Assembly: GCF_004323845.1 (NCBI RefSeq)
Contig: NZ_QPGR01000007.1
Span: forward strand, 55,548 to 119,547
DNA: 64,000 nt
From: Campylobacter novaezeelandiae
Lineage (GTDB): Bacteria > Campylobacterota > Campylobacteria > Campylobacterales > Campylobacteraceae
Reading direction: 5' to 3'
The notes under the pieces were generated by a model that did not search any database, was not told where the DNA came from, and saw nothing but the letters and a program-made list of their open reading frames with translations. How positions within the stretch are numbered: position 1 is the first letter of the stretch; every line of letters starts with the position of its first letter. Both the position numbers and the translations under genes were made by a program. Below are positions 1-64,000 of the stretch, in pieces.

Positions 1-577
1 CTATATCATTAGCTGTTTTAAAATCTGCCGTTTTTAAGCTTAAAGTTAAATTATTGCTTTCATTAAAATTTTGCGGAATTTCTCTTTCAACATTAGCCCC
101 TCCCATTACAGTAGCAGCAGTGGAATGAGATCCTGCTCCTCCTGGTCTTGGAGCTAAGCCTCCTACAGATAAAGAACCTTGTGCTATGGCATAAATTTCT
201 CCATCAATCCCTCTTAAAGCTGTAAGCAAAAGAGTTCCACCTTGCAAAGATTTAGCATCTCCTAATGATGAAACAGTTACATCAAGCTTATCTCCGCTTT
301 TTGCAAAAGCAGGAAGTTTTGCAGTTACCATAACTGCTGCAGTATTTTTTGATTTAATATCATTTGGATCAACTTTTATATTCATACCTTGCAAAAGATT
401 TGAAACGGATTGAAGAGTAAATTTAGAACTTGTTCCATCTCCACTTCCATTTAATCCAACAACTAAACCATAACCTATTAATTGGTTGTCTCTTACTCCA
501 ACGGTGTTGGCAATATCCTTAATTTGAACCGCAAAAGCACTAACAATAAAGAATAAAAAAAACGCCAAAATTCTCAT
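1..577 (-). CDS. flgI: Flagellar P-ring protein FlgI (partial, N-terminal part)
   Basis: This gene encodes the periplasmic P-ring subunit that surrounds the flagellar rod. Only the first 192 codons lie in the window; the C-terminal part continues beyond base 1. The translation begins with a short hydrophobic Sec signal (MRILAFFLFFIVSAFA), followed by the family's N-terminal region: IKDIANTVGVRDNQLIGYG, VVGLNGSGDGT, a MVTAKLPAFAKSGDKLDV stretch and a GGTLLLTALRG segment. These are hallmark FlgI blocks. The ATG at 577 is the only reasonable start because the signal peptide begins there. A near-perfect sigma-54 promoter lies just upstream, as expected for a rod/hook-class flagellar gene in Campylobacter. 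Identification is secure. Confidence 0.96.
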   Translation of the reverse strand, partial: MRILAFFLFFIVSAFAVQIKDIANTVGVRDNQLIGYGLVVGLNGSGDGTSSKFTLQSVSNLLQGMNIKVDPNDIKSKNTAAVMVTAKLPAFAKSGDKLDVTVSSLGDAKSLQGGTLLLTALRGIDGEIYAIAQGSLSVGGLAPRPGGAGSHSTAATVMGGANVEREIPQNFNESNNLTLSLKTADFKTANDI

Positions 578-614
578 CGATTATTCCTTTAATCTATAAC
601 TTAATACAAAAACA

Positions 615-632
615 AAGCAAGAAATGTTCCAA
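615..632 (-). promoter_or_regulatory. Sigma-54 (RpoN) promoter of flgI
   Basis: Read on the minus strand, the site is TTGGAAC, then ATTTC, then TTGCTT. It carries the GG and GC dinucleotides at the -24/-12 spacing and matches the RpoN consensus closely. It lies about 40 bases upstream of the flgI ATG. In Campylobacter, RpoN with the FlgSR two-component system drives the rod and hook genes, so control of flgI by this site is expected. Confidence 0.88.
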
Positions 633-745
633 TTTTCCAAATATTGATAAAAATAAAAATTACAATTTCTTGTATAAAAGAAACTAAAATCTATAAATTA
701 AACTAATAAAATATTTAATATTCATATAAAAATTAATAAATTTAA

Positions 746-1693
746 CTAGTTTAAATCATAAAAATTCCCAGCATACAATATAAAAAGTCTCAAAGCTAAA
801 ACTCCAAGCATTACACAAAAAGAATTTAAGAGTATAAAATTTAATCTATAAGCGTGATTTTTTAAAGCAGTAATAGAAATAATACTAGGAATTACAACAC
901 CGCATCCAATTACTCCTATCCAAAAAATACAACTTAAAAAACTAAAATTTATACTTATAATCGGAATAATATATCCTTTGCCTTGAAAATAAAGTCCCAT
1001 AAAAAGAGCAAAAATTAATAACAACTCAATAGGAATCACCCTTAAATCTGCTGCTAAAAGATATTTAGATTTTTCCTCTAAAAGATCTTTTTTAAAAAAC
1101 AAAATTCCAAAAAATATACAAGCTGCAATTCCACTTGATAAACCGCTTGTTAAAAATAAAACAGGCAAAATAGGACTATTATAAACAGGAAAACTTTCTA
1201 TAGCAGAAAGTAAAAATCCTGTATAAACTCCAACTCCAACTCCCAAAATAAAGAGAATTCTTTCTATATAAATTAATTTTACTTCTAAAAAATCAAACAT
1301 AAATTTAAAACTTTTTATAAAAAAACTAAAAAATGTTTTTTGTAAAAACTCTTTATAAATAGCAAGAGCATATATCACGCAAATTGGGGTATAAAAAAGT
1401 AAAAGCAAAACTCCTATAGACATAACTGATTTTAAATTATAATGAAATAAAAGCTGATAAAAATTCAAAGGATTACTAAGATCAAAAATGAGAACAATTA
1501 GCCCTATAATAATTGCTATAGGAGAAATAAGAATGCCTGATTTAATAAAAGCGATATATGATTTTGCATTGCTCCATTTTAAACTAAGAGCTGTTAAAAG
1601 CGCACTTGAAGAAAGTCCTGCTAAAAATAAATAAATAGCTATTGGCCAATGCCAAATTTGATTTGTATTTTCTATGCCCCAAATTTCATTCAT
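746..1693 (-). CDS. psrC: PsrC/NrfD-family membrane quinol-binding subunit
   Basis: This is a 315-residue polytopic membrane protein with about eight to nine hydrophobic segments and few charges, typical of the NrfD/PsrC family. Such proteins anchor periplasmic molybdoenzymes and exchange electrons with menaquinol. It is the last gene of a three-gene minus-strand operon. Its start overlaps the end of the four-cluster ferredoxin gene by 8 bases, and the catalytic subunit lies further upstream. The N-terminus (MNEIWGIENTNQIWHWPIAIYLFLAGLSSS) fits the family. The substrate (polysulfide, thiosulfate or tetrathionate) cannot be fixed from sequence, so the symbol is by family and operon order. Confidence 0.8.
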   Translation of the reverse strand: MNEIWGIENTNQIWHWPIAIYLFLAGLSSSALLTALSLKWSNAKSYIAFIKSGILISPIAIIIGLIVLIFDLSNPLNFYQLLFHYNLKSVMSIGVLLLLFYTPICVIYALAIYKEFLQKTFFSFFIKSFKFMFDFLEVKLIYIERILFILGVGVGVYTGFLLSAIESFPVYNSPILPVLFLTSGLSSGIAACIFFGILFFKKDLLEEKSKYLLAADLRVIPIELLLIFALFMGLYFQGKGYIIPIISINFSFLSCIFWIGVIGCGVVIPSIISITALKNHAYRLNFILLNSFCVMLGVLALRLFILYAGNFYDLN

Positions 1694-2255
1694 AATTTAT
1701 TTCTCCTTTACTTGCAGCTATGATTAATAATTTTGGTTTTGTTTTAAGGTACTCTTTGTATCTAATGTAATTTTTTTTACTTAAAACACTATAGAGTGGA
1801 TCATTGATATTTTCTAAGTCTCCAAAAATTAAAGCATCTGAAGGGCACACCCTAACACAAGCAGGCTCTCCATAAAATTTTAAATGAGTATCTTTACAAA
1901 AATTACATTTATTAGGAATTTTACTCTTAGGATCCAAAAATCTTGCATTATAAGGACAAGCTGCGATGCAATATAAACAACCCACACATTTATTTGCATC
2001 AATATCTACAATACCATTTTCATCTATAAAAGAAGCCTTTGTAGGACAACAAGCAACACAAGGAGCATTTTCACACATCTGGCAAGAATGTCTTTTTAAA
2101 TCAAAAACTAAATTAGGAAAAATACCTTTAGGGCCCTTGATTTTAACCTGAAGCCTATAAAGGCCTTCAGGAACTGAATTTTCACTACGACAAGCTATAG
2201 TACAAGCTTGGCAGCCTATACATTTTTGAGTGTTAAAAATCATTGCGTATTTCAT
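1686..2255 (-). CDS. psrB: PsrB-type four-cluster [4Fe-4S] electron-transfer subunit
   Basis: This 189-residue ferredoxin-like protein carries four cysteine groups: CIGCQACTIAC, CQMCENAPCVACC, CVGCLYCIAAC and CNFC...CVRVC. This is the 16-cysteine pattern of DmsB/PsrB/PhsB subunits that bind four [4Fe-4S] clusters. It would relay electrons between the membrane NrfD-like subunit and the molybdopterin subunit. No signal peptide is visible, as expected for a subunit co-exported with its Tat-bearing partner. It lies 9 bases downstream of the catalytic gene and overlaps the membrane-subunit gene, so co-translation is likely. Confidence 0.85.
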   Translation of the reverse strand: MKYAMIFNTQKCIGCQACTIACRSENSVPEGLYRLQVKIKGPKGIFPNLVFDLKRHSCQMCENAPCVACCPTKASFIDENGIVDIDANKCVGCLYCIAACPYNARFLDPKSKIPNKCNFCKDTHLKFYGEPACVRVCPSDALIFGDLENINDPLYSVLSKKNYIRYKEYLKTKPKLLIIAASKGEINYE

Positions 2256-2264
2256 TATAAGCCT

Positions 2265-4514
2265 TTAAACTTTTTCTATGCTAACACCTATAGTATGAAC
2301 ATTGTTACCACACACTGGCGAAATATCATTTTTTAAAAGATAACTAGCACTTATACCTTTTTTATTTATATGTCCAAAGCTAAAATAAGCAAAAATGGTA
2401 TCTTCTCTAATACCTATAGTAGGCAAAACTTGTGCTATTACACTACCTACTTCATTTGTGATTTTTATACTATCTCCTTTTTTTAAATTTAAATCATTGG
2501 CAATTTTTTGATTAATCCATACAGCATTATTATCCATCAAAGCATTAAGCCAAGGCACATTAACTGTATGTCCATTAGTATGTACAGCTACTTTTCCTTG
2601 TATAAAATAAAACTCATTTTCTTCTTTTAATTTTATTTTATTGTATGTTAAAGCTCCCCTTGCACAAGCTTTTTCCAATACCTCATCAAAAAGTTCTATT
2701 TTGCCACTTAAAGTCTGACACGCAAGCAAATCTTTAAATTCGCCATCTTCGTCTAAAAATTGCTTAGAATTAGGATATTTTTCTATAAATTTTTCAATAC
2801 TTTCTTTATCTCTTGCCAATAACTCAATCCCATATTCTAATACTCCTTTATTTTTAAGTTCATATATAAATTCAGGATATTTAAAAGCTTGTTTCATTCT
2901 AAAATCTTCTATGTCTTTATAAGGAAAAAATTTATTTAAATTCATATAAGTAGCCAACTCTTTAAAAATTTGATTAGAAGCCTTTGTATCACCTATAGGA
3001 TCAAGTACTTTCTGACGAACACTATAGCTTGGATATTTGCCTGCATTTGCCAAAAATTGTTCATCTCTTTCAAGATAGCTTGACTCAGGCAAAATCACAT
3101 CTGCATACATCGCACTATCGCTTAAATATATATCAATGCAAACAAATAATTCAAGTTTTTTAAGAGCTGCTATTACTTCTTTTGCGTTATTGGCCGTTAT
3201 GACCGGATTTGATCTTGAAATAAAAAGTCCAGAAATCGGATAAGGATCTTGAGTTAAAATAGTATTAAAAACTTTAGTATAAATTCCTCTTTTTTCTCCA
3301 ATTTTGCTAAATTCTCCATCCTTAATATCAACCCCATCTATCCTTAAATCTTTTGGTTTAATAATCTTTGGTAAGACATTTTCAAAGATAGGTGCTACAT
3401 TTTCTTTTGCAAATTTATTATAAATTTTTGCATTTTTCAAAAAATAAATTCCACCTTTAGTTTCTATATTTCCAAGCAAAGTATTTGCAATGGCTATAGC
3501 TCTTCTAAATTCGATTTCTTCAGGAGTAAAAGTGCTTCTATGTCCATAATCTACAATACAATGCGGAGAAAAAGAAGCGCATTCTCGTGCAAGCTCTTTA
3601 ATCTTTTTAGCATCTATATCACATTCTTTAGTCATAAGTTCTGGGGTGTAATCTTTTATACTTTCTTTAAGCTTCTCAAACCCTATGGTGTATTTTTGAA
3701 TAAATTTTTTATCATAAAGCTCTTCATAAATTAAAATATGAATAAATGCCAACATAAAAGCTACATCACTTGCTGGTTTTATAGGTATCCACTCATTTGC
3801 CTTTGAAGAAAGCATAGAAAAACGAGGATCTAAAGAAACTAATTTACAACCTTTTTCTAAGGCTTTATTTATAGCTCTTATATAACTAATAACCATACCC
3901 TCATAAATATTATGTCCAAAACTTAGTATAAATTTAGCATTAGCATAATCTCTTTCTAAAGAACTTGTTCCAAAAACACTTTTTAAAGCCACAGAATAAG
4001 CACTAGGACAGGTGTTTCCGTGATCAAAAATATTAGGCGATCCATAAGCATAAGCAAATTGATTTATAAATATAGACTCAGGACCTGATTTTGAGGCAAA
4101 GGCAACACTTTTAGCTCCATATTTTGATTTAATTTCATTTAGTTTTAAAGCAATAAACTTATAAGCTTCTTCCCAGCTTATTTCTTTAAATTTTCCCTCA
4201 CCTCTCTCTCCAATTCTTAATAAAGGTTTAACAAGACGCTTAGGATCTAAAAGCTGACTTACACCAGATCCACCCCTAGCGCAAATCTTTCCTTGAGTTG
4301 CTTTAGAATAAATATTTCCTTGTATAAAAAGTTTATTTTCTTTATCTACTCTTACATCAATAAAACATCTTGAACTACACATTTCACAAATACTTTTAGT
4401 AAATTTTCTAGGAAATTTTAATTCTTTATCAAAAGCTCCCAAAACTCCAGGCATATTTAATACAATAGGACTCAAACCCACACATTTCATAAAATTTCTT
4501 CTACAAGTATTCAT
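2265..4514 (-). CDS. psrA: PsrA/PhsA-type periplasmic molybdopterin oxidoreductase
   Basis: This is the catalytic subunit of a polysulfide/thiosulfate-reductase-like complex, 749 residues, close to the usual family length. A twin-arginine signal (CRRNFMKCVGLS) opens the protein, so export to the periplasm is expected. Cysteines 43, 46, 50 and 78 form the N-terminal [4Fe-4S] motif. HGNTCPSAY, with Cys169, supplies the probable molybdenum ligand, as in PsrA and PhsA; nitrate and DMSO enzymes use other ligands. Molybdopterin-binding blocks and a C-terminal dinucleotide-binding barrel follow (IQGKVAVHTNGHTVNVPW, CGNNVHTIGVSIEKV). No dedicated maturation chaperone is nearby. Tetrathionate or another sulfur oxyanion are alternative substrates. 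Sulfur respiration under low oxygen is the inferred role. Confidence 0.82.
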   Translation of the reverse strand: MNTCRRNFMKCVGLSPIVLNMPGVLGAFDKELKFPRKFTKSICEMCSSRCFIDVRVDKENKLFIQGNIYSKATQGKICARGGSGVSQLLDPKRLVKPLLRIGERGEGKFKEISWEEAYKFIALKLNEIKSKYGAKSVAFASKSGPESIFINQFAYAYGSPNIFDHGNTCPSAYSVALKSVFGTSSLERDYANAKFILSFGHNIYEGMVISYIRAINKALEKGCKLVSLDPRFSMLSSKANEWIPIKPASDVAFMLAFIHILIYEELYDKKFIQKYTIGFEKLKESIKDYTPELMTKECDIDAKKIKELARECASFSPHCIVDYGHRSTFTPEEIEFRRAIAIANTLLGNIETKGGIYFLKNAKIYNKFAKENVAPIFENVLPKIIKPKDLRIDGVDIKDGEFSKIGEKRGIYTKVFNTILTQDPYPISGLFISRSNPVITANNAKEVIAALKKLELFVCIDIYLSDSAMYADVILPESSYLERDEQFLANAGKYPSYSVRQKVLDPIGDTKASNQIFKELATYMNLNKFFPYKDIEDFRMKQAFKYPEFIYELKNKGVLEYGIELLARDKESIEKFIEKYPNSKQFLDEDGEFKDLLACQTLSGKIELFDEVLEKACARGALTYNKIKLKEENEFYFIQGKVAVHTNGHTVNVPWLNALMDNNAVWINQKIANDLNLKKGDSIKITNEVGSVIAQVLPTIGIREDTIFAYFSFGHINKKGISASYLLKNDISPVCGNNVHTIGVSIEKV

Positions 4515-4763
4515 GAAATATACTCCAAATTGTTTATAATTTATTTAATATTTATAAAAGTATATTAATAATATCTTAAATATATATTAATATTTTGTTT
4601 AATTATTAGATAAAATATCTTTGATTATTTGGCATCATTTAATTCAATCAATTTTATCCATCAAAAATACCTAGCTATAAAAAATATTAAGAATGATGAA
4701 GAGATTTATAAATGAAAGTTTTAAAAAGTATTTAATTCTATTTTTAAAAATTTTTAATTTATT

Positions 4764-4783
4764 TTCAAGGATTATTCCTTGAA
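4764..4783 (-). terminator. Hairpin terminator at the carbonic anhydrase stop codon
   Basis: This is a perfect 8-bp inverted repeat, TTCAAGGA/TCCTTGAA, with a 4-base loop. On the minus strand the loop contains the TAA stop of the upstream gene. An A/T-rich run containing AAAATTTTT follows downstream. Position and structure fit an intrinsic terminator for the carbonic anhydrase transcript. Confidence 0.6.
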
Positions 4784-5407
4784 GTATTTAATTATCCTAT
4801 TATTTAAAGGTTGCAAGGATCTTGCATTGTTTTCTAATAATTTTTGAAATTTCAAAATTTGAGATTTTGATAATTCCAAAGGATGCTCCATAACTATCCA
4901 TTCTATACCTTCTGCATAAGGCTTGGTTGTCAAAGAACCTTTAAAATTAAAATAGGATTTATTTTTAGGCAATAAATCTTTCAAATCTAAATTCAAATTT
5001 TTTTTAGAATTCTCCACATTAGTCAAAATTTGATTTAAAATTAAATTTTCCTTTCCTTCTTTAAACAAAACTCCTATTACTAAAATTTGATTTAAAGAAT
5101 TTTTATGCACAAAATGAAGTTCCAAAGGATATCTAACGTTATTTATGGTATTTTCCGCAGGGATATGAAAATGAAATTCTTTTAAAGTAAATTCCAAACT
5201 ATTAAAAATAATTTTATTAGAATCTAAGGTGTAAATTTTTAAAACATATTTAGTATTAATAATATTTTTAATCCCGCCACTATAAATAATACTCAAAGAA
5301 TTATTTATTTTCTTACTTAAATTTTTATCAATATTGATAGGACTTTGATTAGAAGCATTTAACAAATTTAAACTCAAAAATATTAAAAAAATAATTATTT
5401 TAAACAT
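4772..5407 (-). CDS. Alpha-class carbonic anhydrase, short N-terminus
   Basis: This predicted periplasmic zinc enzyme interconverts CO2 and bicarbonate. The sequence begins with a Sec signal (MFKIIIFLIFLSLNLLNA), followed immediately by the SNQSPINI block. The zinc ligands sit in KEFHFHIPAEN (His79, His81) and PLELHFVH (His98), and PLELHFVH is diagnostic for the alpha class. At 211 residues it is shorter than usual: the segment normally between the signal and QSPINI, rich in Trp/Tyr, is essentially missing. The frame is intact and the zinc site complete, so activity is plausible. It is monocistronic, with its own -10 element and a terminator hairpin. I recall no gene at this spot between rsmD and flgI in C. 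jejuni 11168. Confidence 0.85.
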   Translation of the reverse strand: MFKIIIFLIFLSLNLLNASNQSPINIDKNLSKKINNSLSIIYSGGIKNIINTKYVLKIYTLDSNKIIFNSLEFTLKEFHFHIPAENTINNVRYPLELHFVHKNSLNQILVIGVLFKEGKENLILNQILTNVENSKKNLNLDLKDLLPKNKSYFNFKGSLTTKPYAEGIEWIVMEHPLELSKSQILKFQKLLENNARSLQPLNNRIIKYFKE

Positions 5408-5432
5408 ATTAAACCTTTTTTAAATTTTTAAA

Positions 5433-5438
5433 ATTATA
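5433..5438 (-). promoter_or_regulatory. -10 element upstream of carbonic anhydrase
   Basis: On the minus strand this is TATAAT, about 26 bases before the ATG at 5407, with an AAAGG ribosome-binding site between. It fits a sigma-70 promoter, where Campylobacter relies mainly on an extended -10 box. The AT-rich background makes chance matches possible. Confidence 0.45.
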
Positions 5439-5502
5439 AATATATTTATTAAAAATTAAATGAATTTCACCATATAAACTTAATTCCATTAATAAACAGA
5501 AT

Positions 5503-6123
5503 TCAAATAGTATAAAAACTAAGGCTTGTAGATCCGAATTTTTTTACTTTTATTAAATTAAAAATACCTAAATTTTGTGGTGTTTTTACTAAAGAATAGT
5601 GTTCTATTATTATATAAACAATATGAGAAGTATTTAAATTTTTAATTAGCTCATAAACTCTTTCATAAATTTCATCAAAACCATCTCTGATATTAAAAGG
5701 AGGATCAAAATAAAGTATCAATTCTTTTTTATTTAAATCACAAACCAAATCTGGTAAAATTTTAAAACTATCTCCTTGTAAAGCTATTATTTCACTACTT
5801 ATATTTTTAGCATTTTCTAAAGCTATATGATAAGCTTTATAATCAAGCTCTATGGCATAAGCTTTTAAAGCTTCATTACTTAAAGCTTCAGCGGCCATTA
5901 AAGCACTCCCGCCAAAAACTTCTATAAAGATCTTATCTCTTAAGATATCCCTTAAAACATTAAACACACAAGCTTTTACTATACTTTTTGTACTTCTTGT
6001 AGTACTTAAACTTGGTAAAAGAAGTTTTTTACCTTTAAATTTACCACTTTCAATACTAGTATAAAGCTTCTTAGAATTTTTTCTTTTGAAATCTCTTTCT
6101 TTCAAATAAGCCTTACTCGTCAT
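5503..6123 (-). CDS. rsmD: 16S rRNA (guanine966-N2)-methyltransferase RsmD
   Basis: This S-adenosylmethionine-dependent enzyme methylates G966 of 16S rRNA. In 206 residues it shows the SAM-binding loop (FIEVFGGSALMAAEALS), an acidic residue after strand 2 (AYAIELD) and the catalytic motif IV (LILYFDPPF). RsmD is characterised by this arrangement and by the opening IESGKFKGKKLLLPS followed by TRSTKSIVKACVFNVL. The start overlaps the preceding gene by 11 bases, so it is the last cistron of a three-gene minus-strand operon. In C. jejuni the equivalent (Cj1461) carries the vaguer name DNA methylase. Confidence 0.9.
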   Translation of the reverse strand: MTSKAYLKERDFKRKNSKKLYTSIESGKFKGKKLLLPSLSTTRSTKSIVKACVFNVLRDILRDKIFIEVFGGSALMAAEALSNEALKAYAIELDYKAYHIALENAKNISSEIIALQGDSFKILPDLVCDLNKKELILYFDPPFNIRDGFDEIYERVYELIKNLNTSHIVYIIIEHYSLVKTPQNLGIFNLIKVKKFGSTSLSFYTI

Positions 6124-6496
6124 TTAGAACTTGGATTAATTTATTTTTTAATTTTATAATAGATTTATCAATTTCTAATTGATAGCTTTTTTTAAATTCA
6201 TTAGCTATTGTATCAATTTTAGCTTCTAAAATTCTTCTTTGTTCATCTGCGATTTTTTGTGCAGCAAGTTTTAATGCTTGATCGAATTCTTTTAAAGAAG
6301 CAAAAAGTTCTTCTTTACTAAAAGGAATGCTTAAAAAAGGGGAGTTTTCATTGATAATAAATAAAGGCTTAGAGCTTGGAATTTTTTCATCACAAATAAT
6401 AAAATCACAATCTTTTTTCATAACCAAATAATCTTTTAAAAAAAGCTCTAAAGCTTTTTCTATGATAAGATCTCTGCATTCAAGAGAAATTTTCAT
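6113..6496 (-). CDS. Conserved hypothetical protein (Cj1460-like)
   Basis: This 127-residue soluble protein has no recognisable catalytic motif. It starts MKISLECRDLIIEKALELFL and is predicted to be largely helical. Its C-terminal half (about residues 70-127) has charged heptad-like stretches that could form a coiled coil. It overlaps both neighbours by a few bases (4 with the upstream gene, 11 with rsmD), so it is translationally coupled in a three-gene operon. Position and length match Cj1460 of C. jejuni. I cannot assign a function. Confidence 0.8.
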   Translation of the reverse strand: MKISLECRDLIIEKALELFLKDYLVMKKDCDFIICDEKIPSSKPLFIINENSPFLSIPFSKEELFASLKEFDQALKLAAQKIADEQRRILEAKIDTIANEFKKSYQLEIDKSIIKLKNKLIQVLNDE

Positions 6497-7563
6497 ATCA
6501 AAGTAACCTTTAAAGAATGGCTTTTTAGCGACTCTATTTTAACGCCTGCCATAAGAGCAAAAAATTCATAATGACTAATAATATAAAAATCATTAAATTC
6601 TCTACCGCTTGTTTGCATCAATTTTTTAGAACAAGAATCAAACATATAAAAATCACTTGGTGTATCAACAACTAAAAAATCACACCCAGCATCATAAGCT
6701 TTAAGTATAATATCAGCTGCTATCTTATAAGAAAGCTCTTCATCTAAATTTAAAAATTCAAAACCTGAAGTTTTTAGATTTTTAGAAAAAGAAATAAATT
6801 TTGCTTCAAGCTTAGTGCTAAATTTAATATCCTTGCGAATAAATAAACCGATATTAAAATCTTTAAAATTATATTTAATATCACTTGGCTCTTTAAATTC
6901 GCTACGAAAAGATTCTAAAATTATTTCCTTATTGTTCAAAAGGGTTTCATCAAAAAGTTTTGCTTTTAAAATTTCTTGCTTTAGAAAATCAATTGCTTGC
7001 TCTAAAGCTAAATTTTCAGTTTTTACATGATAAAAAATTCCCCTACTTTCATCTTTAATAATTTTTAAAAAACTCTCTTTTTTATCAGGATATTTTTTTA
7101 TCATTTGCTCTACAAAATAAAAAAAAGAATCTCCAAGATAACTAGGTAAATATTTTAAAATCTTACTTGTATAGTATAAATAATCATATTTTTCATAAAT
7201 TTTTCTATCCTCTTCGCTGACTAGATGTGAAATGAGTTTAAAGCGATCATAAAAATCATCTTTATTGATAATAAGATCTTTAACAGCTCTTTTAGTGCTT
7301 AATGGTTCTATTTTAAGTTCATAACCTTCATTTTGTAATATTTTATTTAACGGGGTATTTAATTTAAAAGGTTTATTATTAATCAATACAAAAGCATTCT
7401 CATTTTTTTCAAATTCAAAATATATATCATCATCACTAATCTGCAAAAGTAAATCATAAAAAGAAGCGAAATTTTCATAATTGTTATAAACATAAGGTTT
7501 ATAATATGCTTCATAATCTTGTCTACTATCAAATCTAAAAATTCTAAGCTCTAAATCTTTCAT
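6493..7563 (-). CDS. Cysteine-poor SdhB-like/HdrB-C-like fusion (Cj1459-like), function unknown
   Basis: This 356-residue protein is conserved in position with Cj1459. Residues 1-115 follow the layout of a succinate dehydrogenase/fumarate reductase iron-sulfur subunit: LELRIFRFDSR, then AFVLINNKPFKLNTPL, then ELKIEPLSTKRAVKDLIINKDDF. That order mirrors SdhB (rIfRFdp, inGrpRLACkT, iePL..pvikDLvvD), but the cluster cysteines are absent. The C-terminal part (AGCDFLVVDTPSDFYMF through HYEFFALMAGV) resembles the end of HdrB-type CCG proteins, again without the cysteine pairs. It heads the operon with the 127-aa protein and rsmD. Resemblance is by eye, and a redox role is unlikely given the lost ligands. 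Confidence 0.75.
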   Translation of the reverse strand: MKDLELRIFRFDSRQDYEAYYKPYVYNNYENFASFYDLLLQISDDDIYFEFEKNENAFVLINNKPFKLNTPLNKILQNEGYELKIEPLSTKRAVKDLIINKDDFYDRFKLISHLVSEEDRKIYEKYDYLYYTSKILKYLPSYLGDSFFYFVEQMIKKYPDKKESFLKIIKDESRGIFYHVKTENLALEQAIDFLKQEILKAKLFDETLLNNKEIILESFRSEFKEPSDIKYNFKDFNIGLFIRKDIKFSTKLEAKFISFSKNLKTSGFEFLNLDEELSYKIAADIILKAYDAGCDFLVVDTPSDFYMFDSCSKKLMQTSGREFNDFYIISHYEFFALMAGVKIESLKSHSLKVTLI

Positions 7564-7655
7564 TCTAGTTTCCTTTTTTTAAATTATATAAAAATTTCTT
7601 AAAATATCTATAAAACAAAGTGTTATTTAAAATGAATTTTTATAAAATAAATAAC

Positions 7656-8477
7656 ATGGATAAAGAACAATTTATCATCAACGCCTTTTTAAATTCTATA
7701 AATGGCGATGATGGTGCCATAGTCGATAACTGGTGCTTTAGTAAAGATTTGTTTTTTGAAAATGTTCATTTTAAAAGATCTTGGATGAGTTTAGAACAAA
7801 TTGCAAGCAAAGCTTTGCTTATAAATATTTCTGATGCTATAGTGATGAATGCTAAACCAAAATACGCTCTTTTAGGACTTGCTTTACCAAAAAATTTAAG
7901 TAAAGCAGAAATCAAAGCTTTGCAAAAAGGATTTTTAAATACGGCTAAGAAATTTAATATAAAAATTATAGGCGGTGATACAATAAGCAATCATAAAATT
8001 GATATTAGTATTACTCTTATTTCTGAAATTTTCAAAAAACCTGTTTTTAGAAAAGGCTTAAAAATAGGAGATTTATTAGCTTTTAGCGGAAATTTAGGTC
8101 AAAGCTTAAAGGGCTTAGAACTTCTTCAACAAGGTAAAAAGCTAAGCCCTAATCATCGTTTCATCAAACCTAAAATAAGAAAAGATTTTTTTTACGAAAT
8201 TGCTCAAAAACTTAGCTGTGCTATGGATATTTCAGATGGATTAAGCAAAGACTTATCACGCCTGCTTAAAATCAATAATCTAGGAATTTCTTGGTATAAA
8301 AATCTTAATTCTTATGAGTTATATAGCGGGGAAGAATATGAAATTTTATTTGCTTTTAATCCAAAATACGAAAATTTTATAAAACAATGTGCTAAAAAAC
8401 ACAAAGTTAAGCTTAATATTTTTGGTCAAGCTGTGAAAGGAAAATATGAATTTGTTGGAAAAGAACACCACTTTTAA
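7656..8477 (+). CDS. thiL: Thiamine-monophosphate kinase ThiL
   Basis: ThiL phosphorylates thiamine monophosphate to the active cofactor thiamine diphosphate. From the ATG at 7656 the protein has 273 residues, the short form seen in Campylobacter. Diagnostic segments are [10 protein letters not shown], the [21 protein letters not shown] helix, GGDTIS (metal/ATP binding) and [15 protein letters not shown]. Upstream in-frame starts at 7620 (GTG) and 7632 (ATG) would add residues not typical of the family, so 7656 is preferred; none has a strong ribosome-binding site. The 3' end overlaps truD by 32 bases. Together with the thiS-thiE block at 28-31.6 kb it supplies late thiamine synthesis. Confidence 0.9.
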
Positions 8478-9567
8478 GCGTCTTTATAGCTTAAAACATA
8501 GTCCGATTAATGTTTATTTTAGTAAAAATAGTGATGATTTTGTTGTAAGAGAAAAAGCTCTTTATGAATTTTCCAATCAAGGCGAACATTTAATTATGCA
8601 TATTTGCAAAAAAGATTTGAGCACAAATGAAGCTTTGCAAATTTTAAGCGAAACAAGTGGGATTAAAATAAGGGATTTTGGTTATGCAGGTCTTAAAGAT
8701 AAACAAGGTTTTACTTTTCAATATATTTCTGTGCTTAAGAAATTCAAAGATCGCTTTCATAATTTTTCTCATCCAAAATTAAAAATTTTAGAATATTTCA
8801 CTCATCATAATAAATTAAAGATAGGCCATTTAAAAGGTAATTCTTTTTTTATACGTTTAAAAAAAGTCTCTCCCAGTGATGCTTTAAAACTCAAAGAAGC
8901 TTTTAATACCTTAAACTCTCAAGGTTTTGCAAATTATTTTGGCTATCAACGCTTTGGAAAATTTGGAGATAATTATCTAGAAGGAATTGAAATTTTAAAA
9001 GGCAAAAAAATAAAAAATCCAAAACTTAAAAATTTTCTAATCTCAGCTCTTCAAAGCGAATTTTTTAATCGTTACCTTAGCAAAAGAATAGAAATTTCTC
9101 ACTTTATTAAAGATTTTAATATTAAAGAATTAACACAACTTTACCCCTTGTGTAAAGAAGAACTACAAATTCTCAAAAAACAAAAAAACTTTTTTAAAAT
9201 TTTAAAAGGAGATGTGCTAGGACATTATCCTTATGGAAAATGTTTTATTTGTGAAGATTTAAATAAAGAGCAAGAAAGATTTTTTAAAAGAGATATTTCT
9301 GCTTTAGGGTTATTGGTAGGTAAAAAAGCTTTTGAAAGCTTAAATTTTGTTAAAGAACTAGAAAGTGAAGCTTTTAAAGAACTTTTAGAATTTAAAGAAC
9401 AAATGCAAGGAACTAGACGCTTTATGTGGAGTTACATGGAAAATGCAAAATTTCATTACAACGAAGAAAAAGCTCATGTTGTTTTAGAGTTTTTTCTTCA
9501 AAAAGGATCTTATGCCACCACTATCCTAGAAGAACTTTTGCATACTAATTTAAAGCTTGATTGTTAA
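8446..9567 (+). CDS. truD: tRNA pseudouridine(13) synthase TruD
   Basis: TruD converts U13 of certain tRNAs to pseudouridine. In 373 residues the protein shows the family blocks: [35 protein letters not shown] (with the catalytic Asp in GLKDKQ), NYFGYQRFG and the late GTRRFMW region. It overlaps the end of thiL by 32 bases in another frame, so the two are presumably co-transcribed. The 3' end also overlaps the convergent hldE gene by 23 bases, leaving no room for a conventional terminator between them. Confidence 0.93.
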
Positions 9568-10936
9568 TTTTATATATAATATTACTTGTGCTAAAACCTT
9601 CTTCAAAATCTATCAATTCAACTTTTGAAACCAGTTTTTCTCCTACAACTTCTTTATTTTGATAATCTGCTCCTTTAACCAAAACATCAGGCTTTAAAAA
9701 TGATATCAATTCTAAAGGAGTATCCTCATCAAAAATCACAACAAAATCTACAAAGTAAAAAGCTGCCAACATACAAGCTCTATGAAATTCTGAATTTATA
9801 GGACGATTTTTACCTTTAAGTCTTTTTACACTTGCATCAGAATTTAATCCAACAATTAAAATATCACCTAATTTTTTAGCTTTTTCTAGATACTTTATAT
9901 GACCAAAATGCACTATATCAAAACAACCATTAGTAAAAACTATCTTTTTATTCTCCGTTTTAAGTATCTTTAAAAGCTCTTCTTTGTTTTTAATTTTATT
10001 TTCAAAATTATTTTTATTAAAATTTCTAATTTCATCTAAACTAACACTTACGCTTCCTATTTTTCCTACAACCACAGCTGCAGCTTTATTAGCTAATTCA
10101 CAAGCCTCTAAAATAGGTATATTGCAAGCCAAAGAAAAAGCTAAAGTTGCAATTACGCTATCCCCTGCTCCTGTTACATCATAAACTTCTAATGCCTTAG
10201 CAGGAATAATATGTAATTTTTCATCAAAAAGTGCTATACCATCCTCAGAAAGAGTGATAATAGAGTATTTTAAATCAAAATCCTTTTTAAGCTTTTCGAT
10301 ACCATATTGGAGATTTTCTCCTTCTAAATTATTTATTTTTAAAGCTTTCAAAGCTTCTTGCTTATTTGGGGTTAATAAAGTAGCACCCTTATACTTACTA
10401 AAATCATCTCCTTTAGGATCCACTAAAACAGGTATATTAAATTCATTTGCACTTTGAATAATATTTTGACAAATTTTTGGAGTTAAAACTCCTTTTGCAT
10501 AATCACTTAGCAAAATAGCATTGAAATTCCTAAAAATTTTTTTAAATTCTGTGATTAATTCTTGCTCAAGTTTAATATCTTCATCATCTTCATCATCTAA
10601 TCTTAAAACTTGCTGATTATGGGCAATAATACGACTTTTAAGCGATGTTTTACGCCCTTTTTGTATCAAAAAATAAGAATTCAGTTTTTCTTTTAAAAAA
10701 TTTCCATTTTCATCATCGCCAACAACACCAAGTGCAAAAACATCTGCTCCTAGAGCTTTTAAATTCGCATAAACATTAGCACCGCCCCCTAAACGTTTTT
10801 CTTGTTTTTTAGACTTCATTATCATAACAGGCGCTTCAGGACTAATACGCGAACTATCGCACCAAACATAACAATCTACCATAAAATCACCTATAACAAG
10901 AATCTTTGGCTTTTGTTTTGCTAAAAAATCAAACAT
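9545..10936 (-). CDS. hldE: Bifunctional heptose-7-phosphate kinase/heptose-1-phosphate adenylyltransferase HldE
   Basis: HldE performs two steps of ADP-heptose synthesis for the lipooligosaccharide core. The 463-residue protein has an N-terminal ribokinase-like domain ([35 protein letters not shown] with the catalytic Asp). The C-terminal nucleotidyltransferase domain has [17 protein letters not shown], containing the HxGH motif. It overlaps hldD by 8 bases and ends convergently inside truD. In C. jejuni the next gene downstream is gmhA and the core-sugar locus; here the truD overlap excludes that arrangement. Free ADP-heptose is also a known ALPK1 agonist, by family knowledge. Confidence 0.95.
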
Positions 10937-11882
10937 TTACTTCCTTTTCAAAAAGTCTTAAAATTTCTGGCAAATAATCTTTTATACCTTCTTCAAGGCT
11001 ATACTTTGGCTTATAAGCAAAACTTTCATCTAATTTTGCTTGTGTATGAAATTGATAAAATTTTTCATAAGGATTTTTAATATACTCACAAGATAAATTT
11101 GTATTTAACTCTTTTTGTAAAATATCTACAATATCTTGAAAAGTTCTTGCTTTTCCGCTACCCACGTTATAGACTCCATTTTTTGCCTCTATAGCTTTAA
11201 TATTAGCCTCTAGACAATCTTTTATATAAACAAAGTCTCTATAAATTCTATCACTTCCTCTAAATAAACGAGGATTTTTACCCGCTAAAATTTGATGAGC
11301 AAATTGCACAATCATAGAAGAGGTTTTACCTTTGTAAAATTCACCCTTTCCATAAACATTAAAATACCTAAGACCTACTAAATGAGCTTTATCATAATAT
11401 TTTTGAGCCAAAACATCCATCATAAGTTTTGAAAAAGCATAAGGATTTTTAGGATTTTCATTAATCCCTACAATTTGAGGACTAGGAGCATCACCATAAA
11501 CAGAAGCAGAACTTGCATAGATAAGTTTTGCATTAAGATCAATACTAAGTTTTATAAATTCTTTAAAAGTATTTAAATTAGTGGTTAATATTTTATTTTG
11601 ATCATAAATTGTAGTATCTGAAATAGCTGCTTTATGAAAAATAATTTCTGGTTTAAAATCTTTTATTATTTTTAAAGTTTTTTCTTCATTTATATCTGCA
11701 ACATAAAGTTCGCCTTTAAAACCGAGTAAATTTTTAAAATGACCTAAACACTCTAAATTTCCATTTTCAAAAACAGCGCCACTTCTCATTTTATCTACAA
11801 CTAAAACTTCATGATTTTCCTGTAAAAAAAGAGCTAATGCTGAACCAATAAATCCTGCTCCACCTGTAATAAGTATTCTCAT
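10929..11882 (-). CDS. hldD: ADP-glyceromanno-heptose 6-epimerase HldD
   Basis: HldD epimerises ADP-D,D-heptose to the L,D form, the last step before transfer to the core oligosaccharide. This 317-residue short-chain dehydrogenase has the N-terminal dinucleotide site [11 protein letters not shown], the ASSASVYGD segment with the catalytic Ser/Thr region, and YAFSKLMMD with the Tyr-xxx-Lys pair. [19 protein letters not shown] is typical of HldD. It is 10 bases downstream of gmhB and overlaps hldE by 8 bases, so the three are one minus-strand operon. Confidence 0.95.
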
Positions 11883-11892
11883 TTAATTATCC

Positions 11893-12408
11893 TTAAAAAT
11901 TTTGTTTTAAAAAAATTAAAAGTTCTTTTAAAGAAAAAAAGCTTTTAAAATAATCTTGTTTTTGCAAGTCTTTATTTACAAGAAATAAATTTTTAACTCC
12001 TGCATTTTTGCCTGCTTGCATATCGCTAAGGTTATCTCCTATAAAGATAGAATTTTTTATATCTATATCAAATTCATTTTTAGCCTTTAAAATCATACCT
12101 GGTTTTGGCTTCCTGCATTCACAGTTTTCTAAGTGTGGACAATAATAAATTTTTGAAATTGTTATATCTTTTTTAGTAAATTCATTTAAGACAAAATTAC
12201 AAAGTTTTAAAAAATCTTCTTCGCTATAATAACCCCTTGCAATACCTGATTGATTAGTTATTATAAAAACCAAATAATCTTTTAATATAAAATATTTACA
12301 AAGATCAAAAATTTCATTATAAAATTCAAAATCTTCTATTTTGTAAACATATTTTTTATCTATATTAATAACACCATCTCTATCTAAAAACAACGCTTTT
12401 CTTTTCAT
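11893..12408 (-). CDS. gmhB: D-glycero-D-manno-heptose-1,7-bisphosphate 7-phosphatase GmhB
   Basis: GmhB removes the 7-phosphate from heptose-1,7-bisphosphate between the two HldE reactions. This HAD-superfamily protein opens KALFLDRDGVINID, with the nucleophile Asp in DRDG. It continues with FIITNQSGIARG, the zinc-binding loop YYCPHLENCECRKPKPGM and the late FIGDNLSDMQAG motif. I favour the ATG at 12408 (MKRKALFL, 171 residues) over the in-frame ATG at 12417, because a TATAAT -10 box overlaps 12416-12421 and would place transcription start near 12409. No ribosome-binding site is visible before either start. It is the first gene of the operon. Confidence 0.9.
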   Translation of the reverse strand: MKRKALFLDRDGVINIDKKYVYKIEDFEFYNEIFDLCKYFILKDYLVFIITNQSGIARGYYSEEDFLKLCNFVLNEFTKKDITISKIYYCPHLENCECRKPKPGMILKAKNEFDIDIKNSIFIGDNLSDMQAGKNAGVKNLFLVNKDLQKQDYFKSFFSLKELLIFLKQNF

Positions 12409-12415
12409 AAAAAAC

Positions 12416-12421
12416 ATTATA
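12416..12421 (-). promoter_or_regulatory. -10 element for gmhB-hldD-hldE, implying a leaderless transcript
   Basis: On the minus strand the sequence is GCTATATTATAATG. TATAAT at 12421-12416 ends about 8 bases before the ATG at 12408. Transcription starting at the usual distance would give a leader of zero or one base. An overlapping TATATT at 12426-12421 would give a leader of about 5 bases. Confidence 0.5.
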
Positions 12422-12487
12422 ATATAGCTTTTTTGAAATAAACATTTATTTTCTAAAATCTTTAAGAAATTTATTAAAAATTAAAGA

Positions 12488-12493
12488 TATAAT
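12488..12493 (+). promoter_or_regulatory. -10 element of the cytochrome c gene
   Basis: GATATAAT, an extended -10 box, lies 32 bases before the ATG at 12525. A strong ribosome-binding site (AAGGAG) lies between. It is divergent from the gmhB promoter in the same 116-base intergenic region. Confidence 0.6.
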
Positions 12494-12524
12494 ATTTATC
12501 GTCTAAAATCAACAAGGAGTTAAA

Positions 12525-12827
12525 ATGAAAAAATTGTTAGCAATTTCTGCTTTAGTATGTCTTGGAGTTTCTGCTTATGCAGCTGATGGTGCTACACTTT
12601 TTAAAAAATGTGCTGTTTGCCATGGAGCAAAAGCTGATAAAGTTTATTTAGGAAAAGTTCCAGCTCTTGCATCTTTAAGCTATGAAGAGAGAGCACAAGC
12701 TTTAAAAGAATATCAAGCAGGAACAAGAAATAAATTTGGTCAAGGTGCTATTATGAAACTTCAATTAAAAGGCTTGAGTGAAGCCGATCTTGAAGCTATT
12801 GATAAATATATTGAGACTTTAAAATAA
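12525..12827 (+). CDS. Periplasmic c-type cytochrome (c553-like, Cj1153-like)
   Basis: This is a small monoheme cytochrome of 100 residues. Its Sec signal (MKKLLAISALVCLGVSAYA) is followed by the heme attachment motif CAVCH in LFKKCAVCHGAKADK. A later methionine in GAIMKLQLKGLSE is the likely sixth ligand. It would shuttle electrons in the periplasm between the cytochrome bc1 complex and terminal acceptors such as the cbb3 oxidase. The convergent genes ccoS and ccoI next door serve cbb3 assembly, which supports that context. It has its own promoter and a hairpin terminator, so it is probably monocistronic. It matches Cj1153 in position. Confidence 0.93.
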   Translation: MKKLLAISALVCLGVSAYAADGATLFKKCAVCHGAKADKVYLGKVPALASLSYEERAQALKEYQAGTRNKFGQGAIMKLQLKGLSEADLEAIDKYIETLK

Positions 12828-12835
12828 TCCAAAAT

Positions 12836-12864
12836 TTTAAGAAAGCTTTTTTTGCTTTCTTAAA
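12836..12864. terminator. Convergent hairpin between the cytochrome c gene and ccoS
   Basis: This is a perfect 11-bp inverted repeat, TTTAAGAAAGC/GCTTTCTTAAA, with a loop of seven T. It starts 9 bases after the cytochrome stop. Its stem also encodes the last residues and stop of ccoS on the other strand. It can serve both convergent transcripts, though T tails are imperfect. Confidence 0.6.
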
Positions 12865-13046
12865 GCCTCTTCTTTTCTTTTTTCCAAATTTAACATATCA
12901 TTTAAAGACTCTTCATCATCATCTAGGGTAATAAATTTATACTCATCATCAAATTGCTTATTTTTTACCGCCCACAAAAAAGCACCAAGAACTATAAAAA
13001 AAGTCAATAAAGAAACCCCTATCATCATTATTATTACATTACTCAT
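12837..13046 (-). CDS. ccoS: cbb3 cytochrome oxidase assembly protein CcoS
   Basis: This small membrane protein is needed for heme incorporation into cbb3 oxidase. In 69 residues it has a single N-terminal transmembrane helix, followed by the CcoS hallmark FLWAVKNKQFDD and an acidic segment (TLDDDEESLND). It lies 3 bases downstream of ccoI and is therefore co-transcribed with it. The last codons lie in the stem of the convergent terminator hairpin. In C. jejuni the equivalent is Cj1154c. Confidence 0.92.
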   Translation of the reverse strand: MSNVIIMMIGVSLLTFFIVLGAFLWAVKNKQFDDEYKFITLDDDEESLNDMLNLEKRKEEALRKQKKLS

Positions 13047-13049
13047 GAT

Positions 13050-15398
13050 TTATTTAATCCTTAAAGCATTTAATACAACTATTATACTGCTAAAAGACAT
13101 GGAAAGTGCTGCAATTAATGGATTAATAAGCCCTAAAAAAGCCAAAGGAATGCTCAAAGCATTATAAAATAAAGAAAAGAATAAATTTTGTTTTATAATT
13201 TTATAAGTATTTTTAGAAAGCTTTAGAACTTTTATCAAAGAAAATAAATCATTTTTTAACAAAAGAACATCACTGCTTTGAATTGCTAAATCACTTCCTT
13301 GTTTTAAAGTGATTGAAACACTGGCATACTTTAATGCCAAAGCATCATTAATACCATCTCCAATAAACAAAACTCTATATCTTTTATTTAAATTTTCAAT
13401 GATTTTCATTTTATCTTCTGGCAAACAAGAAGCTTTATAATCAGTAATCTTAAGCTCTTTAGCAATTTTTTTTACTGCATAATGGTTATCTCCGCTTAAT
13501 ATCATCGTTTTAATCTTATGATTATACAAATAAGCTATAAGCTCTTTAGCTCCTTCTCTTAAAATATTTTCAAATTCAAAAAATGCAAGTATTTTTTTAT
13601 TTTTAGCAAAAATAAAATGAGTGTTTTTAAAATCTTGAACCTCAATACCATTTTCTCTTAAAAAATAATAATTTCCTCCTAAAAATAAATCATTATCTAA
13701 ATTTGCCTTTAAACCTTTTGCTTGGATATTAATAAGTTCTTTAAAATCTAAATTTTTATAAATTATGCCCTGATCTTCAAAAAATTTAGCAATACTTTTT
13801 GATACAGGATGATTGGAAAGTTTTATAAAACTATACAATTCTTCTTTATCTATTTTATCATCTAAATAAAAATTGCTAATTTTTAACTCATTATTTGTTA
13901 GAGTTCCTGTTTTATCAAAAACAACCATATTAATTTTACTAAGATCTTCAATGGTGCTAGAATGCTTAAAAATAATATGCTCTTTTAAAGATTTTCCTAA
14001 AGCAACAAGCGTACTAACAGGAGTTGCTAAAGCTAAAGCACAAGGACAAGCTATAATTAAAACTGATATTGCATTTATAAGACTTAATTCTACATTGGAA
14101 TTCTTAAAGAAAAACCAAAAACAAAAACAAGTAAAAGAAGAAAATAAAATAATAGGTGAAAAATATCCAGAAATTTTAGATACCAAACTTTCGAGTTTAG
14201 CTTTTTTTGTACTGGCAAGCTCTAAAAGTTTTATAATAATTGAAAGTTTAGAGTCTTTATAAAGCTTAGTTGCTCTATATTCTATACTACCATCAAGCAC
14301 TATACAAGCAGAATTTAGCTCATCATTTTCTCTTATTAATAAAGGGGTATTTTCACCATTTAAAGAAGAGGTATCAAGACTTGCTTCTCCTTTAATACAA
14401 ACACCATCAATTAGAATTTTATCGCCACTTCTAAGTAAAATAATATCATCAATCTTCACTTCATTGGCTAATTTTGGCTTAAATTCTTTACCATTAAAAA
14501 CCAAAACTTCATTTTTTAAAAATGCATTTAAACCGTCTATAGTATCTAAAGCTATTTTTTTGCTAAATACTTGAAGATATTTGCCAATAAAAACAAAACA
14601 AACAATCATAGCAACAGAATCAAAATAAACTTCGCCTACTCTAGAAAACATAGCCCATAACGAATACAAAAAAGCCAAAGTTGCACCGCTAATTACTAAA
14701 GTATCCATATTAACTTTTTTATTTTTAATTGCCCTAAAAGCATTTTGATAAAAGCTCGAACCTGTATAAAAAAGAACAGGAAAACAAAGAATAAACTCAG
14801 CAAAATTTAAAATATCCTTTATATCTTTATCCATTCCTGTAAAAAATCCTGCATATTTTGCTATAGCTATCCACATAATATTCATAACACAAGCAATAGC
14901 TACAATGAGTTTAGAATAAAACCCTCTTTTTAATAAATTTGCTTTTTGTTCTGTTTTAGCAGGATCATAAGCGCTTGCTTTATATCCTATGCTTTCTATT
15001 AAATTTAAAATATCTTTTAAAGTAATACTATCTTCATCAAAAACAATTCTAGCTTTATGAGTAAAATGATTAATATCAAGTTCTAAAATTCCTTGTTGCT
15101 TGATTAAAATTTTTTCATTAAGCCAAATACAAGCAGCACATTCAATTCCATGCAACATCAGATAAATCTCACTAAATCCTTCTTTGGTTTTATTAATAAA
15201 CTCATCATAATTTTTAAAGCTATTTTGATTTGCAATAGGATTTAAAGTTTTATCTCCTAATTTTTTATAAAATTCATCCAAGCCATTCTCATGTAAAATT
15301 TCATAAACACTTTGACAACCCTTGCAGCAAAAAAAGATATCATTTTTTTTTATCATTTGATTTTCTTTAAAATTTAATCTACAATGTGCACATTTCAT
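13050..15398 (-). CDS. ccoI: cbb3 oxidase copper-transporting P-type ATPase CcoI/FixI
   Basis: CcoI is a P1B-type ATPase that delivers copper for the binuclear centre of cbb3 oxidase. The 782-residue protein has a cysteine-rich N-terminus (MKCAHCRLNF and FFCCKGCQSVYEIL) that is characteristic of FixI/CcoI. It is followed by a heavy-metal-associated domain with GIECAACIW. Later come the transmembrane IACPCALALATPVS motif, the phosphorylation site DKTGTLT, and MILSGDNHYAVKKIAKEL with GDGINDALAL. The coupling with ccoS and these cysteines separate it from the copper exporter CopA at 20.7-22.8 kb. A run of nine A occurs in codons 16-19, but the frame is intact. Confidence 0.94.
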   Translation of the reverse strand: MKCAHCRLNFKENQMIKKNDIFFCCKGCQSVYEILHENGLDEFYKKLGDKTLNPIANQNSFKNYDEFINKTKEGFSEIYLMLHGIECAACIWLNEKILIKQQGILELDINHFTHKARIVFDEDSITLKDILNLIESIGYKASAYDPAKTEQKANLLKRGFYSKLIVAIACVMNIMWIAIAKYAGFFTGMDKDIKDILNFAEFILCFPVLFYTGSSFYQNAFRAIKNKKVNMDTLVISGATLAFLYSLWAMFSRVGEVYFDSVAMIVCFVFIGKYLQVFSKKIALDTIDGLNAFLKNEVLVFNGKEFKPKLANEVKIDDIILLRSGDKILIDGVCIKGEASLDTSSLNGENTPLLIRENDELNSACIVLDGSIEYRATKLYKDSKLSIIIKLLELASTKKAKLESLVSKISGYFSPIILFSSFTCFCFWFFFKNSNVELSLINAISVLIIACPCALALATPVSTLVALGKSLKEHIIFKHSSTIEDLSKINMVVFDKTGTLTNNELKISNFYLDDKIDKEELYSFIKLSNHPVSKSIAKFFEDQGIIYKNLDFKELINIQAKGLKANLDNDLFLGGNYYFLRENGIEVQDFKNTHFIFAKNKKILAFFEFENILREGAKELIAYLYNHKIKTMILSGDNHYAVKKIAKELKITDYKASCLPEDKMKIIENLNKRYRVLFIGDGINDALALKYASVSITLKQGSDLAIQSSDVLLLKNDLFSLIKVLKLSKNTYKIIKQNLFFSLFYNALSIPLAFLGLINPLIAALSMSFSSIIVVLNALRIK

Positions 15399-15510
15399 AG
15401 CTCTTCTTTCATAAATTTAATTTCATTATTATAAGCAAATTTGACAAAAAGTATATTTTTTTATTAAAATCATACTTTACAAAAATTCTTCTTAAAATCT
15501 ACGAGGGCTT

Positions 15511-16809
15511 ATGGAAAAAGAAAAAAAACAGCATCAAAGAACACATATTCCTGTGGAAGGTTATAAAATTGAAGATCTAAAACTACTTGATCTTGAAAGT
15601 CTAGTTAAAATTGCTAATGAATGTGAAATAGAAAATCCGCGTGAATTTCGTCGCCAAGAACTTATGTTTGAAATTTTGAAAGCACAAACCAAAAAAGGTG
15701 GTTTTATCCTTTTTACTGGTATTTTAGAAATATCTTCTGAGGGTTATGGATTTTTACGTGGAATGGATGGAGATTTAAGCGATAGCGTCAACGATGCTTA
15801 TGTCTCAAATTCGCAAATTCGCAAATTCGCTCTTCGTGTTGGAGATATAGTTACAGGACAGGTAAGAGAGCCAAAAGATCAAGAAAAATATTATGCTTTA
15901 TTAAAAATTGAAGCTATAAATTATATGCCTTTACAAGAAGCCAAAGAAAGACCTCTTTTTGATAATCTCACTCCTATTTTTCCAACAGAAAAAATAAAAC
16001 TAGAATACGATAGTATGAAATTAACAGGGCGTGTTTTAGATCTTTTTACCCCTATAGGAAAAGGACAACGTGGGCTGATAGTAGCACCTCCTAGAACAGG
16101 TAAAACAGAGCTTATGAAAGAATTAGCAGCGGCTATTGCTAAAAATCATCCTGATATGCATTTAATTGTTTTACTAGTTGATGAAAGACCTGAAGAAGTA
16201 ACTGATATGCAAAGATGTGTAAAAGGAGAAGTTTTTAGTTCTACTTTTGATTTACCTGCTTATAATCATGTGCGTGTAGCAGAACTTGTTATAGAAAAAG
16301 CTAAAAGAATGGTTGAAATGGGTAAAGATGTGATTATTTTACTTGATAGCATCACAAGACTTGCAAGAGCTTATAATACTGCTACTCCTAGTTCGGGAAA
16401 AGTTTTAAGTGGAGGGGTTGATGCTAATGCCCTACACAAACCAAAACGTTTTTTTGGAGCAGCTAGAAATATAGAAAAAGGGGGATCTTTAACTATAGTA
16501 GCTACTGCTTTAATTGATACAGGCTCAAGAATGGATGATGTAATTTTTGAAGAATTTAAAGGAACTGGAAATAGCGAAATTGTATTAGATAGAAATATCT
16601 CAGATAGAAGAATTTATCCAGCAATTAATATTATAAAATCAGGAACAAGAAAAGAAGAGTTATTACAAAATCCAAGTGATTTGCAAAAAATTTGGGCAAT
16701 TCGTTCTGCTATTTCGCAAATGGATGATGTTGAAGCTCTTAAATTTTTGTATTCTAAAATGTTAAAAACTAAAAATAATATAGAGCTTTTATCTATAATG
16801 AATGAATAA
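15511..16809 (+). CDS. rho: Transcription termination factor Rho
   Basis: Rho is the hexameric RNA-dependent ATPase that ends many transcripts. This copy has 432 residues. It shows the N-terminal Rho domain ([16 protein letters not shown]), the RNA-binding OSB fold ([15 protein letters not shown]), the P-loop [28 protein letters not shown], and the Q/R-loop regions [20 protein letters not shown] and [19 protein letters not shown]. The length is typical. It opens a plus-strand run that includes a small ORF and dnaX. Confidence 0.97.
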
Positions 16810-16827
16810 TTAAAAGAAAAATAAATT

Positions 16828-17052
16828 ATGAAAAAATATATTTTTTTAATATTTATTACAATACTAAATAGTCTTTTATTGCATTATCTTGCCTTTTTAT
16901 CTGGCATTAGAATAAATTCTCAAAAATCAATAAAAAAGTATAATTATAATTTTTTATCCTCAAATAAAATACAAAATTTTATTAAAAATAGCTTAAAAAG
17001 TCTTACTATAAATCCAATAATAAACCGCACAATTTCAAAAAAGGTTTTATAA
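16828..17052 (+). CDS. Small putative membrane-anchored protein between rho and dnaX
   Basis: This 74-codon open frame starts 18 bases after rho and ends 16 bases before dnaX, on the same strand. Residues 1-26 (MKKYIFLIFITILNSLLLHY and onward) form a hydrophobic signal anchor. The rest is basic and polar (KSIKKYNYNFLSSNKIQNF). I recognise no family. The snug position and the membrane-type N-terminus argue for a real gene, but the ribosome-binding site is weak and low-complexity AT-rich DNA can yield such frames by chance. If not translated, this is a 259-base spacer. Confidence 0.45.
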   Translation: MKKYIFLIFITILNSLLLHYLAFLSGIRINSQKSIKKYNYNFLSSNKIQNFIKNSLKSLTINPIINRTISKKVL

Positions 17053-17068
17053 AAAGAGAGAAAAAACA

Positions 17069-18610
17069 ATGCTTCAAGCTTTAGCTATTAAATATCGACC
17101 AAAAACTTTTGATGAACTTGTGGGACAAAAAACTGTCAGCACAAGCTTAAAATACGCACTTGATAATCAAAGACTTGCTCATGCTTACCTTTTTTCTGGA
17201 CTTCGAGGAAGTGGAAAAACTTCAAGTGCAAGAATTTTTTCACGCGCCTTAGTGTGCGATCAAGGGCCAAATTCTAAACCTTGTGGAACCTGCAAACAAT
17301 GTTTAGCTGCGCTTGAAGGAAAGCATATAGATATCATAGAAATGGATGCAGCAAGCAATCGTGGGCTAGAAGATATTCAAGCTTTGATTGAGCAAACTAA
17401 ATATACCCCATCAATGGCAAGATTTAAAATTTTTATCATTGATGAAGTTCATATGCTTACTCCTCAAGCTGCAAATGCACTATTAAAGACTTTAGAAGAA
17501 CCTCCAAATTATATAAAATTTATTTTAGCGACAACCGATCCTTTAAAACTACCTGCAACCGTTCTTTCAAGAACACAGCATTTTCGTTTTAAGCAAATTT
17601 CTCAAAATGATATTTTTAATCATCTTAAAGAAATTCTTATCAAGGAAAATGTAAATTATGAAGAAGAGGCTTTAAAATTCATAGCAAGAAGCGGTAATGG
17701 ATCTTTAAGAGATACCTTAACTTTACTTGATCAAGCTATTATTTTTTGTGAAAATAATATCAGCGTTGCCAAAATTACTGATATGTTAGGTCTTTTGGAT
17801 CCTCTAAAAATAAAAGAATTTTATAATAGCATTTTAAAAAAAGATGAAGAAAGAGTTTTTGAATTTTTAAAAGAGTTTCAAGATTATGAAGCCTCAAATG
17901 TTATTGATGAAATGCTTTTTTATCTTAAAGAAAGTTTTTTTTCGAAAAGTACCGAATTTTCTACTTTGATTTATGAAAGATTTTTTAGGATACTCTCGCG
18001 TGCTAAAAGTATAACTAGTGATGATGATGGATTTACCCTTTGTGTTATGGCTTTTATGATGATGGAGGCAAGTTATTTAAAAGAAATTGATGAAAAAATC
18101 AATGAATTTAAAATTGATGATAAAAAAGAGGAAAATAATTATTTTAAAAATTCTATACAAGAAAATAAAATCTCAATAAAGCAAGATAATAATGACACAA
18201 AAAATCCTTATGAAATATTAATTGATCTTATTTATTATAGAGATTATGAACTTGGTGAATGCTTTAAAAAAAATACTAAATTTATAAATTATGAAAATGA
18301 AATTTTAACTATCACTTCAAATGCACAAGGAGGGGATAGAGATAAGCTTAATAAGGGTTTTAAACTTATACAAGAACTTTTTAAAAGCAAATTTGGAATT
18401 AATGCTAAGATTTCTGTACAAAAAGAAATTTTCATAGATGAAAGCAAACTTCAATCCATTACTCAAGATTTATCAAATTCTCAAAATAAAAAAATAGACA
18501 TTAATTCACAATTTGATGAATTTAAAAAAGATGCTAAAAAATTTGATCCTTTAGAAGATGCTAAAAATGCTTTAAAAGATTGTTTTGGCGAACCTAAAAT
18601 AGAAAACTAA
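17069..18610 (+). CDS. dnaX: DNA polymerase III subunit gamma/tau
   Basis: DnaX is the ATPase of the clamp loader at the replication fork. The 513-residue protein begins LAIKYRPKTFDELVGQ, with the Walker A motif SGLRGSGKTSSARIF. The zinc-binding cysteines are in CDQGPNSKPCGTCKQC. The Walker B segment is IFIIDEVHMLT, and NALLKTLEEPP and LPATVLSRTQHFRF follow. The C-terminal third is charged and poorly conserved, as usual for tau. No slippery A tract with stem signal for gamma production was identified. Expression is presumably from the rho side. Confidence 0.96.
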   Translation: MLQALAIKYRPKTFDELVGQKTVSTSLKYALDNQRLAHAYLFSGLRGSGKTSSARIFSRALVCDQGPNSKPCGTCKQCLAALEGKHIDIIEMDAASNRGLEDIQALIEQTKYTPSMARFKIFIIDEVHMLTPQAANALLKTLEEPPNYIKFILATTDPLKLPATVLSRTQHFRFKQISQNDIFNHLKEILIKENVNYEEEALKFIARSGNGSLRDTLTLLDQAIIFCENNISVAKITDMLGLLDPLKIKEFYNSILKKDEERVFEFLKEFQDYEASNVIDEMLFYLKESFFSKSTEFSTLIYERFFRILSRAKSITSDDDGFTLCVMAFMMMEASYLKEIDEKINEFKIDDKKEENNYFKNSIQENKISIKQDNNDTKNPYEILIDLIYYRDYELGECFKKNTKFINYENEILTITSNAQGGDRDKLNKGFKLIQELFKSKFGINAKISVQKEIFIDESKLQSITQDLSNSQNKKIDINSQFDEFKKDAKKFDPLEDAKNALKDCFGEPKIEN

Positions 18611-18746
18611 TTTCTTGAAACTATTGCTAAGAAACTAAAATTTTATAACTTGTTTATTTATTAAAATATCATTTTCTTCTGTAAAAAAATAAAATTTGAA
18701 TAACTTAAATTTTATATTTTTATTTTAAATTTAATCAAAACTCCAT

Positions 18747-18752
18747 TATAAT
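18747..18752 (+). promoter_or_regulatory. -10 element of the SpdH-like gene
   Basis: TATAAT lies 45 bases before the ATG at 18798 within an otherwise gene-free 187-base spacer after dnaX. An AAGGAAT ribosome-binding site precedes the start. The spacer is extremely AT-rich, so confidence is moderate. Confidence 0.45.
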
Positions 18753-18797
18753 AAACCATAATAGAAAATTATTTTATATTTTTTATAAAGGAATAAA

Positions 18798-20693
18798 ATG
18801 CAAAGAAGAGATTTTTTAAATGGAATGGCTTTAAGTATTGTTGCAGGAATGTCTCCTTTACAATTACTCTATGGAAATGAAGCAAAGATAACAGATTTTA
18901 CAAAAGAATATTATCCACCTTCTTTACTCGGACTTAGAGGAAGCAATAATGCAAGTTATCAATTTGCGCACATGTTAAGAGATGGGGATAAATTTGATTT
19001 TAGTATTATAAAACCTAAAGAAGAATATGATTTAGTAATAGTTGGAGCAGGTATTAGTGGATTAGCAGCAGCATTTTTTTACCAAGAAAAATTTGGAAAA
19101 GATAAAAAAATTTTAATACTTGATAATCACGATGATTTTGGTGGTCATGCAAGACGTAATGAATTTAATTTAAAAGATCAAACCATCCTAAGCTATGGAG
19201 GAAGCGAAAGCTTTCAATCTCCAAAAGCCTTATACTCTAAAGAAGTTCTTCATTTGCTAAATTCCTTAGGAATTAGCATTGATAAATTAGCTAAAGATTT
19301 TGATGTAAATTTTTATCCTGATTTAAAACTAAGTAGAGGCGTTTATTTTTCAAAAAGTGAATTTGGTGTAGATAAAATTGTTAGTGGAAACCCAAGAAAA
19401 GTTATATGTGATGATATACCAACAGATAAAACAAATGGAAAAAGTGTAGAAGAATTTATTAATGAATTTCCTTTTAATTCTAAAGATAAAAAAGATTTAA
19501 TTTCTCTTTTTAAAAGTGAAAAAGATTATTTAAAAGGAATGAGTAAAAAAGAAAAAGAAAAATATATCCAAAAAACAAGTTACAAAAAATTCCTAGAAGA
19601 AAAAGTAAAACTTTCTAACGAAGCTATCAAATTTTTTGAAGGTATGAGTGATGACTTTTTAGCACTTGGTATTGATGCTATTTCTTGCGAAGATGCAAGA
19701 ATTTCTTTTTTACCTGGATTTGACAAATTAGGGCTTGATCCTATAGAAGGCGAAGCTTTGGCTGAAATGGAAGAACCTTATATTTATCACTGCGCAGATG
19801 GCAATGCTAGTGTTGCAAGATTATTAGTTAAAAGATTAATTCCTAATATTTGCAAAGAAAATGAAAATTTAGATGATATTACTTTAAGTCATTTTGATTA
19901 TTCACAATTAGATCTTAAACAAAATAAAGTTAAAATTCGTCTTAATAGCACAGTTATTAATGCTGAGAATACAAAAAATGGAGCATTAATAACTTATGTA
20001 AAACAAGGTAAAACTTATAGAGTAAAAAGTAAAAAAGTAGTTATGGCAAATTACAATAGTATGATTCCTTATATAATCCCTACTTTACCAAAAGAACAAA
20101 AAGAAGCGTTGAGCAAAAATGTTAAAACTTCTCTTTTACATACTAAAGTAATTATTAAAAATTGGGAGCCATTTATAAAACTTGGAGTTCATGAAATTTA
20201 TTCTCCTAGAATGCCTTATGCAAGAACTAAACTTGACTATCCTGTTGATATTGGAAACTATCATCACCCAAGAGATCCTAAAAAACCAATATGTGTTCAC
20301 ATGGTATGTTCTCCTTTAGTCTTTGCTAACATACAAGGAATAGATCTTGAAGGAATGGATGCACGTGATAGAGCAAGAATTGGTAGAAATTTATTAATCA
20401 CAATGAGCTTTGAAGAGCATGAAAAAATAATACGCGATCAACTTCAAGGTATGCTAGGTAGTGCAGGATTTGATCATCAAAAAGATATTGAAGCTATTAT
20501 AGTAAATAGATGGGGACATTGTTATTCATATACAGAAAATAGCCTTTATGATGATCCCAAAGAAGCAGAAGAGACCATAAAAACAGCTAGAAAACCTTTT
20601 AAAAATATCGTAATAGCCAACTCTGATTCTGATTGGCAAGCCTATATGCACGCTGCTATAGATCAAGCTTATCGTGCCATAAGCGAATTATAA
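18798..20693 (+). CDS. Tat-exported FAD-dependent oxidoreductase, spermidine dehydrogenase (SpdH)-like
   Basis: This 631-residue flavoprotein is probably located in the periplasm. It begins with a twin-arginine signal (QRRDFLNGMALSIVAG). Next comes the family-specific EYYPPSLLGLRGS...YQFAHMLRDG, then a dinucleotide site (DLVIVGAGISGLAAAFFY) and ILILDNHDDFGGHARRNEF. The C-terminal HAAIDQAYRAI is the closing FAD-contact block of the amine-oxidase fold. This pattern is what I know from SpdH-type spermidine dehydrogenases and relatives labelled NAD(P)/FAD-dependent oxidoreductases. Spermidine as substrate is therefore an inference. It has its own promoter and converges on copA, overlapping it by 6 bases. 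I recall no equivalent between dnaX and copA in C. jejuni. Confidence 0.75.
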   Translation: MQRRDFLNGMALSIVAGMSPLQLLYGNEAKITDFTKEYYPPSLLGLRGSNNASYQFAHMLRDGDKFDFSIIKPKEEYDLVIVGAGISGLAAAFFYQEKFGKDKKILILDNHDDFGGHARRNEFNLKDQTILSYGGSESFQSPKALYSKEVLHLLNSLGISIDKLAKDFDVNFYPDLKLSRGVYFSKSEFGVDKIVSGNPRKVICDDIPTDKTNGKSVEEFINEFPFNSKDKKDLISLFKSEKDYLKGMSKKEKEKYIQKTSYKKFLEEKVKLSNEAIKFFEGMSDDFLALGIDAISCEDARISFLPGFDKLGLDPIEGEALAEMEEPYIYHCADGNASVARLLVKRLIPNICKENENLDDITLSHFDYSQLDLKQNKVKIRLNSTVINAENTKNGALITYVKQGKTYRVKSKKVVMANYNSMIPYIIPTLPKEQKEALSKNVKTSLLHTKVIIKNWEPFIKLGVHEIYSPRMPYARTKLDYPVDIGNYHHPRDPKKPICVHMVCSPLVFANIQGIDLEGMDARDRARIGRNLLITMSFEEHEKIIRDQLQGMLGSAGFDHQKDIEAIIVNRWGHCYSYTENSLYDDPKEAEETIKTARKPFKNIVIANSDSDWQAYMHAAIDQAYRAISEL

Positions 20694-22832
20694 TTTAGCT
20701 TCTTGTAAAGCTAAATTTTTTAATCTTAGAGAATTTAAAACAACAGCTATGGAGCTAAAACACATAGCAAGAGCTGCAAGGTGAGGATTTAAAGTAATAA
20801 AAGGAACAAAGCCAGCAGCTATAGGAATGCAAAGTGTATTATAAAAAAATGCCCAAAAAAGATTAAGTTTTATTATGCTTCTAGTTTTATACGAAATTTT
20901 AAAACAAAGATCAATTAATCTTAAATCATCTTTTATCAAAATAAAATCTCCTGATTCTTTTGCTAAATCATTTGCTTTAGCAAAGCTAATACCAACATTT
21001 GCTAAATTTAAAGATGGGGCATCATTTATACCATCTCCAACAAAAATTATAGAATTTTTCTTTTGTCTTTCTTGTATAAAATTAAGCTTTTCATGAGGTT
21101 TTAAATTTGCATAAAATTCATCAATATTAAGCTCTTTTGCAATTTGTCTAACGCTTTTTTCATTATCCCCGCTTAAAATAACACTATGAATTTTTCTCTG
21201 CTTTAAGGATAAAATAAGATCTTTTACTTCTTGTTTTAAGGCATTACTTAAACACACTCCGCCCAAACATTCTTTATCTTTGGAAAAATATACATGTACA
21301 GGTGCTTTATCTAAAAATTTTTTAAAAAATTCCTTAGTTTTAGACGTATCAATACCCTTCTCTTTTAAAAAATTTTCATTTCCAGCAAGATAAGTGACAC
21401 CTTGTTCTTTGTATTCTAAACCTTTTCCAATATACATTTTAACCTCACCCTTTAAAGAATGAAAATCTAAATTTAAGTCTTTAAAAATAGCTTTTGCTAT
21501 AGGATGGGAACTAAAGCTTTCTATTTGAGCAAGAAATTTAAAATTTTCCTCACTTAAATTATGTTTATAAATTTTAAGTTCGTTTTGAGTTAAAGTGCCT
21601 GTTTTATCAAAAATTACTTCTTTAATTTGATTTAAATTTTCTAAAGCGCTGGGATTTTTAACCAAAATTGATCTTTTTGCTGCACTTGCTAAAGCTACCA
21701 CTATAGCAATTGGCGTTGCAAGTCCTAAGGCACAAGGACAAGAAATCAAAATAACAGCACAAGCATATAAAAAAGCTTCATTAAAGCCGGATTTTAAACT
21801 CCAAAAAATAAAAACAATACTTGCAATAATTATAATAAAACCTACAAAATAAGCTGAAATTTTATCCACCAAAGTTGTAATAGGTGTTTTGATATTGCCC
21901 GCTTTAAAAATAAGATCTTTAATTTGCTCTAAAGTGCTATCCATAGATTTTTTACTTACCTTAATCTTTAAAAAACCATTTAAAACTATACTTCCTGCAC
22001 TAACTTCACTATCTTTTTGTTTTAAAACTGGTAAAAATTCTCCTGTTAAAAAACTTGTATCAAGTTCAGCCTTACCTTCTATAACAATACCATCAGCAAC
22101 TATACTCTCACCTTCTTTTACTATAAGAATATCATTTACTTTAACAAAAGAACTTGGAATTTCTTTAAATTCATTATTCACTAAAATATTAGCTTTTTTT
22201 GTGTTGAGATTATTTATTTTTTTTTGATAATCTTGAGCTTTAAATTTTGCATATTCTTCTAAAAGTTTTCCAAATAAAACAAAGCTTATAATCATACTTG
22301 CACCGCTAAAATATAAATGCTCATCTTTTTCAAAAACCTTAAAATAGACAAGCAAAGAATACACAAAAGCCATAAAAGAACCCAAAGCTACCAAAGTATT
22401 CATATCCAAATTTTTATATTTTAATCCCTTAATAGCATTAATAAAAAAACTTCTCCCGCAATAAAAAATAGCAAAAATACTAAATAATAATTGCATATCT
22501 TTAGAAAAAGAATTTTTTACAAACATTTCAAAATACATAATTAAAGTGCTCAAAATCACACTTAAAAATAAATTAAGTTTCATTTTAGAAAACTGTTTGA
22601 GTTTATATTTTTCTAAATCTTGTCCCTCATCTAAAATTTCATAACCTAAATTTTTAATTTTTTTAAAAAGATCACTTTTTACTTTATCATCTTCAAGTAA
22701 AAAAACACCGCTTGAATTTACATAAGAGATGCTTGCATCTTTAACACCTTCAATTTTTTTGCTTATTTTTTCAATAGAATTAGCACAATTAACGCAAGTC
22801 ATTTTTCCTATTTTAATTTTTAATTCTTGCAT
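20688..22832 (-). CDS. copA: Copper-exporting P-type ATPase CopA
   Basis: CopA pumps Cu(I) out of the cytoplasm. It has one N-terminal metal-binding domain with the CxxC motif in GKMTCVNCANSI. The ISCPCALGLATPIA channel motif, the DKTGTLTQNEL phosphorylation site, SHPIAKAI (HP motif) and GDGINDAPSLNLA follow. The ATG at 22832 is preferred over the TTG just before it, because a GAGGAG ribosome-binding site precedes it and it overlaps the copZ stop as TGATG. Expected length is 714 residues, normal for CopA. It is the last gene of a metal operon with copZ, a CDF exporter and an acetyltransferase. Confidence 0.93.
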   Translation of the reverse strand: MQELKIKIGKMTCVNCANSIEKISKKIEGVKDASISYVNSSGVFLLEDDKVKSDLFKKIKNLGYEILDEGQDLEKYKLKQFSKMKLNLFLSVILSTLIMYFEMFVKNSFSKDMQLLFSIFAIFYCGRSFFINAIKGLKYKNLDMNTLVALGSFMAFVYSLLVYFKVFEKDEHLYFSGASMIISFVLFGKLLEEYAKFKAQDYQKKINNLNTKKANILVNNEFKEIPSSFVKVNDILIVKEGESIVADGIVIEGKAELDTSFLTGEFLPVLKQKDSEVSAGSIVLNGFLKIKVSKKSMDSTLEQIKDLIFKAGNIKTPITTLVDKISAYFVGFIIIIASIVFIFWSLKSGFNEAFLYACAVILISCPCALGLATPIAIVVALASAAKRSILVKNPSALENLNQIKEVIFDKTGTLTQNELKIYKHNLSEENFKFLAQIESFSSHPIAKAIFKDLNLDFHSLKGEVKMYIGKGLEYKEQGVTYLAGNENFLKEKGIDTSKTKEFFKKFLDKAPVHVYFSKDKECLGGVCLSNALKQEVKDLILSLKQRKIHSVILSGDNEKSVRQIAKELNIDEFYANLKPHEKLNFIQERQKKNSIIFVGDGINDAPSLNLANVGISFAKANDLAKESGDFILIKDDLRLIDLCFKISYKTRSIIKLNLFWAFFYNTLCIPIAAGFVPFITLNPHLAALAMCFSSIAVVLNSLRLKNLALQEAKL

Positions 22833-23032
22833 CAAAGCTCCTCTAAAACTTCAAAGCCCAAATCACTCATTTCTTTTTTAAAATCTTCTAATTTTTCTTG
22901 AGTAATATTAATTTCAACAGTTCTTGGCATAACGTTTAAATCAACCTCTATTTTTCCAAATTCATCTTCTAAAGAATTTTTAATCAGGTTTGCACAATTT
23001 TGACAATTAATATTAGCAACTTTAAATTTCAT
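22832..23032 (-). CDS. copZ: CopZ-like heavy-metal-associated domain protein
   Basis: This 66-residue protein is a single ferredoxin-like HMA domain with the metal-binding motif INCQNCAN at residues 8-15. It probably acts as a cytosolic copper chaperone handing Cu(I) to the adjacent CopA. Its stop codon shares a base with the copA start (TGATG), and its start overlaps the CDF gene by 11 bases, so the three are translationally coupled. It corresponds to Cj1162c by position. Confidence 0.88.
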   Translation of the reverse strand: MKFKVANINCQNCANLIKNSLEDEFGKIEVDLNVMPRTVEINITQEKLEDFKKEMSDLGFEVLEEL

Positions 23033-23972
23033 TTTGACTCCTTAATGGCTGTATAGTAATATGACCTATTTTAAATTTTTCTAAAAGAATTTGAGATACT
23101 TTCTTATATAAATCTTCAAATTCATCTAAATTGGTTATAGAAAGTTTTAAATGCATAAAAGCAACAAACATTTCATTTGTAATTTCTATTATATGTAAAT
23201 CTACAACTTCTAAAATTTCATTATGCTCTAATAAAGTTGATTCAACATCTTTTATATCTACAGGAGAGCTTTCAAGTAAAATATTAATACTTTGTTTCAA
23301 TAAAAAAATAGACCATTTTAAAAGCAATAAAGATAAAATTATGGCTAAAATCGTATCAATATAAACAATACCCGTAAAATAAACTATAACTCCACCTATT
23401 ACAACACACAAAGAGCCAAACAAGTCACTTAACATATGTAAAAAAGCTGATTTCATATTAATATTATTTAAATTTGCATATTTAAACATCATAAAACCAT
23501 TGATTGCATTAACCAAAAGTCCTGCAAATGCTACTATCATCATAGTTTTTGCATCAATTTCTACAGGATTTAAAAGTTTATTAATAGCTTCATATATAAT
23601 AAAAACCGCTGAAACAATAATACTTAAAGCATTGATAAAAGCTACTAAAATTTCAAGTCTAAAATATCCAAATGTTTTTTGTTTATTTTTAAAATTTTGA
23701 ACAGCAATAATAGCTACATAGCTAAGAAATAAAGCAAAAACATCAGAAAACATATGCAAAGTATCACTCAAAAGAGCTAAAGAATTTGAAAGCAATGAAT
23801 AAACAAACTGCACAATCATCATAGAACTTGTCATAAGTAAAGAAACTATTAGAATTTTTTTATCTGTAGTTCTTGCATCAAAATGAGAATGATTGTGCTC
23901 GTGAGTATGATCATGAGCGTGAGAACAAAAATTCGTTTTTAACAGTGGTTTATGTAAAAGATATTCTTTCAT
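23022..23972 (-). CDS. Cation diffusion facilitator (CDF) family metal exporter
   Basis: This 316-residue membrane protein is of the CDF/CzcD type and exports divalent metals such as zinc in exchange for protons. A histidine-rich N-terminus (HAHDHTHEHNHSHFD) probably binds metal. Six transmembrane segments follow. The characteristic LLSDTLHMFSDVFALFLSY and FLHMLSDLFGSLCVVIGG provide the HxxxD metal sites in helices 2 and 5. A short cytosolic domain closes the protein. Zinc is the likeliest substrate by family, but cobalt or cadmium is possible. It sits in the operon upstream of copZ and copA, like Cj1163c. Confidence 0.9.
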   Translation of the reverse strand: MKEYLLHKPLLKTNFCSHAHDHTHEHNHSHFDARTTDKKILIVSLLMTSSMMIVQFVYSLLSNSLALLSDTLHMFSDVFALFLSYVAIIAVQNFKNKQKTFGYFRLEILVAFINALSIIVSAVFIIYEAINKLLNPVEIDAKTMMIVAFAGLLVNAINGFMMFKYANLNNINMKSAFLHMLSDLFGSLCVVIGGVIVYFTGIVYIDTILAIILSLLLLKWSIFLLKQSINILLESSPVDIKDVESTLLEHNEILEVVDLHIIEITNEMFVAFMHLKLSITNLDEFEDLYKKVSQILLEKFKIGHITIQPLRSQNEI

Positions 23973-23980
23973 TTTTCTCC

Positions 23981-24514
23981 TTATTTTTCCATATAATTAT
24001 AAATATGACCGTACAAAGTCTTTGTTTTTATGGTTTTAAAACCTATTTTTTTATAAAGATTTTGTGCATTTTGATTATATTCTTCAACAATTAAAGAAAG
24101 TTTCTTATTTTTTTCTAAAGCTTTTTTGTAAGCATACTCTATAAGTTCTTTGGCTATGCCTCTACCTCTTGCTTTTTCCTCTACGCTTATACTATCAAGA
24201 TAAAATTCATTCTCGCATTCTTTTAAAACTTTTTTATTTAAAGAGTTTAAATTCTCATTTAAAGGTTTATCAAGTTCATCAGCCAAAGCTCCATCATAAC
24301 AACAAAGTGCTGCTAAAATTTTCTGATTTTGTTCATATACATAAATATTGTTATAACTTAAACGATTATTTTCTTGCTTATAAAATTTACAAAGAACATC
24401 AATAGCTTCATTATAAGCATTACAACCACTTAAATGATATATCATATCATCCATAGCTTTTGCTAGTAAAGTTATAACTTCTTTTGCCTCTTCTTTTTTA
24501 GCCTTACGAATCAT
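23981..24514 (-). CDS. GNAT-family N-acetyltransferase
   Basis: This 177-residue acetyl-CoA-dependent transferase has an unknown substrate. The acetyl-CoA loop motif is EEKARGRGIAKELIEYAY, preceded by the beta-4 strand FYLDSISV. The C-terminal LIVEEYNQNAQNLYKKIGF is the typical GNAT motif B with the conserved Asn and Tyr. It lies 8 bases upstream of the CDF exporter and is first in that minus-strand operon. A link to metal resistance is not established. It could equally acetylate a small molecule or a protein terminus. Confidence 0.85.
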   Translation of the reverse strand: MIRKAKKEEAKEVITLLAKAMDDMIYHLSGCNAYNEAIDVLCKFYKQENNRLSYNNIYVYEQNQKILAALCCYDGALADELDKPLNENLNSLNKKVLKECENEFYLDSISVEEKARGRGIAKELIEYAYKKALEKNKKLSLIVEEYNQNAQNLYKKIGFKTIKTKTLYGHIYNYMEK

Positions 24515-24591
24515 TCTTAACCTTTTAAAAACAAATTTAGAGATATTAGTTTATACTTTTATCTTTAAAAAAATATAAGAAAGCGAGAATT

Positions 24592-25299
24592 ATGGGACGA
24601 GCATTTGAATACCGCAGAGCTTCAAAAGAAGCAAGATGGGATAAAATGAGTAAACTTTTTCCTAAATTGGCAAAAGCTATACAGGTTGCTGCAAAAGAAG
24701 GTGGAGCTGATCCTGATATGAATCCTAAATTAAGAAGTGCTATTGCCACAGCAAAAGCTAATAATATGCCAAAAGATAATATTGATGCAGCTATTAAAAG
24801 GGCAAGTGGTAAAGATAGTGCAGATATTAAAAATATTCATTACGAAGGTAAAGCTCCACATGGAGCCTTAGTAATAGTTGAATGTATGAGTGATAATCCT
24901 ACTAGAACAGTTGCAAATGTTAAAGCAATTTTTAGTAAAAATGGAGGAGAAATTTTACAAAATGGTTCTTTGGGGTTTATGTTTTCTAGAAAAGCAGTGT
25001 TTCATCTTGAAAAATTTAATGGAGATTTAGAAGAACTTGAACTTGATTTAATAGATTCTGGACTTGAAGAACTTGAACAAAATGATGAAGAATTGGTAAT
25101 CAGTGGAGATTATACTGCTTTTGGAGAATTAAGTGCTGCTATAGAAACTAAAGGATTAAGCCTTAAAAAAGCTGGACTTGAATATATTCCAAATAATCCT
25201 GTAACTTTTAACGAAGAACAGCTTTTGGACATAGAAAAACTTCTTGATAAGCTTGATGATGATGATGATGTGCAAGCTGTTTATACAAATATAGAATAA
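24592..25299 (+). CDS. YebC/PmpR-family protein
   Basis: This is a conserved 235-residue protein of the YebC/TACO1 family. It begins [38 protein letters not shown] and includes the family blocks [21 protein letters not shown] and [16 protein letters not shown]. Family members have been described as transcriptional regulators and, more recently, as translation factors helping ribosomes on proline stretches. The C-terminal acidic DDDDD comes from five GAT repeats. It is followed after 9 bases by the cyclophilin gene. Both are in the order of Cj1172c-Cj1171c. Confidence 0.95.
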
Positions 25300-25308
25300 G
25301 GAATCAAA

Positions 25309-25794
25309 ATGCTTAAAACAATAGATACAAGTAAAGTAGATGAATATAAAATTGCTCTTATAGAAACCGAAAAAGGAACAATGAAACTTAAACTTTTTGG
25401 TGACGAAGCACCTCAAACGGTTTGTAATTTTGCAAATTTGGCTAATGAAAATTTTTATAAAGACTTAACCTTTCATCGTGTAATACCAAATTTTGTTATA
25501 CAAGGAGGTTGCCCTCATGGAACAGGTACAGGCGGACCTGGATATGAGATCATTTGTGAATGCGATGATCAAAGTCATAAACACGAAAGAGGAAGTTTGT
25601 CTATGGCACATGCAGGGCGTGATACAGGTGGATCGCAGTTTTTTATTTGTCACAGCTCACAACCTCATTTAGATGGAGTTCATACCGTCTTTGGGCAAAT
25701 AGATAAAAACGATAAAGAAAGCTTAAAAGTTTTAGACTCTATCAAACAAGGAGATAAAATTATAAATATTAAAATTTTAAAGGAAATTGATTAA
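25309..25794 (+). CDS. ppi: Cyclophilin-type peptidyl-prolyl cis-trans isomerase
   Basis: This 161-residue cytoplasmic cyclophilin catalyses proline isomerisation. Recognisable segments are [33 protein letters not shown], the active-site arginine in [23 protein letters not shown] and [12 protein letters not shown]. No signal peptide is present. A good ribosome-binding site (AAGGAAT) precedes the ATG. It is co-transcribed with yebC and ends at a strong hairpin terminator. Confidence 0.95.
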
Positions 25795-25795
25795 C

Positions 25796-25822
25796 TTATC
25801 TTTGCTTAAAAAGCAAAGATAA
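25796..25822. terminator. Strong hairpin terminator between ppi and feoB
   Basis: A perfect 12-bp inverted repeat (TTATCTTTGCTT/AAGCAAAGATAA) has a 3-base loop. It lies immediately after the ppi stop and 8 bases from the end of the convergent feoB. It probably terminates both transcripts. Confidence 0.82.
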
Positions 25823-25829
25823 AAATTTA

Positions 25830-27665
25830 TTATAATAATTTTGCTATATTGAGCCCTATTAAAGCTACTATATAAGCACTTATACAAGTAAAAAGAAATA
25901 AATAAATTGTATATTTTGTTTTTCCACTTTCTTTTGAAAATACTATAGTTGCAGCAAAACAAGGATTATAAATCATTACAAATAAAATAAAAGCTACAGC
26001 ACTTGGAAAAGACACACTTTTAGAAATAATACTTCTTAAATCCTGACTGTTTTCATCAATATCATCACCCAATGAGTAAAGCACCCCCATAGTAGAAATC
26101 ATAGTCTCTTTAGCAGCCAAACCACTAATCAAAGCAACGCTTAATCTCCAATCAAAATCCAAAGGAGTAAAAACTGGCTCTACTATTTTACCAAATTGAC
26201 CAAGATAGCTTTGCTCAACAACTGTCTTATTTATATTTTCATCTAAATTTTGAACTTCTCCTCTTGGGAAATTGCTAGCAAACCATATAAATAAAGATGC
26301 TAAAAGTATAAAAGTTCCTGCTTTTTTAAGATAAGCTTTTGCCTTATTTATAACCATAAATGCAACTAAGCTCCAATTTGGCATACGATACTTTGGAACT
26401 TCCATAACAAAAGGCTCATTCAATCCTTTAAAAGCTGTAATTCTTAAAAGTTTTGCCGCAAAAAGGCCTAAAATAGCTCCTAAAATATAAATTCCAAATA
26501 AATAATTTCCAGCCTTATCACTTGAGAAAAAGGCTCCTATAAATAAAACATATACAGGTAAACGCGCCCCGCAACTCATAAAATTAATAACAAAAAGAGT
26601 TAAAAGTCTATCCTTTTTATTTTTTAATGTTCTAGTTGCCATAAAAGCAGGCACAGAACAACCAAAACCTGTAATAAGTGGAATAAAACTTTTCCCGTGT
26701 AAACCAAATTTATATAAAATACCATCAAGCAAAAAAGCAACTCTAGCCATATAACCTGTTGTTTCTAAAAGAGCGATTCCTAAAAATAAAATAATAATAT
26801 TAGGTAAAAATAATACAACAGCCCCTACTCCATTTATGACTCCATCACTTAGCGCTGAGGCAAGCAAAGGATTGGGTATATGTTCTTTACAAAATTCGCC
26901 TAAAATTCCAAAACCTTCTTCAATATAATCCATTGGAATTTGACCCAAAGTAAATGTTAATTGAAACAAAAGCCACATTAAAAATAAAAATATAGGCAAT
27001 CCAAAAAAATGATGAATTAAAATTTTATCTATTTTTTTACTCAAAGGACTAAAATTTGAAGATTTTATTATAACTTGAGAATATGTATTACTTGCATATT
27101 GTATTAAATTTTCTTTTTGTATGCCATTTTGACAAAAATTAGAATAAAAATCGCTCTTAACTCTAAATTTACTCTCATAAAGCAATACAACTTTTTCAAG
27201 CAAAAGATCTAAATTTTCTTTAGTTTTAGCACTTACTTGTAAAACTGGAGTTTTAAACAATAAATTAAGCTTTTTAATATCGATCTCAATGCCTTCTTTT
27301 TTAGCTTCATCATACATATTTAATGCAAGAAGCATTTTTTTGTTTAACAATAAAAGTTCAGAACTTAAGATAAGATTTCTTTCTAAATTTGTAGCATCTA
27401 AAACATTTATTATAATATCATATTGTTCATGATCTAAAAAATAGCGTGTAATTTTTTCCTCTTCACTATAACCATCAAGCGCATAAGTACCTGGCAAATC
27501 TATGATTTCAATTTCATAATCTTTATAAAAAGTTTTTGCACTCGCTTTTTCTATAGTAACCCCACTAAAATTGGCTACTTTCATATTAGCTTTACAAAGC
27601 TTATTAATAAGCAAACTTTTTCCAACATTTGGCTGTCCTACTAAAGCAACTTTTATCTTTTTCAT
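25830..27665 (-). CDS. feoB: Ferrous iron transporter FeoB
   Basis: FeoB imports Fe(II) across the inner membrane. The 611-residue protein starts with a GTPase domain: the G1 loop ALVGQPNVGKSLLI, DLPGTYALDG with the G3 DxxG, and LNMYDEAKK as G4. It is followed by the membrane gate domains, with GYMARVAFLLDG, GFGCSVPAFMATRTL and GLAAKETMIST. The length is on the short side of the family but all key blocks are present. The start overlaps feoA by 4 bases (ATGA). A Fur-like site precedes feoA, which suggests iron repression of both genes. Confidence 0.96.
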   Translation of the reverse strand: MKKIKVALVGQPNVGKSLLINKLCKANMKVANFSGVTIEKASAKTFYKDYEIEIIDLPGTYALDGYSEEEKITRYFLDHEQYDIIINVLDATNLERNLILSSELLLLNKKMLLALNMYDEAKKEGIEIDIKKLNLLFKTPVLQVSAKTKENLDLLLEKVVLLYESKFRVKSDFYSNFCQNGIQKENLIQYASNTYSQVIIKSSNFSPLSKKIDKILIHHFFGLPIFLFLMWLLFQLTFTLGQIPMDYIEEGFGILGEFCKEHIPNPLLASALSDGVINGVGAVVLFLPNIIILFLGIALLETTGYMARVAFLLDGILYKFGLHGKSFIPLITGFGCSVPAFMATRTLKNKKDRLLTLFVINFMSCGARLPVYVLFIGAFFSSDKAGNYLFGIYILGAILGLFAAKLLRITAFKGLNEPFVMEVPKYRMPNWSLVAFMVINKAKAYLKKAGTFILLASLFIWFASNFPRGEVQNLDENINKTVVEQSYLGQFGKIVEPVFTPLDFDWRLSVALISGLAAKETMISTMGVLYSLGDDIDENSQDLRSIISKSVSFPSAVAFILFVMIYNPCFAATIVFSKESGKTKYTIYLFLFTCISAYIVALIGLNIAKLL

Positions 27666-27886
27666 ACTAGTTGCACCTCTATTGTTTCAGCCTCGCTAGA
27701 ACGCAAAATCACACAAGTTGTTTCAAGTTCTATCATAATAGTAGCATTTTTCAAAGAAGAACGTATTTTTGTAAGAGCCTTATTTTTTATAAATCCAAAA
27801 CTTAAAAGCCTATTTGCAAGTTCTTTATTGGCATTAATATCTTTAATAATAGCTTTTTGCCCATCTTCTAACTCGTTAAGATTCAT
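27662..27886 (-). CDS. feoA: FeoA SH3-like accessory protein
   Basis: This small cytoplasmic protein of 74 residues supports FeoB-mediated iron uptake. It has the SH3-like barrel pattern of FeoA: LEDGQKAIIKDINANKELANRLLSFGF, then ATIMIELETTCVILRSSEAETIEV. It overlaps feoB by 4 bases. A good AGGAAA ribosome-binding site precedes the ATG, and a Fur-box-like repeat lies about 20 bases upstream. Confidence 0.92.
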   Translation of the reverse strand: MNLNELEDGQKAIIKDINANKELANRLLSFGFIKNKALTKIRSSLKNATIMIELETTCVILRSSEAETIEVQLV

Positions 27887-27902
27887 AACAATTTCCTAGA
27901 TA

Positions 27903-27925
27903 AATGATAATTAGTATCAATACTA
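27903..27925 (-). promoter_or_regulatory. Fur-box-like operator upstream of feoAB
   Basis: The inverted repeat TGATA-ATTAG-TATCA (27905-27919), with further AT-rich half sites alongside, resembles the GATAAT repeats bound by Fur. It sits between feoA and a -10-like TATTAT/TATAGT region, where a repressor would block transcription. The rest of the 244-base spacer up to thiE (28131) is AT-rich and holds no gene that I can see. Confidence 0.7.
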
Positions 27926-28130
27926 TAATAATAATACTTTAAAGAAAATTAAATTTCTAAAATTATTTCATTATAAAAATTTAATTATTTAAAAATATAA
28001 AATAAATTTTTAAATAAAAAATTATAAAAGTTGAATATTTTTTAAATATTTAATAAGAATTTTATTTTATGAAATCGCTAAGATCTTTATTGGTTTATTT
28101 TTAAACTTAAAAGTTAAATAAATTATTTAT

Positions 28131-28739
28131 CTAAATTAGTATTTTTTCTTTACATTCTTTTATATATTTTTTAAGATTATCTTCTTTTATAAGAGCCTCT
28201 CTCATACAAATACCGGCTATATTTAAATTCTTAAAATTAAAAATATTATCTAAATTAATACCTCCTATAGCATAAAGAGGAATTTTACTAAATTCAAGCA
28301 AGTCTTTTAAAAATTCTAAACCCCTAGGAGCAAGATCTACTTTGCAAGAACTTCTAAAAATATGCCCTACAAAAGCATAATTTACTTTAAAATTCATAGC
28401 CTCTAAAAGCTCTTCTTTACTATGAACAGAAGTTCCTAAAATATGAAAATATCTAACAATTTTTGGATCTTTTCTTAATAAACTAAGCGGAGCATGAAAA
28501 TATTTATGTCCTAATTTCAAACATTCTCTATCAAAAAAATGCAAAAAACAAGTAACTTTTTCTTTAGCACAAATAGCCAAAACTTCTTTGGCTAAATCAT
28601 AATATTCAAATTCACTAAGATCCTTTTCTCTTAAAACTATAGCATCAACTTTAGCTTTTGCAAGCCTCTCTATATATTTTAAAAAATCACCTTCAACACA
28701 TTTTCTATCACTTATAGCAATAATTTTTTTATTCCACAT
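28131..28739 (-). CDS. thiE: Thiamine-phosphate synthase/TenI-like protein
   Basis: This 202-residue TIM-barrel protein has ThiE/TenI features: KVDAIVLREKDLSEFEY, a pyrophosphate-side loop VGHIFRSSCK, and YAIGGINLDNI near the end. ThiE joins the thiazole and pyrimidine halves of thiamine. The loop after VGHIF differs from the usual GPxxxTxTK, so an atypical ThiE or a TenI-like role is possible. The ATG at 28739 is preferred over a GTG at 28751. The gene overlaps thiH by 11 bases and is the last of the thiazole block. Cj1043c occupies this position in C. jejuni. Confidence 0.75.
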   Translation of the reverse strand: MWNKKIIAISDRKCVEGDFLKYIERLAKAKVDAIVLREKDLSEFEYYDLAKEVLAICAKEKVTCFLHFFDRECLKLGHKYFHAPLSLLRKDPKIVRYFHILGTSVHSKEELLEAMNFKVNYAFVGHIFRSSCKVDLAPRGLEFLKDLLEFSKIPLYAIGGINLDNIFNFKNLNIAGICMREALIKEDNLKKYIKECKEKILI

Positions 28740-29874
28740 AGATACTATCACTCATTACAGCCTGTAAATTTGAATTTTTAAGCATAGTTAAAATTTCATC
28801 TATACTTCTTTTATCCGAAATTTCAAATTGTTCATCTCCTTTTTTATTGCCTTGATGTTCTCCTATTCCTACACTCACCCCAGCACTCATCTTATTGACT
28901 CCAAATTTCACCACCTCATCTCTAAAGCCTTTTCTTTCTCGGCTTGAAATAACAATTGTTGCATAAGGTAAAAAAATTCTATAAGCACAAAGAACTTGAA
29001 AAAGTCTTTTTTCACTCACATCTTTAGAACTAATTTTAGCATTATTAATTATAGGTCTTAAACGTGGAATTGAAATAGAAATTTCAGCGTGTGGATAAAC
29101 TTGTTGTAAAAAATGTGCATGAAGAGCTGTAGCTAAAGCATCTTTTCTAAAATCATCAATGCCTAAAAGCGCTCCAAAAGCAACCCCTCTCATACCTGCC
29201 CTTAAAGCTCTTTCTTGTGCATTAAAACGATAGGAAAAAATGCGTTTTTCGCCATCTAAATGAATTTTAGAATATTTTAAAGGATTATACGTTTCTTGAA
29301 AAATAGTTACATAATCACAACCATTTTCATGTAAAATTTTATATTCATCCTCATTTAAAGCATAAATTTCAACCCCTACAACCTTAAAATATTCTCTAGC
29401 TATTCTGCAAGCACTAGCAATATACTCAACACTTGCATATTCACGCCCTTCGCCGGTTAATATTAAAATTTCTTGCAAACCACTCTTAGCAATTGCTTGC
29501 ATTTCTTTATGAATTTCATCTTTATTAAGTTTAGCTCTTGTGATTTTATTTCCTTTTTGAAAACCACAATAAACACATTTAGAATTGCAATAATTTGACA
29601 AATAAAGCGGAGTAAAAAGAAAAATAGAATTTCCAAAATATTTTTTCTTTAATTTGGCAGATTTTAAAGCAAGTTCTTCTATAAAATTTTCTGCCGCACT
29701 TGAAAGCAGAGCCTTTAAATTTTCTATGTTTAAATGTGTGGAATTTAAAGTATTTTCAACATCTTTAGCACTATATCTACTCTCATCATAATTTTGAACT
29801 TGAGCTAAAACTTTGTCTAAAATTTCGCTTTTTATTTCCTGCATATGAGGCATATACTCCATACAATCTTGCAT
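28729..29874 (-). CDS. thiH: 2-iminoacetate synthase ThiH (radical SAM)
   Basis: ThiH cleaves tyrosine to dehydroglycine and p-cresol, supplying the glycine imine for thiazole formation. The 381-residue protein contains the radical-SAM motif CNSKCVYCGFQKGNKITR. It also has EILILTGEGREYASVEYI and the conserved TIFQETYNPLKYSKIHLDGEKR block. RAGMRGVAFGALLGIDDFRKD and GVSVGIGEHQ follow. It lies 3 bases downstream of thiG and overlaps the thiE-like gene. The oxygen sensitivity of this enzyme suits a microaerophile. Confidence 0.95.
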   Translation of the reverse strand: MQDCMEYMPHMQEIKSEILDKVLAQVQNYDESRYSAKDVENTLNSTHLNIENLKALLSSAAENFIEELALKSAKLKKKYFGNSIFLFTPLYLSNYCNSKCVYCGFQKGNKITRAKLNKDEIHKEMQAIAKSGLQEILILTGEGREYASVEYIASACRIAREYFKVVGVEIYALNEDEYKILHENGCDYVTIFQETYNPLKYSKIHLDGEKRIFSYRFNAQERALRAGMRGVAFGALLGIDDFRKDALATALHAHFLQQVYPHAEISISIPRLRPIINNAKISSKDVSEKRLFQVLCAYRIFLPYATIVISSRERKGFRDEVVKFGVNKMSAGVSVGIGEHQGNKKGDEQFEISDKRSIDEILTMLKNSNLQAVMSDSIYVE

Positions 29875-29877
29875 TCA

Positions 29878-30645
29878 TCAATCCCTTAAAAAGCCTGTTA
29901 GCGGAGAACTTGCTTTAGCTTCGCTTACACTTGCTAGACCTGCTAAAAAAGCACTCCTTCCAGCTTTTATAGCCTGTGAAAAAGCTCTTGCCATTAAAGC
30001 AATGTCTTTTGCCTCAGCTATAGCTGTATTTATCATCACTGCACTAACCCCCATTTGCATAGCTTCACAAGCTTGTGCAGGAGTTCCAATACCTGCATCT
30101 ACAATGATAGGCAAATTGATTTCATTAAGCAAAATTTGTATAAATTCCTTAGCGCACAAACCCTTATTGCTTCCAATAGGTGCAGCTAAAGGCATAATAG
30201 CTGCTGCTCCTGCATCTCTCATAGCTCTAGCCGCATAAAGATCAGCATGCATATAAGGTAAAGGCGTAAAACCCTCTTTAGTTAAAAGCTCGCAAGCCTT
30301 AGTGGTTTCATAATTATCAGGTAATAAATACTTGCTATCACTTATAACTTCTATCTTTATAAGCTCTCCACAGCCAAGCTCTCTTGAAAGTCTTGCTATA
30401 CGCAAAGCTTCATTAGCATTTCTTGCGCCTGAAGTATTGGGCAAAAGCGTGATATTTTTAGGAATAAAATCAAGTATATTTTCAACATTTCCTGTATAAG
30501 CTCTTCTTAAAGCTAGGGTGATAATTTCTGCTTTTGCCTCATCAATGGCTGATTTTATAAGATCGAGTGAAAATTTACCTGAGCCTAGTATAAAACGACT
30601 TTGAAATTCATATTTTCCTATCTTTAAAATATCATTCATGATCAT
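29878..30645 (-). CDS. thiG: Thiazole synthase ThiG
   Basis: ThiG condenses deoxyxylulose phosphate, dehydroglycine and ThiS thiocarboxylate into the thiazole ring. The 255-residue TIM-barrel protein has FQSRFILGSGKF, LPNTSGARNANEALRIARL, PLAAPIGSNKGL, IIVDAGIGTPAQACEAMQMG and the C-terminal AGLASVSEAKASSPLTGFL, all typical. It overlaps thiF by 14 bases if the ATG at 30645 is used. The in-frame ATG at 30639 is an equally possible start. Confidence 0.95.
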   Translation of the reverse strand: MIMNDILKIGKYEFQSRFILGSGKFSLDLIKSAIDEAKAEIITLALRRAYTGNVENILDFIPKNITLLPNTSGARNANEALRIARLSRELGCGELIKIEVISDSKYLLPDNYETTKACELLTKEGFTPLPYMHADLYAARAMRDAGAAAIMPLAAPIGSNKGLCAKEFIQILLNEINLPIIVDAGIGTPAQACEAMQMGVSAVMINTAIAEAKDIALMARAFSQAIKAGRSAFLAGLASVSEAKASSPLTGFLRD

Positions 30646-31438
30646 TTCTCGCTAAAAGTTCTAAAACTAAATTAGCTTGATGAGCTGCACAAATATTTAC
30701 ACGTGGTGCCATAAGCCCATTGCCCACTTTAGCTCCATTTATCAAATCTCCACAAACATAGAAATTTTGTGCTATCTTTCTTGTTTGTATGCTATTGCTA
30801 TCTCCATATCCTGCAAGTCCTGAAGCACAAATTAAAGTAGCATCCTTATAAAATCTATGAAAATTTTGTGCTATCATAGCCTTTGCAAGTGCAGTATCAA
30901 AAGCCTCGCAAACTATATTTATACCTTTAAATAAATATTCTAAATTACTCTCGTCTATTTTTAGTGTGCAAATTTCAATACTAATATAAGGATTTATCTC
31001 ATTAATTTGCTCTTTTAAAGCTTCGGTTTTAAATTTGCCTAAATCACTCACACGATATGCTTGACGATTAAGATTGCTAGGTTCTACTACATCAAAATCT
31101 ATAAGTTTCAAACTTCCTATGCCACTACGCGCAAGCATTATAGCTATATGCGATCCAAGCCCCCCAAGCCCACATACTGCTACACTTGCTTTTTTAAGTT
31201 TATCATGAAGTTTTGGCGTATGACGCGATCTCATCATAGCATCTAAGGCATCTTTGGGCGGCATAACATTTTTTTCTATGCAAAAAAGCTCATCATTTTC
31301 ATTTAAATTTAAATTTTCCTTTGTCGCAAAGCCATTTACTATCCATACATCACTTTCATTTTTACTCACGCTTTGAAAAAAATCTAAAGTGTTTTTATGC
31401 TCTGTTTCTAAAAACTCACCATTGAATTTAACTCTCAT
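30632..31438 (-). CDS. thiF: ThiF-type adenylyltransferase with N-terminal ubiquitin-like domain
   Basis: ThiF adenylates the C-terminal glycine of ThiS. This 268-residue version starts with a small beta-grasp domain (residues 1-60, ending in NENDELFCIEK) resembling ThiS itself. The E1-like Rossmann domain follows: VAVCGLGGLGSHIAIML, LIDFDVVEPSNLNRQ, and YVCGDL near the end. The two CxxC zinc pairs of canonical ThiF/MoeB are absent. The ATG at 31438 shares a base with the thiS stop (TGATG). The sequence coding for the ThiS Gly-Gly end, GGGGGAGG, doubles as its ribosome-binding site. Confidence 0.9.
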   Translation of the reverse strand: MRVKFNGEFLETEHKNTLDFFQSVSKNESDVWIVNGFATKENLNLNENDELFCIEKNVMPPKDALDAMMRSRHTPKLHDKLKKASVAVCGLGGLGSHIAIMLARSGIGSLKLIDFDVVEPSNLNRQAYRVSDLGKFKTEALKEQINEINPYISIEICTLKIDESNLEYLFKGINIVCEAFDTALAKAMIAQNFHRFYKDATLICASGLAGYGDSNSIQTRKIAQNFYVCGDLINGAKVGNGLMAPRVNICAAHQANLVLELLARNDHE

Positions 31439-31629
31439 CAACCTCCCCCTACAAAACTTACGATTTCAGCTTTATCATTTTCTTTTAAAATCAAATTTTC
31501 AAATTCGCTTTTAGACACGATTTCTCCATTTAATTCTAAGGCAATAAATTCAGCTTTTAAGCCTTTTTCTTTGAGAAAATCCATAAATTTAAGCTCTTTA
31601 AAATCGAGTTTTTCTCCATTGATAATCAT
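31438..31629 (-). CDS. thiS: Sulfur carrier protein ThiS
   Basis: ThiS is a 63-residue ubiquitin-like protein whose C-terminal glycine is converted to a thiocarboxylate that donates sulfur to thiazole. It ends in EIVSFVGGG, the expected Gly-Gly tail. It heads thiS-thiF-thiG-thiH-thiE and lies 55 bases downstream of dapE, on the same strand. A short spacer of this kind suggests either read-through from dapE or a local promoter. Confidence 0.93.
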   Translation of the reverse strand: MIINGEKLDFKELKFMDFLKEKGLKAEFIALELNGEIVSKSEFENLILKENDKAEIVSFVGGG

Positions 31630-31684
31630 TTTAACTCTTTTAATCCTTATAAATAATCTTTAACTTAACAAATAAATATTATTT

Positions 31685-32782
31685 TTAAAAATTCTCTACA
31701 AAATCTTTATAAATTAAGCAAAGCTTTTCAAATTCTTCTACGCTTACTCTTTCATTTACAGCGTGGATTGTATCATTACGCACACCAAATTCACATACGC
31801 TTACACCAAACTCAGCTAAAAATCTTGCATCACTTGTGCCACCTTTGGTATTAAATTTTGGAACTTGAGAAGTGATTTTTTGAACACTTTGATTAATTTT
31901 TTGAACAATTTTATTATCACTTTTGGTTAAAAAAGGTTTGGAGCTTTGACTTATCTTAAACTCATAGTTTAACCCTTCACAAATTTTTTCTACATAAGCT
32001 TTAACATCATCTACATTTGTATCTAATGAATTTCTAACATTAAACATAATTTTTAAATCATTTGGTGTTACATTACTAACTTCTAATCCTCCTCTAATAT
32101 CTGTAATAACAATCTTTGAAGGATCAAATTCAGCACTTCCAGGATCTAGATCAAATCCAGCTAAAAATTTTAAAACTGGAGCAAAATCGTGTATAGGGTT
32201 AATGCATTTTTCAGGGTAAGCCACATGCCCTTGTTTGCCTTTTATAATAAGCGTTGCATTAATAGATCCACGACGCCCTATTTTAATAGTATCGCCAAAA
32301 TGTTTATCACTGGTTGGTTCTCCTACCAAAGCAAAATCAGGCAAAAGATCTTTTTCTTTCATAAAATTAAGAAGCTCCAAAGTTCCATATCTTGCCTCGC
32401 CTTCTTCATCACTTGTAAGCATTAAAGAAAGTCTTGAGCCATTAAATTTAGCTTCTTTTAAAGCATACACAAAAGCAGCCACGCCACTTTTCATATCTTG
32501 CGCTCCCCTTGCATAGATAAAACCATCTTTTTCTATAGGTTTAAAAGGATCATTTTGCCAACCTTCTCCTGCAGGAACAACATCTATATGCCCACAAAAA
32601 GCTAAATGCTCGCCTTCATCTTTAAATTTTTTTGTAAGCAAAAGATTTTTGATACCTTCTTTTTCTATAAAAAAAGCTTCAAACTCGCTTAACTCCAAAG
32701 CGATAAAATTTAAAGCTCCATCATCTTTTGGTGTGATAGATTTAAATTTTAAAAGTTCTATTAAAAATTCTTTTGCATTCAT
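31685..32782 (-). CDS. dapE: Succinyl-diaminopimelate desuccinylase DapE
   Basis: DapE is a zinc peptidase-family enzyme making L,L-diaminopimelate for lysine and peptidoglycan. The 365-residue protein has the metal-binding blocks [48 protein letters not shown] and [20 protein letters not shown], with [14 protein letters not shown] near the C-terminus. All expected His, Asp and Glu ligands are visible. It lies 3 bases downstream of the LysE-family gene. Equivalent to Cj1048c. Confidence 0.95.
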
Positions 32783-32785
32783 TTT

Positions 32786-33385
32786 TTATCCTATAAAAGT
32801 TTTATAAAGTAAATTTATAGCAAAATACTCTATGATTAGAGCTGAAATAATATTGATAAATTTAATAATCCTTGCACTAAAAAAATCCTTATATCTTGCT
32901 ACAAAAAAAGATAGAGCAAAGATCCAAGAAAGTATAGCCACAATAAGACCAATTACCATAGCATTAGGATGACTTTCTTTTATGGCAATACCTGCAACAC
33001 TAAGCCAAAATCCTATTACAAAAGGATTTAAACCATTTAAAAATACACCCTTTAAATAACTTTTAAACAAATTTTCTTTAAATTCTACATTTTTTAAATT
33101 TAAATCTTTATTTTTTTTCACAAGCATCAAAAAAGCCATATAGCTTAAAAAAACAAATCCAAATACAGCTAAAACCTTCATAAATATCGCATTGTCCAAA
33201 AAGCCAATAAGTCCAAATTTTAAAAGAAAGAAATAAAGCATATCAACACTAAAAGCACCAAGGCCTACAGCTAAAGAATTTTTAAAAACCCTAAGAGCAT
33301 AAGTTAAAATCAAAATATTTACAGGTCCAAAAGGAACGCTTACGCCAAAACCTAAAATCATCCCATTTAACAAAGAATCAAACAT
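32786..33385 (-). CDS. LysE/RhtB-family membrane transporter
   Basis: This 199-residue protein has about six transmembrane helices. The N-terminal LGFGVSVPFGPVNILILTYAL matches the LysE/RhtB signature (G-x-GPG-like region, here PFGPVN). Members export amino acids such as lysine, threonine or homoserine. The substrate here is unknown. Its start overlaps the last base of the sirtuin gene, and dapE follows after 3 bases. Position matches Cj1049c. Confidence 0.82.
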   Translation of the reverse strand: MFDSLLNGMILGFGVSVPFGPVNILILTYALRVFKNSLAVGLGAFSVDMLYFFLLKFGLIGFLDNAIFMKVLAVFGFVFLSYMAFLMLVKKNKDLNLKNVEFKENLFKSYLKGVFLNGLNPFVIGFWLSVAGIAIKESHPNAMVIGLIVAILSWIFALSFFVARYKDFFSARIIKFINIISALIIEYFAINLLYKTFIG

Positions 33386-34080
33386 TAGCTATCTTTCATA
33401 AATTCATCTATATCTTGTGTTATCTTATCAATAGCACTTAAGACATTTTCTATATAAATTTTATCAAAAAACGTCTCTAAATTTTCATCCTTTTCATAGA
33501 TATTTAAAATGCTTTTTTCACACATTCTTGCATACTCACCCACGGGCAAAACAGCTCCGCTTGTGCCTATGCTTATAAAAAGTGAAGTTTGACTTAAAAG
33601 AGAGTAAAGTGTGTTATAAGCTGGGGCTGCTTCTTCAAACATAACGATACTATGCCTTAAATTTTCACTTTTGCATTTGGGGCATTTTTTATTTGCCATT
33701 AAATTATAAGCTATATTAAAAATTTCACCACATTTTAAACAACGAAGTTCAGGCAAAAAGCCATGTAAATGAATGACTTCTTTACATCCTGCACGTTCTA
33801 GCAAATCATCTACATTTTGCGTGATGACAAAAAGATTTTTACCCCATTTTTCTTTTAATTTAGCAATTTGTTTATGAGCATAATTTGGCTTTACATTTGC
33901 AAGCTCTAGACGTCTTGCATCATAAAAATCAAGTACTTTTTTGGGATTTTTTCTAAAGCCTGTCGCAGAGCAAATTTCCATCACATCATACTCATCCCAA
34001 AGCCCACTATTATCTCTAAAAGTTTTAAGCCCACTTGGAGCACTAAGCCCAGCTCCACTTAATATCATAATGTTTTTCAT
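33385..34080 (-). CDS. cobB: Sir2-family NAD-dependent protein deacylase
   Basis: This 231-residue sirtuin removes acyl groups from lysines at the expense of NAD. It has the NAD-binding GAGLSAPSGLKTFRD, VITQNVDDLLERAG and the catalytic histidine in VIHLHGF. The structural zinc cysteines are CLKCGEIF and CPKCKS, and FISIGTSGAVLPVGEYA follows. The Ala-x-x-Leu-Glu-Leu segment near DARRLELANVKPN, with Tyr and Arg, is the pattern of class III desuccinylases (YDARR). Symbol by family; matches Cj1050c. Confidence 0.9.
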   Translation of the reverse strand: MKNIMILSGAGLSAPSGLKTFRDNSGLWDEYDVMEICSATGFRKNPKKVLDFYDARRLELANVKPNYAHKQIAKLKEKWGKNLFVITQNVDDLLERAGCKEVIHLHGFLPELRCLKCGEIFNIAYNLMANKKCPKCKSENLRHSIVMFEEAAPAYNTLYSLLSQTSLFISIGTSGAVLPVGEYARMCEKSILNIYEKDENLETFFDKIYIENVLSAIDKITQDIDEFMKDS

Positions 34081-34122
34081 CGCTAAACCTTATAAAATTT
34101 ATGAAGTTTAGCGAAAAATGCT

Positions 34123-37100
34123 TTAAGAAAATAAATATTTTTGCAAGATTTTTTCTTTTTCTTTTTCTAATTTACTAAGCTCTATTTTATTCTCATTGAC
34201 TTTTTTCTCAATCTTATCAATTATATCTACTATTTTATCTTGAAAATCTAGAGAAGGAAGTTTAACTCTTAATGATCTTATTCTATCTATTGAAGCTCTA
34301 AGTTTTCTTGAAAATCCTTGTTTTTTACCAGCTTCATTTAAAATGAAACTTATATATTTAACATTTAATTTTGCATCATTAACTCTCAATACTCCACAAT
34401 GATCAGTTGGATAAAACTTTTTGTTTTTTGGCATAAAACTCACCATCCAATCTCCATCTATACCCCATAAAACAGAATCACTATCATAATCTGGTAAGAT
34501 TTCTTTATCAATAAATCCAAATATCTCTAACACATTTGCACTATAAACAGGAATTTTCCCATCTTCAAGCAAATCACTATTTAAAATTCTCTTTCCAATA
34601 CTTAATTTGAAAATTGGATTTGACAAAGAATATTCTTTAATTGTTTTATTAAATGATGATAAAAATTTATTATCTAAATTTATTTTACACAAATTATTAA
34701 TTTTATCTAAAATAGAATTTAGTTCATACTCTTGATTATCCTCTATAATACCGCATTTTTGAAGTATTGCTTTGATTAGATTTTGATACTCTTTTATACT
34801 CAAACTTAAAGTATTATACTGCTCTTCTATTTTTTCACACTCTGCAACAATCTGTTTTTGAATTTCAAATGGTGGAAGCGGGATTTTTAAAGATTTTAAT
34901 TCAGTTTTTTGCAAATGCCTTAATCCACTCCCTTTAAACAAAAAGCAATTAATGAAATTTTCTAGTTGTTTTAATAAAATATATAAAAAATATGTATCAA
35001 TATAATTTTCATTTTTACTTTTTAATGTATATGTATCAGTTGAATAAGAACTTTTACCATTATAAAATTGAACTATTGCATTCCCACCAGTAGATAAAAA
35101 TATATTTTTTCCTTTAATAAGATATTTGTCATAACGATAGACATTTGTACCACTTGTAAAAAAAGGATATTTTCCGGTTATATTTTCTTTTGCCTCTCTA
35201 ACTTGAATTTTGGACTTTAAATTATCGACTATTATATCCCCTAATCTCACCAATTCATACTTAGAATTTGCAAAAGGATTAGACATTTCATTTTGCATTA
35301 AATTATTAGGATTTAAACTTATAGCTTTATTAAATTCCACTTTTTCAAAGTCTATCATATCAATAAGTCTTGCTTTACTAGCATAACTTTGCAAATCTTT
35401 TGGTATATCATTAAGAGTTTTTAAAAAAGCATTATGAATTAAAGTATTAAGCTTAGTCTCATTTTGCGGATTATCTCTTTCAAAAAGTGGGCTAAGATAA
35501 GGCTTGTGTAATTCTTTTAAACCTTCATCGCCTTTTCTATTGCTCCACTCATAGCCCAAAAATTTCTTTTGTTTTTTTATATCGCTTGGGGATTTTATGA
35601 TTAAAACTTCTTGATTAAGACTTAAGCAAAAATAAAGCAATTTATCCTTTTCGATTGCCTGAGCATAGGCTAAAAAGGCTTTATCTTCTAAACTTTTTTT
35701 ATCTTTACTTTCTTTATAAATTTTAGATTCTTTAAGTTTTTTATAATCACTTGTTTGCTCAAATGCATTGCGATAATCTTTAAAGACTTCTAGCTCTGCA
35801 AGTTTAGAATCTAAGTTGCCATTTAAAAAATTTTCATAAAGCTCTTTATCAAATTTTCTAAAATCACAATACGCAGCTAGATAATTTTGAGAAAAGTTTT
35901 CATTGTCTTTTAAATTTTCAGCTTCTATACGCTCTTTGATTAAGCTATAATCTTGAGAAATTGATTCGTTTTCTTGCTTAAAAGTTTCTTTTTTACGTAA
36001 AAATAAAATAATTGTATTTGTCCCAGTCGCTCCAAAAGTGCAGCTTCCAAGTTCAACAATAGCAATAAAATCAAAATTTTGAAACAATATTTCTCTTGTA
36101 TTTTTATAAATAGAATCCTTATTTAAAATAGAGCTTGGCAAAATAATTGCAGCTTTTGCATTATCTTTTAAAATTTGATTTGCTCTTTCTATGAAAAAAC
36201 ATTCAATAGCATTATTTGTTTCTATGTTTATATCATCATTAAAAAGTTTATAAGTGTTTTTAGATTTATTACTTAAGGTTTCTAAAAATCCTTTTACAGA
36301 ATAAGGTGGATTTGCTATAAGTAAATCAAAACTATTAGATTCTATTTGTGGTTTTGCTTTTTCTCCTTCTAGGTTGTTCGTATTTGCTAGTTCAAAAGAA
36401 GCAAGTGTATCAGCGTATAAAATATTGATTTCATTTTGCCCATACATTGCACTTGAAACCTTAGAAACCTTACTTAAACGATATTCTTTTTCAATACCAT
36501 AAATATTTTTATAATGCTCTTTTAATTCTTCTTCTGCTAAATATCGCTTAAGCTCATTAGCATAGGTATTTAAAAAATGTCCAGCACCACAAGCATAATC
36601 AATCACTTTTAAAGCTTTAGAATTTTCGCTTAACATTGTTTGAAGTGGTAAAGAATACACAACAAATTCACAAATTTGTATAGGCGTAAAAAACTGACCT
36701 TCATCTTGCTTCATACCTTTTTGCAAAAAAAGTTCAAAAAGATTACCTAAAAATTGATTGGTAGAATTTTGAGTAAGTTTATAATTTGTAAAAAGTTCTA
36801 CTATTTCCTTTAATACAAGTGCGTTTTTTAAGAATAATTCTTTATTATGCACTTCTAAAAATGCAAAATCATTATTAGAATAAAATTTTAATTCTTTAAT
36901 ATAATTTTGCATTACTTCTTTTAAAGTTTTTGTTTTTAGTTGTTTAAAATCCTTTTCTATATCTTCATTGGATACAAAGGTGATTTTTTCTCCTAAGAAT
37001 TCTCCCATAGCTTCTTTATAAAGCCACATTAATCTATCTTGCATATTTGCATAAGTATCTGCCATTACACCAAAATATCCAAATTTGAGATTGTTTTTAT

Positions 37101-37938
37101 TAAAAGTTTCATCATAAATTTTACAAAGAAAAATATTTACAAGTTTATCGAAAGCATTTTCCTTGCCTGATATATTATGCTTGCGTAAAATTTTTGCAAA
37201 TTCGTGATATTTACCTTCTTCTTTAAGCTCTTTAAGATTATCAAAAGTTGGAGTTATTTCTAAAATTTTATAAGCATTGACATTAACCTCAAAAATACCT
37301 TGTTCAAAATATTGTAGTTCATAACTTTCTTTCCAAGCTTTAAAAAGTTCTATATTGTTATTAGCTTTTTGATAAGAATTTTGTAATTCTTTTTCTTTTA
37401 AATATTCCTCATTATCAAAAACTTGTATGATATAGTTTTTATATTCTAGCTTATCACTAAAATCACTTGTGTAAAGACAAAGATATTTTACACCTTTTTC
37501 TTGCTGAAGATAAGAAAAAAGTTGGCCGCCATCTTCTTGCATTCTAGTCCATTCTTTTACAAATTCGCTATTTTTAGAATCTGTAGTTTTACATTCAATG
37601 AACAAATAAGGATTATTTTCATTATCCTTTACTAAAATATCAGCCCTACCACCTTTTTTATCCCTGCCAAGATTCCATTTTGGTTCTAACTCTAAATGTT
37701 CAGCCTTATAACCTTTTTCTAAAAGTCTATGCACACATTCAAAAACTACAAAATTTTCAGGGTGTGAAAAATTAGAAGTGGTTTTATCATGAATCTTAAT
37801 TTCTTTTGGGTAAATAATATTTTTATTTTTAAAATCTATAGAAAGTGTATATTTGCCAATTCTTTTTATATAAATTTCATCTTGCTCTAAAAAATTTAAA
37901 CTCTCTAAAATTTCCTTTAAGTTATCTTTTGTGATCAT
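34123..37938 (-). CDS. CjeI-like type II restriction-modification fusion protein
   Basis: This single 1271-residue polypeptide combines nuclease, methyltransferase and specificity domains. An N-terminal PD-(D/E)xK nuclease is seen at Asp100 with Glu115-x-Lys117 (FIECKTT). The N6-adenine methyltransferase has QFFTP (415-419), the SAM loop VIDYACGAGHF (445-455) and catalytic NPPY (543-546). Two type-I-like target recognition regions follow. Each ends in a long helical spacer (LPPFEIQKQIVAECEKIEEQ and LPSLDFQDKIVDIIDKIEKK), suggesting a split recognition sequence. The reading frame is intact. It sits between mutS2 and sir2 like Cj1051c (CjeI). The actual target cannot be read from sequence, because recognition domains differ between strains. 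Confidence 0.9.
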   Translation of the reverse strand: MITKDNLKEILESLNFLEQDEIYIKRIGKYTLSIDFKNKNIIYPKEIKIHDKTTSNFSHPENFVVFECVHRLLEKGYKAEHLELEPKWNLGRDKKGGRADILVKDNENNPYLFIECKTTDSKNSEFVKEWTRMQEDGGQLFSYLQQEKGVKYLCLYTSDFSDKLEYKNYIIQVFDNEEYLKEKELQNSYQKANNNIELFKAWKESYELQYFEQGIFEVNVNAYKILEITPTFDNLKELKEEGKYHEFAKILRKHNISGKENAFDKLVNIFLCKIYDETFNKNNLKFGYFGVMADTYANMQDRLMWLYKEAMGEFLGEKITFVSNEDIEKDFKQLKTKTLKEVMQNYIKELKFYSNNDFAFLEVHNKELFLKNALVLKEIVELFTNYKLTQNSTNQFLGNLFELFLQKGMKQDEGQFFTPIQICEFVVYSLPLQTMLSENSKALKVIDYACGAGHFLNTYANELKRYLAEEELKEHYKNIYGIEKEYRLSKVSKVSSAMYGQNEINILYADTLASFELANTNNLEGEKAKPQIESNSFDLLIANPPYSVKGFLETLSNKSKNTYKLFNDDINIETNNAIECFFIERANQILKDNAKAAIILPSSILNKDSIYKNTREILFQNFDFIAIVELGSCTFGATGTNTIILFLRKKETFKQENESISQDYSLIKERIEAENLKDNENFSQNYLAAYCDFRKFDKELYENFLNGNLDSKLAELEVFKDYRNAFEQTSDYKKLKESKIYKESKDKKSLEDKAFLAYAQAIEKDKLLYFCLSLNQEVLIIKSPSDIKKQKKFLGYEWSNRKGDEGLKELHKPYLSPLFERDNPQNETKLNTLIHNAFLKTLNDIPKDLQSYASKARLIDMIDFEKVEFNKAISLNPNNLMQNEMSNPFANSKYELVRLGDIIVDNLKSKIQVREAKENITGKYPFFTSGTNVYRYDKYLIKGKNIFLSTGGNAIVQFYNGKSSYSTDTYTLKSKNENYIDTYFLYILLKQLENFINCFLFKGSGLRHLQKTELKSLKIPLPPFEIQKQIVAECEKIEEQYNTLSLSIKEYQNLIKAILQKCGIIEDNQEYELNSILDKINNLCKINLDNKFLSSFNKTIKEYSLSNPIFKLSIGKRILNSDLLEDGKIPVYSANVLEIFGFIDKEILPDYDSDSVLWGIDGDWMVSFMPKNKKFYPTDHCGVLRVNDAKLNVKYISFILNEAGKKQGFSRKLRASIDRIRSLRVKLPSLDFQDKIVDIIDKIEKKVNENKIELSKLEKEKEKILQKYLFS

Positions 37939-37946
37939 CTCTATCC

Positions 37947-40154
37947 TTAAAACCTCACTACCTTAGCGCCAAAACCACCTTGATTGATCGGTGCATCACT
38001 AAAACTTTTTACACTTTTGTGTGCTTTTAAAAATTCTTTTACCGCAAAAGCAAGCTTTCCTGTTCCTATGCCATGATATACTAAAACTTCATCAAATCCA
38101 GCAAGCAAGGCATCTGAAATAAATTTATCAAGCCTAGAAATAGCCTCATCGCTTCTAAGTCCATGTAAATCCAAAGTGATGTTTAAATTACTTGGTTTAG
38201 CAACGCTTATATTTGTTTTAGAACTTTTTTTAGGAAGTTCTACACTTTTTTTAAGCAAATTAAGTCCTACTCTTAGATTAAGCCCTTCACATTCTATCAA
38301 AGCTTCATTTTTAGAAATAGCTTTAATCACCCCTTTAATCTTTTCATATTTTACAAAATCTCCTACTCTTAGCTCTTCATTTTGTTTTATGCTTGGTAAG
38401 ATAATTTCTTTTTTTAGTTCATTGGCTTTATTTAAGCTTCTTTGTTTTTCTTTGATATCTTTTAAATTTATAGTTTTTTTAGCCTCTTCTATGGCTTTAT
38501 AAAATTTAAATTCTAATTCCCTTAAAGTATTTTTAAATTTTTCTTCTTGTTTTTGTTTTTGTTCTTTTAAATTCTGCAAAATCTCATCAGCAATTTGTTC
38601 TTTTTTATGTATATTTTGAAGCTTAGTTTTAAGTTCTAGTTCAAGATTGATATTTTTACTCACCATTACTTCTAAATTCTCTTTATCTTCACCATAAAGT
38701 TTTTTAGCTTCACTTACCAAATTAGCTGGAATTTGATAACGCAAAGCTGTTTCAAAAGCATAAGATTTTCCTATGGTGCCTTTTAAAAATTCATATTTTG
38801 GCTTTGAAATTTCCTCATCATACAAAGCAGCGATAAGTTCAACTTCTTCATTTTGTGCTAAAAGCATAGCAAGACGCTTATGATGTGTTGTAATGATGAT
38901 TTTAAGTTTATTTTTTATAAGATGAGAAATAATAACACTATATAAACAAGCAGCCTCTTCAAAATCTGTTCCAAGCTCTATTTCATCAATTCCCAATAAT
39001 AAATTTTTTTTAGTAAAAAGCTTTGAAATTTGAAGCATTCTGCCTGCAAAGGTTGAGATATTATTTTTAACATTTTGAGGATCTTCAATGATGGCATCAA
39101 ATTCTTTAAAAGAACTGATTTTACTTTCATTAGCTTTTATTTTCATAGGCAAAAGATGCTTAGCTAAAAAAGCAGCGGCAAGCAAAGACTTTAATAACAT
39201 GGATTTTCCACCCGCATTAACCCCTGTAATAATTAAAACTTGCTTTTTAAATTCAAGAGAAATACTTTTTGGATTTTCAAGAGCTGGATGAGCAAAATCT
39301 TTAAGTATAATTTCATTTGAGTTTTCACATAAAATAAATTCATAATCTTTCTTTTTAGCAAGCAAAACTCTAGCACTATAATGATCAAATAAATCAAAAG
39401 CACTATTAATAAATTTCAAAAAAGGTAGATTTTTAGCTAGAAAAATAGAAAAATTTTTGGCATATTCATAATAAATCTCTTCTTTTTGATTTTTAATTTT
39501 TTCTATATCATCTTGTAAATTTTCAATATTTAAAGGGATAATATAAAAACCTCCACTACTGCTTCTAGCTATAATCTTAGCTTTTAAAGTGTGATTAAAC
39601 CCTCCTCTTACAAGCAATGCTTCAAAACCATTGATAAAATGAATTTGCGTATCGATTAAATAAGGACTAAGCGATTTAGTATAAATAAGTTTTTTAAACT
39701 CGGCTCTTATGGCTTCATTTTTAAGTCTTAAAGCTGTATTTAAATTTATAAGTCTTTCATCTAAACTTTCTTTTAGTTCTCCTTTATCATCAAATTTTAA
39801 AGTGAGTTCTAAAATTTCTTCTGAAAGCTGAATTTTTTCAAGCCAAGAGTCTAGATTAAATCCAAAATTAATTTTTTTAAGTTTTTCAAAATAACAAAAA
39901 ATTTTCACAAACTCATAAATTTCATCTAAATGCAAAACCCCTTGTTTGCTTAAATGTGCCAAAGCTTTATCCAAATTTAAAACTTCTGGAATTTGCGGGA
40001 AATTGATCTTACAAAGCTCATCAATACGCTTTAAATGAAGCGAAGAATCACCTTGTAAAAATATATCTTTATCCCTTGAAAAAAAGGATTTAAACTCTTC
40101 TAAATAACCATTTAAATCCAATTTTGATATAAGTTCTTCTTTATTTTCACTCAT
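37947..40154 (-). CDS. mutS2: MutS2-family ATPase with Smr domain
   Basis: MutS2 acts on recombination intermediates and, in some bacteria, on collided ribosomes. The 735-residue protein has a Walker A VLIITGVNAGGKSMLLKS, a Walker B LLLGIDEIELGTDFEEA and the KIIITTHHKRLA segment. A coiled-coil region follows. The C-terminal Smr nuclease domain has ITLDLHGLRSDEA and VLVYHGIGTGKLAFAVKEFL. The mismatch-recognition domain I of MutS1 is lacking, as expected. It overlaps the preceding gene by 8 bases and lies 8 bases upstream of the RM gene. Confidence 0.94.
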   Translation of the reverse strand: MSENKEELISKLDLNGYLEEFKSFFSRDKDIFLQGDSSLHLKRIDELCKINFPQIPEVLNLDKALAHLSKQGVLHLDEIYEFVKIFCYFEKLKKINFGFNLDSWLEKIQLSEEILELTLKFDDKGELKESLDERLINLNTALRLKNEAIRAEFKKLIYTKSLSPYLIDTQIHFINGFEALLVRGGFNHTLKAKIIARSSSGGFYIIPLNIENLQDDIEKIKNQKEEIYYEYAKNFSIFLAKNLPFLKFINSAFDLFDHYSARVLLAKKKDYEFILCENSNEIILKDFAHPALENPKSISLEFKKQVLIITGVNAGGKSMLLKSLLAAAFLAKHLLPMKIKANESKISSFKEFDAIIEDPQNVKNNISTFAGRMLQISKLFTKKNLLLGIDEIELGTDFEEAACLYSVIISHLIKNKLKIIITTHHKRLAMLLAQNEEVELIAALYDEEISKPKYEFLKGTIGKSYAFETALRYQIPANLVSEAKKLYGEDKENLEVMVSKNINLELELKTKLQNIHKKEQIADEILQNLKEQKQKQEEKFKNTLRELEFKFYKAIEEAKKTINLKDIKEKQRSLNKANELKKEIILPSIKQNEELRVGDFVKYEKIKGVIKAISKNEALIECEGLNLRVGLNLLKKSVELPKKSSKTNISVAKPSNLNITLDLHGLRSDEAISRLDKFISDALLAGFDEVLVYHGIGTGKLAFAVKEFLKAHKSVKSFSDAPINQGGFGAKVVRF

Positions 40155-40497
40155 TTTTTAACCTGCAATGATTTATATCAATGATTAAAGATCTAAAGCT
40201 AAGATTGTTATCCTTAGAAATAAAACTCGCTGTGCCAAATTCATAATTAAAATAATCATTAGAAATATTTAAATCTTTACAAATGATGCTTTTACCTTGA
40301 TTAAAAGCTGTAAGAACTTCACGATTTTTTTCTGCTTTTTTAATATTTTGTATTTCAAAAAATACAGAAAAAATAATAGTAGCTAAAAGTAAAATTACAA
40401 AAAAAGGTTTGGTTTTAGATCCTAGTTTTTTACGCAACATAAGAGTGATTAAAAGTAAAATTAAAATAATTAAAAGATAAAATAAAATTTTACTCAT
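40147..40497 (-). CDS. Putative membrane protein (Cj1053c-like)
   Basis: This 116-residue protein has two N-terminal transmembrane helices (residues about 4-20 and 31-50). A presumably extracytoplasmic domain with Cys, Asn and Asp-rich sequence follows (SIICKDLNISNDYFNYEFGTA). No family is recognised. It overlaps both murC (8 bases) and mutS2 (8 bases), so it is tightly embedded in the operon. Position matches Cj1053c. Function unknown. Confidence 0.85.
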   Translation of the reverse strand: MSKILFYLLIILILLLITLMLRKKLGSKTKPFFVILLLATIIFSVFFEIQNIKKAEKNREVLTAFNQGKSIICKDLNISNDYFNYEFGTASFISKDNNLSFRSLIIDINHCRLKNE

Positions 40498-41785
40498 TAT
40501 TTTGCCTTAATTTATTGCTAATATCTCCTGCTCCAAAACCTATAATCAAACCTTTATCAAAGACTCTTCCTTTATCTGTGACTAAAAACTTACCTTCTCT
40601 TTTAATATCATTAATAAATAAAGCCTTATCAAAATACTTTTTTAAGTCAATTTCGATTTTTTCTTCTCCTGCGGCATAGACAGGCAAAATCACAAGTTCA
40701 TCTATATCATCAAATGCTAAAACAAATTCTTTTAAATTTGCAGCCAAACGTGTATAACGATGGGGTTCAAAAATGGCAGTAATTTTTTTATATCCTGCTA
40801 ATTTTGCATATTCTCTAGCAGCATTTAAAGTAGCTTTAATCTCTGTTGGATGATGGCCATAATCATCAATTAAAGCTAAATCCTCATCAGCATATAAAAT
40901 ATCAAATCTTTTTTTAATCCCTTGATATTTTTTTAAATTTAATCTAATTTGCTCTATATTTTCATAATTTAATGCAGCTAAAATAGCTAAAGAAGCATCA
41001 ATAGCTAGATGATAACCCATACCAAATACGCTAAAACGTCCTAAATTTTTAAGCTCAAAACTTGTTTTAGGTCTAAAATTTTCAATCTCCATAACACAAT
41101 TTTTAATATCCTTACTAGGATAAAGACGCAAAGCTTCACCTTTATAATCTTTTAAAAATTCATCTTCTGCATTAATAACACGAATCTTAGCATTTTCTAA
41201 AAAACTGGTATAAGCGTGATGGAGTTTTGAAATTTCATTACCATAATGATCCAAATGCTCTGCTTCTACATTTGTAACTATGGCCAAATGAGGATTTGAA
41301 TTTAAAAAAGAACTATCACTTTCATCAGCTTCAAAAATAAGATTTTCGCTTTCTTTATAAATCATATTTGAGCCAAATTCTTTTAAAATAGCACCAATAA
41401 TAACTGATGAATTTGGTATCAAAGAAGCTAAAATGCTTGAAGTGGTGCTTTTTCCATGTGCTCCTGCAACAGCAAAAACACGTTTATCTTGCAAAATCAA
41501 AGGTAAAGCTTCTTTACGCGAAAGAGTTTTAATGCCTAATTCTTTAGCGTGCTTAAATTCAGGATTTTCTTCTTTTATAGCGGCTGAATAAATTACTAAA
41601 TCTTTTCCGATGATATTTTCTTTATTGTGCGGGATTGATACACACACACCCTCATTTTCAAGCTCTTTAGTGATTTTACTTTCTTTTAAATCACTTCCAC
41701 TAATCTTAAAGCCTTTTTCTTTTAAAAATCTTGCCAAAGCTGAAATACCTATGCCACCTATACCTATAAAATGAATTTTTTGCAT
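40490..41785 (-). CDS. murC: UDP-N-acetylmuramate--L-alanine ligase MurC
   Basis: MurC adds L-alanine to UDP-MurNAc in peptidoglycan synthesis. The 431-residue protein begins KIHFIGIGGIGISALARFL. It carries the ATP site AVAGAHGKSTTSSILASL, FEADESDSSFL, NVEAEHLDHYG and IDDYGHHPTEIKATLNAAR. All Mur ligase motifs are present. It is the first gene of a long minus-strand array that runs through mutS2, RM, sir2, dapE and the thi genes. A TACAAT -10-like box at 41799-41804 just upstream may start the transcript. Confidence 0.96.
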   Translation of the reverse strand: MQKIHFIGIGGIGISALARFLKEKGFKISGSDLKESKITKELENEGVCVSIPHNKENIIGKDLVIYSAAIKEENPEFKHAKELGIKTLSRKEALPLILQDKRVFAVAGAHGKSTTSSILASLIPNSSVIIGAILKEFGSNMIYKESENLIFEADESDSSFLNSNPHLAIVTNVEAEHLDHYGNEISKLHHAYTSFLENAKIRVINAEDEFLKDYKGEALRLYPSKDIKNCVMEIENFRPKTSFELKNLGRFSVFGMGYHLAIDASLAILAALNYENIEQIRLNLKKYQGIKKRFDILYADEDLALIDDYGHHPTEIKATLNAAREYAKLAGYKKITAIFEPHRYTRLAANLKEFVLAFDDIDELVILPVYAAGEEKIEIDLKKYFDKALFINDIKREGKFLVTDKGRVFDKGLIIGFGAGDISNKLRQNNE

Positions 41786-41928
41786 CTTTGCCTCAAATAT
41801 TGTAAAAAATCAAAAGCAAAAATTTTAACACTTTTTCACTAAAATACCCTTAAAATATTTTCATAAAAATTATTTAGAATTTTTAAAATTCTTGGATAAA
41901 TTAAAACTTAGCGGCAATATTATAAAAA

Positions 41929-43761
41929 TTATTTAGTATTTAAGGCTTCTAAAATACTTTCATATTTTGTATTTAATTTTTCTAGAAATTCTTTCAACCA
42001 TTCTTTATAAGCTTTTATATAGGCAAATAAATACTCTCTTTCATCATTTGTATCTCTTATAGCACAAGAAATCAAATAACCACGATAAGCAAAAATACCC
42101 CTTAAGGCTTCATCTTGCACGAACTCATTATTTGCTAATATTTCATTAAAACTACTTATATTTTTATGAACATTTTGTAAAAATTCTAAAGGTAAAATAA
42201 TATCTTTGCTTAAGATATTATCCAATGCTTCTTTTAAAGCTTTGGCATCATTTAATAAATTTTCGCAAGTTTGTTTATCTTGTTTTAATTTTGCAAAAAA
42301 TTTAGCAATGAGTTTAGAGCTTCTATTTTTAGTTAAAGGTTTTAAATTTTCAAATTTAGGTTTTTCTTTATGAAGTAAATTTTCACAAACATTTTTAAAA
42401 GATATTTCTTTAGTAAAATTTATCCTTGCTCCACCTTCTGTGGCATTGTAAAAATTTACTTCTTGATTACAGGCAAAAAGGTATTCTAATTTGATACGAT
42501 AATCATTCCAAAATATATGCGTTTTAATCTGTTTATTTCCACCATATGCTTCTACTTCCAAAGTATCACTAAAATATTCTTCTTTAGATTTTTCTGTATA
42601 ATAATAACCATTTGAATGAGAATTTCCTTTCTCATCATAGGCTAAATCTTGTCCTATCATAATAATATTTTTAAATCCTAAAGCAAGAGCTAAGGTATAA
42701 GAGAAATGACTTACATGAGTTCCTGTATCTATGTAACCAAAATCATTTAAATTATAACGCATATACAAATTCTTATTTCTTAGCACCAAAGATACATTTT
42801 TATCTTTTAAAAACTGCACAACATTAGGATGAGTAGCACATTCAAGCATTATTAAAGCATCATTTAAATTGGGTATATTTTTAAAAAAATTAATCGCCCA
42901 ATCAGAAAAATCTAAATTGGTCACATAATCAGGCTTAATATTCTCTTTTAATAAAATACTCAAAGCTCCATCTGCGCAAAAAATAAAAGCTTTATTTTGA
43001 TATTTTTTAAGTAAAGGAAGTTGCTTAGCAAGTGAAGGTCCTGCTGAAACTACTATGGCCGTATCAAAGGTATTTTTTCTTTGATTTAGAAGTCTTTGAA
43101 AAGGAATGTTTTCTAACATGGTAGGGATATTGCAAAGAAATTGTTTATAAGTTAAAAGAGGAAGATAGCAAGTTCTATCAGCATTCCTTATAGCAACATC
43201 AGCTGTTTTTATACATATTTCATTAACTTTTAATATTTCATTGCTAAAAAAATCTTTATAATACAAAGAACTAGCAAAAAGTTTATATAAACTTAAATAT
43301 TCAAGTATATCTTGATGATCAAAAAACATAGCAACTTGAATTTCAAAATCCAATGCATTAGGATCAAGCAAAATGATTTTGTAATTTTTTAATTCTTCGC
43401 TAATATCTATGATATTTAAGGCTAAAATTAAAAGCTCTATTTCACTTTCAAAAACAAAAATATGTTTAAATTTAAAACTTAAATTTTTAACCAATTCTCC
43501 ATTAGCTATACCATAAATAAAAATAAAAGGATAATTTTTGCTGCCATCAAGAATAGAACTAGCAAATTGGTTAATTTGCTCTTTATTTTCATATAAATAT
43601 CTTTTTCTAGAATCATAAATATTTAAATTTTCATCTACTCTAAAACTTAATTTTGATTGATTTAAAAAAGTTAATATTTTTGAAGCAAGATTATAATTTG
43701 AGATTTTTAAACTTTCTATATTTTTTGCAAAAATATCCACATTTTTCCTAACAAATATCAA
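41929..43761 (-). CDS. Maf/DUF115-type motility accessory factor, putative sialic-acid-like sugar transferase
   Basis: This 610-residue protein carries the DUF115 (MptE-like) core at about residues 232-290: [35 protein letters not shown] and [43 protein letters not shown] block follows. Those are the signature segments of Campylobacter/Helicobacter Maf proteins, some of which (PseE-type) transfer pseudaminic or legionaminic acid onto flagellin. In C. jejuni these genes cluster in the flagellin glycosylation locus. Here the gene overlaps a nitrilase-fold gene by 4 bases, downstream of guaB. At this position C. jejuni has a sulfatase-like gene (Cj1055c, from memory). No long homopolymer tract was seen in it. 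Confidence 0.85.
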
Positions 43762-44535
43762 ATTTTATTTTTGATAATTTTATCAAATCCCCATAAATTT
43801 CTTGCTTCAATAGCCTTTTTTGGCTCTATAATAAGCATTTCCTCTTCATTTCCAAGTTTTTCTTCTATCTCTCCAAAAGCGTTAATAAACATAGTATCAC
43901 CATAAAATTTCCATTCTTCATTATGCTTTGAAGTTCCTATACGATTAACTCTTAAAATACTAGTATGATTTAAAAAAGCTCTTACTTTTAAAAGTTCTTC
44001 CCAACGTTTCTTACTTTCAAACGTAGAAGCAGTAGGAATAATAACAAGATCAATTTTTTTTGTCATAATTTTTTTCCAAAAAATATCAAAATGAGCCTCA
44101 AAACCAAAAATTAATGCACACTTTAATCCTTCATAAGTAAAATGAAAAAGTTTAAGTTCATTTTGTTCTTTATTTTTAAAAAAAGCCTTTTCATTCCAAT
44201 GGGAATAAGGTATTAAAATTTGTTGCTCATAAATTTTTATCATATTAGGCGAAACTTTAAGACAAGTTTTTTTATATCCTTTATTTTCTACACAAACAAA
44301 AGGCGCAATGATCTCTAAATCATATTTTTTAGAAAGTCTTATAAGACTTTCTTTTTTAGCCTCACTTTGCTCTTTAATCATACTTTTTGGCATAGAAAGC
44401 AATTCTATAAAAAAGCTATTAATAACATATTCTCCAAGTACAACTAAATTTGCACCACTTTCTTTTGAAGCTTGTAAATAATAATCAAGTCTTGATTCAC
44501 TCAAAGCTAAAGTAGGAAATTGTAAAGCAGCTATT

Positions 44536-44543
<8 letters not shown>
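43758..44543 (-). CDS. Nitrilase-superfamily (C-N hydrolase) fold protein lacking the catalytic Lys and Cys
   Basis: This 261-residue protein follows the C-N hydrolase layout, opening [21 protein letters not shown] and keeping the first triad residue (Glu38 in VVLGEYV). The usual Lys in the Y-x-K-x-HL segment is replaced in [13 protein letters not shown], which has Gln107/Gln108. The nucleophilic Cys in the IC(Y/D)E motif is replaced in [13 protein letters not shown], where Gly147 aligns. It is therefore probably not a functional amidase. It may have a binding or regulatory role. It overlaps xseB by 8 bases and the Maf-like gene by 4 bases. It corresponds to Cj1056c by position. Confidence 0.8.
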
Positions 44544-47532
<2,989 letters not shown>

Positions 47533-47536
<4 letters not shown>

Positions 47537-47643
47537 TTTTTATCCTTTGTTAATTTTATAAAAAATATAGCTAAGGCACTTAAAAGCAAAACAACAATAA
47601 CCGTTATAACTACAATACTAAAAGGCATAGGCTCTAAAAACAT
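47533..47643 (-). CDS. Small membrane protein (Cj1060c-like)
   Basis: This 36-residue single-pass protein begins [20 protein letters not shown], continues through a hydrophobic helix (to about residue 28) and ends in KLTKDKK. The start shares a base with the ileS stop (TAATG), and its TGA overlaps the gatA start. These couplings argue strongly that it is translated. C. jejuni has an equally small gene here, Cj1060c. Function unknown. Confidence 0.75.
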
Positions 47644-50399
47644 TATAAATCCAATACTTTAGAACAACGATCACATAAACATTCTTCTTTTATAGCTTTA
47701 AATTTCCAACATCTTGGACATTTATATTCTTTAGCTTTTAAAATTATAAATTTTTCATTATCTACTTTAAATTCACCTAAAATTTCACCATCATTATCTA
47801 TACCTACATCACTTACCATAAACCAATCAATTATTTCATCTTTATCCAAATCTAAAATAAAAGATGAAGTGCTGCAAAGTTTAAGCTCTAAAGTAGATTT
47901 AATAATTTTGTCTTTTTTCAAAATGTCTATTTTTTCAAAGAATTTTTCTCTTGCTTCAAGTAAAAATTTATCATCTATATTAAAATCTATATTTAATTCT
48001 TCATTAAAACTCAGATCAAATACATCTACTATATCATTGCCTTTAATGATCTTATTGCTATGTTCTAAGGCTTCATCAATGGTATAAGTAAAAAATGGCG
48101 CTAAAATATTAAATAATTCTTTAGTGATTAAAGCCATAGCTACCTGAGTGCTTTTTCTTTTTAAGCTATTTTTTTGTTCGCAATAAAGCCTATCTTTACT
48201 AATATCCAAATAAATTCCACTCAAATAAGAGCTTAGAAAATTTAAAAGATGATTAAAACCTTTTGCAAACTCATAATTTTTAAAAGATTCTTTAGTATTT
48301 TTAAATACCTCTTTAGCCTTAGAAAGTATCCATTGATCAATAAAAGAGAAATTTTTAACATTTAGATCATCTAAATCATTAATATTTGCAAGTAAAAATC
48401 TTATAGTATTTCTAATTTTTCTATACTGTTCACTAACTTGCTTTAAAATATTATCTGAAATTTTTAAATCACTTGAATAATCACTAAGCAAAACCCATAA
48501 TCTTAAAATTTCTACCCCATAAGTTTTAGCAACATAGCTAGGAGCTATCACATTGCCCTTAGATTTAGACATTTTTTGTCCTTTTTCATCAATGCTAAAT
48601 CCATGTGTTAAAATACTTTTAAAAGGGCTTTGATTATTAATAGCAACACTTGTAAGTAAAGAACTTTGAAACCATCCTCTATGCTGATCACTTCCTTCTA
48701 AGAACATATCAGCAATCCATTCTCCTGCATCATAATTATGAGATTTTAAAACAGCATTCCAAGTACTTCCACTATCAAACCAAACATCAAGTATGTCGTT
48801 GATTTTTTCTAAATTTTCTGCTTTATATTTTGAGTTAGGTGGTAATAAATCTTTTATCTCAAGTTCCCACCAAACATCAGAACCTTGTTTTTCAAAAATA
48901 TCTGCAATAAATTTTAAAATTTCATCATCTAAAATTACTTCTTTTGAATTTTTATCTCTAAAAAAGGCTATAGGAGTTCCCCAAACCCTTTGTCTTGATA
49001 TACACCAATCAGGACGATTTTCAATCATTGATCCAATTCTTTTAATACCACTTTGAGGATAAAATTTTACCTTAGCAATTTGTTCTTTGGCACATTCTCT
49101 TAGAGTATTGCCATCTTTTAACTCGTCCATTGCAATAAACCATTGTTTTGTTGCTCTATAAATTACAGGCTTATGTGTTCTCCAACAAAATGGATAAGAG
49201 TGTATAAATTTAGAAGAATGCAAAAGATGATCTCCTAAAAGCTCTAAAATTCTTTCATTTGCTTTAAAAATATGAAGTCCAATAAATTCATCTAATAAAT
49301 CTTGTGGCAAAAGTTTTTTAACTCTTAAAGTTTCATCATAACAGCCACCATCATCTACTGGCATTATAGTTTCTATGCCATATTTTAAACAAGCATAATA
49401 ATCATCTTCTCCATGCCCTGGTGCTGTATGTACAAGACCACTTCCACCCTCCATTACAACATGATTTGCAAGAATTAAAATAGATTTCCTTGAATTTAAA
49501 GGATTGATTGCTTCTAATTTTTCCAAATCTTTAGCTTTAAATTCCTTTTCTATTTCTCCTGTTGTAAGATTTTTTTCTATCATATTTTTAAGTAAAGCTT
49601 TTGCAAAAATAAACCCTTCTTTTGTAAGAGTATAAATCTCATCAGGATTTAAAGCAATAGCTTGATTTGCTACCAAAGTCCAAGGCGTAGTAGTCCAAAT
49701 CACTGCACTAGCTTTTTGAACCCCTAATTTTTTACAAGAAGCCTCATCTAAATCAAAACTCACAAAAATAGAATAATCCTCTTTATCTTCATACTCTACT
49801 TCAGCCTCTGCTAAAGCTGACTTTGCTGCCCAGCTCCAAAAAACAGGTTTGGATCTTTCCAATAAAAGACCTTTTTTTGCAATTTCGCATAAAGTTCTAT
49901 AAATATTGGCCTCAAAAGCAAAATCCATTGTAAGATAAGGTTTATTCCAATCAGCAATAATCCCTAAATTTTTAAATTCTTCTTTTTGAATATCAATAAA
50001 TTCTTTAGCGTGTTTGCGACATAATTTTCTTATTTCACTCTTGCTTAATAAATGCTTTTTATCTTGAATTTTTATCTCTACTTGTTGCTCAATAGGAAGT
50101 CCATGACAATCCCACCCAGGAGTAAAACGAACTTTTTCTCCTTGAAAATAGTGAAGTTTTATAATAGTTTCTTTTAAAATTTTATTTAAGGCATGTCCTA
50201 TATGAATATGACCATTTGCATAAGGAGGGCCATCGTGCAAAGTGAAGCTTTTATTTGTATTTTTACGTTTTTCTTTTATTTTTTCATAAGCATAATTTTT
50301 ATCAAACCATTTATCAAAACGCTGTTTTTCATTTTCGTTTAAATTAGCCCTCATTGGAAAACTTGTATCTGGCAAAAGTAAAGTATTCTTATAATCCAT
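47643..50399 (-). CDS. ileS: Isoleucyl-tRNA synthetase
   Basis: IleS charges tRNA(Ile). The 918-residue class I synthetase has the [16 protein letters not shown] signature (HIGH), and the KMSKSKGN motif appears in [18 protein letters not shown]. The editing domain includes [14 protein letters not shown] and [16 protein letters not shown]-terminal zinc site ([19 protein letters not shown]) is intact. Length is typical. It opens the minus-strand array ileS, small membrane protein, gatA, guaB, xseB, nitrilase-fold, Maf-like. Confidence 0.98.
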
Positions 50400-50465
50400 T
50401 TAAATCCACCTAAAAAATAATATAATTTTACTCTAAATAGCTTTAATTTAGCCTTTGTTTTTAGA

Positions 50466-50471
50466 TATAAT
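50466..50471 (+). promoter_or_regulatory. -10 element of the cinA-like gene
   Basis: AGATATAAT, an extended -10 box with TATAAT at 50466-50471, lies 36 bases before the ATG at 50507. A ribosome-binding site (AAGGAAA) lies between. It is divergent from ileS across a 107-base spacer. Confidence 0.55.
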
Positions 50472-50506
50472 ATTAAATTAATATAAATATAAGGAAATAT
50501 TATAAA

Positions 50507-51595
50507 ATGAAACATTTGCTTTTTATTTTGGGAGATGAAATTCTTGCTAATTCAAATTTTAAAAATTACATTTATAGGGCTTATGAAAAAAAATTTAAAG
50601 AAATCAACGAAATAAAAATCCAAAATAAAACTGATAAAGATTTACCATTTTTGCTTGAAGATTTAATGCAAAAATATGATTTCATTACTATATTTTCTAG
50701 TTTTGAATACTATCCCACTGTAGCAAAAATCCTTGCAACTTTAAATGAAGATAATCTTATTTTAGACGAAAATACTTTAGTTCCTAGCAAATCTTTTTAT
50801 GAAAAAGATAGTTTTATGATCGAATTTCTAACCTGTAAAATTAACGTTCTAAAAATTCAAATAAACCATACAATCCCGAATTTAATCGGGGATATATCAT
50901 TAAATTTTAAACATTTTTGTCTTTTTGGTATAGATAATGAAAGTGCGATTTTACTCCTTGAGACTTTAACAAAGTCCTATGAAGTAAAAATCAAAGTTAC
51001 TCAACTTTTAGAACACATCAATCTTGTTAAAGTTTCAAGCTCTCAATACGGAAAACTTGAAAGTTTTCTAAAAAGTGTTCAAAATTTATTTGGGCAAAAG
51101 TTTTTTTTAGGAAAAGATCCTATTGAATTTATAAGCAAAAAACTTCTGGATAAAAATATGAAAATTTCTTTTGCTGAAAGTTGTACTGGGGGGCTTTGTG
51201 CGGCAAAAATCACTCAATTTTCAGGAATTAGTCAAATTTTTGAAGGATCTATTGTAAGTTATTCAAATCGTCTTAAACATGAATGGCTTGGGATAAGCGA
51301 GGATATATTAGAAAATAATGGTGCATATAGTGAAAAATGTATTTATTTTATGCTAAAAGGCATCTTTAAAACCGCTAAACCAGATTTTGCTTTAGCTATA
51401 AGCGGTATAGCAGATAAAGAAGATATAAAAGAGCACAAAGCAGGAACAATTTATATTGGAGCTATGTTTAAAGATGGTACATATATACAAGAAATACTTT
51501 ATCTTAAAGGAGATAGAGAATTTATAAAAGAACAAGCTGTTTTAGGAGCCTTTTGTTTAATGCTTAAATTAAAGCCAGAAATTTTTGAATTTTAA
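50507..51595 (+). CDS. CinA-like protein (NMN amidohydrolase-like C-terminus)
   Basis: This 362-residue protein ends with a CinA/PncC-type domain. ISFAESCTGGLCAAKITQFSGISQIFEGSIVSYSNRLK, quoted in part as AESCTGGLCAAKIT, and FALAISGIADKEDIKEHKAGTIYIGA are its core. Such domains deamidate nicotinamide mononucleotide. The N-terminal half (residues 1-200) is only loosely like the MoCF-type domain of CinA (LLFILGDEILANSNF, then SFEYYPTVAKIL), with degenerate motifs. Matches Cj1062. The downstream pgsA is 189 bases away with no gene between, whereas C. jejuni has several there. Confidence 0.85.
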   Translation: MKHLLFILGDEILANSNFKNYIYRAYEKKFKEINEIKIQNKTDKDLPFLLEDLMQKYDFITIFSSFEYYPTVAKILATLNEDNLILDENTLVPSKSFYEKDSFMIEFLTCKINVLKIQINHTIPNLIGDISLNFKHFCLFGIDNESAILLLETLTKSYEVKIKVTQLLEHINLVKVSSSQYGKLESFLKSVQNLFGQKFFLGKDPIEFISKKLLDKNMKISFAESCTGGLCAAKITQFSGISQIFEGSIVSYSNRLKHEWLGISEDILENNGAYSEKCIYFMLKGIFKTAKPDFALAISGIADKEDIKEHKAGTIYIGAMFKDGTYIQEILYLKGDREFIKEQAVLGAFCLMLKLKPEIFEF

Positions 51596-51753
51596 TATTT
51601 TTTCAATTTAAATTATAACTTTTATGTAAAATTAATTAAAATTTAGTTAATAAAATTAAAAAATATAAGATTACCTTGTTACAATGAAAAATAAAATTTT
51701 ATTTTTTAAATTGTTTAAAATTTTTACCAAGTTTTTGTCTTATTTTTATAAAA

Positions 51754-51759
51754 TATAAT
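51754..51759 (+). promoter_or_regulatory. -10 element of pgsA-rseP
   Basis: TATAAT lies 25 bases before the ATG at 51785, followed by a TTAAGG ribosome-binding site. It is in a 189-base AT-rich spacer that contains no other recognisable element. Confidence 0.45.
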
Positions 51760-51784
51760 TAATTTTATTATTTTAAGGTTTTTT

Positions 51785-52309
51785 ATGAATTTGCCAAATG
51801 CTTTAGCGTTTTTAAGAATTGTTTTTGCTCCTTTATTATTTTTTTTACTCACTCACTCTTTTGAAGGTATTCATCAAAGTTGGATTAATTATTTTGCAGC
51901 CTTAACCTTTTCTTTAGCTGCTTTAAGTGATTTTTTTGATGGATATATCGCTAGAACATGGGAACAAATAACAAAACTTGGATCAATCCTAGATCCCTTA
52001 GCTGATAAAATGCTTATTTTAGCGGCATTTATTGGACTTTTAATAATGGGTAGAGTTAATGAATGGATTATTTATATTATTTTAGTAAGAGAATTTTTTA
52101 TTACAGGTTTTCGCGTTGTTATGATAAGTGAAAATTTAGATATCAGTGCATCTTTTGCAGGAAAATTAAAAACTGGCTTTCAAATGGTAGCCATTGGTTT
52201 TTTAATTATGGAGTGGCCTTTTGCTCAAATTTTACTTTATATCGCCTTAATTCTTACTCTTTATTCTGGTTATGAATATATTTATGCCTATATAAAAGGA
52301 AAAAAATGA
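51785..52309 (+). CDS. pgsA: CDP-diacylglycerol--glycerol-3-phosphate 3-phosphatidyltransferase PgsA
   Basis: PgsA makes phosphatidylglycerol phosphate in the inner membrane. The 174-residue protein shows the CDP-alcohol phosphotransferase motif with metal-binding aspartates in LSDFFDGYIARTWEQITKLGSILDPLADK, quoted here in part as SDFFDGYIAR and LDPLADK. Several transmembrane helices follow. It begins NLPNALAFLRIVFAPLLFF, typical of PgsA. It overlaps rseP by 4 bases (ATGA). Confidence 0.95.
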   Translation: MNLPNALAFLRIVFAPLLFFLLTHSFEGIHQSWINYFAALTFSLAALSDFFDGYIARTWEQITKLGSILDPLADKMLILAAFIGLLIMGRVNEWIIYIILVREFFITGFRVVMISENLDISASFAGKLKTGFQMVAIGFLIMEWPFAQILLYIALILTLYSGYEYIYAYIKGKK

Positions 52310-53409
52310 AATCTTTATTATTTTTAGCTTTAATTCTTGCCATAGGGTTAAAATTTTACTCTATTAACTTTCTTATTACTTTATTAGTTATTTCATTCTT
52401 AATCTTTTTTCATGAGCTTGGACATTTTTTGGCAGCAAAATCTTTAGGGGTGAAAGTCGAAGTTTTTAGTATAGGTTTTGGAAAAAGTTTATTAGAATAT
52501 AATTTTAAAGGAACAAATTATAGATTAAGTACTTTACCACTTGGAGGTTATGTTAAACTTAAAGGGCAAGATGACATGAGACCAGGCTTTGAAAATTTAG
52601 ATAGCGATAGCTATAGTATTTTAAGCCCTATAAAAAAAATTTACATACTTTTTGCAGGACCGTTTTTTAATATATTCTTGGCTTTTTTGTTCTATATATT
52701 AATCGCCAATTTAGGCATACAAAAATTTTCTCCTATAGTAGGAAATGTGGCTTTAGATTCTGCTGCTTTTCATGCAGGAATTAAAAAAGATGATATAATT
52801 TTAGAGATTAATCATCATAAAATTAAGAGTTTTGATGAAATTTCAAAACTAGTTAAAAATGAAAAATTACAAATTTTAATTCAAAGAAATAATGAAAAAT
52901 TACAAATAGAACTAACGCCAAAAATTGCATCTTCTTATAATGAATTTTTACAACCGATCCAAAAAACATTAATTGGAATTTCACCAAATGGCGAATTAAG
53001 CACTATATACTATAGAGGTTTTAGTGCCTTAAAATACGCTTATGATGAAAGTTTAAACGCTTCAACACTTATAGTAAAAGGTATAATAAAACTTTTAAAT
53101 ACCGAAATTGACGCAAAGAATTTAGGCGGTATTATCACTATGGTTGATATAACTTCTAAAGCTGCAGATAGTGGTATTTCAGTTCTTTTGATTATTACAG
53201 CTTTAATTTCTATCAATCTTGGAATTTTAAATCTCTTGCCTATACCTATGCTCGATGGAGGACACATACTTTTTAATCTATATGAAATGGTATTTAAACG
53301 CAAAGTTCCACAAAAAGTTTTTGAATATTTAAGCTACGGAGGTATGGCTATTTTGCTAGCTTTAATGCTTTTTGCAACATTTAATGATATTACAAGAATA
53401 ATACAATGA
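52306..53409 (+). CDS. rseP: RIP metalloprotease RseP (site-2 protease family)
   Basis: RseP is an intramembrane zinc protease. In 367 residues the zinc motif FHELGHFLAAKSLG lies in the first membrane region. A PDZ domain (about residues 145-200) includes AGIKKDDIILEINHHKI. The second active-site motif is NLLPIPMLDGGHILFNLYE. All catalytic residues are intact. It overlaps pgsA and the following DUF535 gene by 4 bases each, so the three are translationally coupled. Its regulatory substrate in Campylobacter is not evident here. Confidence 0.93.
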   Translation: MKSLLFLALILAIGLKFYSINFLITLLVISFLIFFHELGHFLAAKSLGVKVEVFSIGFGKSLLEYNFKGTNYRLSTLPLGGYVKLKGQDDMRPGFENLDSDSYSILSPIKKIYILFAGPFFNIFLAFLFYILIANLGIQKFSPIVGNVALDSAAFHAGIKKDDIILEINHHKIKSFDEISKLVKNEKLQILIQRNNEKLQIELTPKIASSYNEFLQPIQKTLIGISPNGELSTIYYRGFSALKYAYDESLNASTLIVKGIIKLLNTEIDAKNLGGIITMVDITSKAADSGISVLLIITALISINLGILNLLPIPMLDGGHILFNLYEMVFKRKVPQKVFEYLSYGGMAILLALMLFATFNDITRIIQ

Positions 53410-54260
53410 GTCAATTTAAATTCCCTACTCCAAAATTTGATGACAAAAGTAAAATGATTAGTTTTAGACGTTGTATAAGATTTTACCTAAGAAAAATTTT
53501 ATACTATCCTCAAATTAGATTTCTTGAAAAAACACTTAACATAGAAGAAAATAAAAATCTTAAATCTTTTTTTAATAAACCTGATATCTGCTATAACGCT
53601 ATAAGAAGATTTTGTGATAAAAGTTTTAATGCAAATGAACGTGTAAAAACTTTAATTTACGATGCAAATAAAGGGCTTAAAAGTTTTAAATTTTTACCCA
53701 AAGATCAACTCATCTTTAATTTTGATGAGAATTTTGAACTATATTTAGGAAATAACCACCATGTTCGTGAAGAAGGTCTTTGGGCATTTTCTCTTAGATA
53801 TCAAAAACATGTTATTGAACAATGCTGTTTTTGTTTTACTTTAGAAAATAATCTTTTAATTTCTTGTATTCAAGGTTATAAACACGCTAATTTTAATACA
53901 TTAGATATAAATAAAATTTTCACAAAAAAATGCCACGGTTTGCGTCCTATAGCTTTACTTATAAAATGCGTTAAAATGCTTTGTAAATATTTAAAACTTG
54001 ATATTACACTTGGAGTCTATGAAAAAAATCAAATCAGATCTCATAAAGGAAAAAATAAAGGCTATTTTGTTGATTATAAAAAAATTTGGTTAGAAAATGG
54101 AGGCAAGCTTATTAAAATAAACAATCATAAATATTATAAGCTTTTACACGAACAAAAAAGCCTTGAAGAAATTCCAAGCAATAAACGTTCTATGTATAAA
54201 AAACGCTTTATTATGCTTGAAGAAATCAGACAAAATTTAAATCAAATTTTGTCTAAATAA
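53406..54260 (+). CDS. DUF535 (VirK/YbjX-like) protein
   Basis: This 284-residue protein is of the DUF535 family related to VirK, YbjX and SomA. Recognisable parts are the FNFDENFELYLGNNHHVREEGLWAFSLRYQ region, quoted in part as EGLWAFSLRYQ. The later CIQGYKHANFNTLDINKIFTKKCHGLRP, in part IQGYKH and GLRP, and SHKGKNKGYFVDYKKIW also fit. The family has been linked to envelope integrity and peptide resistance in enterobacteria, without a defined activity. It is the third gene of pgsA-rseP-DUF535 and converges with the isomerase gene, overlapping by 8 bases. Matches Cj1069. Confidence 0.82.
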   Translation: MSQFKFPTPKFDDKSKMISFRRCIRFYLRKILYYPQIRFLEKTLNIEENKNLKSFFNKPDICYNAIRRFCDKSFNANERVKTLIYDANKGLKSFKFLPKDQLIFNFDENFELYLGNNHHVREEGLWAFSLRYQKHVIEQCCFCFTLENNLLISCIQGYKHANFNTLDINKIFTKKCHGLRPIALLIKCVKMLCKYLKLDITLGVYEKNQIRSHKGKNKGYFVDYKKIWLENGGKLIKINNHKYYKLLHEQKSLEEIPSNKRSMYKKRFIMLEEIRQNLNQILSK

Positions 54261-55254
54261 TACTTTTTAAATATTCCACACTTTTTTCACAACCTTGTTT
54301 TTGGAAATTTAAAAGTTTTTCTAAGTGTTCATTTGAAATCTCTTGAGGGTAATAATACTGCATAGCTTTTAAATCTTTAAATAAAGGATCCTTTATCTTA
54401 AAAGCTCCTTTGCCTAATTCTTTTATTCCGCCTGTTCCTTTCTCTCTTTTAAAAGTAGCGCAATATGGAAAGCATTGCTCTATATTTATCCTTTCTAGTC
54501 CTTGATCTTTTAAAATCTTAATGCAAGTTTTTATATCTAAACTCCCATCTCCCAAAGGAACGCCACAAACATATGGGATATTATCTTCTATAAAAACAAT
54601 ATGATCTTTACAATGTGTACTAAAAGTATGTTTAGCCATATTTTTACAAGCAACAATTGGATCTTCATAAGCCATCATCGAATTCCCAAAATCATATAAA
54701 AAACCAACATTAGGATGATTGATTAAATCTAAAAGCTCAAGTAGCTCGATAGAAGTTTGATACTCATGATTTTCAATAGCAAGTTTTAGATTATTTTCTT
54801 CTAAAAGTGGGATTAAAGCTTTTATTTCATTGGCCGCACTTAAAAATTCTTCTTTATTAAATTTTGCTGTAATTTTAGAGTCATCAAATGCTCCATCGCT
54901 TGCATTTTTTACTTTTTTAGTATTATCAGTTAAAGGCACATAAGATCTTATAATATTTGCATTTAAAATCTTACAAACTTTACTAATTTTTTTAAATTTA
55001 TTTAAATCAAAACCTTTAGCATCAATCTCACAATACATTTTATATTCATCAAGCTTAGCCTTTATTTTTAGAAGGTGTTTTTCATCATCACTTCCCAAAC
55101 ATCCCCACTCTTCATCTAATCCAAAATCTTTAATAATGTTTATAATAACGCCATCACACCCTAAATTTTTAGCAAAATCTATATAAGAAAATATATCCAT
55201 TTTGCCATTTTGAAACCAAAGATGCATGCTTTCTGTCTCTAAACCTATTTTCAT
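54253..55254 (-). CDS. Sugar phosphate isomerase/epimerase-like TIM-barrel protein
   Basis: This 333-residue protein is of the xylose isomerase-like/AP endonuclease 2 superfamily. Features are LGCDGVIINIIKDFG, LAIENHEYQTSIELLELLDL (metal-binding Glu), VGFLYDFGNSMMAYED (metal-binding Asp), HCKDHIVFIEDN and GDGSLDIKTCIKILKDQG. These place the usual Glu/Asp/His metal ligands. The specific sugar is unknown. Its start overlaps the stop of the MFS transporter by 4 bases, which suggests shared uptake and metabolism. It also makes this gene depend on transporter translation, which is phase-variable. Confidence 0.82.
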   Translation of the reverse strand: MKIGLETESMHLWFQNGKMDIFSYIDFAKNLGCDGVIINIIKDFGLDEEWGCLGSDDEKHLLKIKAKLDEYKMYCEIDAKGFDLNKFKKISKVCKILNANIIRSYVPLTDNTKKVKNASDGAFDDSKITAKFNKEEFLSAANEIKALIPLLEENNLKLAIENHEYQTSIELLELLDLINHPNVGFLYDFGNSMMAYEDPIVACKNMAKHTFSTHCKDHIVFIEDNIPYVCGVPLGDGSLDIKTCIKILKDQGLERINIEQCFPYCATFKREKGTGGIKELGKGAFKIKDPLFKDLKAMQYYYPQEISNEHLEKLLNFQKQGCEKSVEYLKSII

Positions 55255-56526
55255 TGAACCACTCCTTGTAATTTTTTCTTAGCTATCATTTTAAGTAAAA
55301 TTGACGTAACAATAACTCCACAAATTGCAAAAAATCCCATAAGACTAAAAACAATTTGATATCCAAATAAACCCTTGAATTTATCAATAATAAAACCATA
55401 AAGTGCAAAACAAAAAAGTTGCGGAGAATATCCAAATATACAAGCTATACTCATAGCTGCCCCGCTAATTTCTCTTGGAATTTGAATTTCATCAACCGGA
55501 GCAAAAAAAGTCGCTCTCATAGTAAAAACTAAAGCTGCAAAACCTAAAGTTAAACTCATACCAAAATAAATATTTAAACTATGATGAGGCATAAAAATAA
55601 AAATTAAAATCGCAATGGCAGCCAAGATAAGAGCAAAACGCAAATATTTCGTAGATGAATGAAATTTCTTATCAGCTAAATATCCCCCAATAGGACCGCC
55701 TACTAATTTTAAAGTATATTGATTGATAATTCCATAAACGCCTACTAAAGCTACTGGCATACCATAAATATCTTTTAAAAAAGGGATAAAATAAGTCAAT
55801 CCACAATAAACTGAATAAATAGTAAAAATAGTTAATGAAACCACCCAAATTTCAGGAGTTTTAACCGCTTTTAACACCCCATTCCAAGCGGCTTTATTTT
55901 TACTAATCTCATTTCCTTTTTCATCTTTAGTATTTATCTTATCATCTTCAAGTAAGAAATAAGCCAAAACTCCAGCCACAATTACACAAGTGCTATAAAA
56001 AAGTATAGCAGCTCTTAAACCACCAGCACCTGAACCAAGAAGTAAGAAAATTCCCAAAGCACTAAAAGCAACTATAGTATCAATAACTCCGCGTCCTGCT
56101 TCTAAAAATCCAAAAAGTCTTCCTTGTTGCGTAGAATCCCCAAGCAAACGAATAGCTTTTAATAATACAGGCCAATAAATCACTTCTCCAAATAAAGAAA
56201 GAAGACCCCAAGCGATTAAAATACCATAAAAAGACGGAAAAGTTGAAATATAAATTCCAGTTAATCCAACACAAATTAACGATAAAGGGATAAGAATTTT
56301 TTTAGAAAATCTATCAGCGATATAAATAGAAGCAAAATTTCCTATCGTCTGAACTATACCATAAACAGACAACGCAAGACCAATTTGAGTATTACTAAGA
56401 CTCATAAATTCTTGCATAGGCACATAAAAAGCATCTTTTAAAGAAGAGAGTTTAAATACAGTACCCCCCCCCCAGAACTAAAACGATAAAAGTAAGCCAA
56501 CGAATGGGCTGTTTATTGTTTGACAT
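55251..56526 (-). CDS. Phase-variable MFS transporter, OFF (out of frame) in this sequence
   Basis: This 12-helix-type major facilitator protein is interrupted by a G tract. From the ATG at 56526 the frame reads MSNNKQPIRWLTFIVLVLGGG and then hits TAA three codons past the tract. From 56460 downward the other frame reads TVFKLSSLKDAFYVPMQEFM and continues for almost 400 residues to 55251. Removing one G joins the halves into a 424-residue protein with a plausible first transmembrane helix. The body has YIADRFSKKILIP (the loop 2-3 motif) and is like sugar or organic-anion permeases. A ribosome-binding site (AAAGG) precedes the ATG. The substrate is unknown. It is co-transcribed with the isomerase-like gene. 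Confidence 0.85.
56464..56473 (-). repeat. Homopolymeric G10 tract (C10 on + strand), contingency locus
   Basis: This is the only G or C run longer than six that I noticed in the window. It lies at codons 18-21 of the transporter. Ten bases give a premature stop, and nine give the complete reading frame. Tracts of 8-11 G/C are the standard phase-variation switch of Campylobacter, although they are usually found in surface-structure genes. Confidence 0.92.
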
Positions 56527-56670
56527 AATAAAGCCTTTAGTTTTATTTTAAACTAAATAATAACTTAAAATAAATCAATATTAACTATATATTAAAAAAT
56601 TTAATACAAACATTTAAATTTTGTAACTTTTTGTAATAGTCTTAAAAAGTATAGATTAAGTATTTTTTGA

Positions 56671-56676
56671 TATAAT
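56671..56676 (+). promoter_or_regulatory. -10 element of rpsF-ssb-rpsR
   Basis: TTTTTTGATATAAT, a textbook extended -10 box for Campylobacter sigma-70, lies 66 bases before the rpsF ATG. The leader would start near 56683 and contains a hairpin. Confidence 0.7.
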
Positions 56677-56688
56677 ATTAAGTTCCTT

Positions 56689-56713
56689 GCCTAAAAGAGA
56701 TAATCTTTAAGGC
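56689..56713 (+). promoter_or_regulatory. Leader hairpin upstream of rpsF
   Basis: GCCTAAAAGA and TCTTTAAGGC form a 10-base stem with one A-A mismatch and a 5-base loop. It sits between the promoter and the ribosome-binding site (AAGGAG) of rpsF. It could be a ribosomal protein autoregulatory element. I do not see the CCG loop of the known S6:S18 leader motif, so this is tentative. Confidence 0.35.
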
Positions 56714-56736
56714 TTAATATCCACAAGGAGAAAAAT

Positions 56737-57114
56737 ATGAAACATTACGAGGTTTTGTTTATTTTAAAACCTACTTTAACAGAAGAAGAAGTAAATACTA
56801 AGTTGGAATTCATTAAAGAAGTCCTTACAAAAAATGGTGCAAGCATTGAGACAGTTGTTCCAATGGGAACTAGAAAACTTGCATATAAAATTAAAAAATA
56901 TGAAAGAGGAACTTATTTTGTAATTTATTTTAAAGCACCTACAAATTTAATTAAAGAACTTGAAAGGGTTTTAAGAATTACAGAAGAAGTAATAAGATTT
57001 TTAATTGTAAAATATGAAAATAAAAAAGAAATTGCAGCTTGGGAAAAGCTTAGCCAAGGGATTAAACAATCAAAAAAAGAAATTAAACCCATAGAGGCTC
57101 CAGAAATTCAATAA
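56737..57114 (+). CDS. rpsF: 30S ribosomal protein S6
   Basis: S6 binds 16S rRNA together with S18 on the platform of the small subunit. The 125-residue protein starts [18 protein letters not shown] and includes [19 protein letters not shown] and the helix-forming [20 protein letters not shown] charged C-terminal extension follows. It has a strong ribosome-binding site and is first in the conserved rpsF-ssb-rpsR operon. Confidence 0.97.
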
Positions 57115-57122
57115 GGAAAAAA

Positions 57123-57635
57123 ATGTTTAATAAAGTTGTTTTGGTAGGAAATCTTACTAGAGATATTGAAATGCGTTACGCACAAAGCGGTAATGCTATA
57201 GGGGCTTCAGCTATCGCTGTAACTAGAAGATTTACAACAAATGGAGAAAAAAGAGAAGAAACTTGCTTTGTTGATATTACATTTTATGGAAGAATGGCTG
57301 AAATAGCTAATCAATATCTCTCTAAAGGAAGTAAAATTCTTATAGAAGGGCGTTTGAGATTTGAACAATGGAGTGATCAAAATGGGCAAAATCGCTCTAA
57401 GCATAGCATTCAAGTTGAAAATATGGAAATGCTAGGTGGAAATCCTCCGCAACAAAATGGGAATTTCAATAGCAATTACGAAAATCAAAGCTATGATCCT
57501 TATATGAGTGATAATTTTAGAAGAAGTCCTTCACAAAATACTCCACAAAAGCAAAATCCTAACCAAAACCAAGAAAAAATTAAAGAAATAGATATTGACG
57601 CTTACGAAAGCGACGATACAGATTTACCATTTTAA
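57123..57635 (+). CDS. ssb: Single-stranded DNA-binding protein
   Basis: SSB coats single-stranded DNA during replication, repair and natural transformation. The 170-residue protein has the OB-fold sequence [39 protein letters not shown] and [16 protein letters not shown] Gln/Asn-rich linker follows. The acidic tail DDTDLPF is the conserved protein-interaction end. It sits 8 bases after rpsF and 11 before rpsR. Confidence 0.97.
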
Positions 57636-57646
57636 AGGAAGAAATT

Positions 57647-57907
57647 ATGGCAGAAAAAAGAAAATATTCACGCAAATATTGTAAATATACAGAAGCAAAA
57701 GTTGAATTTATTGATTATAAAGATACAGCAATGTTAAAACACGCTTTATCTGAAAGATTTAAAATTATGCCACGCCGTTTAACAGGAACAAGCAAAAAAT
57801 ATCAAGAAATGGTTGAAGTTGCGATTAAACGTGCAAGACATGTAGCTCTCATTCCTTATATAGTAGATAGAAAACAAGTTAAAGAAAATCCTTTTGAAGG
57901 ATTATAA
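57647..57907 (+). CDS. rpsR: 30S ribosomal protein S18
   Basis: S18 partners with S6. This 86-residue basic protein reads [20 protein letters not shown], then [32 protein letters not shown], quoted in part as [12 protein letters not shown], and [10 protein letters not shown]. It closes the operon. No clear hairpin terminator follows before the convergent gene that ends at 57910. Confidence 0.97.
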
Positions 57908-57909
57908 TA

Positions 57910-58365
57910 TCACCAAGACTTCCAAAAGTCTTGGTTTGTATAAATTAAATCCTTTTTATTTATAAAAATTTCATCATTAACTGCTTGATTTGAATTTAAA
58001 CGTATACTAATATTTATGATAATAACTCCATCTTTTGATAAATTAGCATCTTGATTAATACTTTTAAATTTAAAATTATCACACTCTGCAATAGGATAAA
58101 AATAATCAATCCTTACTATATCATCGTCTTTTGGATAATTAAAATTTATAAAATTAATACATTCTTTGCCTTCTTGTTTAGCTTTATATAAAAAATATTT
58201 AGCAAGCTCTTTTGCATTTAAACTTAAAATTCTAGCTTGTATATAATAATACTCATCTCTTAATATCCTTGGTATATAACTTGAAATATTAAAACTTAAA
58301 TTGATTAAAAAAGAAACTAAAGTAATTAAAAAAACAATGCTAATTAAAATATAAGCTTTTTTCAT
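57910..58365 (-). CDS. Putative pseudopilin-like protein (Cj1079-like)
   Basis: This 151-residue protein has a single N-terminal hydrophobic helix (MKKAYILISIVFLITLVSFL) and a polar, presumably periplasmic, remainder. The N-terminus resembles minor pseudopilins, but the Glu at +5 of mature type IV pilins is missing (AYILIS). It overlaps the preceding prepilin-like gene by 26 bases and is the last of a three-gene pseudopilin-like set after proC. Related genes in C. jejuni contribute to DNA uptake. A role as a competence pseudopilus component is inferred from context. Confidence 0.72.
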   Translation of the reverse strand: MKKAYILISIVFLITLVSFLINLSFNISSYIPRILRDEYYYIQARILSLNAKELAKYFLYKAKQEGKECINFINFNYPKDDDIVRIDYFYPIAECDNFKFKSINQDANLSKDGVIIINISIRLNSNQAVNDEIFINKKDLIYTNQDFWKSW

Positions 58366-59053
58366 TATATATCAATTTTTCCAAACATAAATTTTTATTA
58401 TCTTGCGATGAGCAAAGTTTTATTTTAATCCCTTTATTATTCTGATTTATAGTAAAATCACTAATATTTTGTGCCAATATTCCTTTTAAGGTATGATTTT
58501 TAGAAAAAGGATCAACTTCATACTTTAATTCTTCATTTTTTAAAAAAAGATTTAATTTTGCTTGCAAAGGTAAAAAATGTCCTGTAAAATTGTGTTCTAA
58601 AAACAAATTTTCATTATCTATAATCAAAGACTTATAAATATCATCTTTAAAAAGAATATAAATAAATTTATCATTTAAATTGAACAAATCTTTATTATTA
58701 TGATATTGAATCAAAAAATTACTTTTTGGAGAATAGTATTTTTCATCTTTATCTTTTAAAATAAGAGTTGAATTTATTATAAAAGCTTGTTTATCTTTTA
58801 AAAATAAAAGGTTTTCTTCATCAAATAATAAACAAGTTAAAGCATTATTTTGTATTTTTATATTTAGGCATTTTTGAGTTATTTTTTCCAGGCTAAGCAA
58901 AGCATTTTTTAAATTTAAAATTGTATTTTGGTTTTTCAAAGTTTCAAAATGATAAAAATAAATCTGAGATAAAACTTTTGAAATAATTATAGATAAAATA
59001 GAAAAAATAATTAATCCCAAAATAATCTCTAAAAAAGTAAAAGCTTTTTTCAT
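58340..59053 (-). CDS. Type II secretion/competence prepilin-like protein (Cj1078-like)
   Basis: This 237-residue protein has a prepilin N-terminus: MKKAFTFLEIILGLIIFSIL. Cleavage would be after KKA, giving FTFLE with the conserved Glu5 and a hydrophobic helix. The residue before cleavage is Ala instead of the usual Gly. The remainder has no recognised domain and includes two late cysteines (KLCSSQDNKNLCLEK). It overlaps its neighbours by 4 and 26 bases. Inferred to form part of the competence pseudopilus. Confidence 0.78.
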   Translation of the reverse strand: MKKAFTFLEIILGLIIFSILSIIISKVLSQIYFYHFETLKNQNTILNLKNALLSLEKITQKCLNIKIQNNALTCLLFDEENLLFLKDKQAFIINSTLILKDKDEKYYSPKSNFLIQYHNNKDLFNLNDKFIYILFKDDIYKSLIIDNENLFLEHNFTGHFLPLQAKLNLFLKNEELKYEVDPFSKNHTLKGILAQNISDFTINQNNKGIKIKLCSSQDNKNLCLEKLIYNEKSLYFN

Positions 59054-59349
59054 TTAAAATAACTAGTATAATTCTTATCTTTAATCTTCAACTTTTTTAA
59101 TTCAAATAAATCATCACTTACATACTCTTCTAATAACTCTAAAGAACCTAAATTTGAAGTATTAATTACTATATCTTTGAATTTTGGATTATTATATAAG
59201 CTTTCTTCCAAGTCATAAAGTCTTTGAAAAAAACCTAAAAAATTATAATTTTTATAAATTTGCATATAAATTAAATGCAAAGTAGAAAAAACAAAAGATA
59301 AAATTACTATACAAAATATAAGCTCAATAAAAGAAAATGCTTTTTTCAT
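59050..59349 (-). CDS. ctsT: CtsT-like pseudopilin, transformation protein
   Basis: This short 99-residue prepilin-like protein has the N-terminus MKKAFSFIELIFCIVILSFV, in which the IEL segment supplies the conserved Glu5 and Ala is at -1. In C. jejuni the equivalent small gene after proC (Cj1077, ctsT) is required for natural transformation; the symbol is by position and type. It begins one base after the proC stop and overlaps the next pseudopilin gene by 4 bases. Confidence 0.78.
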   Translation of the reverse strand: MKKAFSFIELIFCIVILSFVFSTLHLIYMQIYKNYNFLGFFQRLYDLEESLYNNPKFKDIVINTSNLGSLELLEEYVSDDLFELKKLKIKDKNYTSYFK

Positions 59350-60084
59350 CTAAGATGAGCTAGAATTTAACGCTTCTATAAAAGCAGATCTAATGGCATA
59401 TTTTTCTAAAGTTCTTACACCTTTGATAGTAACACCAGCAGGAGAGCAAATTTTTTCTTTAATTAAAGCTGGATGTTTATGCGACAACAATTGAGCAAAA
59501 CTTTCAAATAGACCCTGAGTAAGTTCAATACTTAAATCTCTGTCCAATCCTTCATTAACTCCACCATCGGCAATACTTTCAGCTATCAAAGCTAAAAATG
59601 CTGGAGCACAACCGCTAATAGCCATTGCAGCATTCATTTGTTTTTCTTCTTTTAGTTCATAGATATTGCCAAAAGTTTGCAAAATCTGAATAATTTCATC
59701 CTTAAAATACGAATTTTGAATTAGATATGGAGTAGCAGAAGCTTTATATTTTGCCGCAATATTTGGCATAATTCTGACATAATTTTGTGCTTTAATACAT
59801 TTTAAAGTATCAAAAGAAACATTAGCTAAAACAGAAATAAGAATTCTTGCTTGAGCATTTAAAATATTTGCCATATCCTTTAAAGCATAAGGTTTAAAAG
59901 CTAAAATAACGTTTTTATTTTCTAAACTGAAATCTTTATAAAGTAAAGTTTTAAAACCTTGTTTTTCTAAATCTGTAAGTTTTTTTTCGTCTCTTCCTAT
60001 AATATAAACTTGGTATTTTTCTTGTAAACCGCAAGCTAATGCACTTGCCATAGCTCCATTTCCAAGAATATAAATATCTGTCAT
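59350..60084 (-). CDS. proC: Pyrroline-5-carboxylate reductase ProC
   Basis: ProC reduces pyrroline-5-carboxylate to proline. The 244-residue protein has the NAD(P) loop DIYILGNGAMASALACGL, AFKPYALKDMANIL, VRIMPNIAAKYKASATPYL, the AISGCAPAFLALIAESIADGGV dimer segment and SPAGVTIKGVRTLE. It is 6 bases downstream of fliW and abuts ctsT. The order fliW-proC-ctsT is that of Cj1075-1077. Confidence 0.95.
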   Translation of the reverse strand: MTDIYILGNGAMASALACGLQEKYQVYIIGRDEKKLTDLEKQGFKTLLYKDFSLENKNVILAFKPYALKDMANILNAQARILISVLANVSFDTLKCIKAQNYVRIMPNIAAKYKASATPYLIQNSYFKDEIIQILQTFGNIYELKEEKQMNAAMAISGCAPAFLALIAESIADGGVNEGLDRDLSIELTQGLFESFAQLLSHKHPALIKEKICSPAGVTIKGVRTLEKYAIRSAFIEALNSSSS

Positions 60085-60090
60085 TCTTTA

Positions 60091-60492
60091 TTAATTGGTA
60101 TTATTTTTTTTAATATAATCAGAAATTTTTTCTGCTTGAAAAAAACTAGGATAGTTTGTAGAATCTAAAATAACTTGAACCATACTATTATTATCTAAAT
60201 TCATAACAACTGGTGCTAAAAAATTAACAGTCGAATCTTCTATAGTATCACTTATTGCCACTATATTATAAACTTTCATATTTGATTGGGGACTTAATGA
60301 AAGTAGTTCTTGATAATAAGTTGGGATATCAAATTCATAATCAGGACGAATTAAATAAGGATTAATAAGAACAAAGGAAAACTCTTTTCCATCAAGACTT
60401 TTTAATCTTACAAAAACTTCATCAATAGTTGAAAATTCCATATTTTTAGTTTCTTCAAAACCTAATATAGGACATTTAACAGCTAAGGTCAT
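60091..60492 (-). CDS. fliW: Flagellar assembly factor FliW
   Basis: FliW binds flagellin and antagonises the translational repressor CsrA, coupling flagellin synthesis to secretion. The 133-residue protein has [58 protein letters not shown], quoted in part as [12 protein letters not shown], and the terminal block. It is first of the fliW-proC-pseudopilin set and divergent from the bamD-like gene over 162 bases. Confidence 0.94.
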
Positions 60493-60580
60493 TTTTTCTC
60501 CTCAAGTTTAACTTCGGATATTCTAACATAAATAAGCAATAATAATTCCAAAAAAATTGAAATTATTTATCTAATTTTAC

Positions 60581-60586
60581 TATAAT
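60581..60586 (+). promoter_or_regulatory. -10 element of bamD-lon
   Basis: TTTACTATAAT places TATAAT at 60581-60586, about 70 bases before the bamD ATG. The divergent spacer to fliW contains no other clear element. The call is limited by the AT-rich background. Confidence 0.4.
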
Positions 60587-60654
60587 TAATAAAAAAATAA
60601 TTATAAAATGATTAAAATTATATCAAAAATTTAGTTAGGATACGAATTTTATAG

Positions 60655-61308
60655 ATGATGAAAAAAAATATTTTATTATTAATTTGCACTTTAGGTTTTT
60701 TCTTTAGTGCTTGTAGCGTGAAAAATTCCAACGATCTTTATAATTTAAATGCTAAAGAATGGTATGATCAAATTATTAAAGATTTAAAAGATAAAGATTT
60801 AGAAAAAGCCGATACTCATTATAATGGTATGGCAAGTGAGCACATCTCAGATCCTTTATTAGAAACTGTGCTTATTATTCTTGCACAAGCTCATATTGAC
60901 GAAGAAGAATACCAATTAGCGAATTTTTATCTTGATGAATATAATAAAAAATTCGGAACTTCTCAAAATATCGATTATATTCACTATTTAAAAATTAAAG
61001 CGAAATTTGATGCTTTCTCACAACCAAACAGAAATCAAGCTTTAATGTTAGAAAGCCAAAAAGAAATAGATAATTTTCTTAAAAAATATCCTTATACAGA
61101 ATTCAAACCTTTAGTGCAAACTATGCTTACAAAATTCAATCTTGCCGTTTTTTATTTAGATGATACAATAAAAGATCTCTATAAACGTCTAGATAAAAAA
61201 CAAAGTTATGAAATTTACAAAGATCGCATTGAACATTCTGAATTTTTTAATAAAAGTATAATAAAACCAGAACTCCCTTGGTATAGAAGTATATTTGAAA
61301 GTTTTTAA
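60655..61308 (+). CDS. bamD: Outer membrane assembly lipoprotein BamD
   Basis: BamD is the essential lipoprotein of the BAM complex that inserts outer membrane proteins. The 217-residue protein has a lipoprotein signal (MKKNILLLICTLGFFFSAC, with the lipidated Cys). TPR-type helical repeats follow: NAKEWYDQIIKDLKDKDLEKADTHYNG, in part AKEWYDQIIKDLKDKD, and AQAHIDEEEYQLANFYLDEY. The ATG pair at 60655/60658 leaves the exact start open by one codon. It lies 9 bases before lon. Equivalent to Cj1074c. Confidence 0.87.
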   Translation: MMKKNILLLICTLGFFFSACSVKNSNDLYNLNAKEWYDQIIKDLKDKDLEKADTHYNGMASEHISDPLLETVLIILAQAHIDEEEYQLANFYLDEYNKKFGTSQNIDYIHYLKIKAKFDAFSQPNRNQALMLESQKEIDNFLKKYPYTEFKPLVQTMLTKFNLAVFYLDDTIKDLYKRLDKKQSYEIYKDRIEHSEFFNKSIIKPELPWYRSIFESF

Positions 61309-61317
61309 GGAAAAAAA

Positions 61318-63693
61318 ATGCAAATTGAAGAAATTCAAAATTATCCAGCTACACTTCCTATTTTAGTTGAAGATGAATTATTTTTATATCCTTTTATGAT
61401 TACACCTATTTTTATCAATGATTCTCAAAATATGAAAGCTTTAGAATTGGCTATAAAAAATGAAACAATGCTTTTTGTTGCTCCATCTAAATTTGATAAT
61501 GGAAGAAATTTTGATGAAATTTTTGATTGCGGGGTAATTGGAACGATTATGAGAAAAGTTCCCCTACCTGATGGGCGTGTTAAAATTCTATTTCAAGGCT
61601 ATGCAAAAGGAAAAATAATAGAAAGAATTTCAAACAAGCCTTTAGAAGCTAAAATAGATCTTATTCGAGAGAGTTTTTTAGAAGAAGCAAAACAAGAAGC
61701 TTTATTAAATGTTTTAAAAGAAAAAATTAAAATATTGACTAATATAAGTCATTATTTTTCACCTGATCTTTTAAGAACGATAGAAGAAGGAACGGACGCA
61801 TCAAGAATTTGTGATTTGATCTTAAATACCATACGTATCAAAAAGCAAAAAGCGTATGAATTTTTTATCCAAACCGATCTTGAAAAAAAAATTTTACAAC
61901 TAATCGATCTTATAGCTCAAGAAATCGAAGCAAACAAAATTCAAAAAGAAATCAAAAACAAAGTTCATTCACGTATTGATAAGGTTAATAAAGAGTATTT
62001 TTTAAAAGAGCAATTAAGACAAATCCAAAGAGAGCTTGGAAGCGATACACAAAAAGAAGATGAAATAAAAGAATACTACAAAAAATTAGAACTTAAAAAG
62101 AAATACATTTATGAAGATAGTTATAAAGAGATCAAAAAACAAATAGAAAAATTTGAAAGAATTCATCAAGATAATTCAGAAGCCTCTATGATACAAACCT
62201 ACATAGAAACAGCTCTTGACATACCTTTTGAAAAAATATCAAAAAGAAAACTCGATATCAAAGAAGTTTCTAAGCAATTAAATCTAGATCATTATGCTCT
62301 TAACAAACCCAAAGAGAGAATCGAAGAATATTTTGCCGTAAGAGAACTTTTAGAAAAACGCAAAATATCCGATAAAGATGGAGCCAAAGTCATACTTTGT
62401 CTTTATGGCCCTCCAGGAGTTGGAAAAACTTCTTTAGCTAATTCTATCGCCAAGGCTTTAAAAAGAGAATTGGTGCGTATTGCACTAGGGGGATTAGAAG
62501 ATGTCAATGAGTTAAGAGGTCATAGAAGAACTTATATAGGAGCAATGCCTGGGCGTATTACACAAGGACTTATAGAAGCTAAACAAATAAATCCTGTGGT
62601 TGTTTTAGATGAAATCGATAAACTAAACAGAAGCTTTAGAGGCGATCCAAGTGCTGTTTTGCTTGAAATTTTAGATCCTGAGCAAAATACTAAATTTAGA
62701 GATTATTATCTTAATTTCAATATAGATTTAAGTAAAATTATTTTTATTGCAACCGCTAATGACATTGGCAATATTCCAGGCCCATTAAGAGATAGAATGG
62801 AATTTATAGAATTAAGCTCATACACGCCTAATGAAAAATTCCAAATTGCTAAAAAATACCTTATACCTAGTGAAATCAAAAAACACGGGCTTAAAAATAG
62901 CGAATTAAATATCAACGATGCTACAATAGAACTTATCATTAACGAATACACCAGAGAATCAGGTGTGAGAAATTTAAGACGCAAAATAGCAGAGCTTTGC
63001 CGAAAAAGTGCTAAAAAACTTTTATTAGAAGATATTAAAAAAATAAATATCAATCAAAAAAATCTCAATGAATTTCTTGATAAAAAGGTATATGAAATTC
63101 AAAAACGAGATCAAAAAGATCAGATCGGACAAGTTAACGGACTTGCTTGGACTCCAATAGGTGGAGATGTTTTAAAGGTTGAGATAATTAAAATCAAAGG
63201 CAAAGGGGATCTTATCCTAACAGGAAGCTTAGGAGATGTGATGAAAGAATCCGCTAAAATAGCATTTAGCGTAATAAAAGTTTTAATTGATGAGAAAAAA
63301 TTAAAAGTTCCTCAAAAAATGTTTCACAATACAAAAGAAAGCATTTACAATCAATACAATTTACATATTCACGTTCCAGATGGTGCCACCCCAAAAGATG
63401 GACCAAGTGCTGGTATTACAATTAGCACAGCGATTGCATCTATATTTAGCGATAAAAAAGTTAGATGCGATGTTGCTATGACTGGAGAAATTGATCTTAG
63501 CGGAAAAGTTTTGCCTATAGGAGGGCTTAAAGAAAAATTAATAGCTGCTTATAAAGCAGAAATTAAAACAGCCTTAATTCCTAAGAAAAATTATGAAAGA
63601 GATTTAAAAGATATACCTAAAGAAGTTCTTGACAATATGCAAATTGTTGCTGTTGATAGCTTTGATGAAGTTTTAAAATACGCTTTAGTTTAG
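61318..63693 (+). CDS. lon: ATP-dependent protease Lon
   Basis: Lon degrades misfolded and regulatory proteins. The 791-residue protein has an N-terminal substrate domain ([22 protein letters not shown]). The AAA+ module carries Walker [18 protein letters not shown] and Walker [12 protein letters not shown], then [15 protein letters not shown]-like segments. The serine protease domain has the catalytic Ser in [12 protein letters not shown] and Lys in [14 protein letters not shown]. Length is standard. It follows bamD by 9 bases and ends at a strong terminator. Confidence 0.97.
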
Positions 63694-63701
63694 AATTGAT
63701 T

Positions 63702-63736
63702 TATCATAAATAATTTTTTATTTATGATATTTTTTA
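63702..63736 (+). terminator. Rho-independent terminator of bamD-lon
   Basis: A perfect 12-bp inverted repeat (TATCATAAATAA/TTATTTATGATA) has a loop of four T and is followed by a run of T. It starts 9 bases after the lon stop codon. Confidence 0.85.
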
Positions 63737-64000
63737 AATCATCTTAAATCAAATCTATTTATTTTGGATTCTTAAATTTTTTATCTTTCGCAAAATAAAA
63801 TTGTATTTTTCTTTCAAACTTTAATCACAAATTTAAATTATAATCAATACATTTTTTTACAAAATTAGTAAAATTAGTATTATATTTATATCTATTTTAT
63901 TATTTTATATGCTTAGTTAAACACTTATTATACATATTTATAACTATAAAAAGCTAAAAACGATAAAGAAAAAATCGCTATTATGAACAAATACTTTGCT
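63737..64000. other. AT-rich non-coding end of window, possible gene start at 63983
   Basis: No ribosomal, tRNA or recognisable protein-coding signal was found after the lon terminator. An ATG at 63983 opens MNKYFA and runs off the window end, with no obvious ribosome-binding site. Whether it is a gene cannot be judged from six codons. Confidence 0.4.

Follow-up and report, generated by a model that had tools for sequence, protein, structure and literature searches.

Discussion of phase variation in Campylobacter centers mostly on changing surface structures. Examples are cj1295, maf1 and maf7, which carry the same type of tract, of similar length, as the gene described here and come from the same genus, but act in flagellar modification, that is, on surface targets rather than on a transporter (PMC6321876). 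The core phasome of C. jejuni also includes genes with a metabolic or transport annotation and a G/C tract, namely ansA (L-asparaginase) and hxuB_1 (heme/hemopexin transporter precursor); these differ from the present gene in that their tracts consist of C (C 9-11 and C 8-11, respectively) and in that neither belongs to the MFS (PMC6321876). Transporter genes proper are listed as phase-variable as well: cj0046 of C. jejuni, a putative sodium:sulfate transporter gene with a tract length that changes on host passage, and cj0676, a kdpA-like potassium transporter gene of the same species, both appear in PMC8355987, and CJJ81176_0086, an anion transporter with G9, is described as phase-variable in PMC13317227. 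In being transporter genes listed as phase-variable, cj0046 and CJJ81176_0086 resemble what is proposed here. However, the listing for NCTC 11168 gives cj0046 as a pseudogene, and for CJJ81176_0086 the product of the ON state is given as 59 residues, whereas the present gene is intact on both sides of the tract and under purifying selection; cj0676 also encodes a transporter, but one for ions, and is called a pseudogene in NCTC 11168. The transporter family of cj0046 and CJJ81176_0086 is different from the MFS. We take these two genes to be counterparts.

A phase-variable MFS nutrient importer in Campylobacter was not found in a literature search that took in PMC6321876, PMC8355987, PMC13317227 and PMC539331, although the supplementary lists of PMC6321876 (536 groups) may include the gene. 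The preliminary description of the locus had set it sharply apart from the known Campylobacter switches. Its core (a poly-G tract that shifts the frame of an MFS gene, a conserved partner, and a phasome with identified families mainly of the surface-modification type) stands, and the contrast was too sharp, with phase-variable transporter genes (cj0046, cj0676 and CJJ81176_0086) already in print, at least as listed in these sources. Loci of this kind have thus been described before. What is unusual is the target, a well-preserved transporter with a TIM-barrel enzyme as its partner.

The gene is located in a stretch of 64,000 nucleotides from Campylobacter novaezeelandiae (assembly GCF_004323845.1, contig NZ_QPGR01000007.1, positions 55,548 to 119,547; hereafter, the window). 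The relevant features, in window coordinates, are the following.

56464..56473, minus strand: G10 homopolymer, the proposed slippage site; it lies on codons for a conserved glycine motif, close to where the first hydrophobic stretch ends.
56452..56526, minus strand: the frame opened by the ATG, which crosses the tract and ends with TAA; its 24 residues are the predicted OFF product, and the first of them match the N-terminus of the in-frame orthologues.
55251..56423, minus strand: uninterrupted frame of 390 codons past the tract, encoding the MFS transporter (PF07690, E 2.2e-27).
54253..55254, minus strand: partner gene, AP_endonuc_2 / xylose-isomerase-like TIM barrel, 333 residues.

The G10 tract indeed throws the MFS gene out of frame, and the length from the ATG to the downstream stop, 1276 bases, is a multiple of three plus one, both as originally described. 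The frame that begins with ATG 56526 ends at TAA 56452-56454, and 17 full codons precede the tract; the 21 codons reported earlier are obtained only if the codons of the tract are counted in. The downstream frame, previously given as almost 400 codons, has 390 and opens at GTG 56423; taken alone, it is without the first hydrophobic stretch. The transporter matches MFS_1 (PF07690) with 96.4 bits, above the curated cut-off of 33.4, and no further disabling lesion is seen in this copy. With ten G inside the frame, the tract lies above the poly-G/C length of at least 7 that serves as the cut-off for SSR-mediated phase-variable genes of Campylobacter in PMC6321876. The ATG of the partner overlaps the stop codon of the MFS gene (ATGA).

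This anatomy, together with reports on Campylobacter poly-G tracts of similar length (PMC6321876), suggests that the gene very probably encodes an MFS membrane transporter that is phase-variable by slipped-strand mispairing at the poly-G tract. The tract would gain or lose G's during replication, and the frame would toggle accordingly, yielding the full transporter in one state and the 24-residue peptide in the other. While the transporter is OFF, translation of the overlapping TIM-barrel gene might perhaps be reduced (translational coupling of the partner to the transporter is possible), although it is preceded by an AAGGAG sequence of its own. The transporter itself might, tentatively, import a nutrient.

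No other G or C run in the window is longer than 6. The three overlapping matches to an 8-G pattern all fall within this tract, and shuffled sequences average 0.04 matches. This comparison flatters the case, however, and is not the right null, since tracts of 8 G or more number 59 in the whole genome, or roughly one every 27 kb. Codon usage in the 52 ORFs of the window (GGG accounts for 10.9% of glycine codons and CTG for 0.5% of leucine codons) gives a probability of about 2e-5 for CTG-GGG-GGG-GGT as the spelling of Leu-Gly-Gly-Gly, a test that, like the comparison with relatives, was devised after the site was seen. The glycine motif under the tract, near the end of what by eye looks like the first transmembrane helix, is Gly-Gly-Gly-Thr within the genus and Gly-Gly-Gly or Gly-Ala-Gly outside it, with Ser in the first position in three of the four Brachyspira loci. 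In an alignment of 25 relatives, position three never varies and position one is at least 90% conserved. The relatives spell this motif with mixed GGN codons; of 80 named loci, C. taeniopygiae has the longest run there, with 9 G, and the maximum in each of the other 79 is 2-6.

Within the genus, MFS matches are present in 27 of 50 genomes, 14 of which contain a close orthologue, the other 13 matches being distant (26-36% identity). Ten of the 14 orthologues are in frame: nine with runs of at most 6 G (G003, G006, G007, G011, G029, G030, G035, G036 and G041) and that of C. taeniopygiae (G044) with G9. In two, the frame is lost at the tract (the window with G10 and G002, another species, with G8), and in two further species, G015 and G024, the gene is broken away from it. 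At least 8 G are therefore found at the motif in 3 of the 14 orthologue genomes, and the lengths of 10, 9 and 8 represent a comparison between species, with one genome for each. The product is 24 residues in the window vs 419-423 in nine in-frame orthologues; that of G035, also in frame, is 445 residues as listed, counted from an earlier ATG. All ten in-frame orthologues start upstream of the motif, with a conserved N-terminus (nine of the ten were aligned). The preliminary description had named, as evidence that would speak against a switch, orthologues with no G tract and a start downstream of it: a long tract is indeed missing from nine in-frame orthologues, and none of the ten starts downstream. 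In G024, the TIM-barrel partner of the broken transporter is still intact, and in G015 the partner is broken too. In G003 and G041, a G10 tract is present in the gene upstream of the transporter (L010:1091-1100 and L011:3060-3069), the transporter itself being free of one.

The looser 6-G pattern matches in 4 of the 50 genus genomes. Of 398 genomes in an order-wide pattern search, one, that of the window, shows the tract, but this search covered 22 genomes of the genus (own included), without G002 and G044, and so understates the genus. A search for other isolates of the species gave no match among plasmid records; viral contigs yielded 69 pattern matches but no relative.

In a tree built from the part after the tract, with 12 genus sequences (G015 and G024 omitted) and three Helicobacter sequences as the outgroup, the window groups with G035, which is without a long tract (support 97), and G044 and G002 belong to a separate clade with G036 and G011, both without runs of 7 or more G (support 93); the order within this second clade is weak (47-68), and the three Helicobacter sequences failed to form one group. 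The simplest reading of this tree would be that long tracts arose two or more times. One of the two long-tract clades includes zebra-finch species. The window protein and that of its sister G035 are 97% identical, with dN/dS of 0.044, and the coding capacity beyond the tract is kept as an open frame of 390 codons. Since the split, the window branch accumulated 29 synonymous and 5 non-synonymous changes and the sister branch 31 and 6, so that the protein beyond the tract probably was in use for most of that time. These comparisons speak against an old pseudogene; a very recent frameshift would still be compatible with them.

One of the routes to such loci that the PhasomeIt authors propose, as a general possibility, is that three consecutive glycines come to be encoded by nine G's (PMC6321876), and the window locus fits this route closely: a structural glycine motif probably drifted to all-G codons. 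The locus would thus be a concrete example of this proposed origin of contingency loci, with tract-free relatives available for comparison.

The three tract lengths in three species, the purifying selection and the intact frame make a good, if indirect, case for a reversible switch. Counting against it, the nearest sister and the eight other in-frame orthologues are without a tract of 7 or more G, so the gene does not carry the switch as a conserved feature; furthermore, according to PMC6321876, some rare tracts may be chance products that have yet to be lost. The tract-free sister genome and this remark on rare tracts would also suit a recent one-off frameshift, whereby a neutral codon change made the tract, slippage followed, and this isolate or its species would be in the course of losing the transporter, with slippage possible but of no benefit; that other lesions break the gene in G024 and G015 indicates that loss does happen in the genus. 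However, the window copy carries no other lesion, purifying selection on its branch is as strong as on the sister branch, long tracts are found in two clades, and the G9 of one species leaves the gene in frame. Such a loss hence appears rather unlikely, and it overlaps with phase variation because the tract would still slip.

Homopolymers are error-prone and the genome is a 59-contig draft, so an error of sequencing or assembly, with a true tract length that keeps the gene in frame, has to be considered. It seems improbable: shorter Campylobacter poly-G tracts are reported as accurate on Illumina (PMC6321876), which may not be the platform used for this genome, and the tract would remain a slippage site even so. 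A shorter MFS protein as the real product could start at GTG 56423 or ATG 56417, which are in frame past the tract, but this would discard the N-terminus common to all ten in-frame orthologues, including K23, K28 and F31, which lie ahead of both codons and are invariant in the 25 aligned relatives. Given that every in-frame copy starts upstream of the motif, a start past the tract is very unlikely indeed.

Within the preferred reading, phase variation by slippage at the tract, one may go further and propose that a nutrient importer became a reversible contingency locus at least twice in Campylobacter by the same collapse of glycine codons, so that cells would differ at random in whether they take up one metabolite. 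This extension is tentative and somewhat doubtful, and an adaptive metabolic switch is, similarly, conceivable rather than probable. If true, it would place a well-kept metabolite importer under the kind of switch known from surface structures, and so offer a clear system in which to ask whether random switching is also of advantage in the use of nutrients.

The metabolic partner pointed out at the outset is conserved: the 14 genus genomes with a close orthologue of the transporter all have the TIM-barrel gene, and one further, incomplete genome, G042, has a fragment of it where a contig ends. At this locus (window 53406-57114; L001-L014), the transporter-TIM pair is next to a 125-residue ORF, presumably rpsF, in 10 of the 14 genus genomes and elsewhere in 4 (L003, L004, L010 and L011), which suggests that the pair has moved or been inserted separately.

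Outside the genus, the TIM gene adjoins the transporter in records from Helicobacter, Clostridium, Cetobacterium, Brachyspira and Veillonella, and in Pseudomonas a more distant TIM gene and a MocR regulator are found beside the transporter (both in 18 of 80 loci). The pairing across these genera implies that transporter and TIM enzyme form an old functional unit. These and the following counts refer to 80 of the 98 relatives found and to neighbors anywhere in the fetched stretches, some of which are cut by contig ends, with the names of neighbor families taken from representatives. A window-like TIM gene and a type I phosphodiesterase are each present in 21 of the 80 loci and never together (0 of 80). 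Of the 32 loci that encode an AgcS-type symporter, 7 also contain the TIM gene, as do 9 of the 38 with a DeoR regulator; none of the 24 loci with a D-serine ammonia-lyase does. Two contexts of the transporter are seen in other phyla, either with the TIM enzyme or with type I phosphodiesterase, AgcS and D-serine ammonia-lyase. In L064-L102 (Bacillota, mainly Lachnospiraceae), the MFS gene is accompanied by genes for a type I phosphodiesterase, an AgcS symporter, a D-serine ammonia-lyase, a HAD hydrolase and a DeoR regulator, with all six genes in 16 of the 80 loci; this cluster apparently is a catabolic operon.

Neither of the two window proteins reaches the cut-off of any NCBIfam family with a known substrate. 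The transporter scores 61.6 bits with the PgtP phosphoglycerate transporter (TIGR00881, cut-off 407.75) and 48.5 bits with the D-galactonate transporter (TIGR00893, cut-off 395), and the partner scores 26.5 bits with the myo-inosose-2 dehydratase IolE (TIGR04379, cut-off 290). A search of solved structures identifies two weak matches for the partner, the best one being Art22 (E 5.3e-6), and no match for the transporter; the literature searched on Art22 contained nothing relevant. The neighbors suggest a serine-containing phosphodiester as the substrate. For the TIM version of the system, this candidate was rejected as a claim and is at most a lead: the lyase never occurs with the TIM gene in the 80 stretches, the window genome is without the D-serine ammonia-lyase, which is found in 4 of the 50 genus genomes, and a literature search on this candidate returned nothing on point. 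The missing lyase also argues against a D-serine compound. An organophosphate or an amino-acid conjugate could be offered as a weak guess. The D-serine ammonia-lyase is present in both G002 and G044, the long-tract genomes of the second clade.

The surroundings of the 58 other poly-G tracts in this genome yielded 59 rows after repeat removal, so that at least one is counted twice; the Pfam scan included 45 pieces of at least 60 codons and the MFS piece, and the 14 rows with shorter pieces were left out. Among the families listed (25 of 29) are MptE-like proteins and DUF2920 (3 members each), GDP-mannose dehydratase or epimerase (2 members), methyltransferases, capsule synthesis, glycosyltransferase, formyltransferase, an acetyltransferase of the Antibiotic_NAT family, an EcoRI-type endonuclease, and DUF2172, which is the domain of cj1295 according to a table in PMC6321876. 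MFS_1 is listed with one member, by its E-value evidently the window transporter. Within the limits of this one genome, the families beside the other tracts are mostly those of surface or flagellar modification or carry annotations without a function. The expectation that G tracts reside mainly on surface-modification genes thus holds in this genome for the identified families, as far as the 25 of 29 listed ones go.

Further along the window, at 57910-59349, there are three consecutive ORFs, at least two of which appear by eye to have prepilin-like N-termini (MKKAF..E) and which possibly encode pseudopilins.
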